Below are positions 1-64,000 of a stretch of DNA of 64,000 nt, piece by piece. The DNA comes from an uncultured Bacteroidota bacterium (GTDB lineage Bacteria; Bacteroidota; Bacteroidia; Flavobacteriales; Flavobacteriaceae). Location: NCBI GenBank assembly GCA_913060705.1, contig CAJXTX010000005.1:1-64000 (forward strand), given 5' to 3'. The translations under genes were made by a program, and so were the position numbers. Each line of letters begins with the position of its first letter. Position 1 is the first letter of the stretch. The notes under the pieces are model-generated. The model was given only the letters and a program-made list of their open reading frames with translations, was not told where the DNA came from and searched no databases.

Positions 1-39
1 AAGTATCGCAGGTAACGCTTTAGACTGGTTTTTTTCCAT
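1..39 (-). CDS. N-terminal fragment of an unidentified protein (runs off the window)
   Basis: Only the first 13 codons lie in the window, reading M-E-K-N-Q-S-K-A-L-P-A-I-L. The ATG is at 39-37 and the frame continues beyond base 1. It is called as a gene because a well-formed flavobacterial promoter sits just upstream on the same strand and the ettA stop lies behind it. Thirteen residues are too few to name a family; the hydrophobic turn at the end would fit the first membrane segment of a small membrane protein, but that is a guess. Confidence 0.5.
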   Translation of the reverse strand, partial: MEKNQSKALPAIL

Positions 40-75
40 AATTTAAGATCTTAAGTTTGGTTTCTTTATTTGCTG

Positions 76-107
76 CAAATATATAGTGATTTACGGCAAA
101 AGCGCAA
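76..107 (-). promoter_or_regulatory. Flavobacterial promoter for the gene leaving the window
   Basis: Read on the minus strand, TATATTTG (83-76) matches the Bacteroidota -7 element TAnnTTTG. A TTG at 107-105 stands 21 bases upstream and could be the -33 element. The predicted leader to the ATG at 39 is about 30 nt. Confidence 0.6.
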
Positions 108-118
108 GAATACTGCGT

Positions 119-1810
119 CTAACGTGTTAGTTTTTTGTATTTAATGCGTGTAGGATGAAGGTCCTTACCTAATCGCTGACGTCTGTTTTCCTCATAGTCC
201 GAAAAAGAACCTTCAAAAAAGTAAACCGAAGAGTTACCTTCAAAGGCTAAGATATGGGTACAAATACGGTCTAAGAACCATCTGTCGTGCGAGATGACCA
301 CCGCACAGCCTGCGAAATTTTCAAGACCTTCTTCTAGGGCCCTTAGCGTGTTGACATCCAGATCATTAGTAGGTTCATCTAAAAGCAACACATTACCTTC
401 CTCTTTTAACGTCATGGCTAAATGAAGACGGTTGCGTTCACCGCCTGAAAGCAATTTTACCTTCTTATTCTGCTCGCTTCCAGTGAAATTAAAACGACTC
501 AAATAGGCTCTAGAATTAACTTCCCTTTGCCCCATCATAATAAGCTCTTGACCGTCAGAGAAATTCTCCCAAATAGATTTCTCAGGATCAATATCAGCAT
601 GCGTTTGATCTACATAGGCAATTTTTGCTGTCTCACCGACGGTGAATGTTCCGGTGTCAGGCTCCAACTCAGACATGATCATCTTAAACAGTGTTGTTTT
701 TCCAGCACCGTTCGGACCTATAACCCCAACAATTCCAGCTTGCGGAAGCTTAAAGCTCAAATCCTCATAGAGAAGACGATCACCAAAACCTTTAGAAATA
801 CTATTGGCTTCTAGCACATTTGTACCTAAACGAGGCCCGTTGGGAATATAGATCTCTAATCGTTCCTCAAGCTGCTTTTGGTCTTGATTAAGGAGTTTGT
901 CGTAATTATTTAATCTTGCTTTTTGTTTGGTTTGCCTCCCTTTTGCTCCTTGACGCACCCACTCTAATTCGCGTTCAAGGGTTTTTTGACGCTTACTTGC
1001 CTGCTTACTCTCCTGTTCAAGACGCTTCGCCTTTTGATCTAACCAAGAAGAATAATTACCCTTCCACGGTATACCTTCTCCTCTATCCAATTCAAGAATC
1101 CATCCTGCGACATTATCTAAGAAATAACGGTCGTGCGTTACAGCAATTACGGTCCCTTTATATCGTGCTAGATGCTGTTCTAACCACAGTACAGATTCTG
1201 CATCTAAATGGTTCGTAGGCTCGTCTAGAAGTAGGACATCAGGCTCTTTAAGCAGTAAACGACATAGCGCTACACGTCTTCGCTCCCCTCCACTTAACAC
1301 CTTGATCGGGGTATCAGGCTCTGGAGTGCGCAACGCATCCATGGCTATGGCTAGTTTTGTATCAAGTTCCCAGGCATTCATTGCATCAATTTCATCTTGA
1401 AGCTTAGCCTGTTCGTCCATTAATTTTTGCATTTTATCGGCATCCTCATACACTTCAGGAAGTCCGAAAAGATCATTGATCTCGTTGTAGCGATCAAGAA
1501 CAGCAACGGTTTCTGCCACACCCTCTTTTACAATCTCTAAAACAGTTTTTGAATCGTCTAGCTGTGGTTCTTGCTCTAAATATCCCACCGAGTAACCAGG
1601 AGAAAAAACTACATCGCCCCTGTAATTAGTATCTACACCCGCTATAATTTTTAATAGGGTAGATTTTCCCGAACCGTTTAGACCCAGTATACCAATCTTG
1701 GCCCCGTAGAAAAAGCTCAAATAGATATTGTTTAATACCGGTGTATTGGCGTTGGTGAAGGTCTTAGTGACCCCCGACATAGAAAATATTACCTTCTTAT
1801 CGTCTGACAT
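119..1810 (-). CDS. ettA: Energy-dependent translational throttle protein EttA (ABC-F ATPase)
   Basis: ABC-F family protein of 563 residues with two ATP-binding cassettes and no membrane segments. The first Walker A is GLNGSGKST near residues 43-51 and the second is GPNGAGKTT in the C-terminal half. Each cassette carries an LSGGE signature followed by LLLDEPTN. The linker between cassettes is long, charged and helical, as expected for the P-site tRNA-interacting linker. Known EttA binds the ribosomal E site and couples translation to the ATP/ADP ratio. The length equals that of the usual EttA. It lies 11 bases downstream of the small membrane protein gene on the same strand, so the two probably share a transcript. 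Confidence 0.95.
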   Translation of the reverse strand: MSDDKKVIFSMSGVTKTFTNANTPVLNNIYLSFFYGAKIGILGLNGSGKSTLLKIIAGVDTNYRGDVVFSPGYSVGYLEQEPQLDDSKTVLEIVKEGVAETVAVLDRYNEINDLFGLPEVYEDADKMQKLMDEQAKLQDEIDAMNAWELDTKLAIAMDALRTPEPDTPIKVLSGGERRRVALCRLLLKEPDVLLLDEPTNHLDAESVLWLEQHLARYKGTVIAVTHDRYFLDNVAGWILELDRGEGIPWKGNYSSWLDQKAKRLEQESKQASKRQKTLERELEWVRQGAKGRQTKQKARLNNYDKLLNQDQKQLEERLEIYIPNGPRLGTNVLEANSISKGFGDRLLYEDLSFKLPQAGIVGVIGPNGAGKTTLFKMIMSELEPDTGTFTVGETAKIAYVDQTHADIDPEKSIWENFSDGQELIMMGQREVNSRAYLSRFNFTGSEQNKKVKLLSGGERNRLHLAMTLKEEGNVLLLDEPTNDLDVNTLRALEEGLENFAGCAVVISHDRWFLDRICTHILAFEGNSSVYFFEGSFSDYEENRRQRLGKDLHPTRIKYKKLTR

Positions 1811-1821
1811 GGCATGTGAAA

Positions 1822-1998
1822 TTAAACGCGTCCTTTTAACGCATTAAACACCCATGCTACGGCAAAAAATCCAATACCTACTGTGGCGAATCCCCAGCCG
1901 GCCACTTCATCGTATTTGAAAGCGGCTAAGGCCAGTAAAACCAATCCCATAAATATCATTAAGAAAGTGGCGTAAGCTAAAACCGTGTTTTTGTTCAT
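1822..1998 (-). CDS. Small two-helix membrane protein, CAL67264 family
   Basis: A 58-residue protein starting MNKNTVLAYATFLMIFMG and ending NALKGRV. Two hydrophobic segments (about residues 7-27 and 35-52) are joined by a short polar loop K-Y-D-E-V-A-G-W-G. This matches what I recall of the CAL67264 small membrane protein family, which is confined to Bacteroidota and often sits beside ettA. Function is unknown. It is the first gene of a two-gene unit with ettA (11-base gap). Start ATG at 1998, stop TAA at 1824-1822. Confidence 0.75.
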   Translation of the reverse strand: MNKNTVLAYATFLMIFMGLVLLALAAFKYDEVAGWGFATVGIGFFAVAWVFNALKGRV

Positions 1999-2080
1999 AA
2001 GTAGTGTTGCTGCGTTAGGGCGCTAAAGGTCGTAAAAATGCTCCAATTAATCGTAAATTGCAGGGGCAATAGAAAGGGGC

Positions 2081-3715
2081 ATGACCAAGACTAAAAAAGA
2101 ACTTGCGCGTGAGATACACCACCGTAATTCCATTAAGTTTCTTCATGGGAAGCAAGAAGAAGTCAGTTTGGGTGGTGGCGCTGCCAAGTTAAAAAAGCAG
2201 AAAGACCAAGGGAAGATGACCGTCAGAGAACGGTTAAGCTTTTTGTTTGATAAAAACACTGAGATCATTGAAATCGGGCAGCTCGCTGCAGACGAGATGT
2301 ATCAAGAACACGGAGGGTGTCCATCGGCAGGTGTCATCGTACAAATTGGTAAAATTAAGGGACGGCTTTGTGTAGTGGTCGCCAACGATGCCTCCGTAAA
2401 GGCTGGGGCCTGGTTTCCGATGACAGCAAAAAAGAACTTAAGAGCCCAAGAAATAGCGATTGAAAACAGGCTTCCTATCGTGTATTTGGTAGACAGTGCA
2501 GGAATCTACTTACCCATGCAGGACGAGACCTTCGCCGATAAGGAGCACTTTGGTCGTATTTTCAGAAATAATGCTAAAATGAGCAGCATGGGTATCACAC
2601 AAATCGCTGCTATCATGGGTTCTTGTGTAGCTGGAGGGGCGTATCTCCCTATCATGAGCGACGAAGCTATTATTGTAGAGAAAACAGGTTCGATCTTTTT
2701 AGCAGGTCCGTATTTAGTAAAAGCTGCTGTGGGTGAAGAAGTCGACAAAGAGACGCTTGGAGGAGCACATACCCATAGTGCTATCTCTGGAGTCGTGGAT
2801 TACGCTGTAGCTTCAGATCAAGATGCCTTAAAAAAGGTACAATCTATAATTGCGAAGTTAGGCAGTCCAGAAACCGCTGGATTTAATCGCATCAAATCAA
2901 TTGACCCAAGCAAAGCCTTAGACGAAGTATACAGTATACTACCTGACAATAGAGCCGAACAATATGCAATGCTCGATCTATTAGAATGCGTTATTGATAA
3001 AGACTCTTTTGAGCCCTACAAAGAAAACTACGGGAAGACGTTGATTACAGGATATGCCCGTATTGACGGGTGGGCTGTTGGAATAGTAGCCAACGAACGA
3101 AAAGTTATCAAAAATGCCAAGGGAGAAATGCAAATTGGAGGAGTCATATACTCTGATTCTTCTGATAAGGCGACGCGTTTCATTGCGAATTGCAATCAGA
3201 AAAAGATTCCGCTAGTGTTCATTCAAGACGTGACTGGATTTATGGTAGGGAGCAAAAGTGAGCATCAGGGTATTATAAAAGATGGCGCAAAGCTTGTGAA
3301 TGCAGTCAGCAACTCCGTTGTACCTAAGTTTACCATTGTGGTAGGTAACTCTTATGGCGCCGGAAACTACGCTATGTGCGGAAAAGCCTATGACCCGAGG
3401 CTCATCTTCGCATGGCCCTCAGCCGAAATCGCTGTAATGAGCGGACAATCTGCCTCTAAGGTGCTACTTCAAATCGAAGAAAGTAAAAGAAAGGCTGCCA
3501 AGCAAGAGCTGACAGAAGAAGAACGAAAAGAGCTTCTCGAAAAGATTGAACAGAAGTACACCCACTCTACCTCTCCCTATTATGCGGCAGCGAGATTATG
3601 GACAGACGGTGTAATTGATCCTGTAGAAACACGTAAACATCTTTCGATTGGTATTGAAATGGCGAACAACAATCCTCATATTGAGCCTTTTTCAATGGGA
3701 GTGCTACAAGTCTAA
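2081..3715 (+). CDS. Acyl-CoA carboxylase, carboxyltransferase (beta) subunit
   Basis: Biotin-dependent carboxylase carboxyltransferase of 544 residues, the usual size for the propionyl-/methylcrotonyl-CoA carboxylase beta family. The N-terminal LGGG...KQKDQGKMTVRERL motif, the first-half MGSCVAGGAYLP and the second-half YGAGNYAMCGKAYDPR loops form the two crotonase-like halves that bind acyl-CoA and carboxybiotin. The sequence between (ADEMYQEHGGCPSAGV) resembles methylcrotonyl-CoA carboxylase more than propionyl-CoA carboxylase, so leucine breakdown is a likely role, but substrate cannot be settled. No biotin carboxylase partner is adjacent. Its 3' end overlaps the convergent menE by 12 bases. 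Confidence 0.9.
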   Translation: MTKTKKELAREIHHRNSIKFLHGKQEEVSLGGGAAKLKKQKDQGKMTVRERLSFLFDKNTEIIEIGQLAADEMYQEHGGCPSAGVIVQIGKIKGRLCVVVANDASVKAGAWFPMTAKKNLRAQEIAIENRLPIVYLVDSAGIYLPMQDETFADKEHFGRIFRNNAKMSSMGITQIAAIMGSCVAGGAYLPIMSDEAIIVEKTGSIFLAGPYLVKAAVGEEVDKETLGGAHTHSAISGVVDYAVASDQDALKKVQSIIAKLGSPETAGFNRIKSIDPSKALDEVYSILPDNRAEQYAMLDLLECVIDKDSFEPYKENYGKTLITGYARIDGWAVGIVANERKVIKNAKGEMQIGGVIYSDSSDKATRFIANCNQKKIPLVFIQDVTGFMVGSKSEHQGIIKDGAKLVNAVSNSVVPKFTIVVGNSYGAGNYAMCGKAYDPRLIFAWPSAEIAVMSGQSASKVLLQIEESKRKAAKQELTEEERKELLEKIEQKYTHSTSPYYAAARLWTDGVIDPVETRKHLSIGIEMANNNPHIEPFSMGVLQV

Positions 3716-4723
3716 GCGCTTTAGCGTTTTAAGGCGATCGATTTTGTTTGTCGCTGTATAATCGAATGAAGGTATAGCTTCCACGCGCTTGGGCTTCTCG
3801 TAGGCTCCCCATTCTATTCCATTTAATTCAATTAACACCTTTGTTTTTAAGGTTTCATCTCCTTCTAAGATAAGCCCTACTTGTTCACCTAAGGCTGGAT
3901 GTGGTAATGCGGTTACAAAAAAGGGAGTCTGAACAATTTGGGAAAGCTTTTGTTCAATAGACTCAGGAAACAACTTGACTCCTCCTGAATTAATAACATG
4001 ATCAAGTCGACCTAAATACTCAAATTCGGTCTTTGAATAGAGATGTACTGCATCATTTGTTACCACAGTTCTTTGCTTTAAGTGAGAAGGATGGATGATA
4101 AGATTACCTGCATCTCCACTTGAGAACTGGATGCCATTTAAGGCAGAAAACAAAGATTCAGGGTGTGGGTATCGCCTTCTTAGTGCTACATGAGTGAGCG
4201 TCTCTGTCATTCCATAAGACTCGTAGATGGTGGTTTGAGTCCCCGAGGGTATGGTATTCAATAATGCATCTGAAAGTCTTGCTCCCCCCACAAGAAGTGT
4301 TTTTATAAGTGGCAAATGATTTATACTATGAGCCAGTTGATAAGGAGTTAATGCTACGAAGTCAAAATACCCCTCCTCTTTATCCTTAAACTCAATAAAA
4401 GGATTTGATTGAGGGGTTACAGCATGTAATTCAAGTCCTGCTCGCATGGCACGAACTACCATTAAAGCCCCTGAAACCGCATTTAACGGGAGTGCTACAA
4501 GGGCCCTTTGCTGCTGCTTTAAATTAAAATGCTCAATGGTTAAATCAGCTGAAGCGATTGCCTCATCAAGGTTTAAATTCAATGATTTAGGTGAACCAGT
4601 CGATCCGGAACTTTGAACCCTAAACGACTCACCCTTTTCAAGAAGTTGAACCATTGTACGAAGCTCCGAGGCATACATACTAGAAGCATTGAGGGTACTT
4701 AGTTTGAAATGTGTATTCCACAT
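3704..4723 (-). CDS. menE: o-Succinylbenzoate--CoA ligase MenE
   Basis: Adenylate-forming enzyme that activates o-succinylbenzoate to its CoA thioester in menaquinone synthesis. At 339 residues it is shorter than the roughly 450-residue proteobacterial and Bacillus enzymes, a compact form expected in Bacteroidota. The P-loop SSGSTGSPK lies at residues 38-46, YESYGMTET is the adenine-binding motif, and ATNKIDR near the C-terminus holds the adenylation lysine. It is the last gene of the long menaquinone unit, 3 bases after the CPBP gene. No other step of CoA-ester chemistry (menB) is encoded nearby. Confidence 0.92.
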   Translation of the reverse strand: MWNTHFKLSTLNASSMYASELRTMVQLLEKGESFRVQSSGSTGSPKSLNLNLDEAIASADLTIEHFNLKQQQRALVALPLNAVSGALMVVRAMRAGLELHAVTPQSNPFIEFKDKEEGYFDFVALTPYQLAHSINHLPLIKTLLVGGARLSDALLNTIPSGTQTTIYESYGMTETLTHVALRRRYPHPESLFSALNGIQFSSGDAGNLIIHPSHLKQRTVVTNDAVHLYSKTEFEYLGRLDHVINSGGVKLFPESIEQKLSQIVQTPFFVTALPHPALGEQVGLILEGDETLKTKVLIELNGIEWGAYEKPKRVEAIPSFDYTATNKIDRLKTLKRLDL

Positions 4724-4726
4724 GGA

Positions 4727-5620
4727 TCACAATTTACCTAAAAGCTTTGCTCCCATTTGATTCCAACGGTATTTCCTAGACAATATCCATAAAACAACAG
4801 GATAGATAACTAGAAGTGGAATTAAAGCGTCAACGCCAAATGAAGGCTCGCCGATATCCTTAAGGATTGAGGGAACTTGAAAGGCAGTCCAATCACTCGA
4901 GACCAGCAAAGCTCCAACCAGATTGTTTGATGCATGAAATCCCAAGGCTAACTCCGTACCCTCATCCAAAAGAGTCATGGCTCCAAAGAACAAGCCTGAA
5001 CCGATGTAGTACGCTAGTATTCCATACCCTAGTTTTGAGACTTCGGGATTCCCAATATGCATAAGACCAAAGATCACCGAGGGCACTATAAAAGCAACCG
5101 CCCTACTCTTGGTGAGTATACCTAAGCCTTGAGTCATATGCCCTCTAAAAAGTAATTCTTCAAAACTGGTTTGAAGGGGTATGAGCAGAATGGCTACAAG
5201 TGCAAAAGGCCAAAAAGTATCCCATGAAAATTGAATTTCATAGGCCTCAGGGGCAAGCAAAAAGTCTAACAAGGTAGAACACCCAATTACAAAGGACCAT
5301 AACACAAAAGCAAAGAAAAGTCGCTTCCAGTCAAAAGCAGTTCTTGAAGTGAAGAGTCCAGTTATGGGCATCTTCAAGACTTGCAAGCCATAAATGAGAA
5401 GTACAAAAAACCCAATAGCTAGTGGCAGTAACAATAATGCGAGAACAGTAGTGGCTCCCATACTTTGTATCATCACTTGCATCATCTCATTCGTGTCTGT
5501 TGAAGACTGAAGTGTTGCCCAATAATTATAACTCATGAATGCGATAAACGCAATGGGAACGAGTAAATAGCGCCACGCCTGAGTTTTACCCTGATAAGAC
5601 TTTTCAATAAAGGAACTCAT
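4727..5620 (-). CDS. CPBP-family intramembrane glutamic endopeptidase
   Basis: Polytopic membrane protein of the Rce1/CPBP type with about eight hydrophobic segments. Counting from the upstream ATG at 5641, the catalytic motifs are EELLFR (E161, E162, R166), FGLMH (H195) and FHASNN (H236, N240), so the active site is complete. I prefer the ATG at 5620: it gives a classic 4-base ATGA overlap with the menC stop and removes an odd MEHKHHH leader. The gene sits inside the menaquinone operon between menC and menE, a neighbourhood common in flavobacteria, but a role in quinone synthesis is not established. Bacterial CPBP proteins have been tied to peptide processing and immunity to self-made bacteriocins. 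Confidence 0.88.
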   Translation of the reverse strand: MSSFIEKSYQGKTQAWRYLLVPIAFIAFMSYNYWATLQSSTDTNEMMQVMIQSMGATTVLALLLLPLAIGFFVLLIYGLQVLKMPITGLFTSRTAFDWKRLFFAFVLWSFVIGCSTLLDFLLAPEAYEIQFSWDTFWPFALVAILLIPLQTSFEELLFRGHMTQGLGILTKSRAVAFIVPSVIFGLMHIGNPEVSKLGYGILAYYIGSGLFFGAMTLLDEGTELALGFHASNNLVGALLVSSDWTAFQVPSILKDIGEPSFGVDALIPLLVIYPVVLWILSRKYRWNQMGAKLLGKL

Positions 5621-6678
5621 ATGATGGTGTTTATGTTCCAAGGTACTTCATTGTTGTAACATAAACGGGCCTCCTCAATAGAAAGTGGAGAAGAGAAGTT
5701 ATTGACAAATAGACTTCCTGTACCTAGACCTTGAGGCCTAACTAAGGCATGTGTCGATGTATACTGGGCTATTGCATTCAAGCCAATATTACTTTCTAGG
5801 GCACTAGTAATCCACCAAGGAGTGTTGAGTTCAATAAAGGCATGACAGGCTTTAAATCCTCCTATCAACGCCGGCTTAAGAATTACGTAATGCGGACGAA
5901 TGTGGGACACACATTGCTGTTTCTCTTTGTCGGTGAACAAACCTATCAGCTCTTCGTCCAAGGCTATGGGTAGCGGAGAATATTCACACAATTGAGCCAT
6001 TTCATCCCATTGACCCGCTTTAATAGGCTGCTCGATAGAGTGTATTTTAAGTGAAGCAAGCCGTTCGAGAACTCTTTGCACCTTTTCGGGGGTGTACGCC
6101 CCATTAGCATCAACTCTTAACTCTAACGCCTCTGCAGGATACTTTTCCCTTAGTTTTTTGAGTAAGGTGTATTCATCTTCAAAACGATGCGCTCCAATCT
6201 TTAATTTGATACAATCAAACCCGTTTTCAAGTAAGCGATCAATTTGAGCCTGCATGTAAGCAAGATCACCCATCCACACTAAGCCATTGATACCAATACC
6301 CTTTTCTCCGTTTGAGAAAGGGGTGGAAAATAACTTGAACGGATCATCACTATGAAAACTAAACCACAATTGCTCTAGTCCGAATTGGATGGACGGAAAT
6401 TCAAGGTATGACGAAAGAAGCTCATTGAACCTCTCGTCTTCTAATGGAAGTTCAAGTTGAAAAAGCCTATCGATTTTGAGACACGCCCCCTTGAGGGTTT
6501 CAAGATAATCAGAACGGTCATCCGCACTAAGCCCTTCAAAAACATTACACTCTGCTATCGCCTTTAACGGGCTACCATAGGTCAGCACATAGCACTTCTT
6601 CTCAGTCATTGTGTTTCTAGAGGTCTTAGCAGGCCTCTTGAAAACAAGCGTGTAGGGATGTATCTGAGTAGCGGTCAT
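5617..6678 (-). CDS. menC: o-Succinylbenzoate synthase MenC
   Basis: Enolase-superfamily dehydratase that converts SHCHC to o-succinylbenzoate. The K-x-K pair is K158/K160 in IKLKIG, metal ligands are D190 (RVDANGAY), E216 (SIEQP) and D241 (ALDEE), and the second catalytic lysine is K268 (VILKP). All residues for the 1,1-proton-transfer chemistry are therefore present. 353 residues is normal for the family. Start ATG at 6678 shares one base with the menA stop (TAATG), indicating translational coupling. Part of the menaquinone operon. Confidence 0.93.
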   Translation of the reverse strand: MTATQIHPYTLVFKRPAKTSRNTMTEKKCYVLTYGSPLKAIAECNVFEGLSADDRSDYLETLKGACLKIDRLFQLELPLEDERFNELLSSYLEFPSIQFGLEQLWFSFHSDDPFKLFSTPFSNGEKGIGINGLVWMGDLAYMQAQIDRLLENGFDCIKLKIGAHRFEDEYTLLKKLREKYPAEALELRVDANGAYTPEKVQRVLERLASLKIHSIEQPIKAGQWDEMAQLCEYSPLPIALDEELIGLFTDKEKQQCVSHIRPHYVILKPALIGGFKACHAFIELNTPWWITSALESNIGLNAIAQYTSTHALVRPQGLGTGSLFVNNFSSPLSIEEARLCYNNEVPWNINTII

Positions 6679-7589
6679 TATTGATTTGCCCTAAAACCAA
6701 CTAGAATTAATACAAATAATGCTGAAAAAAAGGTAAATAAAGCCACCCTTTTTAGCTCTGGATCCAATGTCACCAAGGCGCTTTTAGCGCTTCTAACTCT
6801 TTTGAGGTGTGCACGTAAGAAGAGTGCTATTGGCAAGGCAATTAAGGTAGCGTTCGGATCAATCTGACCCACTCCTGCCACATAAGCCACGAAACCTACA
6901 ATAAGAAGCGCATGATGGTAAATAATGGCCTTCTTGTATCCCATTCGTACTACAAGTGTCATTTTATTCGACAAGGCATCCGACTCGCTATCTCTAAGGT
7001 TATTCAGGTTTAAAACAGAGGTACTGTAAAGTCCAACGGACAATGCAAACAAAAACTGAGTGCCGCTAAAGGACTGGGTATATAGGTAACTTCCAGCGAT
7101 TACCGATACTCCTCCAAAAAAAACAAATACCATAACATCTCCCAAACCGCGATACCCATAGGGTCTCTTGCCTACTGTGTAGGCAATTGCGGCTAAAAGC
7201 GAAAAAAATCCTAAGCCCACAAAAACCATCAAGTCGATAAAGGATAAATCTGCTTCAACAAAAAGCCTCCATATAGCTACGACTGTCAGTACAACCAAAA
7301 CGCTCATACCCGATTTTAGGGCATTGGCCGTTAACAATCCAGACTGCATGGCCCTTTTTGGGCCTATTCTATCATCATTGTCAGTGCCCTTGACACCATC
7401 GCCGTAGTCATTTGCAACATTTGACAATACTTGAAGTAAAACAGTGATAACCAGTGACCACACAAAGACTGAAGTGATGAAGAAACCTGCATCAATGGCA
7501 ATGGCAGCGGCGATTAGTATACCAGACAAAGAAAGAGGAAGAGTGCGTAAACGAGCTGCTAAAATCCAGGCATTGATAGATCCCATCAT
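6678..7589 (-). CDS. menA: 1,4-Dihydroxy-2-naphthoate polyprenyltransferase MenA
   Basis: UbiA-superfamily membrane prenyltransferase (303 residues) that attaches the polyprenyl tail to DHNA, giving demethylmenaquinone. The first aspartate-rich motif is NVANDYGDGVKGTDND and the second is LRDSESDALSNK, both needed for Mg-diphosphate binding. About eight to nine hydrophobic helices are visible. Its start abuts the stop of the SPOR-like gene with no gap, and its stop overlaps the menC start. The methyltransferase that would finish menaquinone (menG/ubiE) is not in the window. Confidence 0.93.
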   Translation of the reverse strand: MMGSINAWILAARLRTLPLSLSGILIAAAIAIDAGFFITSVFVWSLVITVLLQVLSNVANDYGDGVKGTDNDDRIGPKRAMQSGLLTANALKSGMSVLVVLTVVAIWRLFVEADLSFIDLMVFVGLGFFSLLAAIAYTVGKRPYGYRGLGDVMVFVFFGGVSVIAGSYLYTQSFSGTQFLFALSVGLYSTSVLNLNNLRDSESDALSNKMTLVVRMGYKKAIIYHHALLIVGFVAYVAGVGQIDPNATLIALPIALFLRAHLKRVRSAKSALVTLDPELKRVALFTFFSALFVLILVGFRANQ

Positions 7590-8099
7590 TTATTGCGGAC
7601 GGTGAATCTGGAGTCTAGTGGTGCCCTTATAAGAGGCGATAAAAGCATCGGTAAAACCTAATTTAACAAGACCACGTCTTAATGCATTAGCCTCTTCATA
7701 TGTTTCGTACAATCCAATAGAATACTTCAAGTACGGTCTAGCTTCAATAAACATCCCATTTGAAAGGCCCTGAGAAATGAAGCTTGTAGATTCCATTGGG
7801 ATCATACCCGTTTGAACACTGTAAATGGTATCGTTCTCAAGGAGGCGCTTGGCCAAATAGAACTCCTCAATTTGTCTCAACTCTTGATTTTCAGCATTCA
7901 ATGCTTCAATTTGCCGCTTGAGCTCTACGACCTCTTCATTCGATACAAGCGCTTCTTCTTTAACGAAAAGATCCGGAAAACTATACACCACAGCCAAAGC
8001 AACAACCATCAAGGAAACCAGAAAGAGACTGATCGACAAGGTGCGGGTTCGACGCTCGAGCTGAGATAAATGGGTTTGGTCGTTTTGAGTTGAATTCAT
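7590..8099 (-). CDS. Single-pass membrane protein with SPOR-like C-terminal domain
   Basis: 169 residues: a basic N-terminus, one membrane helix at about residues 23-42, a short coiled coil (EEVVELKRQIEALNAENQEL) and a C-terminal part with the look of a SPOR domain (YSIGLYETYEEANALRRGL, then F-T-D-A-F-I). SPOR domains bind denuded peptidoglycan, so a periplasmic, type II membrane topology is likely. Nothing links this to quinone chemistry; it is embedded in the menaquinone operon, abutting menA. Family assignment rests on the pattern only, so the SPOR call is an inference. Confidence 0.65.
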   Translation of the reverse strand: MNSTQNDQTHLSQLERRTRTLSISLFLVSLMVVALAVVYSFPDLFVKEEALVSNEEVVELKRQIEALNAENQELRQIEEFYLAKRLLENDTIYSVQTGMIPMESTSFISQGLSNGMFIEARPYLKYSIGLYETYEEANALRRGLVKLGFTDAFIASYKGTTRLQIHRPQ

Positions 8100-8137
8100 C
8101 TGATCTGCAAAGAGGCTCTAAAATACAGTGAATCCAT

Positions 8138-8974
8138 CTAGTTTACAACTAAGCGAATACCATTGTCTTCAAAAACAATTCGCTTTTCTTTTAGAAGGAT
8201 TCCAATAGCTGCTTTAAACGTTTTCTTACTCATTTGCAGCTGCTCAAAAATCATCTCAGAAGAAGATTTGTCGTTTAGCGCTGTAAATCCATCATGTTTT
8301 ACTAACTGATCAAGGATTCTCTCTTTTGCCTGGTGAAACTTATCTTCTCCTTTGAGCTGTAAGGCAAAATCTATCTTTCCATCAGGTCTTTTACGATCTA
8401 TAAACACTATCAATTCCTGAAGAGGCTTCAAATCAACAGCGGTACGGTCTCTAAAGAGCAACCCCTTCAATCCCTCTCTAGTAAAAAGTTCATAACCCAT
8501 TGGGGTTTCGCGATACACAAAGGCATTGTAGGCAGTCCCTTGACGAAAGACGTTTAGGTCTGGTTTACATTTTTTCTCAATACGCTCACTAGCCATGAGT
8601 CTTGAAGAATGCTCGTCAATGACACAAATCACTAATACTTTATCACCCACTTGGTGGGTCTTATTACTTTCTCTAAATGGTAAAAGAAGCTGTTTCTCTA
8701 GGCCCCAATCAAGAAAATATCCAATAGAAGAACACTCAGAAACAGTGAGCACAGCCAATTGATCGCGCTCAATGTAGGGCGCTTTCAAACTTGCGATCGG
8801 ACGTTCATCGTGGTCTAAATAACAAAAAACGGTTAAACGGTCCCCTGGCTGGCACGCTTCAGGAACTTCTTTGTTTGGCAACAAAATCTCTGTTCCTTCT
8901 TCATCAGACAAGTAAAATCCCTGAGGGGTATGGTGAGATACCACCAAATCATTCTTGTATCCTAATCCTATCAT
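8138..8974 (-). CDS. S1-like RNA-binding protein, CvfB family
   Basis: 278-residue protein built of successive S1/OB-like segments followed by a C-terminal winged-helix-like part (QLMKHDG-type region, then SSSEMIFEQLQMSKKTFKAAIG). The opening GLGYKNDLVVSHHTPQGFYL and the segment DWGLEKQLLLPFRE are characteristic of CvfB/YitL proteins, first described as a virulence factor regulator in Staphylococcus aureus that binds RNA. Its start overlaps the menD stop by 4 bases (ATGA), so it is co-translated with menD. Why it sits in a menaquinone operon is not known; it is a frequent neighbour of men genes in flavobacteria. Confidence 0.85.
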   Translation of the reverse strand: MIGLGYKNDLVVSHHTPQGFYLSDEEGTEILLPNKEVPEACQPGDRLTVFCYLDHDERPIASLKAPYIERDQLAVLTVSECSSIGYFLDWGLEKQLLLPFRESNKTHQVGDKVLVICVIDEHSSRLMASERIEKKCKPDLNVFRQGTAYNAFVYRETPMGYELFTREGLKGLLFRDRTAVDLKPLQELIVFIDRKRPDGKIDFALQLKGEDKFHQAKERILDQLVKHDGFTALNDKSSSEMIFEQLQMSKKTFKAAIGILLKEKRIVFEDNGIRLVVN

Positions 8975-10695
8975 TTAAGCCTTTTAAAGTAATCGAACAG
9001 TACTGTTTCGTTTTTATCCGAGGGAGTAAACACTTCAAGCACTTTAGGTCTTTTACCCTCTTTGAAAAACCCTTCAAGTGCTTGAGCCAATGAATCGGTA
9101 TCAGCTGCCGATTGATAATCAAACTCAAAATGTTTGGCTATTTCTTGAGCTTTTTTTGAATGTCTAGTTTCTAAGAACGTCTCAAACCCCTTAGTTCGCT
9201 TGGCATTCGGAAGTATCCTAAAAATGCCTCCTCCTGAATTGTTGATCACAATGACCCGAAATGACGAAGAAACATAGGCGTTCCAATACGCATTTGTATC
9301 GTAAAAGAAACTGAGGTCACCGGTAAGCAGCACTGTTTTCTCGTGCATTTTTACTGAACTAAACCCCACTGCGGTTGACGCACTCCCCTCAATACCACTT
9401 GTTCCTCGATTACACCATTGCTTTTTTGCTGAGGTTTTAAAGAACTGAGTGTAGCGTATCGCCGAACTATTTGAAATATGAAGTTCATAGACCGTAGGAA
9501 TAGCCTCAAGAACCAGAGAATAGGCCTTAAAGTCACTAAAGGGCGCGAGGGATATAAAATCTTCTCTCTTCGGAGCGAGATCATTGTAATAATTGAGCCA
9601 AAACCTTGCATAGGTTTGGACATTATTAGGGAATTCTATAGTGTTTTGCGTAAAATTAGCTAAAGGATAATGGCCGTTTAGGCATCCGTAGGTGTTAAGT
9701 GCTGATGAACTTCCGAGATGAATGTGTCGGAGGTTTTTAGCAGACCTTAAAAGCGCCTTTATTTTCTTTGACACCACCATGCCTCCAATCGTGAGAATCA
9801 CATCTGGCTTTAGCTCTTCGAGCAGTGCTTCTCCTTCTGCGCTTCCCTCAAGCGGTGCAATCAAGGTATCGATACTGTCAATGCAGTTCAAACCGTTTGT
9901 GTTCGAAAGCGTTTCGGTAAGTACCAAGGCTTGGGTATGTTGTACGAGTGTTCTTAACTGTTCCCTCTCCTCATCAGAAGGATCCCAAACCCCAATCAAT
10001 AGCATAACCTTTGAGTTGGACAGCGCCTGCATAACACCACTATCTGCATCAGTAGCCAACTCATGTCTAGGAGAAATGGCTTCGGAATAAGACCTCCAAT
10101 CTACTGGATCTAAAGAATCTTCAATCTGATGGTATAAGGGTTCTTCAAAAGGAATATTGATGTGAACAGGAATACGTTTTGCCTGAAGGCTTAAAAGCGC
10201 CTCAGAGAGTATCTTGGCATTCTCTGCATACACTTGAGCAGAAGGGTTAGTGTCTGTTGCATCTTTCATTAGTTCTCGATCTAGAGAAAGAACAAAAGAG
10301 TCTCCCAGAAGCGAGGCGAATACATTGGGTTGCCGGATCGTTTGACCGTCTCCGATATCTATCTTTTCTGGAGGTCTATCGGCCGATAACACCAGCAGAG
10401 GTATTTCACTGTAATAGGCTTCTGCTATGGCCGGATAATAGTTCAATAAAGCTGATCCTGAAGTACATACAAGGGCAACGGCTTGTTTTGTAGCCTGAGC
10501 TCGACCTAGGGCAAAAAAAGCAGCGGATCGTTCATCTACAATACTAAAGGCTTCAAAGGCCTCATCAGCGGCGATATTCATGATAAGTGGAGCATTTCTC
10601 GATCCAGGTGAAATAACCACCTGTGTGACCCCAAAATGCTTTAGAGCAGAAGTTACTAAATGAGCTGATGGGATAGCGCTATACATATAAGGCAA
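8971..10695 (-). CDS. menD: SEPHCHC synthase MenD
   Basis: Thiamine-diphosphate enzyme (574 residues) that joins 2-oxoglutarate to isochorismate, the first committed menaquinone step. The N-terminal pyrimidine-binding domain shows VVISPGSRNAPL and the catalytic-glutamate region SIVDERSAAFFALGRAQ. The C-terminal pyrophosphate-binding motif is GDLSFFYDTNAYWNAY. Order and length agree with the family. It follows menF after a 26-base gap and overlaps the S1-type gene by 4 bases. Confidence 0.95.
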   Translation of the reverse strand: MPYMYSAIPSAHLVTSALKHFGVTQVVISPGSRNAPLIMNIAADEAFEAFSIVDERSAAFFALGRAQATKQAVALVCTSGSALLNYYPAIAEAYYSEIPLLVLSADRPPEKIDIGDGQTIRQPNVFASLLGDSFVLSLDRELMKDATDTNPSAQVYAENAKILSEALLSLQAKRIPVHINIPFEEPLYHQIEDSLDPVDWRSYSEAISPRHELATDADSGVMQALSNSKVMLLIGVWDPSDEEREQLRTLVQHTQALVLTETLSNTNGLNCIDSIDTLIAPLEGSAEGEALLEELKPDVILTIGGMVVSKKIKALLRSAKNLRHIHLGSSSALNTYGCLNGHYPLANFTQNTIEFPNNVQTYARFWLNYYNDLAPKREDFISLAPFSDFKAYSLVLEAIPTVYELHISNSSAIRYTQFFKTSAKKQWCNRGTSGIEGSASTAVGFSSVKMHEKTVLLTGDLSFFYDTNAYWNAYVSSSFRVIVINNSGGGIFRILPNAKRTKGFETFLETRHSKKAQEIAKHFEFDYQSAADTDSLAQALEGFFKEGKRPKVLEVFTPSDKNETVLFDYFKRLK

Positions 10696-10721
10696 AAGTA
10701 CTCTACTCTTATTAGACTACC

Positions 10722-11780
10722 TTAGGATTCTGTGAACATACGCATCATGGTAGCTGTTTTTGCCTGAATTTCATCTACCTCTTTTTTGGGTTCTGAATCT
10801 GCAGTAATTCCGGCACCGACAAAAAACTCAAAAAGGCCATGAGCGTAACGACCGCATCTCAAATTAACAAAATAAGACGAGCGCTCAGGAGATTGAAAAC
10901 CTAGGTAACCTGCGTATAACTCTCGATCGTGAGCCTCCTCTTGATGTATCCATTTGATAGCGTTTTCACGAGGAAATCCACAAACCGCAGCTGTCGGATG
11001 TAACACTTCTAAAACGGCTTTATCACTCACCCCTTTGGGCAGTTTCGCAGTAATGTTAGTCTTTAAATGTACCAAGGTTCCGGCTGCAGCCTGTTGACGT
11101 GGAAACACCTCAACATTAAAAGCTAAAGGATTTAACCGCTCTACAAGTTCTTGCACAACCACTTCTTGTTCCTCGAATTCTTTTGATGTAAATCCGTCTA
11201 TGGAAACTTCATTTTTGCGTCTGGTTCCTGCCAAAGCCATAGTTGAAATGCTTTGCTCCGTTTTAGCAAGCAAAGTCTCCGGGGTATCCCCTATCCAACA
11301 TACCTTATCTTCTAGTTGCATCAGGTAACGAAATGAAGAAGTTTCCCCTCCGTGAAACAAACGTTCTAAACGAAGATCAAGTAAAGAGGAAAGCGGTCGG
11401 CTCAAACGTGCTGAGAGCACCACCTTCTTCATCTCTCCTTTGCGCAACGGAACAAGGGCCTTCTCAACGAGTTGCTCGAAACCTTGACGTTCTAGTGGGC
11501 TCATCGGAAATTCGCCCTCTGCAAAACCACTGCGCTCTGCTGAACATTCAAAAGAAGCAATAAGATCTAGGCTGTAAAAATGTGCGCTATTGGTTTTATC
11601 AAAAGGATGAACAACAAACAGTTCTTCGTTATATTCAGTAGGAGAAACTGAAGGGGTATTGTCTATTCGGTTCAATCGAAAAAACTCCAAAACCGTGCTT
11701 TCTGGACGTACACATGCCAAAAACCCATGTGGATACTCAAGCAGCTCTTCAAGAAGATCAAACCATTCTGGACGATTCAT
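10722..11780 (-). CDS. menF: Isochorismate synthase
   Basis: Chorismate-binding enzyme (352 residues) converting chorismate to isochorismate. Visible motifs are GEMKKVVLSARL with the general-base lysine, WIGDTPETLL, the AAVCGFPRENA segment, the metal-site EEAHDRELYAGYLG, and the closing GAGITADSEPKKEVDE. The frame can open at GTG 11783 (4-base overlap with the upstream gene) or at the next codon, ATG 11780 (TGATG, one shared base); I chose ATG. No salicylate or siderophore genes are nearby, so the menaquinone role is favoured over entC. Confidence 0.92.
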   Translation of the reverse strand: MNRPEWFDLLEELLEYPHGFLACVRPESTVLEFFRLNRIDNTPSVSPTEYNEELFVVHPFDKTNSAHFYSLDLIASFECSAERSGFAEGEFPMSPLERQGFEQLVEKALVPLRKGEMKKVVLSARLSRPLSSLLDLRLERLFHGGETSSFRYLMQLEDKVCWIGDTPETLLAKTEQSISTMALAGTRRKNEVSIDGFTSKEFEEQEVVVQELVERLNPLAFNVEVFPRQQAAAGTLVHLKTNITAKLPKGVSDKAVLEVLHPTAAVCGFPRENAIKWIHQEEAHDRELYAGYLGFQSPERSSYFVNLRCGRYAHGLFEFFVGAGITADSEPKKEVDEIQAKTATMMRMFTES

Positions 11781-12220
11781 CACGCCTTTTTTTGAAGGGT
11801 AAGTGTCGTTAACTTTCCGACTGAAATAAGTTCGTCATTGTCATCAGTAACCTTAATTTCCCATAACTGTGTAGTACGACCTAAGTGAAGTGCCTTTGCT
11901 GTGGCGTAAACAGAACCAGATCTCACTCCCTTCAGGTGATTGATGCTTAATTCTATACCTCTAACCATCAGGTCTGTGGTGTCCTTAAAGACAAAAACCG
12001 CCACGCTACCTACTGTCTCTAGTAATGCTGCTGTTGCCCCTCCATGCAACACACCATCAGGCTGATACACAGATGCGTTTACTGGCATTTTCGCTGTGAT
12101 ACTTTCTTTATCTACACGAACAAATTCAATATTTAGCGTTTGCATCAAGGTCCCTTCTCTGCGGGCATTACAACGCGCTAAAATTTCTTTTTCATTTAGG
12201 GATGCTGTCATTGGGGTCAA
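11780..12220 (-). CDS. PaaI-family hotdog thioesterase, likely DHNA-CoA thioesterase
   Basis: 146-residue hotdog-fold protein with the active-site segment QPDGVLHGGATAALLETVG; H59 and E68 fall where the E. coli DHNA-CoA thioesterase YdiI/MenI has its substrate and catalytic residues. Its place between the operon leader gene and menF, with the stop shared with the menF start (TGATG), makes hydrolysis of 1,4-dihydroxy-2-naphthoyl-CoA the most economical role. That is inference from family plus context; the PaaI family also contains phenylacetyl-CoA pathway enzymes. The start is unsettled: ATG 12220 or ATG 12211, both overlapping the upstream gene. Confidence 0.85.
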   Translation of the reverse strand: MTPMTASLNEKEILARCNARREGTLMQTLNIEFVRVDKESITAKMPVNASVYQPDGVLHGGATAALLETVGSVAVFVFKDTTDLMVRGIELSINHLKGVRSGSVYATAKALHLGRTTQLWEIKVTDDNDELISVGKLTTLTLQKKA

Positions 12221-13079
12221 AATAGGTGATTATTCTTGTAGTGTAGTCATTCGAAGGCTGTTCAATACGCTTCACCCAATTGGGTGAAACATGATTGTCA
12301 AGTTGATAAATGAAGCGCTTCGTTTTGGTTTGATTCGATCTCATTTCTTTCAGAACAGCTACTAACCCTTCTCGATACGAATACGTTTTTTCGCTACTAT
12401 CGACAAGGCCCGCATTAGGATCAAAAATTGAATCAACCTCACGCAACAACTTGTCATTACGATCATAGACCTTCCTTTGAATTGAAGCCACCAAAGAGTC
12501 GGTATACACTACATCGATTTTTTGCACCTCTGTTTTCAACGACCTGTCCGTGATTTCAAGGCGGATGAGATCTTGATCTAGATAAGTCGACAAACTGTCG
12601 CGCGCAGCTCCCTCAAAAAATTCATAGCGATAAACTACCCGACTGTTCTTGTTTCTTAACTCTAATGTTTTTGGGGCACCTAAACTATCTGAAACCTTTC
12701 GATTTTGTGCCTGAAACTGGCCATCAAATGAAAATACTATTTCTTCGGTGATAGAATCGTTTTGTGTGTAGGTGTGATAGAACGAAAGCGAAGGTTGCAG
12801 CTCCCCTCCTTTTAGCACTTCGATAGACTTTTCTTTTAAAGCACCTTGATCGTATTTAAAAGTCACCACCTCTTGATCTTCTTCATTAAAAATGGTGGTA
12901 ATTTGCTTTAGGGATTGGTCCGGATTAAAGCGCAAAATCTCTCTGCCGTAAGGGGTCAACACCTCGCATCGCTCCACTCTACCGTTGAGTTCAAAATCTG
13001 AGGCGTACTTTATTTCTTCAAACTGAGCATGGAGCCAACCAGAACATAAAAGTAGTGTGAATAGCCAGAACCCTTTCAT
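12192..13079 (-). CDS. Secreted hypothetical protein heading the menaquinone operon
   Basis: 295 residues with a cleavable signal peptide (MKGFWLFTLLLCSGWLHAQ). The rest is beta-rich and full of short tyrosine/aspartate-containing strands (VTFKYDQGALKE, KTYSYREGLVAVLKEM) reminiscent of the YD/MORN-like repeats of periplasmic Bacteroidota proteins; I do not recognise a named family. No catalytic motif is seen. It is the first gene of the unit that runs through menE, overlaps the thioesterase gene by up to 29 bases, and its promoter predicts a leaderless transcript. Function unknown. Confidence 0.75.
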   Translation of the reverse strand: MKGFWLFTLLLCSGWLHAQFEEIKYASDFELNGRVERCEVLTPYGREILRFNPDQSLKQITTIFNEEDQEVVTFKYDQGALKEKSIEVLKGGELQPSLSFYHTYTQNDSITEEIVFSFDGQFQAQNRKVSDSLGAPKTLELRNKNSRVVYRYEFFEGAARDSLSTYLDQDLIRLEITDRSLKTEVQKIDVVYTDSLVASIQRKVYDRNDKLLREVDSIFDPNAGLVDSSEKTYSYREGLVAVLKEMRSNQTKTKRFIYQLDNHVSPNWVKRIEQPSNDYTTRIITYFDPNDSIPK

Positions 13080-13083
13080 ACCC

Positions 13084-13091
13084 CAAAAATA
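13084..13091 (-). promoter_or_regulatory. -7 element of the menaquinone operon promoter
   Basis: On the minus strand TATTTTTG fits TAnnTTTG. Only 4 bases (GGGT) separate it from the ATG at 13079, so the transcript would begin at or next to the start codon. No clear -33 TTG is seen at the usual distance. Confidence 0.5.
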
Positions 13092-13149
13092 CCGCTTTAA
13101 TAGGTGAATCGACTGAATTTGCGCTATCTTCAGTCCAAAATTTAACTGT

Positions 13150-14700
13150 ATGAAAAAAGCCGTTGTTGCGCTCGTTTTTGTAAGCGCTATTCTCGTCTCA
13201 TGTCAGAACACGCCTAATAAGACTGACGTCGTTCTATTACCTTCAGATCAAGAACAAGCTGATCTCGCTTCTCGCATCACTGAAGAAGATCTAAGAACAC
13301 ACCTCTATACCTATGCCTCTGACGCATTTGAAGGAAGAGAAACCGGAACTCCTGGTCAAAAAAAGGCAGTAGCCTATCTCACTTCTTTCTACGATTCTCT
13401 CGGGATTTCAATGGCTCAAGGCACCAATAATTATATTCAAAAAGTACCAGTCACATATACTACCGCTCCTGAAGGATCCTTTACTTATGGAGACCAAGCA
13501 TTTGCTATTGGTAAAGATTTTGTCACTTTTTCTGGTACAAGCGGAAGCTTCGCCTCTACCTATGTTGGATATGGGATTGACACAGAGACGTACTCCAATT
13601 ATGCTGATCTCGATGTAACCGGAAAAATGGTAATCGCGATTGCCGGGGAGCCCCAAAACGAAGACGGAACGTATTTGCTCACTCAAAGCACTGAATATTC
13701 AAAGTGGAGTAATACCTCTGAGGCACTTCCTAAAAGAGTTGAGGCGGCCAAAAAACATGGAGCCGCTGGATTAATCTTCGTTGACGCTACAAATTTTGAA
13801 CGTTATTCACGTTACTACAACTACATGAAGCGGAATAACAGCGGACAAATGAGACTTTCTGACGAAGAGGCCCTATTCTCAGTGATCATGCATCCAGATA
13901 AAGCCGCAGCGATCATTGGATCCTCTTCAGCTCCCACTGCATTAGAACATACCATTGAAATTGCTATTGAGGGCGGATCAGAAGCAGTAGACACCGAGAA
14001 TGTAGCTGCAATTATTGAAGGGATTGAAAAACCGGATGAATATGTAATCGTTTCTTCTCATTTAGACCATATAGGAATTGACGCCGAAGGACGCATCAAT
14101 AACGGTGCTGATGACGACGGATCAGGAACTGTGGCGATGCTAGAGCTCGCAGATGCACTTCTTGCTGCGAAAAAAGAAGGGAAAGGTCCGAGAAGATCCG
14201 TAGTTTTTCTTCACGTTACTGGAGAAGAAAAAGGCCTACTTGGTTCTGAATACTATGCAGATCGCGAACCTCTTTATCCTCTAGCGCAAACAGTGACCAA
14301 TCTGAATATTGATATGATTGGCCGTATAGATCCCAAGAGAGAAGGTGATAGAAATTACATCTACCTGATAGGATCTGATAAACTAAGTACTGAATTGCAT
14401 GAATTGTCAGAGGCTGTAAATGAGAAGTTCACACAAATCGAATTAGATTACACCTATAATGACGAGAACGACCCTAATCGTTTCTATTACCGTTCAGATC
14501 ACTACAATTTTGCAAAGAACAACATTCCGATCATCTTTTATTTCAATGGCACCCATGACGACTATCATGCGCATACGGATACGCCCGACAAAATAAATTA
14601 TGATTTATTAGAGAATCGAACCCGACTGGTCTTTCACACCCTACTTGAAGTAGCAAATCGCGAGAATAGACCTGTTGTAGATAAGGTACCGCAAGAATAG
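13150..14700 (+). CDS. M28-family zinc aminopeptidase lipoprotein
   Basis: 516 residues. A lipoprotein signal peptide ends in the lipobox LVSC with C18 as the lipidated residue, so the enzyme is anchored in an envelope membrane. A PA-like insert (residues about 140-270) precedes the M28 catalytic core, whose metal and catalytic residues are visible as SSHLDHIG, NNGADDDGSG, HVTGEEKGLLGSEYY, NLNIDMIGR and DDYHAHTDTPDK. It probably trims peptides in the periplasm or at the cell surface. Standalone gene, divergent from the menaquinone operon and closed by a strong terminator. Confidence 0.92.
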   Translation: MKKAVVALVFVSAILVSCQNTPNKTDVVLLPSDQEQADLASRITEEDLRTHLYTYASDAFEGRETGTPGQKKAVAYLTSFYDSLGISMAQGTNNYIQKVPVTYTTAPEGSFTYGDQAFAIGKDFVTFSGTSGSFASTYVGYGIDTETYSNYADLDVTGKMVIAIAGEPQNEDGTYLLTQSTEYSKWSNTSEALPKRVEAAKKHGAAGLIFVDATNFERYSRYYNYMKRNNSGQMRLSDEEALFSVIMHPDKAAAIIGSSSAPTALEHTIEIAIEGGSEAVDTENVAAIIEGIEKPDEYVIVSSHLDHIGIDAEGRINNGADDDGSGTVAMLELADALLAAKKEGKGPRRSVVFLHVTGEEKGLLGSEYYADREPLYPLAQTVTNLNIDMIGRIDPKREGDRNYIYLIGSDKLSTELHELSEAVNEKFTQIELDYTYNDENDPNRFYYRSDHYNFAKNNIPIIFYFNGTHDDYHAHTDTPDKINYDLLENRTRLVFHTLLEVANRENRPVVDKVPQE

Positions 14701-14706
14701 AAAATG

Positions 14707-14733
14707 AAAAAAGCCCGCTAAGCGGGCTTTTTT
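14707..14733. terminator. Bidirectional intrinsic terminator between the M28 peptidase gene and tRNA-His
   Basis: Perfect stem AAAAAAGCCCGC / GCGGGCTTTTTT around the loop TAA, flanked by A and T runs on both sides. It can stop the peptidase transcript on plus and the tRNA-His transcript on minus, whose 3' end lies only 2 bases away. Confidence 0.9.
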
Positions 14734-14734
14734 G

Positions 14735-14809
14735 GGTGGAAGACCGGGCTCGAACCGGCGACCTCTAGAACCACAATCTAGCGCTCTAACCAACTGAGCT
14801 ACAACCACC
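14735..14809 (-). tRNA. tRNA-His (GTG anticodon)
   Basis: Minus-strand cloverleaf. D stem GCTC/GAGC, anticodon arm CTAGA-TTGTGGT-TCTAG with anticodon GTG, T arm GCCGG-TTCGAGC-CCGGT. A G precedes position 1 (base 14809) opposite C73, the histidine identity element G-1. CCA is not encoded. The acceptor stem as read has two adjacent U-U oppositions (positions 5-68 and 6-67). Confidence 0.93.
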
Positions 14810-14824
14810 ATTTAAATTGGTTGG

Positions 14825-14855
14825 CAAATGTAGTTTATTTTCGATTGTTTATCAA
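14825..14855 (-). promoter_or_regulatory. Promoter of tRNA-His
   Basis: Minus strand: TTG (14855-14853), 20-base spacer, then TACATTTG (14832-14825), a textbook match to the flavobacterial TTG-N19-21-TAnnTTTG pattern, 15 bases before the tRNA. Confidence 0.75.
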
Positions 14856-14876
14856 TATCAAAACAATTGTCTACAC

Positions 14877-15605
14877 TTATTTAAGCGCATCCAAACGGCC
14901 TATTAAGGGGACACGTTCTACGGTAAACCCTTCACCGAAAGCTACACCCGTTAGCCTACCTAAGTTTTGTGCTCGGTAGCGCACAGATTCTAAAAAGTTC
15001 TGTGAGCTAATAGGCGTTTCTGGCTCACCGCTTTTAGGATCATAGAATTGTGTCGCATACGCTTTAATCGCCTCAAACTTTTGATCGATATGCTCAGATA
15101 CATCAACGACAAAATCCGGTTCTAAATCAGCCCATTGTATCATGTGATACACAGCAGCAGGACGCCAAGCCGATTGCGATTGCCCCTTTTCATCGAGGGT
15201 CTCAATTTTTATAAGGCCACTTAAAAAGCAGGCGTCACTCGCCAATTTACTCCCCTTAGCATGATCGATATGGCGATCTGAAACTGCGTTGCATATGACG
15301 ATTTCAGGACGGTATTTTCTAATTTTTTGTATTAGGGCTATCTGATGGTTCTCGTCATTGACAAAGAAGCCGTCTCTGAAATTCATGTTCTCCCTTACCG
15401 ATACACCTAAAATTTCAGCCGCTAGAGCACTTTCTCGGTCACGGGTCTCTACCGTACCTCTCGTTCCAAGTTCGCCACGAGTGAAATCGATTATACCGAC
15501 TTTTTTTCCTAAACTTACCTCTTTGGCAATAGTAGCTCCTGCCCCTAGCTCGGCATCATCAGGATGCGCCGCAAGCACCAAAATATCAAGTTTAAGCTGT
15601 TCCAT
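14877..15605 (-). CDS. bshB1: Bacillithiol biosynthesis deacetylase BshB1
   Basis: LmbE/PIG-L zinc deacetylase that removes the acetyl group from GlcNAc-malate, the second step to bacillithiol. Zinc motifs are AAHPDDAELGAG at the N-terminus and RHIDHAKG near the middle, and FTRGELGTRGT is typical of the BshB1 branch. I use the ATG at 15605 (MEQLKLDILVLAAHPDD), which puts the first strand where the family starts; an ATG at 15626 would add seven residues. Either way it overlaps the ccsBA 3' end. The partner bshA is in this window at 43696-44841; bshC is not. Confidence 0.93.
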   Translation of the reverse strand: MEQLKLDILVLAAHPDDAELGAGATIAKEVSLGKKVGIIDFTRGELGTRGTVETRDRESALAAEILGVSVRENMNFRDGFFVNDENHQIALIQKIRKYRPEIVICNAVSDRHIDHAKGSKLASDACFLSGLIKIETLDEKGQSQSAWRPAAVYHMIQWADLEPDFVVDVSEHIDQKFEAIKAYATQFYDPKSGEPETPISSQNFLESVRYRAQNLGRLTGVAFGEGFTVERVPLIGRLDALK

Positions 15606-18600
15606 AGATCCGTTTGTATTTGACAAAGCTAAGAATCCCTAACAGAAGCACTCCAGCTGCGGTATAATAGATGAAAGACGGAGTGATTACCTGGTCTCCG
15701 GAGGCATAACTGTGCAATCCTACTAAGTAAAAATTCACCCCGAAGTAGGTCATCATAATACTCGAGAAAGCCACGACACTGGCAAAATTAAACGCCCACC
15801 TTCCTTTTAGACCAGGAACTAGTCTCATGTGAAGCACAAATGCATATACCAAAATAGAGATCAACGCCCAGGTTTCTTTAGGATCCCACCCCCAATACCT
15901 TCCCCAAGACTCATTGGCCCATTGCCCTCCTAAGAAGTTTCCAATAGTAAGCATAATCAGTCCAATGGTAAGAGAAAGCTCGTTAATCACCGTCAATTCT
16001 TTGATTGACAGCTTCATGCGTTCTTTATTGGTTGAATTACTCAAAAGCATAAGAATCAGGGTTACTACCCCTAAAATCATCCCAACGGTTAAGGGTCCAT
16101 AGGAACCCACAATAACAGCCACGTGAATCATCAACCAGTAGCTATCGAGCACAGGTTGAAGGTTCGCCACCGCAGGGTCTACCCAGTTTTGATGTGCTAT
16201 CCATAATAGCATTGCACTTACAAAGGCACTTGAAGCAATCGTGAAGTCGCTCTTTTTACCCAACCAAAGCCCTATACCAAGCGTCGCCCATGACACATAC
16301 AGTATACTTTCATAGGCGTCACTCCAAGGAGCATGGCCAGAGATATACCAACGTACTCCTAAACCTAATGTATGTACCAAAAACAATGCGTAGATGAGAA
16401 ACTTAAATAGACTGACCGTGATTTTTAGCGCTTTACGCTCTTTGTATATGCGTGCCACCACCACGAAAAACAATACCACTCCAAAAAGGGAGTAGTATTT
16501 ATAAAGTCGATTGAATATATCCCAGCGGTTATAGCGTATCTCGGTTTGGATTTTAGACTCGGCAGGAATCACTTCAAAACCCAATTGCCTTTGGCTTTTT
16601 TTCAAACTCTCTAGCAGCTGATCTGCTTTCTGGTAATCTCCTTCTTGCACCCCCCCATCAACATACTGAAGGTAAAGTGGTATTGAATTCGCTACAAAAC
16701 TTCCGTACAGCGTATCATTCAGCTGAACTACACCTGAACGGTATTCTAAGGCAGACGTCCACTTATTATTTTCGTCAGTTGGAACAGGAAAAATGCGTAG
16801 AATCTCCCCACTTAAAGCGCGATTGAGTAATGCCAACCTGTTCGAGGCATCTTTAAAATCCTGTTGAAACTTATTTGGGGTATTCGTGGCAAAAGCTTCA
16901 ACCAAGTAGGGTCGTAATTTATTGTTTCCTTCTTCATCAAAAAAATCAGTGACCTTCACATAACGCTTGGCTTTCGGAACTCCAATGATGGAGCGAATAC
17001 TATCGTTTTGAGCCTTTTTATCTAGAGCTATAAACTCCGTATTGTACCACAAACCTGGATACAGCATCATCGAGAGAAAAACCTGCTCTGCACTAAGTCC
17101 TTTATAGGAATCCTTTAGACTTATTTTTCGCAAGAGTTCAGAGGCAAAGGTGTGCACAGGTTTCATTCGACCGTTGTCATCTTGAATCACTAGTGAGGCA
17201 AACTTCGACGCATGATCTTGTGAAACTACATTGGAAAGGATCAAAGAATCAACGACCTCTTGACTGGGCAATTGATTTTCTTGCCCCCAGGCACTTAATC
17301 CGAAACCAAAGAAAAGTACCGTAAGAAGTGCCGACTTCTTTTGATTCAATTTCTTTAAAGACTTAGCCAAAACTTTGAATCGAGTGTCACCGAAGAAAAT
17401 AAGACCCATGAGTCCGGCGTACAATAGAAAGTAACCGATATAGGTGATCCATGTTCCCCATTGATCGTGATTCACTGAAAGCACCGTACCCGATTCATCG
17501 GGAAAGAAACTGGATTGAAAAAAGCGATAGCCTTTGTGGTCAAGCACATGGTTCATATAGATGTCATAATCGAATGAAGGATCGTCTTGCACTTCGATTC
17601 TACTCATAAACGAGGCATAATTGGCTTCTGTTCCCGGATACTTTTCAGCTATAAAATCATTCAACTTGATGGCAAAAGGCAGTTCGTATTCTTTAGAGCC
17701 GTAACGCATGGTAAAGGTTAAGCCTCCCCACTCAAATGAGGGCTGAAAATCGGTGTATCCTTGCCCCCCCATCAAGGTTACTCTTTTTGAGTTTCCAGCG
17801 ACATCTACCTCTAAAACTAAAGCTTCTTTCGTCTCGTCAGCACTGTCTTTATCCGCCTCTATCACGTCAACCCTACCTCGGATTGCTGGATCCGGTATCA
17901 CAAACCCAAACTCACCGATGGTATAAAGAGACCTTAATTGAAGTGCGTCAGGTTCTTCTGCCTTGAGCGCTCCTTGAAATTGATCCGCCATACGCATAAA
18001 CTGTGCATCAAAGGGAGATTTGATGCCATACGCTTCACCATCGAAAGTAAGCTCAATGGCTCCTGGAGTAGGTTGATTGAATGAGAATAAGACGTTGTGA
18101 ATATTGGCCACTTCACCTTCTTGAATAAAATGGTCATGTCTCGCTCCATCACCTGATTCTACAATCTTCAGTATATACGGAGCAGTAGGGTCTTCGATCA
18201 CCCCTTCAATCGCATGAGGAATAAAATCAACATACTTGATCTCAATCGGAGTGTTTCCGAATTGCGTAGACCATGGAAGAGATGACTTTCGCCCTTCTCC
18301 ACTAAAAATCATCGCATCTTCGAGTACTTTTCTTTTGCGGGACCCTTCTAGATCTCCATCGATGTAGGCCGTAAGAAACGTCTTGTCAGAGTAGAAGCTC
18401 GACGAGGCCTCGCCTTCAGCAATTGGCATCATTCCTTCATAGCTGATATAACGGGTGACACCCGCCCCCAGAATGATTAAAATCCAAGAGAGGTGCAACG
18501 CTAAAAGAGGCCATTTACTCCACTTCCAAAGCTTGTATCTGTTAATATTACCCACAAAATTGATCACAAATAACAGCATCATCAATTCAAACCAACGTGC

Positions 18601-18744
18601 ATTGTAAATGTAGATCCGTGCAGTAGCGGTCGAGTACATACTCTCGATAAAGGTTCCCACAGCCATCGCAAGGGCGAAAGCGATAAAGAGAACGGCCATT
18701 AATCGTGTTGAAACAAGAAATTTTAAAAGCGAGAACGAACGCAT
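15592..18744 (-). CDS. ccsA: Fused cytochrome c biogenesis protein CcsBA (ResB-ResC fusion)
   Basis: 1050 residues combining both halves of system II cytochrome c maturation: an N-terminal ResB/CcsB part with four membrane helices and a large periplasmic domain, and a C-terminal CcsA part. The heme-handling WWD motif is visible as ESWGRYWGWDPKETWALIS, with candidate heme-ligand histidines in HTLGLGVRW, HVAVIVGSYG and GLHSYASGD. Such fusions are known in Bacteroidota and epsilonproteobacteria. It exports heme and ligates it to apocytochromes c. Leader of a unit with bshB1, which begins inside its last codons. Confidence 0.95.
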   Translation of the reverse strand: MRSFSLLKFLVSTRLMAVLFIAFALAMAVGTFIESMYSTATARIYIYNARWFELMMLLFVINFVGNINRYKLWKWSKWPLLALHLSWILIILGAGVTRYISYEGMMPIAEGEASSSFYSDKTFLTAYIDGDLEGSRKRKVLEDAMIFSGEGRKSSLPWSTQFGNTPIEIKYVDFIPHAIEGVIEDPTAPYILKIVESGDGARHDHFIQEGEVANIHNVLFSFNQPTPGAIELTFDGEAYGIKSPFDAQFMRMADQFQGALKAEEPDALQLRSLYTIGEFGFVIPDPAIRGRVDVIEADKDSADETKEALVLEVDVAGNSKRVTLMGGQGYTDFQPSFEWGGLTFTMRYGSKEYELPFAIKLNDFIAEKYPGTEANYASFMSRIEVQDDPSFDYDIYMNHVLDHKGYRFFQSSFFPDESGTVLSVNHDQWGTWITYIGYFLLYAGLMGLIFFGDTRFKVLAKSLKKLNQKKSALLTVLFFGFGLSAWGQENQLPSQEVVDSLILSNVVSQDHASKFASLVIQDDNGRMKPVHTFASELLRKISLKDSYKGLSAEQVFLSMMLYPGLWYNTEFIALDKKAQNDSIRSIIGVPKAKRYVKVTDFFDEEGNNKLRPYLVEAFATNTPNKFQQDFKDASNRLALLNRALSGEILRIFPVPTDENNKWTSALEYRSGVVQLNDTLYGSFVANSIPLYLQYVDGGVQEGDYQKADQLLESLKKSQRQLGFEVIPAESKIQTEIRYNRWDIFNRLYKYYSLFGVVLFFVVVARIYKERKALKITVSLFKFLIYALFLVHTLGLGVRWYISGHAPWSDAYESILYVSWATLGIGLWLGKKSDFTIASSAFVSAMLLWIAHQNWVDPAVANLQPVLDSYWLMIHVAVIVGSYGPLTVGMILGVVTLILMLLSNSTNKERMKLSIKELTVINELSLTIGLIMLTIGNFLGGQWANESWGRYWGWDPKETWALISILVYAFVLHMRLVPGLKGRWAFNFASVVAFSSIMMTYFGVNFYLVGLHSYASGDQVITPSFIYYTAAGVLLLGILSFVKYKRIYGTA

Positions 18745-18763
18745 GAAACGATTCTTTGGCTAG

Positions 18764-18771
18764 CAAAATTA
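18764..18771 (-). promoter_or_regulatory. -7 element of the ccsBA promoter
   Basis: TAATTTTG on the minus strand (TAnnTTTG), giving a leader of about 15-20 nt to the ATG at 18744. The -33 element is not clear. Confidence 0.5.
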
Positions 18772-18817
18772 TCACCTTTTGACCTAAAAACACTAGTTTC
18801 GAAGGTCAATTGTTCTT

Positions 18818-19576
18818 ATGGTCTCAGTCTCTATAATTGGTTCGGGTGCTCTTTCAAGAAGCCTCTTCGCAGCCATGAGTTCGTTACCCGCTATTAGGTT
18901 TCAAGGTGTTTTCGGCAGAAATCAAAATGATGCTGCTCACTTCGGATCATTTTGGATTACCCAATGGGAGACCCTTTTTCAGAGCGATTTGATCTTACTA
19001 GCGGTACCCGATGATTCCATCGAAGTTCTTTATAAACGTTTAGAAAGCTATAAAGGATTGGTAGCACACTGCAGTGGTATAACTCCTTTGATCCAAAGAG
19101 CAATCGGAAGTTCAGGAGTTTTCTATCCCCTCAACAGCTTCAATAAGACCCTAACTACCGACCTAGAAAGCACACCACTTTTTGTAGAAGCATCTTCTAA
19201 AGAGGGTCAAACCTTAATTGAGCAACTCGCCAAAGAGGTCTCTTCTGAAGTGATTCCTCTTACAAGTGATTCAAGGGCTAAAATGCATTTGGCTGCTGTT
19301 ATTAGTCAAAATTTCAGCAATCATATGTATGCGCTGAGTGAAAGGTATTGCAGTGAGCATGACCTTGATTTTGAGTGGATCAAACCCATGCTACGAGCAT
19401 CTTTAGAGAGTGCACTTCAATCAAGTGCCATTAAAACACAATCAGGGCCAGCCAAACGAAACGACCTCAAAACCCTCGAGAAGCACCGATCATTACTTAA
19501 AGACCAATTAACTTTACTTGAACTTTACAACACAATAACTACCTCAATTCAACAATTACATGAAAAAGAGCTTTAA
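18818..19576 (+). CDS. Rossmann-like and DUF2520 domain protein
   Basis: 252 residues. The N-terminus is a Rossmann NAD(P)-binding fold with SIIGSGALSRSLF and the second-strand ILLAVPDDSI; the C-terminal half is the helical DUF2520 region (SQNFSNHMYALSERYC, then SGPAKRNDLKTLEKH). The architecture resembles dimeric beta-hydroxyacid or ketopantoate-type dehydrogenases, but the substrate is unknown. It opens a tight three-gene unit (overlaps of 17 and 26 bases) with the KdsC-like phosphatase and Maf. Confidence 0.88.
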   Translation: MVSVSIIGSGALSRSLFAAMSSLPAIRFQGVFGRNQNDAAHFGSFWITQWETLFQSDLILLAVPDDSIEVLYKRLESYKGLVAHCSGITPLIQRAIGSSGVFYPLNSFNKTLTTDLESTPLFVEASSKEGQTLIEQLAKEVSSEVIPLTSDSRAKMHLAAVISQNFSNHMYALSERYCSEHDLDFEWIKPMLRASLESALQSSAIKTQSGPAKRNDLKTLEKHRSLLKDQLTLLELYNTITTSIQQLHEKEL

Positions 19577-20087
19577 AGAAGAATTGCATGCTATTCGTTG
19601 CTTCGTCTTCGATGTTGACGGTGTTATGACCGATGGATCATTGTACCTTGACTCAAATGGTGAGCTCGTGCGTAAGATGAATGTGAAAGACGGGTATGCA
19701 CTCAAGCAAGCTCTAAATGCTGGATATGAGATTGTAGTAATTACTGGCGGCACCAACACACTAGTAAAAACTCGTTTACAAGATCTAGGGATACACTCCA
19801 TTTACCTTGGAGTACATCACAAGTTGGAGGTGCTTAAGGAACATTTTGAGACGCATAATATACGTGCAGAACACAGCCTGTACATGGGCGATGATATTCC
19901 GGATCTAGAAGCCATGCAATGGTGTCATTTAGCTACCTGTCCGGCAGATGCGGTTCCGGAAATTAGAACCCTATCAGATCATGTTTCGCCTTACAAAGGC
20001 GGAGAAGGTTGTGTTAGGGAAGTCATCGAACAAGTAATGAAAGTCAAAGGAGACTGGAAGCATGATAGCGGAACAACTAGCACATAA
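19560..20087 (+). CDS. KdsC-like HAD phosphatase (KDO 8-phosphate phosphatase type)
   Basis: 175 residues, the size of the cap-less, tetrameric KdsC subgroup of HAD phosphatases. Nucleophile and acid are D18 and D20 (FVFDVDGVMTDG), motif II is VITGG, and the metal aspartates are in YMGDDIPDLEAM. KdsC removes phosphate from KDO 8-phosphate for lipopolysaccharide inner core. No kdsA or kdsB is adjacent, so related sugar-phosphate substrates remain possible. Overlaps both neighbours, implying translational coupling. Confidence 0.88.
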   Translation: MKKSFKEELHAIRCFVFDVDGVMTDGSLYLDSNGELVRKMNVKDGYALKQALNAGYEIVVITGGTNTLVKTRLQDLGIHSIYLGVHHKLEVLKEHFETHNIRAEHSLYMGDDIPDLEAMQWCHLATCPADAVPEIRTLSDHVSPYKGGEGCVREVIEQVMKVKGDWKHDSGTTST

Positions 20088-20658
20088 AGAAATTAGCCTG
20101 ATTTTAGGTTCGAACTCCCCCCGAAGAGCAGCCCTTCTAAATGAACTTGGCTTAACCTTCAGCCAAAGAGCGAGTAGCGTTGATGAAATCTATCCAAAGC
20201 ATTTAAAGGCGGGAGAAATTGCTACATATCTCTCCGAATTAAAGGCTATGGCGCTGCAGTCTGACCTCACCGAAAATGAACTCTTAATTACAAGTGATAC
20301 GGTGGTGTGGTGTGACGATAGATCTCTTGAAAAACCTCAGTCCACAGAAGAAGCCATTGAAATGCTTTCTTTCTTATCGGGCAAAGCACATAAAGTATAT
20401 ACTGCAATAAGTTTGTGCGATCAGAAACGTATGCGTTCTGAGGTGGATTGTACCCAAGTGTTTTTTAAAACCCTTAGTCAGGACGAAATTCATTTTTATG
20501 TTTCGAATTACAAAGTAATGGATAAGGCCGGTGCTTATGGAATCCAAGATTGGATTGGCCTCATAGGCATACAAGAACTAAAAGGATCATACTTCAACGT
20601 AATGGGCCTTCCTACTCATCTCTTATACGCACTCTTGCTCGATTGGATTAAAGATTAA
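20062..20658 (+). CDS. maf: Maf-family nucleotide pyrophosphatase
   Basis: 198-residue Maf protein, a house-cleaning enzyme that hydrolyses dTTP, UTP or modified nucleotides to monophosphates. The N-terminal LGSNSPRR (residues 15-22) binds phosphate, and D79 in ITSDTVVW is the expected catalytic/metal residue. The later segment YGIQDWIGLIGIQELKGSYFNVMGLP is a strong Maf signature. Start ATG at 20062 lies 26 bases inside the upstream phosphatase gene. Which Maf subfamily (dTTP/UTP or m7GTP) is not decided. Confidence 0.92.
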   Translation: MIAEQLAHKEISLILGSNSPRRAALLNELGLTFSQRASSVDEIYPKHLKAGEIATYLSELKAMALQSDLTENELLITSDTVVWCDDRSLEKPQSTEEAIEMLSFLSGKAHKVYTAISLCDQKRMRSEVDCTQVFFKTLSQDEIHFYVSNYKVMDKAGAYGIQDWIGLIGIQELKGSYFNVMGLPTHLLYALLLDWIKD

Positions 20659-20659
20659 A

Positions 20660-20691
20660 TTGTTTAATTATTCCTTTTAAAAATTAAACAA
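20660..20691. promoter_or_regulatory. Operator-like inverted repeat upstream of the light-response gene group
   Basis: Perfect 10-base arms TTGTTTAATT (20660-20669) and AATTAAACAA (20682-20691) around a 12-base A/T-rich spacer. It ends 4 bases before the -7 element at 20696. There is no T tail after the second arm, so a terminator for maf is less likely than a repressor or activator site. Confidence 0.55.
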
Positions 20692-20695
20692 GATG

Positions 20696-20703
20696 TATCT
20701 TTG
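20696..20703 (+). promoter_or_regulatory. -7 element driving the SRPBCC-SDR-photolyase genes
   Basis: TATCTTTG matches TAnnTTTG and ends 4 bases (AAAC) before the ATG at 20708, predicting a leaderless or nearly leaderless mRNA. Confidence 0.6.
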
Positions 20704-20707
20704 AAAC

Positions 20708-21217
20708 ATGCCATGGTTTCACCTTACTGTTTCACACCAAACCCGTCTTGACCCACAACAGGCATGGGACTTTTTAAATGATGTGGCGAATTTGGAGCGT
20801 ATGACTCCTCCTGAAATGAGATTTAAATTCTTAGGAGATCCTCACAAGCCATTGTCTCTAGGTAGTATTCTAGTCTATTCTATCAGACCTTTACCCCTTT
20901 ACAAAACCCTGTGGGTTAGTGAAATAAGCGCATTTGAGCCACCAAATAGGTTTTGTGATACGCAGCTCAAGGGTCCTTACGGTTCTTGGATTCACGAACA
21001 CCGTATCCTCAAAGATCAAAATAGTGAGGGATGCACCATAGTAGATGATATTTACTTCGAATTGCCCCTGGGAATTTTGGGAACATTTCTCTATCATCTT
21101 TACGTGAGAAGGGCCCTATCTAAGGCTTTTGCCTTTAGACGTAAACAACTTGACCTACTCATCCAAAACGATGCGAATTTGGACTACCAATTCACCTTAA
21201 AACCATTAAACGCCTAA
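20708..21217 (+). CDS. SRPBCC-family (START/Bet v1-like) ligand-binding protein
   Basis: 169 residues with a helix-grip pattern: DPQQAWDFLNDVANLERMTPPEMRF near the N-terminus, then strands FCDTQLKGPYGSWIHEHRI and a closing helix. This is the SRPBCC family typically found next to photolyase and carotenoid genes in flavobacteria; the ligand is unknown, and a hydrophobic or photoproduct ligand is only a guess. First gene of a tight unit (2-base gap to the SDR gene, 4 bases on to the photolyase) directly behind the 20660 dyad. Confidence 0.85.
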   Translation: MPWFHLTVSHQTRLDPQQAWDFLNDVANLERMTPPEMRFKFLGDPHKPLSLGSILVYSIRPLPLYKTLWVSEISAFEPPNRFCDTQLKGPYGSWIHEHRILKDQNSEGCTIVDDIYFELPLGILGTFLYHLYVRRALSKAFAFRRKQLDLLIQNDANLDYQFTLKPLNA

Positions 21218-21219
21218 TT

Positions 21220-21906
21220 ATGAAAAAATTACTGTGTATAGGAGGATCTAAAGGAATCGGACTTTCACTTATTAAACACCTAAGTGACACCCATCAGATT
21301 ATTGTAGCGTCACGCACGGCTCCAGCATACTCACACCCAAACATTCAGCACCTCCCTTTCGATGTGCTTCAGCCAGATTTTGAGGCGCTCCAGGCACTTG
21401 GAACAATCGATAAGTTCGTTTATTTACCAGGTAGCATTAATCTAAAACCACTATCCATGCTCAAATTAGAGCAGTTTAAGGAAGAAATGGAGTTGAATTT
21501 CTTTGGATTAGTAGCTACGGTCAAAGCCATTCTGAATCAAATGAGCGAACAAAGCAGTATGGTGTTCTTTTCAACCGTTGCCGTTCAAACAGGAATGCCT
21601 TTTCACAGTTCTATTGCTGCTGCCAAGGGAGCCATTGAGGGGTTTACTAGAGCCTTGGCCGCCGAGTTGGCTCCAAAGATCCGCGTAAATGCGATTGCAC
21701 CTTCAATTGTTGACACTCCACTTGCCTCTAGACTTCTGAATAATGATAAAAAAGTAGAAATGATAGCCGATAGACACCCCTTGAAACGCATTGGTAGTGC
21801 CGATGAGTTAGCCTCAGCCGTAACGTTTTTATTAGACGAAAAGAATTCTTGGATTACCGGTCAAGTCATTGGGGTTGACGGCGGAAAATCGGCCTTGAGC
21901 GTATAG
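21220..21906 (+). CDS. SDR-family oxidoreductase-like protein lacking the usual active-site tyrosine
   Basis: 228-residue Rossmann protein with GGSKGIGLSL (residues 8-17) for the dinucleotide, NFFGLV, the serine-bearing FFSTVAV (S118), and the C-terminal ITGQVIGVDGG. In place of the canonical Y-x-x-x-K, the sequence reads I132-A-A-A-K136, so the lysine is kept but the catalytic tyrosine is not. It may be a non-classical reductase or a binding/regulatory protein. It lies between the SRPBCC and photolyase genes in the same orientation. Confidence 0.85.
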   Translation: MKKLLCIGGSKGIGLSLIKHLSDTHQIIVASRTAPAYSHPNIQHLPFDVLQPDFEALQALGTIDKFVYLPGSINLKPLSMLKLEQFKEEMELNFFGLVATVKAILNQMSEQSSMVFFSTVAVQTGMPFHSSIAAAKGAIEGFTRALAAELAPKIRVNAIAPSIVDTPLASRLLNNDKKVEMIADRHPLKRIGSADELASAVTFLLDEKNSWITGQVIGVDGGKSALSV

Positions 21907-21910
21907 CCTT

Positions 21911-23221
21911 ATGAAGCAAGCGGTATTTTGGTTTCGAAGAGACCTTAGATTGGACGACAATCACGGATTGTTCAAAGCGCTTTCTGAGAATGACACGGTG
22001 TATCCCCTCTTTATTTTCGATGAAACCATCATCGATGAATTACCCGAAGATGATCATCGCCTTACTTTCATTTACGAGACCCTAGAACGCCTCAATCAAC
22101 TTCTAGGAGGACAGCAGACCATTCGCTATTACAAAGGCGACCCAGAGACGATTTTTAAAGCCCTATTTGAAAACGTTCAAATTCACGCATTATACACCAA
22201 TGCCGATTACGAACCCTATGCACGCCTTAGAGACAAGAAGATATACGACCTATGCGCTGCAAAAGGAGTTGCCTTTCATCGACCAAAGGATCATGTTATT
22301 TTTGAGCGCGATGAAATCGTAAAAGACGACAAAAGTCCTTACGTGGTATTTACCCCCTACAAGCGTAAATGGCTAAGTCAATTTAACCCAAATCAGCATT
22401 GTGAAACCTACGACACGTCGCCCCTTTTAAATCGCCTCGCCCCTTTAACGTTTACTCCGTATAAAGTTTCGCATTTAGAAGATTTCAATAAACAGATCGC
22501 CTCACTAAAAGCGCCTCAATTTGATTTATCAGCGGAACGGATCGAAGCCTATGAGGCCACTCGAAACTTTATGGATGCCGATGGAACGTCTAAATTGGGA
22601 ACGTATTTGCGGTTTGGAACAGTCTCTACACGTGCCGTGGTGCAATCCGCTCATAAGGCTAAGAACCACACCTTTTTAAGTGAGCTGATTTGGCGTGAAT
22701 TCTTTCAACAAATTCTATGGCATTTTCCGAAAACCGTAAGTCAAAGCTTTAAGTCCCCCTACGACCACATAAAATGGAGAAACGATCACAGTGATTTTGA
22801 GAAATGGTGTTCCGGGAATACCGGTTACCCTCTAGTAGATGCAGGTATGAGAGAACTCAACCAAACCGGTTACATGCACAATCGCGTTCGCATGCTGACA
22901 GCGAGTTTTCTCTGTAAGCACTTACTCATTGATTGGCGATGGGGCGAGGCCTATTTCGCTAAAAAGTTATTTGATTTCGAATTGGCAAGTAACGTCGGAA
23001 ATTGGCAGTGGGCTGCAGGATCTGGAGTAGATGCAGCACCTTATTTTAGAATATTTAATCCCACCACCCAGATTCAAAAATTCGACAAACAACTGAAATA
23101 CATCAAAAAATGGGTGCCTGAACATCAAGAGCTTACCTATGCAAGCCCTATGGTAGATCATAAGATGGCTCGAGAACGATGCTTAGCGACCTACAACAAG
23201 GCTTTAAAGACCAGTTCTTAA
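21911..23221 (+). CDS. phrB: Deoxyribodipyrimidine photolyase / cryptochrome
   Basis: 436 residues of the photolyase/cryptochrome family. The N-terminal alpha/beta domain begins AVFWFRRDLRLDDNHGLF; the FAD-binding helical domain shows ELIWREFFQQILW, NTGYPLVDAGMREL, MHNRVRMLTASFL and NWQWAAGSGVDAAPYFRIFNP. These are the class I CPD photolyase motifs, so light-driven repair of UV dimers is the likely task; a cryptochrome-type sensor role cannot be excluded. Third gene of the unit, 4 bases after the SDR gene. Confidence 0.93.
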   Translation: MKQAVFWFRRDLRLDDNHGLFKALSENDTVYPLFIFDETIIDELPEDDHRLTFIYETLERLNQLLGGQQTIRYYKGDPETIFKALFENVQIHALYTNADYEPYARLRDKKIYDLCAAKGVAFHRPKDHVIFERDEIVKDDKSPYVVFTPYKRKWLSQFNPNQHCETYDTSPLLNRLAPLTFTPYKVSHLEDFNKQIASLKAPQFDLSAERIEAYEATRNFMDADGTSKLGTYLRFGTVSTRAVVQSAHKAKNHTFLSELIWREFFQQILWHFPKTVSQSFKSPYDHIKWRNDHSDFEKWCSGNTGYPLVDAGMRELNQTGYMHNRVRMLTASFLCKHLLIDWRWGEAYFAKKLFDFELASNVGNWQWAAGSGVDAAPYFRIFNPTTQIQKFDKQLKYIKKWVPEHQELTYASPMVDHKMARERCLATYNKALKTSS

Positions 23222-23254
23222 ACCAGTTTAAGCGGCCTATTTAAGGGTTGGCTT

Positions 23255-23262
23255 TACCTTTG
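23255..23262 (+). promoter_or_regulatory. -7 element upstream of the pirin gene
   Basis: TACCTTTG (TAnnTTTG), 15 bases before the preferred ATG at 23278, giving a leader of roughly 10 nt. Confidence 0.5.
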
Positions 23263-23277
23263 TAATAAAAAGTGACT

Positions 23278-24276
23278 ATGAAAACATTTCCAATGGGTTT
23301 TCCCTGGCAAACCTTTGATCCCTTCCTATTTTGTGCACACCACCAAGATGTCTATCCATCTGGAAATGCACAGCTCGGTATCGACAAAGACCAACTTGGC
23401 GGAAGAGCCCTAGGAAGCGATTTTGAAAAAAAGGACGGTTTTCGGATGTACCATGGAAAGCAGATCCCCGGATTCCCTTACCATCCTCATTGTGGATTTG
23501 AAACTATTACTTTAGTCACAGAAGGCTATATAGATCACAGTGATTCTTTAGGTGCTGCTGCGCGATTTGGTGAGGGTGACGTTCAGTGGATGACCGCTGG
23601 ATCAGGAGTGCAGCACAGTGAAATGTTTCCAATGCTTCAATCCGACAAGGAGAACCGTCTAGAACTCTTTCAAATATGGCTAAATTTGCCTGCTCGTTCT
23701 AAACAGGTAGACGCGCATTTTGAAATGATTTGGGCAGATGAGATTCCACAATGGAAATCCAATGGCGTCTTTACGCGTCTAATTTATGGACAAATTGAAG
23801 GACACACCCAATCCGTATGTCCGCCTAATTCGTGGGCATCAGATCGCCAAAATCACTTGCAATTAGTTCAGTACATCATCGATCCGGGAGCAACACTTCA
23901 ATTGCCAGGAACAGACCAACAGCTACATCGCGCCTTATATCAATACAAGGGAACCTCTCAAATCAACGGTCAAGGGTTCGAAGAAGGAACCGGAATATTT
24001 ATTGAAGAACAAGAGGGATTAACCATAAAGAACAGCTCTGAGAAGCCTGTTTATTTCATTTTGATGCAAGGTAAACCCATTGGTGAGCCGGTAGCCAAAT
24101 ACGGACCTTTTGTGATGAATACCTCTCAAGAAATTGAACAAGTGATTCAAAACTATAGGCGAACTGAATTTGGTGGGTGGCCCTGGCCTAACGCTGAGCA
24201 CGTTCATGACGCGGGCCGCGGACGTTTTGCACAATACCCAGACGGATATATCAAATTACCAAATCAAATTACTTGA
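23278..24276 (+). CDS. Pirin-family cupin protein
   Basis: 332-residue bicupin. The metal-binding motif of the first cupin is visible as FPYHPHCGFETITLV and later MTAGSGVQHSEM, which supply the histidines and glutamate of pirin. The middle part LFQIWLNLPARSK is also typical. Some pirins are quercetin dioxygenases and others act as redox-linked regulators; which applies is unknown. I use ATG 23278 rather than the in-frame GTG 23272. It follows the photolyase on the same strand with its own likely promoter. Confidence 0.88.
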   Translation: MKTFPMGFPWQTFDPFLFCAHHQDVYPSGNAQLGIDKDQLGGRALGSDFEKKDGFRMYHGKQIPGFPYHPHCGFETITLVTEGYIDHSDSLGAAARFGEGDVQWMTAGSGVQHSEMFPMLQSDKENRLELFQIWLNLPARSKQVDAHFEMIWADEIPQWKSNGVFTRLIYGQIEGHTQSVCPPNSWASDRQNHLQLVQYIIDPGATLQLPGTDQQLHRALYQYKGTSQINGQGFEEGTGIFIEEQEGLTIKNSSEKPVYFILMQGKPIGEPVAKYGPFVMNTSQEIEQVIQNYRRTEFGGWPWPNAEHVHDAGRGRFAQYPDGYIKLPNQIT

Positions 24277-24300
24277 TAGTCAATTAATTAGCTAACTTTA
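24273..24300 (+). promoter_or_regulatory. Possible promoter of the BLUF gene
   Basis: TTG (24273-24275), 17-base spacer, TAACTTTA (24293-24300), one base off the -7 consensus. It would give a leader of about 15 nt to ATG 24320. Confidence 0.4.
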
Positions 24301-24319
24301 GGAAAGCAACCAAGACCAT

Positions 24320-24751
24320 ATGTTTTCCTTAATCTATCGCTCGGTAGCCAAGGAAAGTTTTATTGATTCTGACATTTACAAAATGCTCAGCGACGCAAGA
24401 GACTTTAATGCCGAGCATCACATCACGGGCTGTCTATTGTATCACGATAGAAAATTTCTACAGTTACTAGAAGGAGAAAAACCTAAGGTCATAAGTCTGT
24501 TTAATGCGATCGAATCAGATCCAAGGCACCAGAACGTCACCGTTTTAAGAACAGAAGAACGTGAAGATCGAATTTTTGATCGTTGGAGCATGGCGTTTTA
24601 CGATTACGGCAACCTTCGCCTTTCTGCTCAGCACAAACTAGGACAGATTGATCGTTTTTTCGAAGCGTCAAAAGCTTTCGAGAAATCAAGTAAACTAACT
24701 AATGATTATTTCGGAGAAGTTCGAGAAATATTGCTTGATTCAGCCCTTTAA
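24320..24751 (+). CDS. BLUF-domain blue-light sensor protein
   Basis: 143 residues, a short stand-alone BLUF protein (flavin-based blue-light receptor). The photochemical residues are all present at their expected spacing: Y6 in SLIYRS, N30 before the HHITGCLLY strand, Q48 in FLQLLEG, and the W89/M91 pair in RWSMAFY. There is no attached output domain, so it must act through protein contacts. It is the last of five consecutive plus-strand genes that include photolyase and pirin. Its stop codon abuts the convergent murA stop with no gap. Confidence 0.92.
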   Translation: MFSLIYRSVAKESFIDSDIYKMLSDARDFNAEHHITGCLLYHDRKFLQLLEGEKPKVISLFNAIESDPRHQNVTVLRTEEREDRIFDRWSMAFYDYGNLRLSAQHKLGQIDRFFEASKAFEKSSKLTNDYFGEVREILLDSAL

Positions 24752-26062
24752 CTAATCTCTTCTTTGAATTACCGCACCTAGTCGCTTAAGTCGCTCTTCA
24801 ATGAATTGATAGCCTCTGTCTATTTGCTCAATATTATGAATAACCGAGGTGCCTTTTGCAGATAGCGCAGCAATAAGCAAAGCCATACCCGCTCTAATAT
24901 CCGGTGAACTCAACTGGGTGGCTCTCAATGGAGCACTGAAATTCTGCCCAATTACGGTAGCGCGGTGCGGATCACAAAGAATAATCTGTGCCCCCATATC
25001 GATGAGCTTATCTACGAAGAACAATCGGCTTTCAAACATTTTCTGATGAATAAGCACAGATCCCTTTGCTTGAGTAGCTACAACGAGCAATACACTTAGA
25101 ATGTCCGGCGTTAAGCCCGGCCAAGGTGCATCTGAAATAGTCATCAAAGATCCGTCAATAAAGGACTGAACCTCGTAACCTTCTGGATGAGAGGGCACAA
25201 TTAGATCATCTCCTTCTTGGACTAGGTTTACCCCTAAGCGTTCAAAAACACGTGGAAGCTGACCTAAATGATCCCAACCCACATTTTTAATTCTTATTTC
25301 TGATTGCGTCACGGCGGCTAGACCAATCCAAGAACCCACCTCAACCATATCAGACAACAATCTATGAGAGGTTCCCTTAAGCTTTTCTACACCGTGAACA
25401 GTGATCAGATTTGAGCCCACCCCTTCAATTTGGGCTCCCATCGCGATAAGCATCTTGCACAATTGCTGTATGTAGGGCTCGCAGGCGGCATTGTAAATAA
25501 CCGTATCACCCTCTGCCAAAACCGCAGCCATTATAATGTTGGCGGTACCTGTCACTGAGGCTTCATCTAGCAACATGTACGTCCCTTTAAGGCCTGTTGC
25601 TTCTACTCCATAGAAATCCTCTTCATCGTTGTACCTAAACTGTGCACCCAATTTCATAAACCCCTCAAAATGGGTATCCAATCGTCTTCTACCTATCTTA
25701 TCTCCTCCGGGCTTAGGAATGTATCCCTTTCCAAAACGCGCAAGCATTGGACCTACTAGCATAATCGAGCCGCGTAATCCTGCAGCCTCTTTTTTAAATC
25801 CTTCAGAAAATAAATAATCAGGAGAAGCACCTGAGGCGTCAAAGGCGTAGGTATGCTGATCGACCTGCTCTACCTTTACTCCGAGTTGTTTCAGGATGTC
25901 AATAAGGCGCATTACATCGATGATCTGGGGAATATTTTCTATCACTACCCGCTCATCGGTTAGCAGTACCGCGCAAATGATCTGAAGCGCTTCGTTTTTG
26001 GCTCCTTGAGGAATCACTTCACCTTTTAATCGGTGACCTCCTTCAATAACGAAACTACCCAT
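24752..26062 (-). CDS. murA: UDP-N-acetylglucosamine 1-carboxyvinyltransferase MurA (Asp-type)
   Basis: 436-residue EPT-family enzyme for the first committed peptidoglycan step. The N-terminal GAKNEALQ corresponds to the usual KNAALP region. The loop that normally holds the reactive cysteine (PGGCxIGxRP) reads PGGDKIGRRR, so D121 replaces cysteine. In other bacteria this exchange keeps activity and gives intrinsic fosfomycin insensitivity. Downstream gene of a unit with DUF4290 (5-base gap). Confidence 0.94.
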   Translation of the reverse strand: MGSFVIEGGHRLKGEVIPQGAKNEALQIICAVLLTDERVVIENIPQIIDVMRLIDILKQLGVKVEQVDQHTYAFDASGASPDYLFSEGFKKEAAGLRGSIMLVGPMLARFGKGYIPKPGGDKIGRRRLDTHFEGFMKLGAQFRYNDEEDFYGVEATGLKGTYMLLDEASVTGTANIIMAAVLAEGDTVIYNAACEPYIQQLCKMLIAMGAQIEGVGSNLITVHGVEKLKGTSHRLLSDMVEVGSWIGLAAVTQSEIRIKNVGWDHLGQLPRVFERLGVNLVQEGDDLIVPSHPEGYEVQSFIDGSLMTISDAPWPGLTPDILSVLLVVATQAKGSVLIHQKMFESRLFFVDKLIDMGAQIILCDPHRATVIGQNFSAPLRATQLSSPDIRAGMALLIAALSAKGTSVIHNIEQIDRGYQFIEERLKRLGAVIQRRD

Positions 26063-26067
26063 ACGGT

Positions 26068-26721
26068 TTACTTCTTTTTATTACGGTTAGAACGATTGTT
26101 CTTTTTTGAATAATTCGTTTTCTGATGCTTTTGATTCGCAAATCTCAAGATATCTTCACTGTTGGTCAGTGCCTCCTTTTGATTTTTAAGATCCAGTCTT
26201 CCTTCGCTAAGTTCAAAAAGGTGATCAAAGATTACGGAGTCTTCAACAGTGTCTTTATTCCAGTTCAAGTAGCATTTTTTCATGTGATTGGCAATGGCCA
26301 AAGCCAAGGCCTCACGCTTATCTGATTCTTCCCAGTCCACGGCTATATCAATCATTCGTTTGATATTATTACCATAGAAACGGTATTTAGGAAAGTTTTG
26401 AGGATAAGGAAGCGCTTCAGGTTTTTGACTAAGCTCTTCTTTCGACGGCTTAGGAAACGGTGCATCTACATCAAGCTTAAAATCAGACATGATGAACAAC
26501 TGATCCCATAATTTGTGCTGAAAATCTGGCACATCTCTTAAATGCGGATGCATGTTACCCATTACGCTGACAATCGCATGAGCCATTTTGTTTCGTTCAT
26601 CACGGGCCTCAACTTCAAGGGCTTGATCGATCATTTTCTGGAAATGTCTTCCGTTCTCCGGAATTATCAATTGAGAACGTGATGTGTTGTATTGTAGGTG
26701 TTCTAAAGCTTCTAAATTCAT
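26068..26721 (-). CDS. DUF4290 protein
   Basis: 217 residues, a Bacteroidota-restricted family. The body is mostly helical (LEALEHLQYNTSRSQLIIPE at the start, MKKCYLNWNKD later) and ends in a strongly basic tail rich in Lys, Arg and Asn, which suggests binding to RNA or another polyanion. It is followed 5 bases later by murA on the same strand, a pairing I associate with flavobacteria. Function unknown. Confidence 0.85.
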   Translation of the reverse strand: MNLEALEHLQYNTSRSQLIIPENGRHFQKMIDQALEVEARDERNKMAHAIVSVMGNMHPHLRDVPDFQHKLWDQLFIMSDFKLDVDAPFPKPSKEELSQKPEALPYPQNFPKYRFYGNNIKRMIDIAVDWEESDKREALALAIANHMKKCYLNWNKDTVEDSVIFDHLFELSEGRLDLKNQKEALTNSEDILRFANQKHQKTNYSKKNNRSNRNKKK

Positions 26722-26748
26722 AGGGGTAAATTAAGGTATTGAGGTGAG

Positions 26749-27036
26749 TTAAAGGGCTATAACTCCCTCTATTTTTCCTACCTCTTTGTATTTCGCGATA
26801 ACCGCATCGGCACTGAGCATCATCGTCTTTACACTGAAACTCACATATTTTCCGGCACTAGAGGGTTTCAAGGTAATATCGTTTTTTTCTTTCTCAAAGA
26901 CCTTTGTCAATGCTTCAACCTTTTCTTCATTAGATTTTACAATGAATTTAAAGAGGTAAAGCGAAGGCCAGGCGGTTTGGTCGTTTAGCTTTTGTTTAAG
27001 ATTGGAATAAAATTCGTCTTCTTTTGAAGCGCTCAT
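26749..27036 (-). CDS. DUF493 (YbeD-like) protein
   Basis: 95 residues from ATG 27036 (MSASKEDEFYSNLKQKLND). The alpha/beta sandwich pattern WPSLYLFKFIVKSNEEKV followed by ITLKPSSAGKYVSFSV is that of DUF493/YbeD, a small ACT-like fold of unknown function. A longer in-frame reading from 27150 would run through the divergent promoter and into the opposite gene, so I reject it. Head of the minus-strand DUF493-DUF4290-murA row. Confidence 0.85.
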   Translation of the reverse strand: MSASKEDEFYSNLKQKLNDQTAWPSLYLFKFIVKSNEEKVEALTKVFEKEKNDITLKPSSAGKYVSFSVKTMMLSADAVIAKYKEVGKIEGVIAL

Positions 27037-27042
27037 TCGGTG

Positions 27043-27070
27043 TATTTTTGTCAAAGATACAGTCTTTGAC
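27043..27070. promoter_or_regulatory. Face-to-face promoters with a palindrome between DUF493 and the P-loop gene
   Basis: Plus strand: TATTTTTG (27043-27050). Minus strand: TATCTTTG (27059-27052). Both fit TAnnTTTG and touch each other. An 8-base perfect dyad GTCAAAGA-TACAG-TCTTTGAC (27050-27070) covers the minus -7 element and ends at the ATG 27071. Confidence 0.5.
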
Positions 27071-27622
27071 ATGAGCCATAAAAGAATACTGATTAGCGGT
27101 GCCCCCGGAAGCGGAAAATCAACGGTCATATCTGCCCTCGAAGCACGCAATCATTGTGTCTACCATGAGGTGATTAGAGAATTAACCCAAGAACTACTCC
27201 TTTCAAAGCAAAATGAGAACTATCGCAATCCTCTTGAAGCACTTGACGATTATTTAGATTTTAATGAGCGACTCTTTTTCGCAAGACTTCAGGATTTTTT
27301 TCATTCCACCCCTACCCCACACTCGTTTTACGATCGTTCTTTCGTAGACGTAGTCGCATACATGGACTTTTTTAATCAGACCCCTCCTAACTACTTTAGA
27401 TCCTACTGTAAACAATTCAGGTACGACCTCTTGTTTTACTTTGATCCTTGGGAAGAAATCTACGAAAAGGATTCAGAACGTTTAGAAACGTTTAAAGACG
27501 TTTTAAACTTGAATACAACCTTAAAAGAATACTATACTTGTCTTGGCTACACTCCTATCGCTGTGCCTACAGGAACAGTCGAGGAAAGGGTTGAGTTCAT
27601 AGAAAAATACCTGATTCGTTGA
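27071..27622 (+). CDS. P-loop ATPase/kinase-like protein (AAA_28 type)
   Basis: 183 residues with Walker A ISGAPGSGKSTV near the N-terminus, a helix with the conserved VYHEVIRELTQELL, and a switch-like FYDRSFVDVVAYMDFF. This is the pattern of the small nucleotide-kinase-like AAA_28 family. Substrate is unknown. Its last codons overlap the recQ start (TTGA), so production of RecQ probably depends on its translation. Confidence 0.8.
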   Translation: MSHKRILISGAPGSGKSTVISALEARNHCVYHEVIRELTQELLLSKQNENYRNPLEALDDYLDFNERLFFARLQDFFHSTPTPHSFYDRSFVDVVAYMDFFNQTPPNYFRSYCKQFRYDLLFYFDPWEEIYEKDSERLETFKDVLNLNTTLKEYYTCLGYTPIAVPTGTVEERVEFIEKYLIR

Positions 27623-29451
27623 TTCAAGAAATTCAAGACACCTTAAAAAAGTATTGGGGCTTTGATCAATTAAGACCACTTCAGTCTGAGATCATTCAAT
27701 CCATTTTACATAAGAAAGACACGCTGGCGGTATTGTCAACGGGTGCCGGAAAGTCCCTTTGCTATCAGCTTCCTGCCTTACTATTACCAGGTGTTTGCGT
27801 GGTGGTTTCACCTTTGGTTGCACTTATGGAAGATCAATTGACAGAATTGAAAACTAAGGGTATTAAGGCCCTCGGATTATTCGGACCTATGAGCGAAGAC
27901 ACCCTAGTTCAACGCTTAGACAATATCAGTTACGGGAACTATAAAATTGTCTTTATGGCCCCAGAGCGTCTTCAAAATCCACTTGTAAGTAACCGATTAG
28001 CATCTATTGAACTCTCATTTTTAGCAGTAGATGAAGCGCACTGCATATCTCAATGGGGACATGACTTTAGACCTTCTTATCGGTCAATTGGAACCTTTAG
28101 AGCCCTAATGAATAAGCTACCCATACTAGCGCTTACAGCTACGGCTACACCAAAAGTAATCGAGGATATTCACGCTAACCTACTCCTCAATGATGCTCAA
28201 GAATTTATTGGTCCAGTCGTCCGTTCTGCGCTCTCTATTAAACGCCACTATCATGTCAACAAAGACCTTCTATTGGATAGCGCATTAAAGCGAAATTTTC
28301 AAAAGTGCATATTGATCTATGTAAGAAGTCGTTCTAAGGCCGAAAAACTGAGTCAGCAACTAAAAAAAGAAGGATATGATTGCTCTTATTACCACGCGGG
28401 ACTTAGTCCTGAAGAGAAATCAAAGCGGCTAAAATACTTCACTACAGCTACGCACCCTATCATGGTGTGTACCAGCGCATTCGGGATGGGAATCGATAGG
28501 CAAGACGTGAGACTAGTGGTTCATTATGATATACCTGAAAGTCTCGAACAATACTACCAAGAGATCGGACGTGCAGGCCGTGATCAAGAGAATGCTACGG
28601 CCCTATTAATCTCTGAAGAAGATCGTATTCATGGATTTGCAGAAACCGCATCCGAATCGTATCCTACCGTCGATCAACTCTATGACATCTACAAGAAACT
28701 GGTGGGTCTATTTCAAATTGCAGCAGGAGAACATCCTGATCAAACTTACACTTTGGGGTTATCAGAAAGTGCGCATAAAGCGGGAATAAAACCAAGAGAT
28801 TGGTATTTAGGCATTCGGTCTCTTGAAAAATATGGTATTCTACAATTCGGAGATACCACAAAAAAAGAATGGCTTATAACATTTGAACCCTCTAGCTTTG
28901 GAAGTAAGGATCAAGGTGACGATGATCTACTTTTCAGAGCGCTTTCACAAAAGTTTCACGAAAGTAAGCATCCAACATTTAGGTATCGTTTTACCTCTCT
29001 AAAAATGCTAAAGGCCGCTGAGTCGGCGGCAAAAAGATCGAAAATCGAATTGAGCCCAACGACTGATATTTATACGATTCATTGGGCCGTTCCGCGCGAG
29101 GATCAGTTCGTGAAGAAATTGCTTCGAACTCATCACCAACCCTACATCGAATTGCGTCAAGATCACGCGAACAAAATGCAAGATTTTCTAGAAAACCAAA
29201 ACCAATGTGCGATGCAGCTAATCGCCGAGCATTTTGGTCAAGAAACGAAGGCGTGTGGGATTTGTGATTACTGCACAGCGTCTTTTGTTACGCAAGAAGA
29301 TCTTCTAAGTTTTTGTGTGACACCGCGAAGCTTTATGGACTTCATTAGTACCTTTGATTGCAGTCCTCAGCACTTAAAAACACTTCTAGGCGAATTAGAA
29401 TCCGAAGGATTAATCGCTGTTAATCATGAGGCTAAATTTTATTCTAAATGA
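27619..29451 (+). CDS. recQ: ATP-dependent DNA helicase RecQ (no HRDC domain)
   Basis: 610 residues. Helicase motifs: TGAGKSLCYQLPALL (I), LAVDEAHCISQWGHDFR (II), ALTATATP (III), CTSAFGMGIDRQDVRLVVHYD and QEIGRAGRDQ (V-VI). The zinc-binding cysteines are in CAMQLIAEHFG and CGICDYC. No HRDC domain follows, so it is the short RecQ form found in many Bacteroidota. The start is TTG at 27619 sharing bases with the upstream stop; no better start lies close. Repairs stalled forks and recombination intermediates. The stop overlaps the fmt start by 4 bases. Confidence 0.93.
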   Translation: MIQEIQDTLKKYWGFDQLRPLQSEIIQSILHKKDTLAVLSTGAGKSLCYQLPALLLPGVCVVVSPLVALMEDQLTELKTKGIKALGLFGPMSEDTLVQRLDNISYGNYKIVFMAPERLQNPLVSNRLASIELSFLAVDEAHCISQWGHDFRPSYRSIGTFRALMNKLPILALTATATPKVIEDIHANLLLNDAQEFIGPVVRSALSIKRHYHVNKDLLLDSALKRNFQKCILIYVRSRSKAEKLSQQLKKEGYDCSYYHAGLSPEEKSKRLKYFTTATHPIMVCTSAFGMGIDRQDVRLVVHYDIPESLEQYYQEIGRAGRDQENATALLISEEDRIHGFAETASESYPTVDQLYDIYKKLVGLFQIAAGEHPDQTYTLGLSESAHKAGIKPRDWYLGIRSLEKYGILQFGDTTKKEWLITFEPSSFGSKDQGDDDLLFRALSQKFHESKHPTFRYRFTSLKMLKAAESAAKRSKIELSPTTDIYTIHWAVPREDQFVKKLLRTHHQPYIELRQDHANKMQDFLENQNQCAMQLIAEHFGQETKACGICDYCTASFVTQEDLLSFCVTPRSFMDFISTFDCSPQHLKTLLGELESEGLIAVNHEAKFYSK

Positions 29452-30398
29452 ATGCCAAAGCGCTAAATATTGCATTTTTTGGGACTCCGGAGTTTGCCGC
29501 TCATCAATTGAATTTTCTTGTCACCGAAGGATTTACAATTACTGTGGTAATCACAGCTCCAGACCGACCTGCAGGACGTGGTAAGAACCTTCAAGCTTCT
29601 GCCGTTAAAAAAATAGCCTTAGAACATAAACTGAATATTGAACAGCCAGAAAACTTAAAGGCCGAAGCTTTTATCAAAAGGTACCGTGAATTGGAGATAG
29701 ATTGCGCGGTGGTAGTCGCCTTCAGGATGTTACCTAAGGTTGTTTGGGAAGCAGCTCGCCTAGGCACGTTTAACCTTCACGCCTCTCTTTTACCACATTA
29801 CAGAGGTGCAGCACCCATACAGTGGGCAATACGAAATCAAGAGACAGAGACAGGACTAAGTACTTTTTTGATAGACGAAAAAATAGACACAGGTGGAATA
29901 TTGTTGCAAACTAAATGCACCATCACTCCAAGTGATAACGCTGCATCACTCCATGACCGCCTCATGGAGCTGGGACCAAAACTCATAGCGCAGACTATAG
30001 AAGGGCTCGCTCAAAATAAACTGACTCCTTTAACCCAAGACAACGCTGCACACTTCAAAGAGGCTCCAAAACTCACCAAAGAGAATACGCGAATTGATCT
30101 GAACCTTTCGCCTGCGAGTTTTTGCGCTTTGATTAGAAGCTTAGATCCGTATCCAGGCGCACAGGCGTTATTGAAAGACGGTGAAACTGAGGTGGCAATA
30201 AAAATCTATGAAGCTCAAGAATCTTCGAAACATCATTTAAAGAAGCACGCATTGCTTGAAGAGGATGGAAAAATATTTTTGGGGTTAAACAAAGGTTCAG
30301 TGGAGATTCTTAAGTGGCAATTTCCTGCAAAAAAAGCAGTTTTTGTCAAAGATTTTCTCAACGGACATCGCTTAAATCAAGGCGTCGAGCTCTTTTAA
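29448..30398 (+). CDS. fmt: Methionyl-tRNA formyltransferase
   Basis: 316 residues. Formyl-THF binding begins FFGTPEFAAHQL and the catalytic motif is FNLHASLLPHYRGAAPIQWAI; the Fmt loop and C-terminal OB-like domain follow (SLDPYPGAQA). Formylates initiator Met-tRNA. ATG 29448 overlaps the recQ stop (ATGA). No peptide deformylase is adjacent. Confidence 0.95.
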   Translation: MNAKALNIAFFGTPEFAAHQLNFLVTEGFTITVVITAPDRPAGRGKNLQASAVKKIALEHKLNIEQPENLKAEAFIKRYRELEIDCAVVVAFRMLPKVVWEAARLGTFNLHASLLPHYRGAAPIQWAIRNQETETGLSTFLIDEKIDTGGILLQTKCTITPSDNAASLHDRLMELGPKLIAQTIEGLAQNKLTPLTQDNAAHFKEAPKLTKENTRIDLNLSPASFCALIRSLDPYPGAQALLKDGETEVAIKIYEAQESSKHHLKKHALLEEDGKIFLGLNKGSVEILKWQFPAKKAVFVKDFLNGHRLNQGVELF

Positions 30399-30472
30399 GG
30401 GTTCAAAAAGTCCGTTTTTAGGGCAATAAATGTTAATAAACCATTAAACTTATTAACAAAATAGAAGCAAAA

Positions 30473-30514
30473 CCCCGTAAATAGGCCATTTACAGGGATT
30501 TCCGACTATATTTG
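30473..30514 (+). promoter_or_regulatory. HU promoter region with imperfect palindrome
   Basis: TATATTTG (30507-30514) is a perfect -7 element, 39 bases before the HU start. Just upstream, 30473-30497 reads as an imperfect inverted repeat centred on GTAAATAGGCCATTTAC. The remainder of the 155-base gap after fmt is A/T-rich with no further gene. Confidence 0.55.
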
Positions 30515-30553
30515 AGTGCGTTATCAAACAATAACCCTTAAAATTAATTTACT

Positions 30554-30826
30554 ATGAACAAAACTGAATTAATCGATGCAATGGCTGCTGATGCCGGTAT
30601 CACAAAAGCTGCTGCAAAAAAAGCATTAGAATCTTTCTTAGGAAACATCGAAGGATCTTTGAAAAAAGGTGGACGTGTTTCTTTAGTAGGTTTCGGATCT
30701 TGGTCTGTATCTAAGAGAAGCGCAAGAGAAGGAAGAAACCCACAAACTGGTGCAACGATCAAAATCGCTGCTAAAAATGTAGTGAAGTTTAAAGCAGGAG
30801 CTGAATTGTCATCTGCAGTAAACTAA
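30554..30826 (+). CDS. hup: HU-family DNA-binding protein
   Basis: 90 residues, canonical HU/IHF fold: helical MNKTELIDAMAADAGITKAA, then the signature GFGSWSVSKRSAREGRNPQTG whose arm inserts into the DNA minor groove with the proline in RNPQTG. Compacts the nucleoid as a dimer. Single gene with its own promoter and terminator and no bound partner gene. Confidence 0.95.
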   Translation: MNKTELIDAMAADAGITKAAAKKALESFLGNIEGSLKKGGRVSLVGFGSWSVSKRSAREGRNPQTGATIKIAAKNVVKFKAGAELSSAVN

Positions 30827-30849
30827 TACAACCATAAAAAGTTGAAATT

Positions 30850-30875
30850 AAAGCGCCTATTTGGCGCTTTTTTTT
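30850..30875 (+). terminator. Intrinsic terminator after HU
   Basis: Stem AAAGCGCC / GGCGCTTT with loop TATTT followed by a T8 tract. Confidence 0.9.
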
Positions 30876-30891
30876 GGTCTAGACTTATCTT

Positions 30892-31695
30892 TTACTGAAG
30901 TACAGCAGAGATAGCGTCTACTGCTTGATGAACATAGGTTGTTTTTCTGAAACGCTCTACCCCTATCAAGCCTTTATCTGGACTTACAATGATCAATTCG
31001 TCTGCGCGTTGCACATCAAAGGGGTTCATTTCAGTTTCTTCAAGGGTATAGTCTTCTATTTCTTTGATTAATTCTATGAAACGGCCTCTCAAGGTTTCTC
31101 TATACACTCCTGATTTTTCAGAAGGGGTTTTAAGGGTAGTACCAAATCGAAGAACTACATAACCATTTAAGGTCATCACTACCTCCTTACGAGCATTAAG
31201 AATAAAACAATCTTCGTATCCGTGATCATTGCAATACGCCTTCGCTACACTATGAATAGGAGAAGCAGGAGTTTTAACCCCATTCAAAAAATCGTCAGAC
31301 CAATAAAATTCTTTAAAAAGGTCAATTTCTCCCATCGACCTCTTCACCCAATGATTTGACTTCAAAGGTTCTAAGGCCACTATAAATAAAGGGGTGTGAT
31401 TTTCAGATAGGGAAACGTAGAAATGAACAAGAACTCTCCCATTGATATCATTTGCCTCTAAGGCCTTTCTAATCTCCTCCTCAATAAATTCAGGGGTATA
31501 CTCCATTGGGATGCGTCGCTTGTAGATACGCATAGAAGTCATAATCCCAAAGTAATGACGTTCAAAATCTTCGCATTCTCCTGATTCGAAGAAAAGTCTT
31601 TCTTCAATAGCTACCGAAGAATTGGCGATAAACTGAGAAAAAGAAAAATAAGGATCTGATTCAGAAATCAAGACCCCATTTACATTGAGCACCAT
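30892..31695 (-). CDS. Class IV aminotransferase-like protein with degraded cofactor site
   Basis: 267 residues aligning along its length with flavobacterial class IV (PabC/IlvE-fold) aminotransferases: HYFGIMTSMRIYKRRIPM, the IDLFKEFYWSDDF segment and NPFDVQRADELIIV are recognisable. The probable PLP lysine survives (K141 in VKTPASP). Missing are the GDxxFET motif (around residues 22-31 the sequence is FIANSSVAIE), the phosphate-binding Arg after HYF (G50 here) and the PLP-ring Glu (M174 here, in VVMTLNG). Catalysis is therefore doubtful. The frame is intact, so it is a diverged paralogue, not a pseudogene. Followed upstream by the START-like gene at a 16-base gap. Confidence 0.8.
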   Translation of the reverse strand: MVLNVNGVLISESDPYFSFSQFIANSSVAIEERLFFESGECEDFERHYFGIMTSMRIYKRRIPMEYTPEFIEEEIRKALEANDINGRVLVHFYVSLSENHTPLFIVALEPLKSNHWVKRSMGEIDLFKEFYWSDDFLNGVKTPASPIHSVAKAYCNDHGYEDCFILNARKEVVMTLNGYVVLRFGTTLKTPSEKSGVYRETLRGRFIELIKEIEDYTLEETEMNPFDVQRADELIIVSPDKGLIGVERFRKTTYVHQAVDAISAVLQ

Positions 31696-31711
31696 AATAG
31701 CTTAGAGGTAT

Positions 31712-32098
31712 TTACGCAGAACCTAGTACGTGCTTAAGATCATCGATTTGATTTTCCCAAAGCATTTTAGATTCCTCTACTTCATCTTCCTCAGCAAAAT
31801 CGGTTACAAAGAGGGAAACATCTTTTGTGATTTCATCAACAACAATACGCAGCTCAAAATACTCTTCTGGGCTATCTGCATGGCTCCATTGAAAGCGAAC
31901 GTATTGATCCGACTTCTTTTTAAGTAAAATAGCCTCTTCTTCATTTTCATCCCAAATGAAGGTAAACTTCTCACTTCTCGAATTAACGTTATCAGCGTAC
32001 CATTCAGAAAGGCCTGAAGCCGTTGAAATATATTGATATAAAAGTTGTGGAGATGCCTGAAAAACAAATTCCATCTCAAACTTCGTCTTAGCGCTCAT
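31712..32098 (-). CDS. START-like domain protein
   Basis: 128 residues of the AHSA1/START-like fold: FQASPQLLYQYISTASGLSEWYADNV, then FTFIWDENEEEA and VTDFAEEDEVEESKMLWENQ with a closing helix. A small, highly conserved flavobacterial cytosolic protein of unknown ligand. It precedes the class IV aminotransferase-like gene in one transcription unit, an arrangement I recall from other flavobacteria. Confidence 0.88.
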   Translation of the reverse strand: MSAKTKFEMEFVFQASPQLLYQYISTASGLSEWYADNVNSRSEKFTFIWDENEEEAILLKKKSDQYVRFQWSHADSPEEYFELRIVVDEITKDVSLFVTDFAEEDEVEESKMLWENQIDDLKHVLGSA

Positions 32099-32160
32099 AA
32101 TATAGCATTAGGCATTTGAGCAAATTAACCAAAAAGTAGAGATTAAAAAAAATTACTCTT

Positions 32161-32168
32161 TATATTTG
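32161..32168 (+). promoter_or_regulatory. -7 element of tRNA-Met
   Basis: TATATTTG, exact TAnnTTTG match, 21 bases before the tRNA. A TTG at the usual -33 distance is not evident. Confidence 0.6.
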
Positions 32169-32189
32169 CAGCCACTTTAGAAACCGTGA

Positions 32190-32263
32190 GGCGAGGTAGC
32201 TCAGGCGGTTAGAGCGCAGGATTCATAACCCTGAGGTCGGGGGTTCAATTCCCCCCCTCGCTA
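32190..32263 (+). tRNA. tRNA-Met (CAT anticodon), probably elongator
   Basis: 74-base cloverleaf: acceptor GGCGAGG/CCTCGCT (G1-U72 wobble), D stem GCTC/GAGC, anticodon arm CAGGA-TTCATAA-CCCTG, T arm GGGGG-TTCAATT-CCCCC, discriminator A, no encoded CCA. It lacks the three G-C pairs at the base of the anticodon stem and the 1-72 mismatch of initiators. A lysidine-modified tRNA-Ile(CAT) is the alternative. Confidence 0.9.
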
Positions 32264-32273
32264 CAACAAAAAC

Positions 32274-32306
32274 AACCACTTTGTTCGAAGAACAAGGTGG
32301 TTTTTT
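32274..32306 (+). terminator. Terminator of tRNA-Met
   Basis: 13-base stem AACCACTTTGTTC / GAACAAGGTGGTT (one G-T pair) with loop GAA and a T6 run, starting 11 bases after the tRNA. Confidence 0.85.
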
Positions 32307-32350
32307 ATTTACAGATAGGTCGAGCTTGCTTGAACCTATCTGTAAATAAA
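32304..32350. repeat. 17-bp perfect inverted repeat
   Basis: TTTATTTACAGATAGGT (32304-32320) and ACCTATCTGTAAATAAA (32334-32350) around a 13-base centre that itself holds AGC-TT-GCT. It follows the tRNA terminator and precedes the tandem repeat. No gene is encoded; it could be a second terminator or the end of a small inserted element. Confidence 0.8.
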
Positions 32351-32359
32351 AAGGCAGCT

Positions 32360-32568
32360 AGCGGTGCACAGCACAGCTAGTGGTTGTTTTTGATGTAGGC
32401 TACTCCCCTAGGGACTCATCGCTCACCCTCGTAGAGTGGGGAGCGGTAATTCATAAAACAACAGCGGTGTTGCGCACAGCTAGTGGTTGTTTTTGATGTA
32501 GGCTACTCCCCTAGGGACTCATCGCTCACCCTCGTAGAGTGGGGAGCGGTAATTCATAAAACAACAGC
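32360..32568. repeat. 103-bp tandem direct repeat, two copies, gene-free region
   Basis: Copy 1 is 32360-32462 and copy 2 is 32463-32565, with three further matching bases to 32568. They are identical except a 4-base block (CACA versus TTGC at positions 8-11 of the unit). Each unit can fold: GTTGTTTT...ATG pairs with CAT...AAAACAAC at the ends, and CTCCCC/GGGGAG or CGCTC/GAGCG pair inside. I see no open frame with a credible start. Together with 32264-32359 and 32569-32633 this is the only stretch above 300 bases without a gene. Confidence 0.9.
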
Positions 32569-32582
32569 TATGTATAAAACAA

Positions 32583-32611
32583 AAAAGGCAGCCCTTTATG
32601 GACTGCCTTTT
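32583..32611 (-). terminator. Terminator of the cold-shock gene
   Basis: Stem AAAAGGCAG / CTGCCTTTT; on the minus strand it is followed by a T run, 23 bases after the stop codon. Confidence 0.85.
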
Positions 32612-32633
32612 GTTAAGCAAATATATTAGTCGT

Positions 32634-32825
32634 TTATAGCATTTCTATATTCGCAGCTTGAAGACCTTTTTTACCTTGCTCCTCGCTGTAAGAAACAGCG
32701 TCTCCTTCTTTAATAGTTAGGCCTTTTAAAGCGGTTACGTGAACGAAAACGTCTTCGCCAGTTTCGTCGTTAGTGATAAAACCAAAACCTTTGGTTTCAT
32801 TGAAAAATTTTACTGTACCATTCAT
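32634..32825 (-). CDS. cspA: Cold-shock domain protein (CspA family)
   Basis: 63 residues, single OB fold. RNA-binding motifs RNP1 (KGFGFI) and RNP2 (VFVHVTAL) are intact. Acts as an RNA chaperone. The 100-base interval to the upstream purC holds no gene and probably forms a long 5' leader, as is usual for regulated csp genes, though I see no definite promoter there. Closed by its own terminator. Confidence 0.95.
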
Positions 32826-32925
32826 AATTTAAAAATCTACTGCAAAAGAAAGCTATTTATCTGAGAATTAAAGAGATTCGTCAGAAAAATCTAAAAAATA
32901 AATTCCTGTAGTTGAAGTAGATAAA

Positions 32926-33885
32926 CTAATAGGACGCTAAAAATTCATTCACATTTTTCTCAATCCTGTGATGCAGATCTGAGGTATCGGCTTTTTTAAA
33001 GCTTTCTTGAAGTATCGCCTCGTACAATTCTATATATCTATTTGAAACTCCTTCGATGTAAGTATCAGACATTTCAGGGACGGCTTGACCTGGCTTACCC
33101 TGAAAGCCCTGTTCGATGAGCCATCGGCGGACAAATTCTTTGGAGAGTTGTTTTTGAGGCTCGCCTTTTCGTTGAAGTTCTTCATAAGTATCGGCATAAA
33201 AATAGCGAGATGAATCTGGTGTATGCACCTCATCAATGAGTACGAGCTCTCCATCAGCTGTGCGTCCGAACTCATACTTCGTGTCGACTAAAATCAAGCC
33301 TGCAGCCTTAGCTAGGGCACTTCCTTTTTCAAAAAGAAGACGCGTATAGCGTTCAAGAGTTTGATAATCTTTTTCAGACACCAGGCCACGTTCTAAAATG
33401 CCTTCTACTGAGATATCTTCATCGTGCTCACCCTGCTCCGCCTTAGTAGCCGGAGTAATAATAGGCCTTTCAAATGCGTCGTTCTCGCGCATTCCATTTG
33501 GCATCTCTACTCCGCACAAGCTGCGCTTACCCGCAGCGTATTCTCGTGCCGCATGACCAGCCAAGTAGCCTCGAATCACCATTTCAATTTTCACCGGCTC
33601 ACAAGCCTTTCCGATGGCCACATTCGGATCGGGTGAAGCGATAAGCCAGTTCGGAACACTCTCCGAAGTGTAATGGAGCATCTTTGTTGCAATCTGATTT
33701 AGGATTTGCCCTTTGTAAGGGATACCCTTAGGCATTACGACATCAAAGGCAGATAAACGGTCTGTGGCGACCATTACGAGTAAATCGTTTTCAAGTGTAT
33801 ATACTTCCCTAACCTTACCGCGGTAAACGGATTGCTGACCTTGAAATGAAAAATCAGTATGCATTAGGGTATTAACAGCCTCCAT
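32926..33885 (-). CDS. purC: SAICAR synthase PurC
   Basis: 319 residues. ATP-binding start [20 protein letters not shown], substrate segment [21 protein letters not shown], and the later [30 protein letters not shown] are diagnostic of phosphoribosylaminoimidazole-succinocarboxamide synthase in purine synthesis. The length is of the longer, yeast-like type common in Bacteroidota. Lies 6 bases after phoH on the same strand; no other pur gene is present. Confidence 0.95.
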
Positions 33886-33891
33886 AAATCT

Positions 33892-34854
33892 TTAGTTTTG
33901 ATGCTCGATATTCTTATACGCATCGATTACTTTCTTCACGAGTCGATGGCGTATTACATCTTTGTCGTCAAGATATATAATTGAAATTCCATCGATCTTA
34001 TTCAGAACCAAAAGGGCTTCTTTCAATCCAGAAATAACCCTCCTTGGCAAGTCAATTTGTCCGGGATCTCCGGTCAGTAAGAACTTGGCATTTTTACCCA
34101 TACGCGTTAAGAACATCTTCATCTGCGCATGCGTTGTGTTCTGAGCCTCATCGAGAATAACAAAGGCATCGTCTAATGTACGACCGCGCATAAAGGCCAT
34201 AGGGGCAATCTGTATCACTCCTGTTTCTAGGTAATTCTGTAATTTTTCAGGTGCTATCATGTCACGCAACGCATCGTATAGCGGTTGCATATAAGGATCT
34301 AGCTTCTCTTTCAGGTCACCTGGTAGAAAACCTAAATTTTCTCCTGCCTCTACTGCCGGACGGGTTAAAATGATGCGGCGTACTTGCTTTTCTTTGAGTG
34401 CCCTTACTGCCATGGCTACCCCAGTATAAGTCTTACCCGTACCTGCGGGGCCTATAGCAAAAACCATATCATTTTTAAGCACAGCTTCAACCAATCGTTT
34501 CTGGTTCAGGGTCTGTGCCTTAATCTTGCGACCGTTCACACCGTGCACTAAAACCAAATCATCTACCGATGTTCCTGAAGCACTACCATCGTTGACATTG
34601 TTTTCACCACTAAGGATGCGCTCAATATTATTCTCGTCAAGTTTATTGTATTTGGCAAAATGGGACGTCAATTGATCAAAGTGAGCGTCAAACGCTTCAA
34701 GCTCTTCCTCGTCTCCGTAGGCCTTGAGCTTGTTGCCGCGTGCCACTATTTTGAGTTTGGGATAGTATTTCTTTAATAGACTTACTGTTTCATTCTCTAG
34801 ACCAAAAAAGTCTTGCGCACTAATATCAGTGAGCTCAATAAGAAGTTCGTTCAA
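33892..34854 (-). CDS. phoH: PhoH-family ATPase
   Basis: 320 residues. An N-terminal KH-like part (VARGNKLKAYGDEEELEAF) precedes the PhoH ATPase domain with Walker A AIGPAGTGKTYTGVA and Walker B AFVILDEAQNTTHAQMK. PhoH proteins (PhoH-like/YbeZ) are linked to RNA handling and ribosome maturation. The start is TTG at 34854 (MNELLIEL), which matches the usual family N-terminus; no ATG lies near. Transcribed with purC; the gene at 34935 diverges. Confidence 0.92.
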   Translation of the reverse strand: MNELLIELTDISAQDFFGLENETVSLLKKYYPKLKIVARGNKLKAYGDEEELEAFDAHFDQLTSHFAKYNKLDENNIERILSGENNVNDGSASGTSVDDLVLVHGVNGRKIKAQTLNQKRLVEAVLKNDMVFAIGPAGTGKTYTGVAMAVRALKEKQVRRIILTRPAVEAGENLGFLPGDLKEKLDPYMQPLYDALRDMIAPEKLQNYLETGVIQIAPMAFMRGRTLDDAFVILDEAQNTTHAQMKMFLTRMGKNAKFLLTGDPGQIDLPRRVISGLKEALLVLNKIDGISIIYLDDKDVIRHRLVKKVIDAYKNIEHQN

Positions 34855-34934
34855 AATATCTTTTCACTAATTTTACCTACAAACAAACATAGCCAAAATA
34901 CCTCTTGGCCATGGACAAAAGTATCAACAATTGA

Positions 34935-35780
34935 ATGGGCGTAATTACTCTCACCTCAGACTTTGGAACCAAAGATCATTACGTCGCCCGAATCAAAGCA
35001 GCTCTGCTTAAATACGCTCCTGAAAGTACTGTTGTTGATATCTCTAATGAGGTGGACCACTTTAACATAACGGCCGCTGCTTATTTGGTCCGTTCTAGCT
35101 TTTTAGATTTTCCAGAAGGAAGCGTGCACCTCATAGCCATTAACAACACTTTGATACCTATTAATCGGTTCATCGCCGTGCTTGCCCATAAGCGCTTTTT
35201 CATTGCCCCAGACAATGGGATTATTCCTGAAATAGTCTCTTCAGAAGCCATTGATGAAATTAGAATCATTGAAGCCTTTAAACCTCTCACAGGGTTTCAT
35301 GAATTGGATGTTTTGACGCGCGCAGCAGCGCACCTCTCTAATGAGGGTGTTTTATCTGTACTCGGTAATGAAACGGATGAAATTATTCAACTACAATCTC
35401 GTCAATCGCGACTTTCTGAAGATGCGAGTCGCATTGAAGGAGAAGTGATTTATATCGATCATTTCGGCAATGCGGTCACGAATATCAAAAAAGAAGATGT
35501 TGAGGCCAGACGTAACGATCGAACAATTGTGATTAAGGCCCGAACCCATTCGATACAAGGAATTGAAAACAGCTTCCAGTCCTTTGCAGCAAAATTGATT
35601 AGATCTACTAAGAAAAGAAATGCAGCAGAAGGTGAATTATTGGCTCTTTTTAATTCAAGTAATCATTTACAATTATCAGTGTATGGCTCTGTTCCTCAAG
35701 TAACTGGATCAGTCGTTTCACTATTGGGTTTGGAATTAGGGACACGTGTTGACCTCTTGTTTATAACTGATTCTCAGTAG
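34935..35780 (+). CDS. SAM hydrolase / SAM hydroxide adenosyltransferase (DUF62)
   Basis: 281 residues of the DUF62 family, which cleaves S-adenosylmethionine to adenosine and methionine using water; fluorinases and chlorinases are relatives. The N-terminal TLTSDFGTKDHYVARIKAAL and the mid-protein EGEVIYIDHFGNAVTNI with the water-activating residues are present. No halogenase-specific insertion is apparent, so hydrolysis is favoured. Divergent from phoH. It is followed by dnaN, which has its own promoter. Confidence 0.88.
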   Translation: MGVITLTSDFGTKDHYVARIKAALLKYAPESTVVDISNEVDHFNITAAAYLVRSSFLDFPEGSVHLIAINNTLIPINRFIAVLAHKRFFIAPDNGIIPEIVSSEAIDEIRIIEAFKPLTGFHELDVLTRAAAHLSNEGVLSVLGNETDEIIQLQSRQSRLSEDASRIEGEVIYIDHFGNAVTNIKKEDVEARRNDRTIVIKARTHSIQGIENSFQSFAAKLIRSTKKRNAAEGELLALFNSSNHLQLSVYGSVPQVTGSVVSLLGLELGTRVDLLFITDSQ

Positions 35781-35804
35781 CGGAAAAAAAGAAGCGAATT
35801 AGGA

Positions 35805-35812
35805 TATATTTG
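35805..35812 (+). promoter_or_regulatory. -7 element of dnaN
   Basis: TATATTTG, ending 4 bases (TGTT) before ATG 35817; predicts a leaderless message. Confidence 0.65.
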
Positions 35813-35816
35813 TGTT

Positions 35817-36935
35817 ATGAAGTTTATAGTATCTAGTACCTATTTAAAGGAGTACCTCCAGATATTAGGAGGCGTTATTGCAACCAATAACACCTTACCT
35901 ATTTTAGATCACGTCCTTTTTGATTTAAGTGAAAATCAGCTGCGCTTAATCGCCTCAGATCTAGAGACGACTATATCAGCGAATATAGAAGTAAGCTCTA
36001 CGGATAAGGGAGTGATCGCTCTGCCGGCGAAACTTCTTTTAGACATGCTCAAAACCTTTCCAGAGCAACCTTTAACCTTCGTTTTAGAAGACAATGGCAC
36101 AGTAGAAATTAGTGCCTCTAATGGTAAGTATGCGCTAGCTAGTGTTTCTGGGGAAGATTTCCCAAAACCCATCGCTATTGACGCTTCTTCTTCAATTAAC
36201 CTCCAAGGAGACATCCTCGCAACAGCAATTAGTAAGACGCTTTTTGCAGCCGGAAACGACGATCTGAGACCAGTTATGAGTGGCGTTTTCTTTCAGTGCA
36301 CCCCTAATGGCGTCACTTTTGTTGCAACAGACGCTCATAAGCTTGTAAAATATGAGAGAACAGACATTCAGGCCTCCGCACAAGCTGAATTTATTATGCC
36401 TAAAAAACCGCTAAATCTGCTTAAGGGTATATTAGCCGGTAGCGAGTCTGAAGTTTCCTTAACCTACAATGAAAACAACGCGAGCTTTGCTTTTGAAAAT
36501 ATCGAGATCATTAGCCGTCTCATAGACGGGAAATACCCTAATTATGAGGCTGTTATTCCTAAAGAAAACCCGAATATTCTAAGCGTTTCAAGAACACAAT
36601 TTTTGAGCTCTGTGCGAAGAGTTTCTATTTTCTCTAATCGCACTACCCATCAAATACGTCTCAAAATGGCAGGAGCAGAAATCCAAATTTCTGCAGAAGA
36701 TGTTGACTACAGCAACAAGGCCGATGAGCGCCTGAATTGCACCTATCAAGGAGATGACCTTCAGATCGGATTCAATTCGAGGTTCCTCAGTGAAATGCTA
36801 AGCGCCTTAGACTGTGACGAGGTTCAATTAGCCATGAGCCTTCCAAATCGCGCAGGATTATTGACGCCATTAGATCATCTTGATCCAGGAGAACAGATCA
36901 CCATGCTTGTGATGCCTGTAATGCTCAACGCCTAG
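35817..36935 (+). CDS. dnaN: DNA polymerase III beta subunit (sliding clamp)
   Basis: 372 residues, three repeated clamp domains. MKFIVSSTYLKEYLQILGGV at the start, FVATDAHKLVKYER at the second domain and the C-terminal LVMPVMLNA are typical. It encircles DNA and tethers the replicative polymerase. dnaA or recF are not next to it, which is common in Bacteroidota. mnmE follows after 10 bases. Confidence 0.95.
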   Translation: MKFIVSSTYLKEYLQILGGVIATNNTLPILDHVLFDLSENQLRLIASDLETTISANIEVSSTDKGVIALPAKLLLDMLKTFPEQPLTFVLEDNGTVEISASNGKYALASVSGEDFPKPIAIDASSSINLQGDILATAISKTLFAAGNDDLRPVMSGVFFQCTPNGVTFVATDAHKLVKYERTDIQASAQAEFIMPKKPLNLLKGILAGSESEVSLTYNENNASFAFENIEIISRLIDGKYPNYEAVIPKENPNILSVSRTQFLSSVRRVSIFSNRTTHQIRLKMAGAEIQISAEDVDYSNKADERLNCTYQGDDLQIGFNSRFLSEMLSALDCDEVQLAMSLPNRAGLLTPLDHLDPGEQITMLVMPVMLNA

Positions 36936-36945
36936 AAGGTTTTAA

Positions 36946-38313
36946 ATGAATGGTCAAGATACCATCATTGCTCTTGCCACAGCCCAAGGTGTAGGCGCCA
37001 TAGCGGTCATACGAATTTCAGGTGATGATGCGATCTCCCTTGCAGATCAGCATTTTAAAGCTCGCTCAAAGACCTCGCTTGCCGAAGTACCATCACATAG
37101 TATTCATCTAGGTGATCTCTATGATAAGGAGAGAATTATTGACGAGGTGCTAGTAAGTGTTTTTAGAGCCCCTCGATCGTATACTGGAGAAAATGTAGTT
37201 GAAATTGCCTGCCACGGATCTATCTTCATTCAACAACAGATTTTAAATCTATTTGTCGCCACAAAAGCGTGCCGCGTGGCGCAACCCGGTGAATTCACCT
37301 TTAGAGCCTTTAAAAACGGTAAAATGAAGCTTTCTGAAGCAGAGGCTGTTGCTGATCTTATCGCATCTGAAAGCGCCGCCGAACACCGCATAGCAATAGA
37401 ACAAATGCGCGGAGGATTCGCAACCAGTCTGAGCAACATAAGAGAGCAGCTTCTTCACTTTGCCTCAATGATTGAGTTAGAACTGGACTTTTCTGGTGAA
37501 GACGTTGAATTTGCTGACTATTCGAGCTTAAAGGAGCTCCTCAGAACGTTAAAAGTAAATATCAAACAGCTTCTCGATTCATTTGCTTTAGGCAATGTCA
37601 TTAAACAAGGCATTCCAATTGCTATCATTGGCGCTCCTAACGCCGGAAAATCCACCTTGCTTAATTCCTTATTGAACGAAGAACGCGCCTTAGTGAGTGA
37701 CGAGGCCGGTACCACCAGAGACACTGTTGAGGAGTTCTTAACCCTTAATGGCATCCGTTTTAGACTCATTGATACCGCTGGAATTCGCAGTACTTCGAAT
37801 CAAATAGAAAAAATGGGAATAGAGCGAAGCATTGAGCGTGCTCAAAACGCCCATTTGATCGTTTATGTGATCGATGCCTCTTCTCCAAACATCGAAGCCT
37901 TAACCCTCGAGCCTAACATCTTGACCCCAGAGCGCACTTTGATTGTTTTAAACAAAAGTGACCTCCCTCAAAACATAGATGTCCCTGCTTTGAATCCCTA
38001 CGAGTGTATTGAAATTTCAGCAAAAAAAGGCCAAAACATAGAGGCCTTAAAAGAAAGAATGTCTACAAGAGTATTAGAGGGCGCATCTGCTGGAGACGCC
38101 ACAATTTTAACCAATAGCAGGCATTTTCAATCGCTACAGGCCGCATTAAACGAAATCTACACGCTAGAAGAAGAGTTAGAAAAGGGAGCAAGTCAAGATC
38201 TACTCGCTATTCCCTTAAGGAGTATTATACACCACCTTGGAGAAATCACAGGGGTAGTCACAAACGACGATATTTTAGGATCTATCTTTTCGAGTTTCTG
38301 TATCGGTAAATAA
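36946..38313 (+). CDS. mnmE: tRNA modification GTPase MnmE
   Basis: 455 residues. N-terminal formyl-THF-binding domain (IIALATAQGVGAIAVIRISG), helical domain, and an inserted G domain with G1 GAPNAGKSTLLN, switch region DEAGTTRDT, DTAG and NKSD. The terminal F-C-I-G-K holds the essential cysteine. With MnmG it makes the 5-carboxymethylaminomethyl group on wobble uridines. Downstream of dnaN in the same unit. Confidence 0.96.
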   Translation: MNGQDTIIALATAQGVGAIAVIRISGDDAISLADQHFKARSKTSLAEVPSHSIHLGDLYDKERIIDEVLVSVFRAPRSYTGENVVEIACHGSIFIQQQILNLFVATKACRVAQPGEFTFRAFKNGKMKLSEAEAVADLIASESAAEHRIAIEQMRGGFATSLSNIREQLLHFASMIELELDFSGEDVEFADYSSLKELLRTLKVNIKQLLDSFALGNVIKQGIPIAIIGAPNAGKSTLLNSLLNEERALVSDEAGTTRDTVEEFLTLNGIRFRLIDTAGIRSTSNQIEKMGIERSIERAQNAHLIVYVIDASSPNIEALTLEPNILTPERTLIVLNKSDLPQNIDVPALNPYECIEISAKKGQNIEALKERMSTRVLEGASAGDATILTNSRHFQSLQAALNEIYTLEEELEKGASQDLLAIPLRSIIHHLGEITGVVTNDDILGSIFSSFCIGK

Positions 38314-38339
38314 TTCTCATAAACGATAACAATCTCTTC

Positions 38340-39566
38340 ATGAACACCTACAGGCAAGGTTTACGTGAAAATTTTCGACAATTTCTTCTGCTTGTTCTGG
38401 TCAACGGATTTGTGGGGGGAATGATAGGGATAGAACGCAGCATCATCCCCGAATTAGCAGTTTCTGAATTTAATATCACCGCTAAATCTGCCTTGCTCTC
38501 TTTTATAATTGTATTTGGTATAACCAAGGCCTTCAGTAACTTCTTCACTGGTCTTTACTCTAATAGACTCGGGCGCAAGCGATTACTCATCCTTGGTTGG
38601 ATTGTTGCACTCCCTGTACCCCTTCTCCTGATCTATGCTCCGAACTGGAATTGGATCATCGTGGCAAATATTTTACTTGGTATCAATCAAGGGTTGACTT
38701 GGAGCAGTACTGTAATCATGAAGATAGACTTAGTTGGTCCTAAAAACAGAGGTCTAGCCATGGGAATAAACGAATCCATAGGCTATGTTTCGGTCGGATT
38801 AGCAGCCTTACTCACCGGAGTTATTGCGGGTGAATACGGGATACGTCCCTATCCATTTTATCTCGGAATTGTGTTTTCACTTATTGGATTAACCCTGAGC
38901 CTGTTGTTTGTTAGAGATACGAAGGGATTTATCGAAGTAGAGCAACATACATCAAAGGCCACCCCTATAGCGCGTCTATTTTCAGCGACCTCATGGAAGC
39001 ATCCAAATCTCGGCAGTATTACTCAAGCCGGATTGATCAACAACCTTAATGACGCTATGGCTTGGGGTATTTTTCCTCTGCTGCTAGCGAGCAAGGGTTT
39101 TAAGCTCGCCGAAATTGGAAAGATTGTCGCCATTTATCCTATGGTTTGGGGTCTTGGACAACTAATCACCGGTAAACTTGGAGATCATATCCTCAAAAAG
39201 CGTTTACTATTTTGGGGAATGCTTATTCAAGGAATCTCTATTTTAGGTCTTCTACTTTCCTCTAGTGCCACTAGCTTTACGCTCGTAAGTATTGCAATGG
39301 GTATAGGCACTGCAATTGTTTATCCCAACTTTATGGCTGCAATAGCAGACAATACAGACCCAATTCAGCGCCCTAGCAGTCTTGGAATCTTTCGGTTGTG
39401 GAGAGACTTGGGGTACGCCTTTGGCGCCATTTTAACCGGATGGATTTCAGATCAATATAGCATAGAAAATGCTGTTTTAATCGTTGGCCTTTTAACCGTG
39501 ATTTCTGCAGTGGTAATTGCCCTTCGAATGAACAATGAGCACGACTCCCTTTTAACATCCAATTAG
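38340..39566 (+). CDS. MFS transporter
   Basis: 408 residues with about 12 hydrophobic segments and the conserved loop between helices 2 and 3 ([18 protein letters not shown]). [14 protein letters not shown] and [13 protein letters not shown] resemble sugar/organic anion or drug efflux MFS proteins. The substrate cannot be told. It follows mnmE by 26 bases and is separated from cysE by that gene's own promoter. Confidence 0.85.
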
Positions 39567-39589
39567 CTAAGGTCAAGCGCACAGAAGAC

Positions 39590-39597
39590 TACCTTTG
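39590..39597 (+). promoter_or_regulatory. -7 element of the cysE-cysM unit
   Basis: TACCTTTG ends 4 bases before ATG 39602; predicts a leaderless message. Confidence 0.6.
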
Positions 39598-39601
39598 TAG
39601 C

Positions 39602-40381
39602 ATGACCTCAACGGATATTATCACGCGCTTAAAGAAGCAAAAAGAAAAGCTTGAAATTGACTTGTCACTGCAAAAAGACAGTCAAAATTTTACCGAGTTA
39701 TTCATCCGTGCACTCTTGGACAAAGGCACAAATTTAGAAAGCTCATTAGATCAGCTTGCCCTATTATTTATTGGTATTTCAACGAAAGTATGTTCAGACA
39801 ATACCGAAAAATGCAAAGAAAAATGGGAGCAGCTCCTAACGCGTTTACCTCAACTACTTGAAGTAACACAAAAAGATGCAGATGCTTTCTTTCAATCTGA
39901 TCCTGCCTCGCAGTCAAAAGAAGAAATTGTGCTAAGCTACCCTGGCTTTTATGCGCTCGTGGTTTATCGATTGGCGCACGAAATCTACAATATAGGATTC
40001 CCGCTTCTACCAAGATTAATGACCGAATACGCCCATGGAAAAACAGGAGTAGACATTCATCCAGGGGCTAAAATTGGACATTCTATTTTCATTGATCACG
40101 CTACAGGAGTAGTCATCGGAGAAACAACCGAGATGGGTAATAACATCAGAATCTACCAAGGGGTCACCCTAGGGGCCTTATATGTAAAGAAAGATTTACG
40201 CGCCATAAAGCGCCATCCGACTATTGAAGACAATGTCACGATCTACGCCAATGCCACCATTTTGGGTGGAAACACCGTTATTGGAAAAAATTCCACCATT
40301 GGAGCGAATACCTGGATTACCTCTTCAGTAGGACCAAACTCAAAAGTCTATTATACTTCGAAAGAACAAACCATCTTATGA
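39602..40381 (+). CDS. cysE: Serine O-acetyltransferase CysE (EpsC type)
   Basis: 259 residues: a helical N-terminal part and a C-terminal left-handed beta-helix with hexapeptide repeats. Catalytic histidines sit in [11 protein letters not shown] and [12 protein letters not shown]. Acetylates serine with acetyl-CoA, the first step of cysteine synthesis. The stop overlaps cysM by 4 bases, so the two enzymes are made together, as expected for partners. Confidence 0.94.
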
Positions 40382-41256
40382 AAGCAGTCATAGATCTTAT
40401 TGGGGGCACCCCTATGGTGCTTTCTAAAAAGTTAAATCCCAATCCAAATGTAGAGTTATGGTTCAAGCTCGAAGGTCAGAATCCTGGTGGATCAATTAAA
40501 GATCGCGCTGCACTTCACATGATTAACACCGCCTTAGCAAAAGGTGAGATTGATTCTTCGACCCACCTCATTGAAGCGACTTCAGGCAATACAGGAATTG
40601 CCCTTGCGATGATATGTGCTGCTTACGGTTTAGCTATTGAGATTGTTCTTCCTGAGAATAGCAGCATAGAAAGGATTAAAACCATGAGAGCGTATGGAGC
40701 TAAAGTCACATTGACCCCTGCTTCAGGGCAAATGGAGGCTGCCAGAGATTACGCTTCAGAGAAGGTGATTAAAGAGCAGTATTACAGCTTTAATCAATTT
40801 GATAACCCCGCCAATAGCGAAGCACATTATTTGTCGACAGGGCCAGAAATATGGAAGGATACCAGCAACAAAGTGACTCATTTTGTAGCTACTATGGGAA
40901 CTACAGGAACAATAACCGGCACCGGTAAGTTCCTCAAAGAGATGTCAGAAGGTATAAGTATCCATGGTGTTCAACCCAAAGAGGGAGCAAAAATTCCGGG
41001 AATCCGAAAATGGGAAGAAGCCTATCTTCCGAAAATTTACAATTCTAGCTTCGTTGATGTTATAAATGAGGTGTCAGAAGAAGAAGCTATAGCCTTTAAC
41101 CGCAGACTTTCAAACGAAGAAGGGATATTTGCAGGAATCAGCAGTGGAGGAGCTGTCAAAGTTGGTGTTGACTTATGCGCGCAATTAGAACAAGGTATAG
41201 TGGTATGCATCATTTGTGATCGTGGCGACCGATACCTCTCAACGGGCATTTTTTAA
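40378..41256 (+). CDS. cysM: Cysteine synthase (O-acetylserine sulfhydrylase), CysM type
   Basis: 292-residue fold-type II PLP enzyme. PLP lysine in [21 protein letters not shown] for the substrate loop, [10 protein letters not shown] for phosphate, and ISSGG near the C-terminus. The short length and C-terminal [15 protein letters not shown] fit CysM rather than CysK. Makes cysteine from O-acetylserine. Cysteine is also the precursor for bacillithiol, whose genes are close by, but no direct link is shown. Confidence 0.93.
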
Positions 41257-41283
41257 GTAATTTTAAGGCTTCAAACAACCCTA

Positions 41284-42678
41284 ATGAAAGAAATCAAGAC
41301 TATATGCTGCATCGGAGCCGGATACGTTGGCGGCCCGACGATGACCGTTATAGCCCACAAATGTCCTGAGATAAAAGTCACAGTTGTAGACATCAACCCT
41401 GAGCGCATTGCGCGATGGAATGACGACGACCTAGAGCAACTCCCGGTTTACGAACCTGGATTAGCTGAACTCGTAGGACAAACTCGAGGTAAAAACCTCT
41501 TTTTCTCTACTGATGTTGAGGGGTCTATTGAAGAAGCTGACATGATCTTTATCTCAGTGAATACACCGACCAAAACCTACGGTAAAGGAAAAGGGCAAGC
41601 AGCGGATTTAAAATACATTGAACTTTCAGCACGCACCATTGCCAAAGCTTCAAAATCAGATAAAATTGTAGTCGAGAAATCTACCCTTCCGGTACGAACA
41701 GCACAGGCGATTAAAAACATACTTGAAAATACTAGTAACGGTATTCACTTTGAAATACTATCCAATCCGGAGTTCTTGGCTGAGGGAACGGCCATAACCG
41801 ATTTACTTGAAGCAGATCGTGTCCTTATTGGAGGCGACGACACCCCCAGCGGAAAAGAAGCGAAAAACGCACTCTCTGCTATATACGAACACTGGTTACC
41901 CAAGGAGCGCATCCTTCAGACCAATGTATGGTCTTCGGAATTATCGAAACTTGTAGCAAATGCTTTCTTGGCTCAACGAGTATCTTCAATAAATGCCATT
42001 TCTGCACTATGTGAAAAAACCGATGCCAATGTCGATGAAGTGGCAAAAGCCATTGGTCAAGACAGCAGAATCGGACCAAAATTTTTAAAAGCCTCTGTCG
42101 GATTCGGTGGCTCTTGTTTTCAAAAAGACATCCTCAACCTTGTTTATATCGCCAAGAGTTATGGATTAGAGGAGGTAGCAGCCTATTGGGAACAAGTAGT
42201 TCTCATGAATGATTATCAGAAAAGACGTTTCGCAGATCAAATCATCCAAACGCTTTACAATACTGTTTCAGGAAAGAAAATCACTTTTTACGGGTGGGCC
42301 TTTAAAAAGGACACCAATGACACCAGAGAATCTGCCGCGATATATGTAGCGGATGCCCTCATCGAAGAGAAAGCAGAAATTCATGTGTACGACCCTAAAG
42401 TCAGCAAGGAACAGATGCTCACTGACCTCAACAGACTTGGTACACGCACCGAAGAAGAGAACGAACGCTATCTAAAAGTAATTGGCGACCCTTATCGGGC
42501 TGCAGAAGAAGCACACGCCATTGCTATCATGACCGAATGGGACCAGTTCAAAACGTTGGATTACGAAAAAATTTACGAGCAAATGCTAAAACCCGCATTT
42601 GTATTTGACGGAAGACGCATCATCGATAAAGGCGCTTTAGATCGCATCGGATTTAAGACCTTTAAACTCGGAGAATAA
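41284..42678 (+). CDS. ugd: UDP-glucose 6-dehydrogenase
   Basis: 464 residues. N-terminal Rossmann [12 protein letters not shown], the catalytic cysteine in [12 protein letters not shown], and the C-terminal domain with [16 protein letters not shown]. The GGPT variant and the length mark the animal/eukaryote-like class of UGDH. Oxidises UDP-glucose to UDP-glucuronate. Paired 2 bases before the epimerase. Confidence 0.93.
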
Positions 42679-42680
42679 GA

Positions 42681-43694
42681 ATGACCATATTAGTTACAGG
42701 AGCAGCAGGTTTTATCGGATACCATTTAAGCAAGAGTCTTCTTGAGGCCAATCATCGCGTAATAGGGGTTGATTCGATAAACGACTATTACTCCGTTGAC
42801 CTAAAATATGCTCGCTTGAGAGAACTTGGGGTTTCTGAAGTAGACGCCTCCATTGAAGGTTTAGAATGCAGTTCTGAGCTTTATCCCAATTTCAGCTTTA
42901 TAAAGTTAGATTTAGCCGACAATACTGCTGTAGAAAAGCTATTTAAGCGCACTACTTTCGACAAGGTGTGTCATTTAGCCGCTCAGGCAGGCGTCCGCTA
43001 CAGCATCGAAAACCCAAGTGTTTATATACAGAGTAATTTGGTAGCCTTCGGTAACCTCTTAGAGGCCGTTCGGCACCACAACATTGATCATTTCATCTAC
43101 GCCAGTAGCTCTAGTGTTTATGGCGAGACCAAAGAAGTTCCTTTTAAGGTAGACCAACGCGTTGATCACCCTATAAGCCTCTATGCGGCCACAAAGAAAG
43201 CCAATGAACTCATGGCCCACACCTACAGTCATTTGTACGGGATCAACACTACGGGTTTACGCTTTTTTACAGTCTATGGACCCTGGGGTAGACCTGATAT
43301 GGCCTATTACCTCTTTACTAAGGCCATCTTAAAGGGTGAGCCCATCAAAGTCTTTAATCAAGGTGAAATGCGGCGGGATTTTACCTATATCGATGATATT
43401 GTTGAGGGAGTTCAGCGGATTATTGAGCAGCCCCTGGGAAATAGAGAGGCTTACAAAATCTACAACATCGGGAATCACAAAACTGAGACACTGATGGACT
43501 TTATCTCGACCCTAGAACGTCATTTAGGTAAAACGGCAGTAAAGGACTATCTACCCATGCAACCTGGAGATGTAAGCCAAACCTATGCTGATGTAAGTGC
43601 ACTTGAGCAAGACTATGGATATGCTCCGAATACCTCTATTGAAGAGGGCTTAAAACGCTTCGCTAAATGGTACCTCGAGTACCGTATCGGCTAA
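42681..43694 (+). CDS. NAD-dependent UDP-glucuronate 4-epimerase
   Basis: 337-residue extended SDR. GAAGFIGYHLSKSL binds NAD, SSSSVYGETKEVPF holds the catalytic serine/threonine region, and YAATKKANELMAH supplies the Tyr-x-x-x-Lys. ARLRELGVSE-type residues and RRDFTYIDDIVEG match the UDP-glucuronate epimerases (LpsL/Cap1J type) that make UDP-galacturonate. The adjacent ugd provides its substrate, so the pair probably feeds capsule or lipopolysaccharide. Confidence 0.9.
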   Translation: MTILVTGAAGFIGYHLSKSLLEANHRVIGVDSINDYYSVDLKYARLRELGVSEVDASIEGLECSSELYPNFSFIKLDLADNTAVEKLFKRTTFDKVCHLAAQAGVRYSIENPSVYIQSNLVAFGNLLEAVRHHNIDHFIYASSSSVYGETKEVPFKVDQRVDHPISLYAATKKANELMAHTYSHLYGINTTGLRFFTVYGPWGRPDMAYYLFTKAILKGEPIKVFNQGEMRRDFTYIDDIVEGVQRIIEQPLGNREAYKIYNIGNHKTETLMDFISTLERHLGKTAVKDYLPMQPGDVSQTYADVSALEQDYGYAPNTSIEEGLKRFAKWYLEYRIG

Positions 43695-43695
43695 T

Positions 43696-44841
43696 TTAAT
43701 CTTGATTTTTGTGGCGAGAGGCGTAAGCACTCTCGTACAAACGCTCGTATAAAGGAACAATTACCGGAAGGTCAAATCTTTTGGCCGCTTGAAGTGCATT
43801 CTTCTTGAATTGAAGTAGTTTATCCGTATCCTCTGTCAACTCTAAGGCAAAGCGACTCATCGTATCTACGTCTCCGACGTTGCACACATAACCTGTTTCA
43901 CCGTGTATGTTAACCTCAGGAAGTCCACCCGCATTGGATGAAATGACAGCTGTCTTGTTGGCCATAGCTTCTAAAGCTGCCAAACCGAAACTTTCTTCTG
44001 ATGAAGGCAACAAGAAAATATCGGTCATGCAAAGCACCTTGTCGATTTCAACGCTATTTCCTAAGAATTTTACCTTAGTATATACTCCACGTTCTTTTGC
44101 CAGGCGTTCAGCCTTAATTCGTTCGGGACCTTCTCCAACCATAATAAGCACAGAAGGATGCTTTGCATTGACCCGAGCAAAAATCTCAACTACATCTTCT
44201 ACGCGTTTCACAGCTCTAAAATTACTGACGTGGGTGAAAATCGTTTCTGACTGTAACGCCATGAGTGAACGATCGCAAGGCTCAGTTGCGCGCTCTTCAT
44301 AGCGCCGCACATCGATAAAGTTCGGAACCACTTCAATCTCACGATGGATATCAAACATGTCGTAAGTGGTCTGCTTTAGGCTCTCTGACACGGCAGTAAC
44401 GCGGTCAGATTTATTGATACTAAAGGTGACAGCCGTGCGGTAAAAGGGATGGCTGCCTACCAGAGTGATATCCGTTCCGTGTAAGGTGGTAATCATTGGA
44501 ATATAAATTCCCTCTTCCTTTAGCATTTTCTTCGCCATGTATCCGGCATAAGCGTGTGGGATAGCATAGTGAACGTGCAAAAGCTCTATACCATAGGCCT
44601 TAATGGTATCAACGAGCTTACTTGATAAGGCTAAATCATAAGGTTGATGCTTAAACAAGGGATATTCCGGCACATCAACTTCGTGGTAAAAAATGTTCTT
44701 TTCAAGTAAAGCCAAGCGAACCGGTTGGCTGTAGGTGATGAAATGAATCTCATGCCCCACTTTGGCAAGTGCCATACCCAACTCTGTTGCTACGACACCA
44801 CTTCCACCAAAGGTGGGATAACATACAATAGCAATCTTCAT
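43696..44841 (-). CDS. bshA: N-acetyl-alpha-D-glucosaminyl L-malate synthase BshA
   Basis: 381-residue GT4 retaining glycosyltransferase. CYPTFGGSGVVATELG at the N-terminus, LHGTDITLVG and the donor-site SSEESFGLAALEAMA are those of BshA, which joins UDP-GlcNAc to malate, the first step of bacillithiol. It ends 1 base from the convergent epimerase gene and begins 38 bases after the GH3/beta-lactamase gene on the same strand. Confidence 0.93.
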   Translation of the reverse strand: MKIAIVCYPTFGGSGVVATELGMALAKVGHEIHFITYSQPVRLALLEKNIFYHEVDVPEYPLFKHQPYDLALSSKLVDTIKAYGIELLHVHYAIPHAYAGYMAKKMLKEEGIYIPMITTLHGTDITLVGSHPFYRTAVTFSINKSDRVTAVSESLKQTTYDMFDIHREIEVVPNFIDVRRYEERATEPCDRSLMALQSETIFTHVSNFRAVKRVEDVVEIFARVNAKHPSVLIMVGEGPERIKAERLAKERGVYTKVKFLGNSVEIDKVLCMTDIFLLPSSEESFGLAALEAMANKTAVISSNAGGLPEVNIHGETGYVCNVGDVDTMSRFALELTEDTDKLLQFKKNALQAAKRFDLPVIVPLYERLYESAYASRHKNQD

Positions 44842-44879
44842 GAGTGGAACATTTTAGTCAAAGATACCATTTCAAACTC

Positions 44880-47783
44880 CTAGTAGAGCCTTGAATCAAA
44901 TACTGCTTGTTGAATTCGCGTCCGCATATCGGTTTTACCCAGTAGGTTATTCTCCATGGTCGGATAGGTTCTATTCGACAAGAAGACCATAGTAATTTGT
45001 GTTTCAGGGTCTGCCCAGGCATAAATTCCGGTGAATCCTAAATGCCCAAAAGATTGATGCGAAACACATCCGCATGTAGAACCTCTACCCTCTAGTTGCG
45101 GCTTGTCGAATCCTACTCCTCTTCTATTTTCGCTATTACAGTAATAACAGGTGTTAAAGCGTCGAATAGTCTCTGGATTTAAAAAGCGTTTACTCCCATA
45201 AACCCCTCCTTGCAAGAACATTTGCATGATCTTAGTGATATCATTGGCATTACTAAAAAGGCCGGCGTGTCCACTGACTCCGCCAAGCATTGCAGCCCCC
45301 ATATCATGTACAAAACCCTGAATGGTGTCCTGTCTGAAATAAGTATCGATTTCACTCGGCACGATAGCCTTCTTGTTAAAGCGCAGAAGCGGATGATATC
45401 CCGTCATTGTGGCCCCTAAAGGCTTGTATAGAAAGCGATCGATCTGCTGCTCAAATGGATCAGTCTCCTTATTCAAGTAACGCGCGATGATATAATATGG
45501 CAAATCGCTGTACCGGTATTGCTTTGATTCTAAGGCAACGTTAGAAATGGTGTCAAAAATTTTCTTTTGATACCCTTTGATGAGGTATAAAGAATCTGAT
45601 ACTTGGATGGGATAGTCCTCTGAATAAACGTGTGAGTACAATGTTCGAAGTGGTTGCGCCTGCCGGTCAAGAGTTTCTTTATAGAATGGAATCCACGCCG
45701 GAAGTCGCGCATTGTGCGAGAGCGCAGCAATAAGGTTCACCTCTCCGATCGGCTTATCTTTCAATTCATCAAACCAATCCTTAAAACGATCCGATAGAGA
45801 TACTTCTCCGACCTCAGTCTTATGCATAAATAAAGGAAGTGTTGCAGCAATTTTTGTGACCGAAGCAACATCGTAGATAGAATTCCATCGAACAGGCTGT
45901 TGCTGTTGATAGGTGTGAAAACCGAAATTGCGTTCGTAAATCACCTTTGCGTTGCGCGCCACCACGAGCTGCCCACCAGGACTCATTCCTTCGGCAACTA
46001 TCGTATCCAGTAAAGCATCAACGCGTTTGAGCTGTTCAGAAGATAAACCTTCCCTCTCAGGAACCTTTGAATAACTCAATAACGGTAGGTCGCCCAAGCG
46101 GATCGACTCAAGTGATTCTCCATTTTTCAAAATCTCAACAGGAAGAGTACCTATGCTCGGCAACGCACCAAAGACTACCTGTGCCGCAGACCTCTGAGCC
46201 TCTTCTCTATTTTGATAGGCGACTACCAATGCATCAGGAGCTTGCTCCCATTGCGTGTCTAGCAACGTATAGGGAGTGCCAAAATGAACTAAAACTACAG
46301 GAGTATTCTGGGCGGATAACTCATAAATCGTATTCCATAGCTCAGGACTGAGCTTACTGTTTTTCCAAGGCGTATCCGTATTACCAAAATGCCCTACAAT
46401 GATCGCATCATAGGCAGAACCTTCAGCTAAGGTTTCTGCGTCCAAGGCAGTGACCTGCGCATACCTTTGAAGGGTTTCGAGAAAAACACCTGCTTTATTC
46501 GCCTGCTCACCTACACCTATAAATCCATAGTTGCGGCTTGTTGATAAGGGCAAGAGTTTATTTTCGTTTTGAACAGTAGTAATGGCGGCCTCGTAGAGTT
46601 CTTCACTCAACATGCGATCTTCTAAGGCGTTCAAATCGTCCAATAAACCAGCTTCATTTAAGGGCTCAAATTCATGCAGCCCCACTAAGTATTTAGCCTT
46701 GAGAATTTTCTTGACAGAATGCGCTAACCTCGCTTCACTGAGACTTCCACTCTCGTAGGCCTCTTTTAACACGCCTATAGAAGCCGCAACATCTTCTGGA
46801 TACAATAGAATATCTGCTCCTGCCCTAAAGGCCTCCAATGCAACATGATTTGGGTCAACATATTTGCTCACTCCCTTCATATTGAGCGCATCGGTGATAA
46901 CAAGACCTTTATAGCCGAGGGTTTTTTGAAGAAGTCCTGTGGTCACCTTTGGAGAAAGTGATGCGGGGGTCTGAAGATCACCAGTGATAGACTCTAAGGC
47001 AATATGAGCGACCATAACCGAAGCTATACCCTCGTTTATAAGTGCCTTAAAAGGAACCAACTCCTCATTTTGTAAACGTTTATAGTCTGCTTCAATGACA
47101 GGTAAGTTTACATGAGAATCCGTAGCCGTATCTCCGTGTCCCGGAAAATGTTTTGCTGAACCCAATACTCCTTGACTTTGCAAGCCTTTAGCCAATGCTA
47201 CCGACAATCGCCCAACACGATCCGAATCACTTCCGAAAGAGCGGTTGCCAATAATAGGGTTTCTTGGGTCGGTATTAATATCTGCCACCGGGGCATAATT
47301 CATATGCACCCCAATACGTTTAGAATGAGCCCCTAGGCGCTCTCCTACTCTATAAATAAGCTGCTCGTCTTCTACGGCACCCAAAGTCATGTTGTATGGA
47401 AATGAAAAGGCATCCTTGAGACGCATTGATAGCCCCCATTCTGCATCCATGGTAATCATCAATTTGGTGCTTGATAGGGCTTGGTAATGATTCGTGAGTT
47501 GAAGCTGTGTAAGCGGGTCACCCACTGAAAACAAAAGACCTCCGATGGCGTAATCTTCGATCATCGCACTAATCTTTTCTTTTTCAGTTGGACTTCCTTT
47601 TGAGTCAGTGAAAACAAATATTAATTGGCCTATACGCTCCTCTAAACTTAGAGACTCGTAAGTAGCATTCACCCACTCTGATTGGGCCTTGGCGTCCGCC
47701 GCCTGAAGGGGATCTTGGCGTTTTTGTTGAGCAACCGTGATACCCGATACGAGTATCGCCAAGCTGATTAGAATAGTTCTCAT
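44880..47783 (-). CDS. GH3 beta-N-acetylhexosaminidase (NagZ-like) fused to a serine beta-lactamase-fold domain
   Basis: 967 residues. Signal peptide MRTILISLAILVSGITVAQ. Residues about 40-380 are a GH3 catalytic domain: KHFPGHGDTATDSH (near 209) has the NagZ His/Asp dyad, and VITDALNMKGV (near 295) the nucleophile. A GH3 C-domain follows, then from about 570 a beta-lactamase/DD-peptidase-like domain with SVTK (near 640), YSDLPYY and HAGLFSNAND. Both activities suit peptidoglycan turnover in the periplasm. Within the minus-strand envelope unit. Confidence 0.92.
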   Translation of the reverse strand: MRTILISLAILVSGITVAQQKRQDPLQAADAKAQSEWVNATYESLSLEERIGQLIFVFTDSKGSPTEKEKISAMIEDYAIGGLLFSVGDPLTQLQLTNHYQALSSTKLMITMDAEWGLSMRLKDAFSFPYNMTLGAVEDEQLIYRVGERLGAHSKRIGVHMNYAPVADINTDPRNPIIGNRSFGSDSDRVGRLSVALAKGLQSQGVLGSAKHFPGHGDTATDSHVNLPVIEADYKRLQNEELVPFKALINEGIASVMVAHIALESITGDLQTPASLSPKVTTGLLQKTLGYKGLVITDALNMKGVSKYVDPNHVALEAFRAGADILLYPEDVAASIGVLKEAYESGSLSEARLAHSVKKILKAKYLVGLHEFEPLNEAGLLDDLNALEDRMLSEELYEAAITTVQNENKLLPLSTSRNYGFIGVGEQANKAGVFLETLQRYAQVTALDAETLAEGSAYDAIIVGHFGNTDTPWKNSKLSPELWNTIYELSAQNTPVVLVHFGTPYTLLDTQWEQAPDALVVAYQNREEAQRSAAQVVFGALPSIGTLPVEILKNGESLESIRLGDLPLLSYSKVPEREGLSSEQLKRVDALLDTIVAEGMSPGGQLVVARNAKVIYERNFGFHTYQQQQPVRWNSIYDVASVTKIAATLPLFMHKTEVGEVSLSDRFKDWFDELKDKPIGEVNLIAALSHNARLPAWIPFYKETLDRQAQPLRTLYSHVYSEDYPIQVSDSLYLIKGYQKKIFDTISNVALESKQYRYSDLPYYIIARYLNKETDPFEQQIDRFLYKPLGATMTGYHPLLRFNKKAIVPSEIDTYFRQDTIQGFVHDMGAAMLGGVSGHAGLFSNANDITKIMQMFLQGGVYGSKRFLNPETIRRFNTCYYCNSENRRGVGFDKPQLEGRGSTCGCVSHQSFGHLGFTGIYAWADPETQITMVFLSNRTYPTMENNLLGKTDMRTRIQQAVFDSRLY

Positions 47784-47784
47784 A

Positions 47785-48267
47785 TTAAAAATAGCGCTGA
47801 TGCCAGCTCTCTTTAGCAGGTACCTCCCAATGGGAATCCATTTCTGATTTTGTCGTAATCAAATTATTAAAAACAATGGTTTCTGGGCTTACCGATTTAC
47901 TCTTTACAAGGGCTTTGAAATCTTTGAGATCCTTGTACACTAGGTACTCCCCTTGTTTAAAGGTGACGTTCATCTTATCTAAGAGCACCTTTGAAAATTC
48001 GTGCTCCAATTCTTGAATAAACCGCACCGAACTGTCAATTGAACAACCAGAAACCTGATTAAATGCCGTGTCTACAGCAAGTACCACAAACCTTCTGTAA
48101 GGAAGTAGAAATGAGGCTTTCAATGCTTTGTTGTGCACGGTCCACTGATTAATAAAATCTTTCAATCGCTGTTCTACGCTTTCCATATCCTCCTCCTTAA
48201 AAGGAGTGTCTGACGGATAGATCCAGATTCGGGCATCTTCTGCCAACTCTTCAAAGGGTACGTACAT
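47785..48267 (-). CDS. Conserved hypothetical protein (often mislabelled ABC transporter ATPase)
   Basis: 160 residues from ATG 48267 (MYVPFEELAEDARIWIYPSD), which gives a 4-base gap to the upstream gene; an upstream start at 48294 would overlap it. Similar flavobacterial proteins carry the label ABC transporter ATPase in databases, yet I see no Walker A, Walker B or signature motif. The body looks alpha/beta (SFLLPYRRFVVLAVD). Function unknown. It is followed at 1 base by the GH3 gene. Confidence 0.75.
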   Translation of the reverse strand: MYVPFEELAEDARIWIYPSDTPFKEEDMESVEQRLKDFINQWTVHNKALKASFLLPYRRFVVLAVDTAFNQVSGCSIDSSVRFIQELEHEFSKVLLDKMNVTFKQGEYLVYKDLKDFKALVKSKSVSPETIVFNNLITTKSEMDSHWEVPAKESWHQRYF

Positions 48268-48271
48268 AACT

Positions 48272-49054
48272 TTAGAGGTCTTTTGCTTCAGCAATTAATT
48301 GAGCAACGTCCTTAACAACTGAAGAGCCATTCTGCTGGGTTATACCGTCATTCATCATCGTATTACAAAACGGACATGCTGCTGCTACAATATCTGCTTT
48401 GGTCTCAAGTGCTTCGGCAGAGCGCTCGATATTAATGTCTTTGTTGCCTTTTTCAGGTTCTTTAAACATCTGCGCACCGCCAGCTCCACAGCAAAGCGCA
48501 TCGCGTTTACAACGCTTCATTTCAACCAATTCGGCGTCTAGCTTTGCGATTAAGGCTCTAGGAGCCTCATATATTTCATTCGCTCTACCCAGATAGCACG
48601 GATCATGATAGGTGATACGCTTGCCCTTAAAAGTTCCACCCGTAATACTCAAACGCCCATTTTCTATAAGCTTTTTGAGAAATTGAGTGTGGTGTAACAC
48701 TTCGTAATTTCCACCAAGCGATGGATACTCGTTTTTTAAGGTATTGAAACAATGCGGACAGGTCGTTACAATGGTTTTAACCTCGTAGGCGTTAAGCACC
48801 TCAATATTTGCCATAGCTTGCATCTGAAACAAAAACTCGTTACCAGATCGCTTCGCGGGGTCTCCAGTACACGATTCTTCCTTTCCCAAAACAGCAAAAG
48901 ACACCTTGGCATTGTGCAGTAGTTTAGCGAAAGCCTTTGTTACCTTTTTTGCCCTGTCGTCAAAACTTCCGGCACAGCCTACCCAGAAAAGCACCTCTGG
49001 GGTTTGACCCTCGGCAAGGAATTCTGCCATTGTTTTTATTCTTAACTCATCCAT
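48272..49054 (-). CDS. CCG-domain Fe-S/heterodisulfide reductase-like subunit
   Basis: 260 residues with the two cysteine-rich CCG motifs: VGCAGSFDDRAKK / TTCPHCFNTLKNEYP and HDPCYLGR / DALCCGAGGAQMF...CPFCNTMM. This is the pattern of HdrB, GlpC and LutA proteins, which bind an iron-sulfur cluster and pass electrons to or from thiols or quinones. It pairs with the membrane Fe-S protein immediately upstream (10-base gap), so the two likely form one redox complex. Confidence 0.9.
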   Translation of the reverse strand: MDELRIKTMAEFLAEGQTPEVLFWVGCAGSFDDRAKKVTKAFAKLLHNAKVSFAVLGKEESCTGDPAKRSGNEFLFQMQAMANIEVLNAYEVKTIVTTCPHCFNTLKNEYPSLGGNYEVLHHTQFLKKLIENGRLSITGGTFKGKRITYHDPCYLGRANEIYEAPRALIAKLDAELVEMKRCKRDALCCGAGGAQMFKEPEKGNKDINIERSAEALETKADIVAAACPFCNTMMNDGITQQNGSSVVKDVAQLIAEAKDL

Positions 49055-49064
49055 AGCTCACAGT

Positions 49065-50354
49065 TTAATCTGACACCCAATTCATTCGGTCTTGAGCATT
49101 AAAGGCCCATGGAGCACCGTTGTTCTCAATGTTGGTCATCATCGCATTCAAATCGCTTGGTGCAGTTGACTCTTCCATCACTATGTATTGTCTCATTTTC
49201 ATAATGATAGACAAAGGATCAATACCTATAGGACAAGCCTCTACACACGCATTGCAACTCGTGCAGGCCCAAAGCTCTTCTCTCGTTATATAGTGGTCTA
49301 ACAATGTATTTTCAGCGACTCCTTCTACCCCTTTGGATACACTGATCTCTGTGGCGCGATCTCTAGTATCCATCATGATTTTTCGAGGTGATAATAGCTT
49401 TCCGGTTTGGTTGGCTGGACATGCTGCTGTACAACGTCCGCATTCGGTGCAGCTATAGGCATTCATCAATTGTACCCAGGTTAAGTCAGCAACATCTTTT
49501 GCTCCAAACCGCTCAATCTCTTGATTAGGGTCTGCGGCCTCCATAGCAAGCATAGCTTTTACTTCTCGAGTGACAGTGGCATTATTCTCGAATTTTCCTT
49601 TTGGCTCTAAAGAGGCGTAAAATGTATTCGGAAAAGCCAATAAAATATGAAGGTGTTTTGAATAATAGAGGTAATTCAAAAATCCAAGTATACCCACAAT
49701 ATGAGCCCACCACATGGCTCTTTCAAAGGCGATGACATTGGCATCCGACCAGCTTTCAAAAATAGGAGCTATCCATCCACTAATCGGAAAAGAACCCGCT
49801 GGGCTGTAATGAGTAACACCTCGAAGTTGAAGTGCATAATCCGCAGCATTCATCCCGAGAAATAAGAACATCAATATTAGTTCTATGATTAAAATCAGGT
49901 TTGCGTCAAGTTTTGGCCACCCCTTAAGTTCAGCACTCATAAATCTTTTGATGTGCATGAGGTTACGTCGTATCCAAAAAACAACCACCGACACAATCAC
50001 AGCGAAAGCAAAGAGCTCGAACAACGCTATAGCTAGATCGTAAACACCCCCTAAAAACGAAAGTGCTCGATGCGTGCCAAAAACACCATCGATTACAATC
50101 TCTATGAGCTCTATGTTTATAATGAGAAATCCTAAGTAAACCACCAAGTGCAATACTCCCACCAGCAGATTACGCTGCATCTTCTGTTGGCCAAAAGCCA
50201 GTCGCATCATCGCTACTACTCTCTCCTTTTTGCGGTCAATTGAACCCACAGGCCTTCCTTGGCGGATACTATGGATCAACCGTTTTACATTGAAAGCGAA
50301 GAAGCCTATTCCCAAAAGTAGAAGGATAGAGAAGAGTGCTTGTTGAAGTCCCAT
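49065..50354 (-). CDS. Membrane-bound 4Fe-4S dicluster protein (NarI/HdrE-like N-terminus)
   Basis: 429 residues. The N-terminal half has about five membrane helices with several histidines (VGVLHLVVYLG, MWWAHIVGILG), suggesting heme b and quinone contact. The C-terminal half carries two 4Fe-4S motifs, CTECGRCTAACP and CTSCNACVEACP. With the CCG protein it would form a quinone-linked electron transfer pair. The donor or acceptor is not known. Confidence 0.88.
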   Translation of the reverse strand: MGLQQALFSILLLLGIGFFAFNVKRLIHSIRQGRPVGSIDRKKERVVAMMRLAFGQQKMQRNLLVGVLHLVVYLGFLIINIELIEIVIDGVFGTHRALSFLGGVYDLAIALFELFAFAVIVSVVVFWIRRNLMHIKRFMSAELKGWPKLDANLILIIELILMFLFLGMNAADYALQLRGVTHYSPAGSFPISGWIAPIFESWSDANVIAFERAMWWAHIVGILGFLNYLYYSKHLHILLAFPNTFYASLEPKGKFENNATVTREVKAMLAMEAADPNQEIERFGAKDVADLTWVQLMNAYSCTECGRCTAACPANQTGKLLSPRKIMMDTRDRATEISVSKGVEGVAENTLLDHYITREELWACTSCNACVEACPIGIDPLSIIMKMRQYIVMEESTAPSDLNAMMTNIENNGAPWAFNAQDRMNWVSD

Positions 50355-50359
50355 GAGAT

Positions 50360-51340
50360 TTATTGGTTTTTAGCGTCAGCGGGATCTTCGGTCGGTAGGG
50401 TATACGCTTTCTGCTTTTTTCCAAAAACAGAAACCGACAAATAACGCTTTGGATTCAGTCTCATGTCTTGTAACAATAAATCCAGTTGCTCGAGATTAGA
50501 GACTAAACTTGAATACAAGTCTTGATCTGTAGTCAATTGACCCAAAGTCCCCTCTCCTGAATTTAAGCCATCTAGAAAGGATTCTAAGGCAGATAGTGAA
50601 GCATTAAGCCGCGCAATCGATGTGCTTAGAGCCTCAGCCTCCATTCCGCTAGTGGCCTGAGCTAGATTTTTGGAGAGCTTTGCAGTACTCTGCAATGTAG
50701 TATCTATCGCCGCTGCGTTTTCTTTTAAAATATCACGAAACGAAGCCGTTGCAGCATTCAATGCAACAGAGGTTTCACTCAATTGCCCCAGGGTCGTCCG
50801 CAAGTTACGCTGAGTTTCTTCATCCAAAACTTCATTAAGTCCTCTGACCAAGATTTCTGTCTCGATGAGTGCCTGACTCACCTTTTGCTCTAAAGGATCT
50901 AGAATTTTCTCTACTTTATTCATCATTCCTACATCAACAGCAGCTGGCAAAGTATCTCCGGATTGAACGGGTCTTGCGTCATCATTGGCCACTACAATCT
51001 GAAGCCCCTTTCCTCCTAAAACCGAAGTGTCATAGAGCTGGGCTGTAGAATTCTTAGAAAAAGCATAGTCTGTCAAGAGGGTAAAACTGACTAACAATTG
51101 ACCAGAGGGTAAAAAATCAATGGCGTCAACCGTCCCTACAGCATAACCATTTAGACTGACCGTTGTGCCAGTTTGAAGCCCTCCTACGTTTTCATATATG
51201 GCATATAAGGTCTTTGAAGAACCAAAGATTGAAGTTGACTTCAAATAACTGAATCCCATAATTAGGGCGAAAACACCGGCCAAAACCACAATGCCGGCTT
51301 TTAATTCATTAGAAAGCGTCAGGGTAAATTTCTTGTTCAT
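50360..51340 (-). CDS. MlaD/MCE-family lipid transport protein
   Basis: 326 residues. One N-terminal membrane helix (VLAGVFALIMGFSYL) is followed by a single MCE domain (YAIYENVGGLQTGTTVSLNG and VGTVDAIDF) and a long amphipathic helical tail. MlaD holds phospholipids in the periplasm in the Mla retrograde system. The ATPase and permease (mlaF, mlaE) are not in the window. Between the amidase and Fe-S genes at gaps of 9 and 5 bases. Confidence 0.9.
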   Translation of the reverse strand: MNKKFTLTLSNELKAGIVVLAGVFALIMGFSYLKSTSIFGSSKTLYAIYENVGGLQTGTTVSLNGYAVGTVDAIDFLPSGQLLVSFTLLTDYAFSKNSTAQLYDTSVLGGKGLQIVVANDDARPVQSGDTLPAAVDVGMMNKVEKILDPLEQKVSQALIETEILVRGLNEVLDEETQRNLRTTLGQLSETSVALNAATASFRDILKENAAAIDTTLQSTAKLSKNLAQATSGMEAEALSTSIARLNASLSALESFLDGLNSGEGTLGQLTTDQDLYSSLVSNLEQLDLLLQDMRLNPKRYLSVSVFGKKQKAYTLPTEDPADAKNQ

Positions 51341-51349
51341 AAGCTACGA

Positions 51350-52345
51350 TTAGCGCATTTTCTTTACTACAAAAGCGTCCTTGAAACCTTTTTGAACAGC
51401 TCTTAATCTAAGATCATTCGCAGAAGCTTGAGAGGTTGCCTCTCCGTAAAAATAACGCTTTAAACCATCTTTCTCTTCATACCATACGGGATTTAAACCT
51501 TTAAAAACAGAGGCTGTACTCGAGTGTGTCTTGTCTGTCGCGAATAGCTGAACGCTAAAGACTTCTTTTCCGGGAGCGGGACCAATCATCAAAGAGTTTA
51601 AGGCAAATTCGTCTCTATATTTAACGATGGCATTAGCCATGGCTTGTGCAATACTTTCTTGTCCCTTTTCTGAATTCAAAAACGCACCTTCATTGGCATT
51701 GGACAAAAAACCTGTTTCTACCAATATTGAAGGCATGATGGTCTCATACAAGACCACAAATCCCGCTTGCTTAACCAATCGATCTCTGCGCTTTGCGGTA
51801 GTTACCATCTCTTGCTGAACATAGGCTGCGAGCTTTATGCTTTGATCAAGATTTTCTTCTTGAATCGCACTTAAACCAATGACATTTGTGAGTCCCTGAT
51901 AATTGGATTGGTAATTGTCTTCTTGGTACATAGCAGCATTCTCTCGCTGAGCAACGGCTAAATTTTTATCGGCACGATGCAAACCTAAAACAAAGGTCCC
52001 TGCACCATAGGCTGAGGAGGTGTGCGCATCACAGTGAATAGAAACGAAGACATCTGCTCCAACACGATTCGCCATGGGGCCTCTAGCATATAGATTAACC
52101 GAACGATCGTCCTTTCGTGAATAGTGCACGGCAATACCTTCTTCTTTGGCTAGTAGTTTACCGAGTTTAAGCGCTATGGCTAGTGTAATCTTTTTTTCCA
52201 CATAGCCATTGTGCATATTACCTGGGTCTTTTCCGCCATGACCAGGATCAATAAATACCGTGAAATTCTGTTCTGTCTGTGCCTCGAGCGTCGAAACAGA
52301 AAGCAAACAGAGGTAAAAAACAGTTTTTAGGAAAGTCTTTATCAC
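51350..52345 (-). CDS. N-acetylmuramoyl-L-alanine amidase with SPOR-like tail
   Basis: 331 residues. Signal peptide MIKTFLKTVFYLCLLSVSTLEAQ. Amidase_3 zinc motifs: DPGHGGKDPGN, EKKITLAIALK, VSIHCDAH and LVETGFLSN. The tail (FSVQLFATDKTH, then YFYGEATSQASANDLRLRAV) resembles a SPOR domain, which would target the enzyme to the septum. It cuts the peptide stem from glycan during cell separation. Start is GTG at 52345. It heads the seven-gene minus-strand unit ending in bshA. Confidence 0.92.
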   Translation of the reverse strand: MIKTFLKTVFYLCLLSVSTLEAQTEQNFTVFIDPGHGGKDPGNMHNGYVEKKITLAIALKLGKLLAKEEGIAVHYSRKDDRSVNLYARGPMANRVGADVFVSIHCDAHTSSAYGAGTFVLGLHRADKNLAVAQRENAAMYQEDNYQSNYQGLTNVIGLSAIQEENLDQSIKLAAYVQQEMVTTAKRRDRLVKQAGFVVLYETIMPSILVETGFLSNANEGAFLNSEKGQESIAQAMANAIVKYRDEFALNSLMIGPAPGKEVFSVQLFATDKTHSSTASVFKGLNPVWYEEKDGLKRYFYGEATSQASANDLRLRAVQKGFKDAFVVKKMR

Positions 52346-52412
52346 GTGTTAACGGGAGTAATCGATGTATTGTAAAATTAAGCAATCACAAAGAGTTACC
52401 ACAAATATTGCG

Positions 52413-52420
52413 TAAGTTTG
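52413..52420 (+). promoter_or_regulatory. -7 element of the lptD promoter
   Basis: TAAGTTTG (TAnnTTTG), about 46 bases before the predicted lptD start, in the 121-base divergent gap. Confidence 0.5.
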
Positions 52421-52466
52421 ACCCAGGTTTAAACGCTTTAAACTCAGTAAAACCAAGGCTTTCGTA

Positions 52467-55238
52467 TTGGAGTTCAGGCAAATTTACTTTGTGCTCTTAT
52501 TGGGGTGCTTGCTTCAGCCCAGCGTAATATTCGGTCAACAAGACCCTATTACCGTGTCCACCAAGACTAAAGGGCTGTATACAGAACTTCCAAAGGGTGT
52601 TGAACTTCCGCAGGTTTCAGCCGAAAAGAAGCAACTTCTCGATTCCCTTGTAGCCACCAAGAAGAAAAAGACCGACGTCGCTATCTCTTCAAAGCTTGAG
52701 AGTCTTATTAAGTACAGTGCCAAAGACTCGGTCACGATCAGTCAAACTCAGAAGAAGATTTACCTCTCTAATGAAGCTTCGATTGATTATACTGATACCA
52801 AACTCACTGCAGGTGTCATTGCTATTGATTATCTCAAGAATGAAATTTTAGCAGGGCGCTATGTCGATTCTAAAGGAGAAAAGAGTCAAACCCCTGAATT
52901 CACACAAGGACAAAACGAGGTTATCCCCGACTCTATTCGCTACAACATCACCTCTCAAAAGGCACTGATTTTCAATTCTCGCACTGAACAAGGTGCTGGC
53001 ATTGGGGGTATGGGTGGAGGAGAAACCATGAAGGTGGTTACCGAAAAAACGAAGAAAGAAAACGATTCGGTCTTCTATTTCAGTCAAGGAAAATTGACTA
53101 CCGCCTTAGACTCCATCGACCCTGATTACTACATTAAGGTGAGAAAGGCCAAATTCATTCCTGGAAAGAGAATCATCGCAGGTTTTTCGAATATGTATTT
53201 GGTTGATGTGCCTACCCCTATTGCGCTTCCGTTTGCCATATTCCCGCTAACTAGCGGAAGATCGGGCGGACTCATCTTTCCGACCATCACGAATGATCCG
53301 CAACGTGGTTACTCTGTTCAAAATGGCGGATACTATTTTCCGATTAGCGACTATGTCGACCTTAACCTAACAGGAGATTATTTCACCAATGGTAGCTACG
53401 GATTTCGAGCACAGTCGGTATACACCAAGCGCTATAAGTTTAGAGGTAATGTAAACCTCAGGTTTGAGAATCTCATTACCTCTCAAAAGGGATTTGCTGA
53501 TTACAGTCGTAATAGCATTTTTAACCTTCAGATTTCTCACTCTCAAGATCCCAAGGCTAGCCCGAATTCACGTTTTGCTGCTTCGGTCAATATCGGGAGT
53601 AGCAAGTATTTCAGGAACTCGGCAAATCAGCAAAACCTGGCGTTGACTCAAAACAACAACCTCTCTTCTTCGATCACGTATTCAAAGACGTTTCCGGCTT
53701 ATCCTTCGGTCAACCTAAACCTAAGTGCCACACACAACCAGAATACGAATACCGAAGAGATCAACCTCACCTTGCCTACTGCTCAAGTGAACATGGAACG
53801 TATCTTTCCGTTTGCCAAGCGTGAAGGCATCAAAAAGGGGCTGATTCAAAATATCAACCTTCAATACACCTCAAGATTTGAAAACCGGATAAGAACGACC
53901 GATTCACTTTTCTTAACCTCAAAGATGTTTGACGACGCTAAGGTCGGAGCGCGCCACACAATACCTTTAAGTACCAACTTCAAACTCGCTAAGTTTTTAA
54001 GCGTCTCTATGGGCGCAAACTATGAAGACCTATGGACTTTTGAGACCTTCACTCGCGGGCAAGATCCAAATTCTGATGTGAGTCGTGAAATTATTTTAGA
54101 CACGGTTAGAGGTTTCGATCGCTTCAATCGCTATGGGGTTTCTAGCTCTATAGGAACAACGGTATACGGTACCTACACCTTTAAAGAAGGCAAGAAATTA
54201 CAAGCGATTCGACATGTTGCCAGACCCTCTGTAGGATGGAGCTATGGTCCCTCTTTCGAACGCTATTACGATACCTATACGAACCTAGACGGACAAGAAG
54301 TAAGTTATTCGCGATTTGAAGGGACACTCAATGGATCTCCTAGTCTCGGCAAATCGAACAGCCTTTCGTTCGGGCTTCAAAACACATTAGAAGCTAAAAT
54401 GGCTCCAAAAGATTCAACTAAGACTGAACCTAGAAAAATCCCTATTCTAAGTAATCTTAATTTCTCTAGTGCCTACAATCTTGAAGCCGACTCCTTAAGA
54501 CTTAGCCCCGTTAGTTTCAATGCAGCTACCGCACTTTTCAATCAAGAAATGCGCGTCAACATGAGCGGAACTTTAGACCCTTATGTCACTACGGCTGATG
54601 GTACGCGCATCAATACATTTCATATTGCGCAAAGCGGTAAACTCGCTAAACTCACCAGAGCTAGTTTGAATTTCAGTTACGCCCTTTCGAACGAAACCTT
54701 TAAGCCTAGAAATGAAGAAGCTCAACAAGGTTCGCAACGCTCTGATTCTCAAGGTTATGATAACGATTACAGAGCGCAATCTGGGGGGGCTGATAACGAC
54801 CTATTTGGCTTTGGTTTGACGGATAATTTCCCGGGAGAAGAACGTAATGGCGGCAATCAAGAAGAACGCGAAGAAGATCCTGAAAGCAACACCTTTTATG
54901 TGAACCGTATTCCGTGGAGCCTTAATCTGCAATTCAACAGCAGTTATTCAAACCTTCAGGACGAAAGAGAAATTACGAGCGCCTCTCTTATGTTTTCAGG
55001 AAATATTGATCTTACCCCGGCCTGGAAGTTACGCGTATCTTCTGGTTACGATTTTAAGAATCAAGGGTTCAACCTTACTCAGATTGGTTTTAAACGCGAC
55101 CTTAAAAGTTTTGACTTAAGATTTAATTGGGTGCCCTTTGGCCAAAATGCACGCTGGGATTTCTTTATCGGGATCAAGAGTGCCATGCTGTCTGACTTGA
55201 AATGGGAAAGCCGCAGTCAGCGTAACTTTAATCGTTAA
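52467..55238 (+). CDS. lptD: LPS-assembly protein LptD (Bacteroidota type)
   Basis: 923 residues. A signal peptide (MEFRQIYFVLLLGCLLQPSV) is followed by an OstA/LptA-like jellyroll with SIDYTDTKLTAGVIAIDYL, then a large C-terminal beta-barrel of alternating strands with aromatic ends (NLTGDYFTNGSYGFRAQSVY). LptD inserts lipopolysaccharide in the outer membrane. The start codon is TTG at 52467, chosen because it gives a proper signal peptide; GTG 52491 would cut it short. Divergent from the envelope unit and followed by a RidA gene. Confidence 0.88.
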   Translation: MEFRQIYFVLLLGCLLQPSVIFGQQDPITVSTKTKGLYTELPKGVELPQVSAEKKQLLDSLVATKKKKTDVAISSKLESLIKYSAKDSVTISQTQKKIYLSNEASIDYTDTKLTAGVIAIDYLKNEILAGRYVDSKGEKSQTPEFTQGQNEVIPDSIRYNITSQKALIFNSRTEQGAGIGGMGGGETMKVVTEKTKKENDSVFYFSQGKLTTALDSIDPDYYIKVRKAKFIPGKRIIAGFSNMYLVDVPTPIALPFAIFPLTSGRSGGLIFPTITNDPQRGYSVQNGGYYFPISDYVDLNLTGDYFTNGSYGFRAQSVYTKRYKFRGNVNLRFENLITSQKGFADYSRNSIFNLQISHSQDPKASPNSRFAASVNIGSSKYFRNSANQQNLALTQNNNLSSSITYSKTFPAYPSVNLNLSATHNQNTNTEEINLTLPTAQVNMERIFPFAKREGIKKGLIQNINLQYTSRFENRIRTTDSLFLTSKMFDDAKVGARHTIPLSTNFKLAKFLSVSMGANYEDLWTFETFTRGQDPNSDVSREIILDTVRGFDRFNRYGVSSSIGTTVYGTYTFKEGKKLQAIRHVARPSVGWSYGPSFERYYDTYTNLDGQEVSYSRFEGTLNGSPSLGKSNSLSFGLQNTLEAKMAPKDSTKTEPRKIPILSNLNFSSAYNLEADSLRLSPVSFNAATALFNQEMRVNMSGTLDPYVTTADGTRINTFHIAQSGKLAKLTRASLNFSYALSNETFKPRNEEAQQGSQRSDSQGYDNDYRAQSGGADNDLFGFGLTDNFPGEERNGGNQEEREEDPESNTFYVNRIPWSLNLQFNSSYSNLQDEREITSASLMFSGNIDLTPAWKLRVSSGYDFKNQGFNLTQIGFKRDLKSFDLRFNWVPFGQNARWDFFIGIKSAMLSDLKWESRSQRNFNR

Positions 55239-55250
55239 CTCTACGTAGCT

Positions 55251-55634
55251 ATGTCTAAACAAGCCGTATTTACAGAAAAGGCGCCGGCAGCCATCGGCCC
55301 CTACAATCAAGCTATCCTTCATCAGAATACCCTGTTTGTTTCGGGTCAAATTCCTATTGATCCTTCATCAGGAAAACTTATAGAAGGAGATCGTGTAAAA
55401 GAAACGCGTCAATGCCTTGAAAATATAAAGCACATTCTTACTGAGGCCGGATTCGGTATTGACCAGATCGTTAAGAGCAGCATTTTTTTAACCAGTATGG
55501 ATGATTTCGCTACCGTCAATGAGGTGTACGGATCCTTCTTTGAAGGATGTACGGCACCTGCTAGAGAAACAGTTGCAGTTGCTGCCTTACCCAAAGGGGC
55601 TCATGTCGAGATCAGTGTAATTGCAATGCGCTAA
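55251..55634 (+). CDS. ridA: RidA-family enamine/imine deaminase
   Basis: 127 residues, trimeric Rid family. APAAIGPYNQAI at the start and the conserved Arg in CTAPARETVAVAALPKGAHVEI are present, so the deaminase of the RidA subgroup is likely intact. It clears 2-aminoacrylate and similar reactive imines made by PLP enzymes. Twelve bases after lptD, hence possibly co-transcribed. Confidence 0.93.
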   Translation: MSKQAVFTEKAPAAIGPYNQAILHQNTLFVSGQIPIDPSSGKLIEGDRVKETRQCLENIKHILTEAGFGIDQIVKSSIFLTSMDDFATVNEVYGSFFEGCTAPARETVAVAALPKGAHVEISVIAMR

Positions 55635-55651
55635 CCAGGGCGCAGTACAGA

Positions 55652-56503
55652 CTAAATCATGCTCTTGTGAAATTCCACTAGACCTTCAATAGGACGTCGC
55701 TGCACATTTCCCATAACCAAGTCATTGTTATGCAACACTTGTTGCAACTCGTCCTTTAAGAAATAAGCAATGCTTCCGACGAAATGACATGGAACCTTAG
55801 TGGCTAATTCAAACTGCATAATGTAATTGTTTACAAATTGCTGTAAACCTTTCATTATAACACCCTTGCAGTAGCTATGCTCTTTATTTTCAATTAAAAA
55901 ACGTGCAAACGTGGCCAAATAGGTATTGGGGTTTGGTTGTTTGTATAAATGTTCTTTAATGGTATCGGCCTCTAAATCGTATTCTTTGGAGAAGCGCAAG
56001 GCTAAATCTTGTGGAATCTTATGGAAATACAAGTCTCTCAATAATTTTCTACCAAAATAATTCCCGCTCGCATCATCCATTAAGATGTAGCCCAATGAAA
56101 CGACTTTTTGAAAGGGCTGATGTCCGTCGTAATACGAACAATTAGACCCCGTACCTAAAATACAGACAATACCCTGCTTGCCAATCTGGGTGGTGGCATA
56201 AATTGCCGCATAAGTATCTTCTTTCACATCAACCTTCGCTTTCGGAAAAAAGGCTTTAAATATCTCTGAAAGAAAGCGTTTCATGCGATCGGTACCGCAA
56301 CCAGCTCCGTAGAAATAGAGTTGCGTAACCTTTTGACGGTGCTTCGAAATTTCAAAGTTGTTTGCAAGACGATCTTCAATCACTTCTCGGGTGAGCACTT
56401 CTGGAGAAAGCCCAAGCGTCTGCGTGGCAAAAAATTCACTGCCATCAGGATTTAGGGCGATCCAATCTGATTTAGTCGCCCCACTATCTACGATGAGAAT
56501 CAT
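55652..56503 (-). CDS. BadF/BadG-family sugar kinase, N-acetylglucosamine kinase-like
   Basis: 283-residue ASKHA-fold protein. Phosphate 1 is VDSGATKSDW, phosphate 2 is CILGTGSNCSYYDG, and the adenosine motif is in HFVGSIAYFLKDEL. The closest known activities are GlcNAc or MurNAc kinases. The nearby GH3 hexosaminidase and amidase make a recycling role plausible, but that is context only. The last gene of a unit with gapA and pfkA (gaps 13 and 22 bases). Confidence 0.85.
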   Translation of the reverse strand: MILIVDSGATKSDWIALNPDGSEFFATQTLGLSPEVLTREVIEDRLANNFEISKHRQKVTQLYFYGAGCGTDRMKRFLSEIFKAFFPKAKVDVKEDTYAAIYATTQIGKQGIVCILGTGSNCSYYDGHQPFQKVVSLGYILMDDASGNYFGRKLLRDLYFHKIPQDLALRFSKEYDLEADTIKEHLYKQPNPNTYLATFARFLIENKEHSYCKGVIMKGLQQFVNNYIMQFELATKVPCHFVGSIAYFLKDELQQVLHNNDLVMGNVQRRPIEGLVEFHKSMI

Positions 56504-56516
56504 TTCAGTCGAAAAA

Positions 56517-57533
<1,017 letters not shown>

Positions 57534-57540
57534 TTAGTGA

Positions 57541-58527
57541 TTAAATACTCATGATATCCGATACTCGGATTAATTCTTCATCTATTTCGCTAAGCCCACT
57601 GATGGCCTTCTCGATCGGTGTCAGAATCATTTTATTAGACTCTACCCCTACCATGAAGTTAGACTGACCTTCGAGCAAAGACTCTACAGCTTTAACTCCC
57701 ATGCGGCTCGCGAGTACGCGGTCAAAGCACGTCGGGCTACCTCCACGCTGCATGTGCCCTAGAACAGAGACCCTAACATCGTAAATCGGAAGGTGTGATT
57801 CAACGTATTCTTTTAGTTCGAAAACGTTTTTACCCGTTTTATCGCCCTCAGCAACAACGACAATACTAGAAGATTTCCCTGAAGCTTTGCTGCGCTTCAA
57901 TGAATCTAAAAGTCGCTCTAAGCCTAAGTTTTGTTCAGGAATTAGGATTTCTTCTGCACCAGCCCCTACGCCGCTATTTAAAGCGACTAGGCCCACATCA
58001 CGTCCCATTACCTCAACAAAGAAAAGGCGGTTATGCGAACTGGCTGTATCACGAATTTTATCAATAGCCTCTACCACCGTGTTAATCGCGGTGTCAAAGC
58101 CGATGGTGTAATCCGTTCCTAAAATATCATTGTCAATGGTGCCAGGAATCCCCATGATAGGCATTCCGAATTCTTGATTCAATTTTAACGCACCTGTAAG
58201 CGATCCGTTACCCCCGATCACCACTAGGGCATCAATACCAGCTTTCTTAGCCTGCTCGAATGCGGTGGCTCTTCCTTCTTTTTCTCTGAACTGCTCGCAG
58301 CGTGCTGATTTAAGAATGGTACCCCCCTTATTGATGATGTTGTTTACACTTCTCGCGGTAAAGTCTTCAAAATCACCTTCGATAAGACCTTGATACCCTC
58401 TGTAAACGGCTGTACATTCTAATCCATGGAACATACTAGTTCTCACTACAGAGCGAATTGCGGCGTTCATTCCTGGAGAATCTCCACCTGAAGTGAGTAC
58501 TCCGATTCGTTTGATTGATTGATTCAT
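57541..58527 (-). CDS. pfkA: ATP-dependent 6-phosphofructokinase
   Basis: 328 residues. GGDSPGMNAAIR opens the ATP site and the catalytic PGTIDND is present. The family-standard GGDGS is GGNGS here (N107), so the aspartate that helps bind Mg-ATP is an asparagine. The glycines at 108 and in PGTIDND mark ATP, not pyrophosphate, use. RPHL-independent allosteric details cannot be read. First gene of the pfkA-gapA-kinase unit. Confidence 0.94.
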   Translation of the reverse strand: MNQSIKRIGVLTSGGDSPGMNAAIRSVVRTSMFHGLECTAVYRGYQGLIEGDFEDFTARSVNNIINKGGTILKSARCEQFREKEGRATAFEQAKKAGIDALVVIGGNGSLTGALKLNQEFGMPIMGIPGTIDNDILGTDYTIGFDTAINTVVEAIDKIRDTASSHNRLFFVEVMGRDVGLVALNSGVGAGAEEILIPEQNLGLERLLDSLKRSKASGKSSSIVVVAEGDKTGKNVFELKEYVESHLPIYDVRVSVLGHMQRGGSPTCFDRVLASRMGVKAVESLLEGQSNFMVGVESNKMILTPIEKAISGLSEIDEELIRVSDIMSI

Positions 58528-58559
58528 AAGCTTAACGCGCCAAATCTAAGAAATAGTGT

Positions 58560-61500
58560 TTATTCTTCAGTAGTGTTTGTGGATTTTAATACCCTTCTTA
58601 TCAAATCTTTAAAATTATCAAAGTCCACCTGATAACTCAGGCCAATACCCTGAGTGTATCCAGGCATGCTTGCTAAAAATTGACTCAACGTATTTTCTCG
58701 ATTAAAAATCTTTGCACTCAGCGTACCTTGTTCGTTCAAAATAAGTTGCAACTCAACATCACCTGCCACAACAGTCTCGGTCACTCGCCCTACTGGCACA
58801 CCTAATTTGCCGTTAAACATCAAGCGATTTCCTAATTGAGTACTCAACGTAACACCAATACGATCCTCAATGGCTACGTTTGCGTTTGGATTTCTATATC
58901 CCTGCTCGTATGACAACCCTAGATCTAAGACTTCTGAAGCCCCTAAGACCTCTTCTAGCAATCCAGAAGCCGATTGAAGCAGGTTTCCGGTCAACGCTTG
59001 CTGAGAAAGTCCCATCTGCTCATTTACAAAATTGCCCTGAGCCAAGAGAAAAAACACATTTCTTTCTAATGTAGAACGATCTTGTAGGCGGTATTCTATC
59101 TCGCTTCTTACCACCGAATTGAGCGTCGGAAAGCGCAGCGAAAAATCAATTGCCGGATTGAGTAGTTTTCCTCCCAACTGAATCAGTACATCGGTTTGGA
59201 CTGGCCTTGGAAAGGAACTAGAATCTAAAAGCGGCGCCGGATTGGCGCTCAGACTATATACGGCTTCTAGATTAATGTCGGCATCATAAGGATCTCCGTT
59301 CCAGACAAGATTACCACCAGAAGCCAGGCTAAACCCTTTATCGATTATACCCCCAAAGCGATAATCATAGGTTCCAGACGTGAGAGCGTATTCACCAAAA
59401 ATATTGAATTCGTCTCCTGGGGCTACCTGAAGGCGAAAAAGTCCGGTACCATTACCCCTTAATCTTGATCCGGATTCAGGATCGACAATCACTTCAACCA
59501 TTGCTTCTGGAGTAACTACCAGATTAAAATCTAAACGGATCCCCTTTTGTGTCTCTATGGGGGCGAAAGATCGATCTTCTTCTGTTACAGGTTCACTATT
59601 GACAAAACGAACCAAATCGTCACTAAAATCTACCGTGTCTGAATTCAAAGGAATAATCAAGCTACTCCCCTTCTTCGTTTCGGCATCTACCTGTATCGCA
59701 GTTAAGGCAGGAGTACCCTTAATACTACCTGTTCCTGAAACAAAACCGGTCCCATAATAGAGCGCGTCCTCTGAGGCTTCGGTTTTCAAGACCAAAGCAG
59801 ACTCACTCAGCGTTGAAACACCAAGGTCAAATTGAAAATCCTTCAATCCTGAATGCTGAATAAACCCATCTATTTCAATCTCTGTTTGAAAAGAGGTGTC
59901 TTTTAGTCGAAAGTGGTCAAAATAAAAATCGTTTCGGTTCAGTCGAATAGTAGGTTGACCGACCACATCAAAATCTACCCCTAAATACGGAAATCTCAAT
60001 CCCGATGAATCAAGAACGAGTTCTCCCAAGAGTTCAGGTGAATCAAGCGTATTCGTTAAGCTCACAACACCAGATGCCGTACCTCTCAAATCAGAAAACG
60101 TGGTCGTTCCGAGTGCCGAAAAAGGTGAAATGTCAAAACGAGAGAAGCGTGCATCTGCATCTAAGGTAAAGAGGCCGTTATCCGTTTGATTGAGTATTCC
60201 AGATAATTCTAAAGTAGGAGTCCCAGTGTTCAAGATGTCCGCTTGAAGGGTAAACACATCGGCATTACTGCTTCCATAAACCACTCCATTAAAGAACCCA
60301 ACAAATTTCGAATTCACCACCAAATCCTCAATACTCAAGTTAAAACGCGGATCGTATCTACCATTCTGTCGTTTGAATTGTAAAAAACCTGTAGAACCGC
60401 CCTTTAGCTCTAAGTTCTTGATTTCAGGGGTAATGGTTTCTAATGGCGCATTTTCGAGTTCAAGGCTAATCGTGTAATTCTCATTGTCTTGATACGCCCC
60501 TTGCAACGATAAGTAGCCGTTGTTCACCGTCCTTAGATCTAACCGATTAAAGGTGACGCTTTTGTCAGCAATGTCGAGGTCTATTTCTGAAGACCTATCA
60601 ATACCCCATTCGTATTGTTTTAAGGTAAACCGCGAAGGCTCGATGTATAACTTGATATGATCATCAGAGGGTCGATTCCAGCTAAAGTTAAGGGCAAATC
60701 GATCAGGGGTATCACCCGCTGTTGAGGCCATTAATGATAAGCTTGAAGTTCCAATGTCAGTGCGTATGGATGAGAGATCAAAAAACGGAGAATTTAAAGA
60801 TTCTACTTCGACAACAAAGTCTCCTGAGTCATCTGTATACCCGTGCAACTCCTTCATGTCGAAAGCATCGTATTGAAAGCGCGAAAGACGAACATCCGAT
60901 TTGAAACGTCCATCATTATAGCGTACGTATCCTGTAATCTCAGGTAAAACTGTTGAGCCTTCTATAAGCTCTACCCATCGCGAACCCGTTTGAATATCTG
61001 CATCTAGTTCAAAGTCTTCAGGTAAACGAATCTCCCTTAAGGCCTTTTGCCAGTCAAATAGGTGGTAGTTTCCTGAAACCACTAGATTGACGAAATCTTC
61101 AGAGACCACCCTGAAAAGGTGGTCTGTTTCTTCGTCAACCGTCAAACTCATTTGTACTCCTCCTACTTGAATCACCTCTTGGTCTGGAGGGTAAAACCGC
61201 AAACCATCAAGTGTTATGTTTCCTTGAAGATCACTCCACGAACTCCCCCAAACAGAGAAGTCTGCCCCAGTGCTCAATACCGTTGCTGTACTTGGCGATT
61301 CAGACAAAAGCGCATCGAATCTTCTAAAATCAGCTACCCCCTCAATGGATAACGAAGTATTCAGACGTTCTAGTGTGAAGTTCGTCGTGAAATTCTGTCC
61401 TTTTACCGTACTTTTTAACTCGACATCAAATTGGTTAGAATTGAATACAATAGAATAGTCAACATCTTTCAACCGTTGATCATTGGGCCAAAGAAGCGAT

Positions 61501-62789
61501 TTAAGTGAGCCATTAAGCACAAAAGGTTTTGAGATCTTCCGTTGGGCTTCAAATGTGGTCGTGAGTAACGATGTAGTTTCTGGTAAGACCCAATCAAGAG
61601 GTACGCTTGAGAGCGCTCCTGTTAAGGTTTCTTCTTTAGTATTTCGTTCATAAGCAATGTCCAATTGAGCCTCTGAAACCTCAAAAGAGCCTTCTAAAAA
61701 GAATCCTTGCACTCCTTTTTCAAGGTTTAACCCCCCTCTCCACGGGACGGTAGCGGCCATGTTGAAACGTTGGGCTTCCGCTATTTTCAAAATCGACCTA
61801 TACCCTTTAATGTCTTTCCAGTAAGCCGATATTTCTGATAAATTCAATCGATAAGAAGGATCAGGTGCATTGAAGTCGAACGACGCGTCTAAAACTGAGC
61901 TACTCTCACCCCATTGCAGTGTCAGATTATGAGCTTCAAGGCGACCGTCTTGAAGGTTTAGTCCTCCACTCCAATAAACAGAAGGAACATCAGTCACATT
62001 TAGGCCAAGGGTGCCTAATCGCTTCCCCGTAATAAAAGCATCTTCGACCTTAAAATTCCATATCCTTGAATTGAAGTCGTAGGAGATTGTATCGAGTTCA
62101 ACCGCTTCATCTTGAGCGCGTAGCGTAATGTGAGAACCTATCATTACATCTACATGGGTTTCAATTTCACCCTCGAGGTTAAATTCGGGCTCTACAAGCG
62201 AATGGTTCTTTTCATAATTGCCCGCCAATTCGAAATCACCCGCAACCTGTTTTGAACCCAAACGAAAGTCTTGAATATCAATTTTTTTAAAATTCAAGAC
62301 GTGTAACGCATCGGTTGAATCATCGGTATATTTTATTTTTAAAGCTCCAGCTTGAATCCGATCCGCGCCAAAAGCACCCCCCGAACCTTGAGGTAATCCA
62401 TTCAAATACATCTGTAGGTTAGACAACGAATCTCCCTGATGTGTCTTAATAGTCACCTGTGTTTCACCAAGTCTATATTGACTTTGTGAAGCTAAGGTGT
62501 ATAAAGCCTTCAACGATCGAACACGACTACTTAGAGATCGAATATAAACTAAGGTGTCGCCTTTATGATCCGGAATCAATACATGCTGTAAAGTAGCGTT
62601 TAACGCCAATGGATTTACGCGTACAGCATCAACTGAAAGTTGGATTCCATATTGTGTAGTGAGTTGAGTAATAAAGCGCTGCGCTAAATAATTCTGAACT
62701 CTAGGGGTTGATGCAACTAAAGTGATTAAAAAAAGTCCCACAAGAAGGCCAAGCACTATGCGAAGTCCTAGAAAGAGTCTTTTTCTCAT
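58560..62789 (-). CDS. tamB: TamB/YtfN-family translocation and assembly module protein
   Basis: 1409 residues. One N-terminal membrane anchor (residues about 8-26) and a long beta-rich AsmA/TamB-type body; the last 450 residues hold the conserved TamB domain (for example DYRFGGIIDKGFSLASGGNLVWNG, shortened here to DYRFGGIIDKGF). Such proteins bridge the envelope and move phospholipid or help assemble outer-membrane proteins. No tamA is next to it. Single gene, transcribed away from tsaD. Confidence 0.85.
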   Translation of the reverse strand: MRKRLFLGLRIVLGLLVGLFLITLVASTPRVQNYLAQRFITQLTTQYGIQLSVDAVRVNPLALNATLQHVLIPDHKGDTLVYIRSLSSRVRSLKALYTLASQSQYRLGETQVTIKTHQGDSLSNLQMYLNGLPQGSGGAFGADRIQAGALKIKYTDDSTDALHVLNFKKIDIQDFRLGSKQVAGDFELAGNYEKNHSLVEPEFNLEGEIETHVDVMIGSHITLRAQDEAVELDTISYDFNSRIWNFKVEDAFITGKRLGTLGLNVTDVPSVYWSGGLNLQDGRLEAHNLTLQWGESSSVLDASFDFNAPDPSYRLNLSEISAYWKDIKGYRSILKIAEAQRFNMAATVPWRGGLNLEKGVQGFFLEGSFEVSEAQLDIAYERNTKEETLTGALSSVPLDWVLPETTSLLTTTFEAQRKISKPFVLNGSLKSLLWPNDQRLKDVDYSIVFNSNQFDVELKSTVKGQNFTTNFTLERLNTSLSIEGVADFRRFDALLSESPSTATVLSTGADFSVWGSSWSDLQGNITLDGLRFYPPDQEVIQVGGVQMSLTVDEETDHLFRVVSEDFVNLVVSGNYHLFDWQKALREIRLPEDFELDADIQTGSRWVELIEGSTVLPEITGYVRYNDGRFKSDVRLSRFQYDAFDMKELHGYTDDSGDFVVEVESLNSPFFDLSSIRTDIGTSSLSLMASTAGDTPDRFALNFSWNRPSDDHIKLYIEPSRFTLKQYEWGIDRSSEIDLDIADKSVTFNRLDLRTVNNGYLSLQGAYQDNENYTISLELENAPLETITPEIKNLELKGGSTGFLQFKRQNGRYDPRFNLSIEDLVVNSKFVGFFNGVVYGSSNADVFTLQADILNTGTPTLELSGILNQTDNGLFTLDADARFSRFDISPFSALGTTTFSDLRGTASGVVSLTNTLDSPELLGELVLDSSGLRFPYLGVDFDVVGQPTIRLNRNDFYFDHFRLKDTSFQTEIEIDGFIQHSGLKDFQFDLGVSTLSESALVLKTEASEDALYYGTGFVSGTGSIKGTPALTAIQVDAETKKGSSLIIPLNSDTVDFSDDLVRFVNSEPVTEEDRSFAPIETQKGIRLDFNLVVTPEAMVEVIVDPESGSRLRGNGTGLFRLQVAPGDEFNIFGEYALTSGTYDYRFGGIIDKGFSLASGGNLVWNGDPYDADINLEAVYSLSANPAPLLDSSSFPRPVQTDVLIQLGGKLLNPAIDFSLRFPTLNSVVRSEIEYRLQDRSTLERNVFFLLAQGNFVNEQMGLSQQALTGNLLQSASGLLEEVLGASEVLDLGLSYEQGYRNPNANVAIEDRIGVTLSTQLGNRLMFNGKLGVPVGRVTETVVAGDVELQLILNEQGTLSAKIFNRENTLSQFLASMPGYTQGIGLSYQVDFDNFKDLIRRVLKSTNTTEE

Positions 62790-62803
62790 TGTTTAATTGC
62801 CGT

Positions 62804-62811
62804 TATCTTTG
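62804..62811 (+). promoter_or_regulatory. -7 element of tsaD
   Basis: TATCTTTG ends 5 bases before ATG 62817; predicts a leaderless message. Confidence 0.6.
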
Positions 62812-62816
62812 CATCT

Positions 62817-63848
62817 ATGAGCACCGTAGATCACCCTCTAATATTGGCCATTGAGTCGTCATGTGACGATACTTCTGCAGCCGTTTTAAGAGGCACTCAA
62901 GTGCTATCCAATTGTGTCGCCACCCAACAGATGCATTCGCTTTATGGAGGTGTGGTCCCAGAATTAGCATCTCGGGCTCATCAGCAACATATTGTCGCCG
63001 TCGTACATGAAGCCCTGAACAAGGCAAATATCGCGAAAAATGACCTCTCGGCAATCGCATTTACAAAAGGTCCAGGACTTTTAGGATCCCTCTTAGTTGG
63101 AGTCTCATTTGCGAAATCTCTATCCCAAGCCTTGGCCATTCCGTTAATCGAGGTGAATCATATGCAGGGACATATTTTAGCACATTTTATCGCAGAAGCC
63201 CACCCCGAACCCCCTAAGTTTCCCTTTCTCGCTTTGACTATAAGCGGGGGGCATACTCAGATTGTACGGGTCAGTGCCCCAGATCAATTTGAACTTTTAG
63301 GTCAAACCCTAGACGATGCTGTCGGAGAATGCTTTGATAAATCCGCAAAAGTGCTTGGATTTGAATACCCAGGTGGTCCTCTCATCGACAAGCTTGCCGC
63401 CCTCGGCGACCCTAAGGCATTCTCTTTTAGTATCCCTAACGTCTCTGGTTTAGATTTCAGCTTTAGCGGACTCAAAACCCAATTCACAAGAGTGGTAACC
63501 CAAGAATTGAAGAAAGACTCTCATTTTGTTGAGAATTACAAAGCAGATTTGGCGGCCTCTCTGCAAAACACCATTACAGAAATCCTGGTTCAAAAAATAG
63601 AACTAGCTATTAAAAAAACAGGTATTAACCAGCTTGCCATTGGCGGAGGTGTGGCTGCCAATTCTGGTATCCGAAAAGCTCTGAATGCTTTAGCCCAAAG
63701 ACAAAACCTGCAACTTTTTGTTCCAGAGCTCTCCTATTGCACCGATAATGCCGCAATGATTGGCATTTCAGGATACTTCAAATATAGAGCCGCTGACTTT
63801 ACAGATTTGTCTGTGCAGGCTGAGGCACGTTATGCTGTACAGTCATGA
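62817..63848 (+). CDS. tsaD: tRNA N6-adenosine threonylcarbamoyltransferase TsaD
   Basis: 343 residues. ASKHA-fold enzyme that puts the threonylcarbamoyl group on A37 of ANN-decoding tRNAs. The metal histidines are in HMQGHILAHF, and LTISGGHTQIV and IGGGVAANSGIR are the family signatures. Divergent from tamB. Its stop overlaps the rsmE start (ATGA). Confidence 0.96.
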   Translation: MSTVDHPLILAIESSCDDTSAAVLRGTQVLSNCVATQQMHSLYGGVVPELASRAHQQHIVAVVHEALNKANIAKNDLSAIAFTKGPGLLGSLLVGVSFAKSLSQALAIPLIEVNHMQGHILAHFIAEAHPEPPKFPFLALTISGGHTQIVRVSAPDQFELLGQTLDDAVGECFDKSAKVLGFEYPGGPLIDKLAALGDPKAFSFSIPNVSGLDFSFSGLKTQFTRVVTQELKKDSHFVENYKADLAASLQNTITEILVQKIELAIKKTGINQLAIGGGVAANSGIRKALNALAQRQNLQLFVPELSYCTDNAAMIGISGYFKYRAADFTDLSVQAEARYAVQS

Positions 63849-64000
63849 GTCAACGTTTTTACGCACCCGATCTAAAAGTCGATCAATCCTCATACATTCT
63901 TGACCCTTTTGAAAGTAAACACCTTGTACGCGTTCTCCGAAAGAAAGAAGGTGACCGCATTGAATTGGGCAATGGCAATGGAGACCTCTTTGAGGCGGTG
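63845..64000 (+). CDS. rsmE: 16S rRNA (uracil1498-N3)-methyltransferase RsmE, N-terminal part
   Basis: The first 52 codons are present and the frame runs off the window. MSQRFYAPDLKVDQSSYILD followed by KHLVRVLRKKEGDRIELGNG is the PUA-like N-terminal domain of RsmE, which methylates U1498 of 16S rRNA. The SPOUT methyltransferase domain lies beyond the end. Starts in a 4-base overlap with tsaD. Confidence 0.88.
   Translation, partial: MSQRFYAPDLKVDQSSYILDPFESKHLVRVLRKKEGDRIELGNGNGDLFEAV

Follow-up and report, generated by a model that had tools for sequence, protein, structure and literature searches.

A putative family of tRNA-linked structured RNA elements in Bacteroidota, seen from a tandem repeat behind tRNA-Met

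Introduction

Integrative elements, including prophages, ICEs and P4-type satellites, are found at the 3' ends of tRNA genes. The module described here resembles them in that the 3' part of a tRNA is targeted, the 3' end is duplicated at some loci and tandem arrays occur, but it differs in measuring about 150-190 nt, in having no gene seen within it, in accompanying many tRNA species per genome and in its conserved RNA fold. A further likeness is offered by a free-standing GIY-YIG gene (locus L032, G210:C1:2757609-2760721; PF01541, 3.3e-16; genomes, contigs, loci and families are numbered with G, C, L and f), which is flanked by tRNA-Met on one side and, on the other, by a second copy of the tRNA-Met 3' half with a terminator beyond; this second tRNA copy is also interrupted by a hairpin (by eye), whereas the module is without such a reading frame. 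In rRNA operons, the familiar processing stalks that RNase III cleaves likewise consist of long inverted repeats flanking a structured precursor RNA, but the stem of the module lies 3' of the tRNA, encloses three hairpins and is known here from sequence, with cleavage only proposed. REP/REPIN sequences and MITEs are short palindromic noncoding repeats as well, whereas the module is tied to tRNA 3' ends, on one strand, and carries a copy of the cognate T-arm. Flavo-1 (RF01705) and other Bacteroidetes RNAs in Rfam are structured RNAs of the same phylum, to none of which the module has a match at gathering score.

The analysis started from a tandem repeat in a stretch of 64,000 nucleotides (hereafter the window; positions 1 to 64,000 of contig CAJXTX010000005.1, assembly GCA_913060705.1, an uncultured member of the Flavobacteriaceae). 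We propose, with a probability of roughly 70% for the explanation as a whole, that this repeat belongs to an unnamed family of tRNA-linked structured RNA elements in Bacteroidota. An earlier reading of the letters alone, the first-pass annotation, had stated that no family known to it names the repeat, in agreement with Rfam 15 (4227 families), which at the gathering cut-off returned only tRNA (RF00005) in the window and 20 other loci. A literature search of open-licence PMC papers found no description of such elements, which may be described elsewhere, and nothing describing them was seen in a 104-motif survey (PMC2864571) or in a microbiome survey (PMC8040213); with this reservation for the scope of the literature, the family is apparently undescribed. 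In these bacteria, structured RNA would sit behind many tRNA genes, although these are among the best annotated features of genomes, without a name in Rfam.

The element at the tRNA-Met locus

The repeat starts 95 bases after tRNA-Met and precedes a convergent cold-shock gene. As had been claimed, it consists of two head-to-tail 103-bp copies (32360-32462 and 32463-32565; 96% identity, ungapped repeat finder), and their four differences do fall into a single 4-base block; Tandem Repeats Finder detects a single array in the whole window, at 32371-32568, with a period of 103, 100% matches and a score of 396. The feature had been delimited to 32360-32568, where the repeat indeed lies, but the full element is larger and starts at the tRNA 3' end. 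Inside each unit, 20 bases are the inverse complement (95%) of the tRNA end and trailer (repeat finder, I2/I3), and the 103-bp unit corresponds to the 3' portion of this larger element, present twice in tandem. Read along the tRNA strand, the layout is tRNA, a, hp1, hp2, X, a', M and a T-arm copy whose loop is interrupted by hairpin P, followed at some loci by the rest of the tRNA 3' end, the trailer and a terminator. The parts in the window are as follows.

32190-32264, plus strand: tRNA-Met (CAT), host tRNA of the element (ARAGORN; Rfam RF00005, 67.9 bits)
32262-32277, plus strand: a, 5' strand of helix P1, last tRNA bases and trailer (16 pairs, three with double-sided changes; inverted repeats I2/I3)
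32274-32306, plus strand: hp1, terminator-like hairpin, stem and T-run (fold of 32265-32320, z -4.50)
32278-32298, plus strand: tip of hp1, helix P2 of the junction (covariation alignment, helix 2)
32299-32355, plus strand: hp2, helix P3, long palindrome with a CUUG-type loop (25 pairs, six double changes; hairpin z -6.46)
32357-32381, plus strand: X, helix P4, copy 1 of the X hairpin, with a loop of three bases (10 pairs, one double change)
32382-32397, plus strand: a', copy 1, inverse complement of the trailer, 3' strand of P1 (inverted repeats, alignment)
32398-32410, plus strand: M, C-rich linker, copy 1 (by-eye comparison with other loci)
32411-32452, plus strand: T-arm-like segment interrupted by hairpin P (GGGACTC - P - AATTC), copy 1 (by eye)
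32453-32462, plus strand: ATAAAACAAC, a partner in the previously described unit hairpin (sequence; full second trailer copies at other loci)
32463-32484, plus strand: X hairpin, copy 2, holding the 4-base difference (sequence, repeat finder)
32485-32500, plus strand: a', copy 2 (inverted repeat I3)
32501-32565, plus strand: M, interrupted T-arm-like segment and putative trailer remnant, copy 2 (tandem repeat finders)
32583-32611, no strand assigned: inverted repeat between element and csp, right-hand limit of the element (I4, repeat finder)
32634-32825, convergent to the element: cold-shock gene csp (Pfam CSD)

By its form, hp1 would act as the terminator of the tRNA, and an A-run in hp2 pairs with the U-run behind hp1. 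Each unit had been thought to close into a hairpin of its own; the GTTGTTTT/AAAACAAC pairing on which this was based is present, but the fold of a single unit is not significant alone (z -1.41 on the plus strand, 18 of 200 shuffles folding equally well; z -1.66 on the minus strand, 14 of 200), and the covarying partner of a' is the tRNA trailer upstream, not a segment within the unit. In light of its relatives, the GTTGTTTT/AAAACAAC pairing may represent a' facing what is left of a second trailer copy, and ATAAAACAAC would be that remnant.

A link to the flanking genes had also been suggested, of which the tRNA part was right; neighbourhood is the only tie to csp that was found. With regard to csp regulation, cspA came up in a permissive Rfam scan, below the threshold (39 bits, cut-off 78) and confined to the csp side. 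The inverted repeat at 32583-32611 is likely the csp terminator. A TATATTTG box (window 32618-32625, minus strand), which we take to be promoter-like for this phylum, lies between the csp stop codon and the csp terminator in the five species compared below.

Covariation at the same locus across the genus

Of the genus's 11 genomes, five carry a homologous unit in the corresponding place, all with the same order of START-like domain gene, tRNA-Met, unit and csp; two copies are found in G000 and G005, and one each in G007, G008 and G010. The trailer varies among these species and a' varies along with it, apart from single mismatches in G000 (A.A) and G008 (G.A). The consensus fold from the tRNA end to a' is a four-way junction composed of P1 (a with a'), P2 (the tip of hp1), P3 (hp2) and P4 (X), in which P1 encloses the three hairpins. 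In the five species, 97.7% of 300 cells are paired in this fold, compared with a mean of 91.0% for shuffled controls and 38-56% when slid by 1-3 columns, an advantage over the slid controls that is partly due to the fold having been derived from the same five sequences. The compensatory changes that the first-pass annotation had proposed to look for in relatives are there, with 11 of the 60 pairs changed on both sides (21 cells). Judged by this sequence comparison, the structure of the element is kept by selection in the window's genus.

These data bear on two simpler explanations. A chance local duplication in a single genome would be in keeping with the unit sequence occurring at one place in its own genome, but it is refuted by the homologous units in the genus and by the same architecture at many tRNAs (see below), which leave it a negligible probability. 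Alternatively, the inverted repeats might matter at the DNA level only, being kept alike by template switching or cruciform correction and duplicated by slippage, of which palindromes and tandem copies are typical products. The mismatches between a and a' agree with such an account in having no strand bias (seven of the tRNA-strand type, five of the opposite type and two others), but compensatory changes also occur in hp2 and X, and the G.U pairs of hp2 lean strongly toward the tRNA strand, as detailed below, so that a purely DNA-level origin is very unlikely.

The same architecture behind other tRNA genes

A covariance model built from seven units (R1) matched, among 397 genomes of the family, only two besides that of the window, both with arrays behind a tRNA-Met(CAT) of another type, which is read as initiator tRNA; within the genus, weak matches lie behind tRNA-Ser and tRNA-Pro. 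An alignment of three tRNA-Pro loci was poor and was not used. Since R1 matched so little, tRNA neighbourhoods were compared directly, by matching each trailer with the next 70-160 nt in G000, G005, G009 and G214 (126 matches). An inverted match to the own trailer with a score of at least 12 was obtained for 26 of 124 tRNAs, against none of 2308 controls with swapped trailers; as these tRNAs include four preselected loci of other genomes, two of them among the 26, the count is 24 of 120 without these four. With a score of at least 11, the numbers are 32 of 124 and five of 2308, respectively. The distribution is patchy, with 6/18 tRNAs in G000, 10/34 in G005, 13/38 in G214 and a mere 1/30 in G009 at this score; G207 has 10/35 (35 of its 36 matches covered, own-trailer comparison only). 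The small-genome relatives G053, G101 and G187 gave no inverted match of 10 or more at loci covering part of their tRNAs. Within the window itself, tRNA-His (14734-14808) is followed by a terminator-like hairpin, its inverted score is 7, and no element was seen behind it by eye.

In the 32 modules, a' begins at +84 to +126, and arrays contain several a' copies per locus. Multiplication of this kind, together with a structure beginning at the tRNA 3' end, could be accommodated by an independent small RNA, either a junction RNA freed by RNase P/Z and acting in trans, or a' serving as antisense to tRNA trailers. Trailer and a' are locus specific, though, which makes a shared target in trans hard to see, and we regard this alternative as unlikely.

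The folds of the two strands were compared for 42 modules. In 41 of them, the segment from a to a' has its more stable fold on the tRNA strand (mean -59.5 vs -51.5), and its G.U pairs number 98 on the tRNA strand vs 17 on the opposite one, compared with 115 vs 40 for the tRNAs themselves. Among the 29 modules that fold cleanly into three branches, the G.U counts are 4 vs 0 for the hp1 tip, 43 vs 5 for hp2 and 6 vs 0 for X; in the other 13, the minimum-energy fold is not three-branch. A further set from pattern scans (score of at least 10, two modules of the first set left out) favours the tRNA strand in 13 of 15 cases (p 0.005), with G.U pairs at 22 vs 9. Loci free of modules fold better on the tRNA strand as well (70 of 103), as terminators should, and part of the bias near hp1 is therefore unspecific. 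The M-P part has no bias toward the tRNA strand, or a weak one in the opposite direction, the tRNA strand having the lower energy in 14 of 42 modules (p 0.03). Given that G.U pairs favouring one strand mark a structured RNA, it is very probable, from covariation and strand bias in these sequences, that the family consists of RNAs structured on the tRNA strand, and the earlier suggestion of a small structured RNA gains support accordingly. A hammerhead-like reading of the minus strand (GUGAUGAGUCCC..GGGGGAAAC, seen by eye in some copies) was dropped, because the core is not kept in all copies and the strand bias favours the other strand; a consensus fold of seven units on the minus strand has double changes in two of 22 pairs.

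Copies of the tRNA 3' end and the question of mobility

Beyond a' lies the linker M, and then hairpin P set in an apparent T-arm copy of the same tRNA (by eye). When scored against the own tRNA 3' end, this copy reaches at least 7 in 29 of 42 modules, compared with 224 of 1654 swapped comparisons, and at least 8 in 13 of 42, compared with 66 of 1654. It is weak at many loci, and at the window locus the match taken alone (score 6) is not above control. Longer direct copies of the tRNA 3' end, beginning at the T-loop, are present at six loci, with lengths of 56 nt in L167, 17 in L267, 19 in L294, 55 in L386 and at least 77 in L255 and L266, where the query ended; in L130 and L144, the copies begin 2 and 6 bases further in, respectively. 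The copy extends through trailer and terminator in L255, L266, L386, L130, L144 and L167. Direct tRNA 3'-end repeats at both element ends are not visible at the window locus. In G003, the trailer, hp1, hp2 and the start of X, with a 10-N gap in the element, lie between tRNA-Met and a second tRNA-Met 3' end, right of which stands the native terminator that directly follows the tRNA in G009 and G006 (by eye).

The repetition of the tRNA 3' end from the T-loop at six loci suggests insertion or duplication there, and the elements rather probably arose in this manner. Taken further, the module may be a non-autonomous mobile element, a noncoding stretch of about 150-190 bp that is inserted into the T-loop, regenerates the 3' end of the tRNA and depends for its movement on a recombinase or homing enzyme acting in trans. 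This explanation, which is possible but which we hold with reserve, finds backing in the direct repeats (17 to at least 77 nt), in the filled arrangement of G003 as compared with G009 and G006, in the patchy distribution and in the GIY-YIG gene of L032 described above. It is weakened by the gap inside the G003 element, by the selection still acting on the structure in the window's genus and by the search for mobilisers, which covered PF01541 (GIY-YIG) and PF00078 (reverse transcriptase). In the window's genus, G000, G005 and G009 have one GIY-YIG match each, that of G005 within a frame of 657 codons, and none for reverse transcriptase. Between 25 genomes carrying the P pattern (defined below) and 25 lacking it, GIY-YIG counts do not differ (154 vs 159 matches), and reverse transcriptases occur in four of the former vs eight of the latter. 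Neither family is thus associated with the P pattern, and both were rejected as mobilisers; the elements are too short for a mobiliser gene to lie within. The label MITE-like, also used in the first-pass annotation, fits only by half: related elements sit mostly behind tRNA genes, the unit sequence occupies one locus in its own genome, so that dispersal independent of gene class is not seen, and neither searched family is associated, but the direct repeats at some loci do point to insertion. A mobile origin at some loci is likely. With a P hairpin closing each unit, integron cassettes (attC sites, marked by R boxes and accompanied by an integron integrase) are a conceivable comparison too.

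Tandem GIY-YIG genes were also observed, beside a tRNA gene in G207:C1:2033966-2034783 (spacing of about 307 bp), as well as in G310:C1:2585524-2587156 (about 355 bp) and G110:C1:1044211-1045458 (about 349 bp).

Distribution across Bacteroidota

One common type of P was scanned for with the pattern GGATCACGAN{3,12}GTAATCC. Matches were obtained in 27 of the family's 397 genomes, belonging to 22 of 237 genera, compared with two genomes for the reversed-pattern control, and in 23 of these 27 the pattern lies 79-560 nt behind a tRNA on the same strand; of the remainder, two matches are tRNA-less and coding-like, and the other two fall at the ends of contigs. When 375 genomes of the class were scanned, the pattern turned up in 10 (one already counted), six behind tRNAs (families f6, f24, f29 and f39), three without tRNA and one at a contig end. 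All these counts are lower bounds, as the window's own genome lacks a match and the pattern hence misses types. Among 115 occurrences of P (possibly with double counting, as the stretches partly overlap; contig-end matches included, five tRNA-less loci excluded), there are 37 distinct inner sequences, 30 of which form an inner stem of at least two pairs, with many pair types.

In viral contigs, the P pattern was found in 86 stretches, and none of the 80 examined has a same-strand tRNA within 1500 nt upstream; one viral stretch, L326, resembles P in sequence. A distant DNA search returned two short weak matches each for phages and plasmids. Exact-pattern scans gave no match in the genome contig collection or in the viral one. 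Another such viral scan yielded three stretches without tRNA, which were read as chance, and another of the genome contigs yielded six matches, five of them without tRNA in the stretch examined.

Five genomes carry the element within a tRNA cluster, where it separates tRNA-Tyr from tRNA-Gly. The TAnnTTTG box, presumably the Bacteroidetes -7 element, is absent within 70 nt upstream of tRNA-Gly in four of these five, and the arrays inside tRNA clusters hint indirectly at co-transcription.

A possible role in tRNA maturation

As to function, we favour, though tentatively, a domain that acts in cis in the processing of read-through tRNA precursors. Most transcripts would stop at the hp1 terminator. 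Because hp1 and the junction share bases, the two are mutually exclusive, and because a' lies beyond the terminator, the junction could form in read-through RNA only. In read-through or polycistronic RNA, refolding would draw the trailer into P1 and the U-run of the terminator into P3, so that a long stalk would stand immediately 3' of the tRNA. A long perfect stem in this position suggests a processing stalk, which an RNase III-like double-strand nuclease would probably cleave, allowing the tRNA 3' end to mature.

Combining this role with the T-loop copies, one may imagine tRNA-addressed RNA elements that have spread between tRNA genes across Bacteroidota by T-loop insertion, each with a copy of the host T-arm, rebuilding terminator and trailer into a four-way junction and being kept because the RNA controls, or does not harm, tRNA maturation; this wider picture is possible, though somewhat less likely than not. 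If transcribed, the module would be a new component of tRNA precursor processing, and a basic step of tRNA making in Bacteroidota may thus include an unrecognised RNA part; if mobile, it would be an unusually small element addressing many kinds of tRNA genes. The comparison also shows that tRNA trailers are strongly constrained in their pairing, so that the 3' maturation of tRNAs in Bacteroidota becomes accessible to direct tests.

Other rearranged tRNA 3' ends

Three further arrangements were noted in the course of the survey. In G214, the loci L187, L205, L206, L210 and L212 show a second type of tRNA-3'-end repeat, in which direct repeats of 21 to at least 83 nt are separated by spacers with a GTCCACCGGAC-like palindrome. 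At L046 (G234:C112:28291-31365), a palindrome-interrupted copy of tRNA-Met stands just upstream of the intact tRNA-Met (by eye). Behind a tRNA-Arg, L400 (G127:C1:2998300-3000300) holds a mosaic array composed of T-arm/P units, X hairpins and tRNA pieces (by eye).
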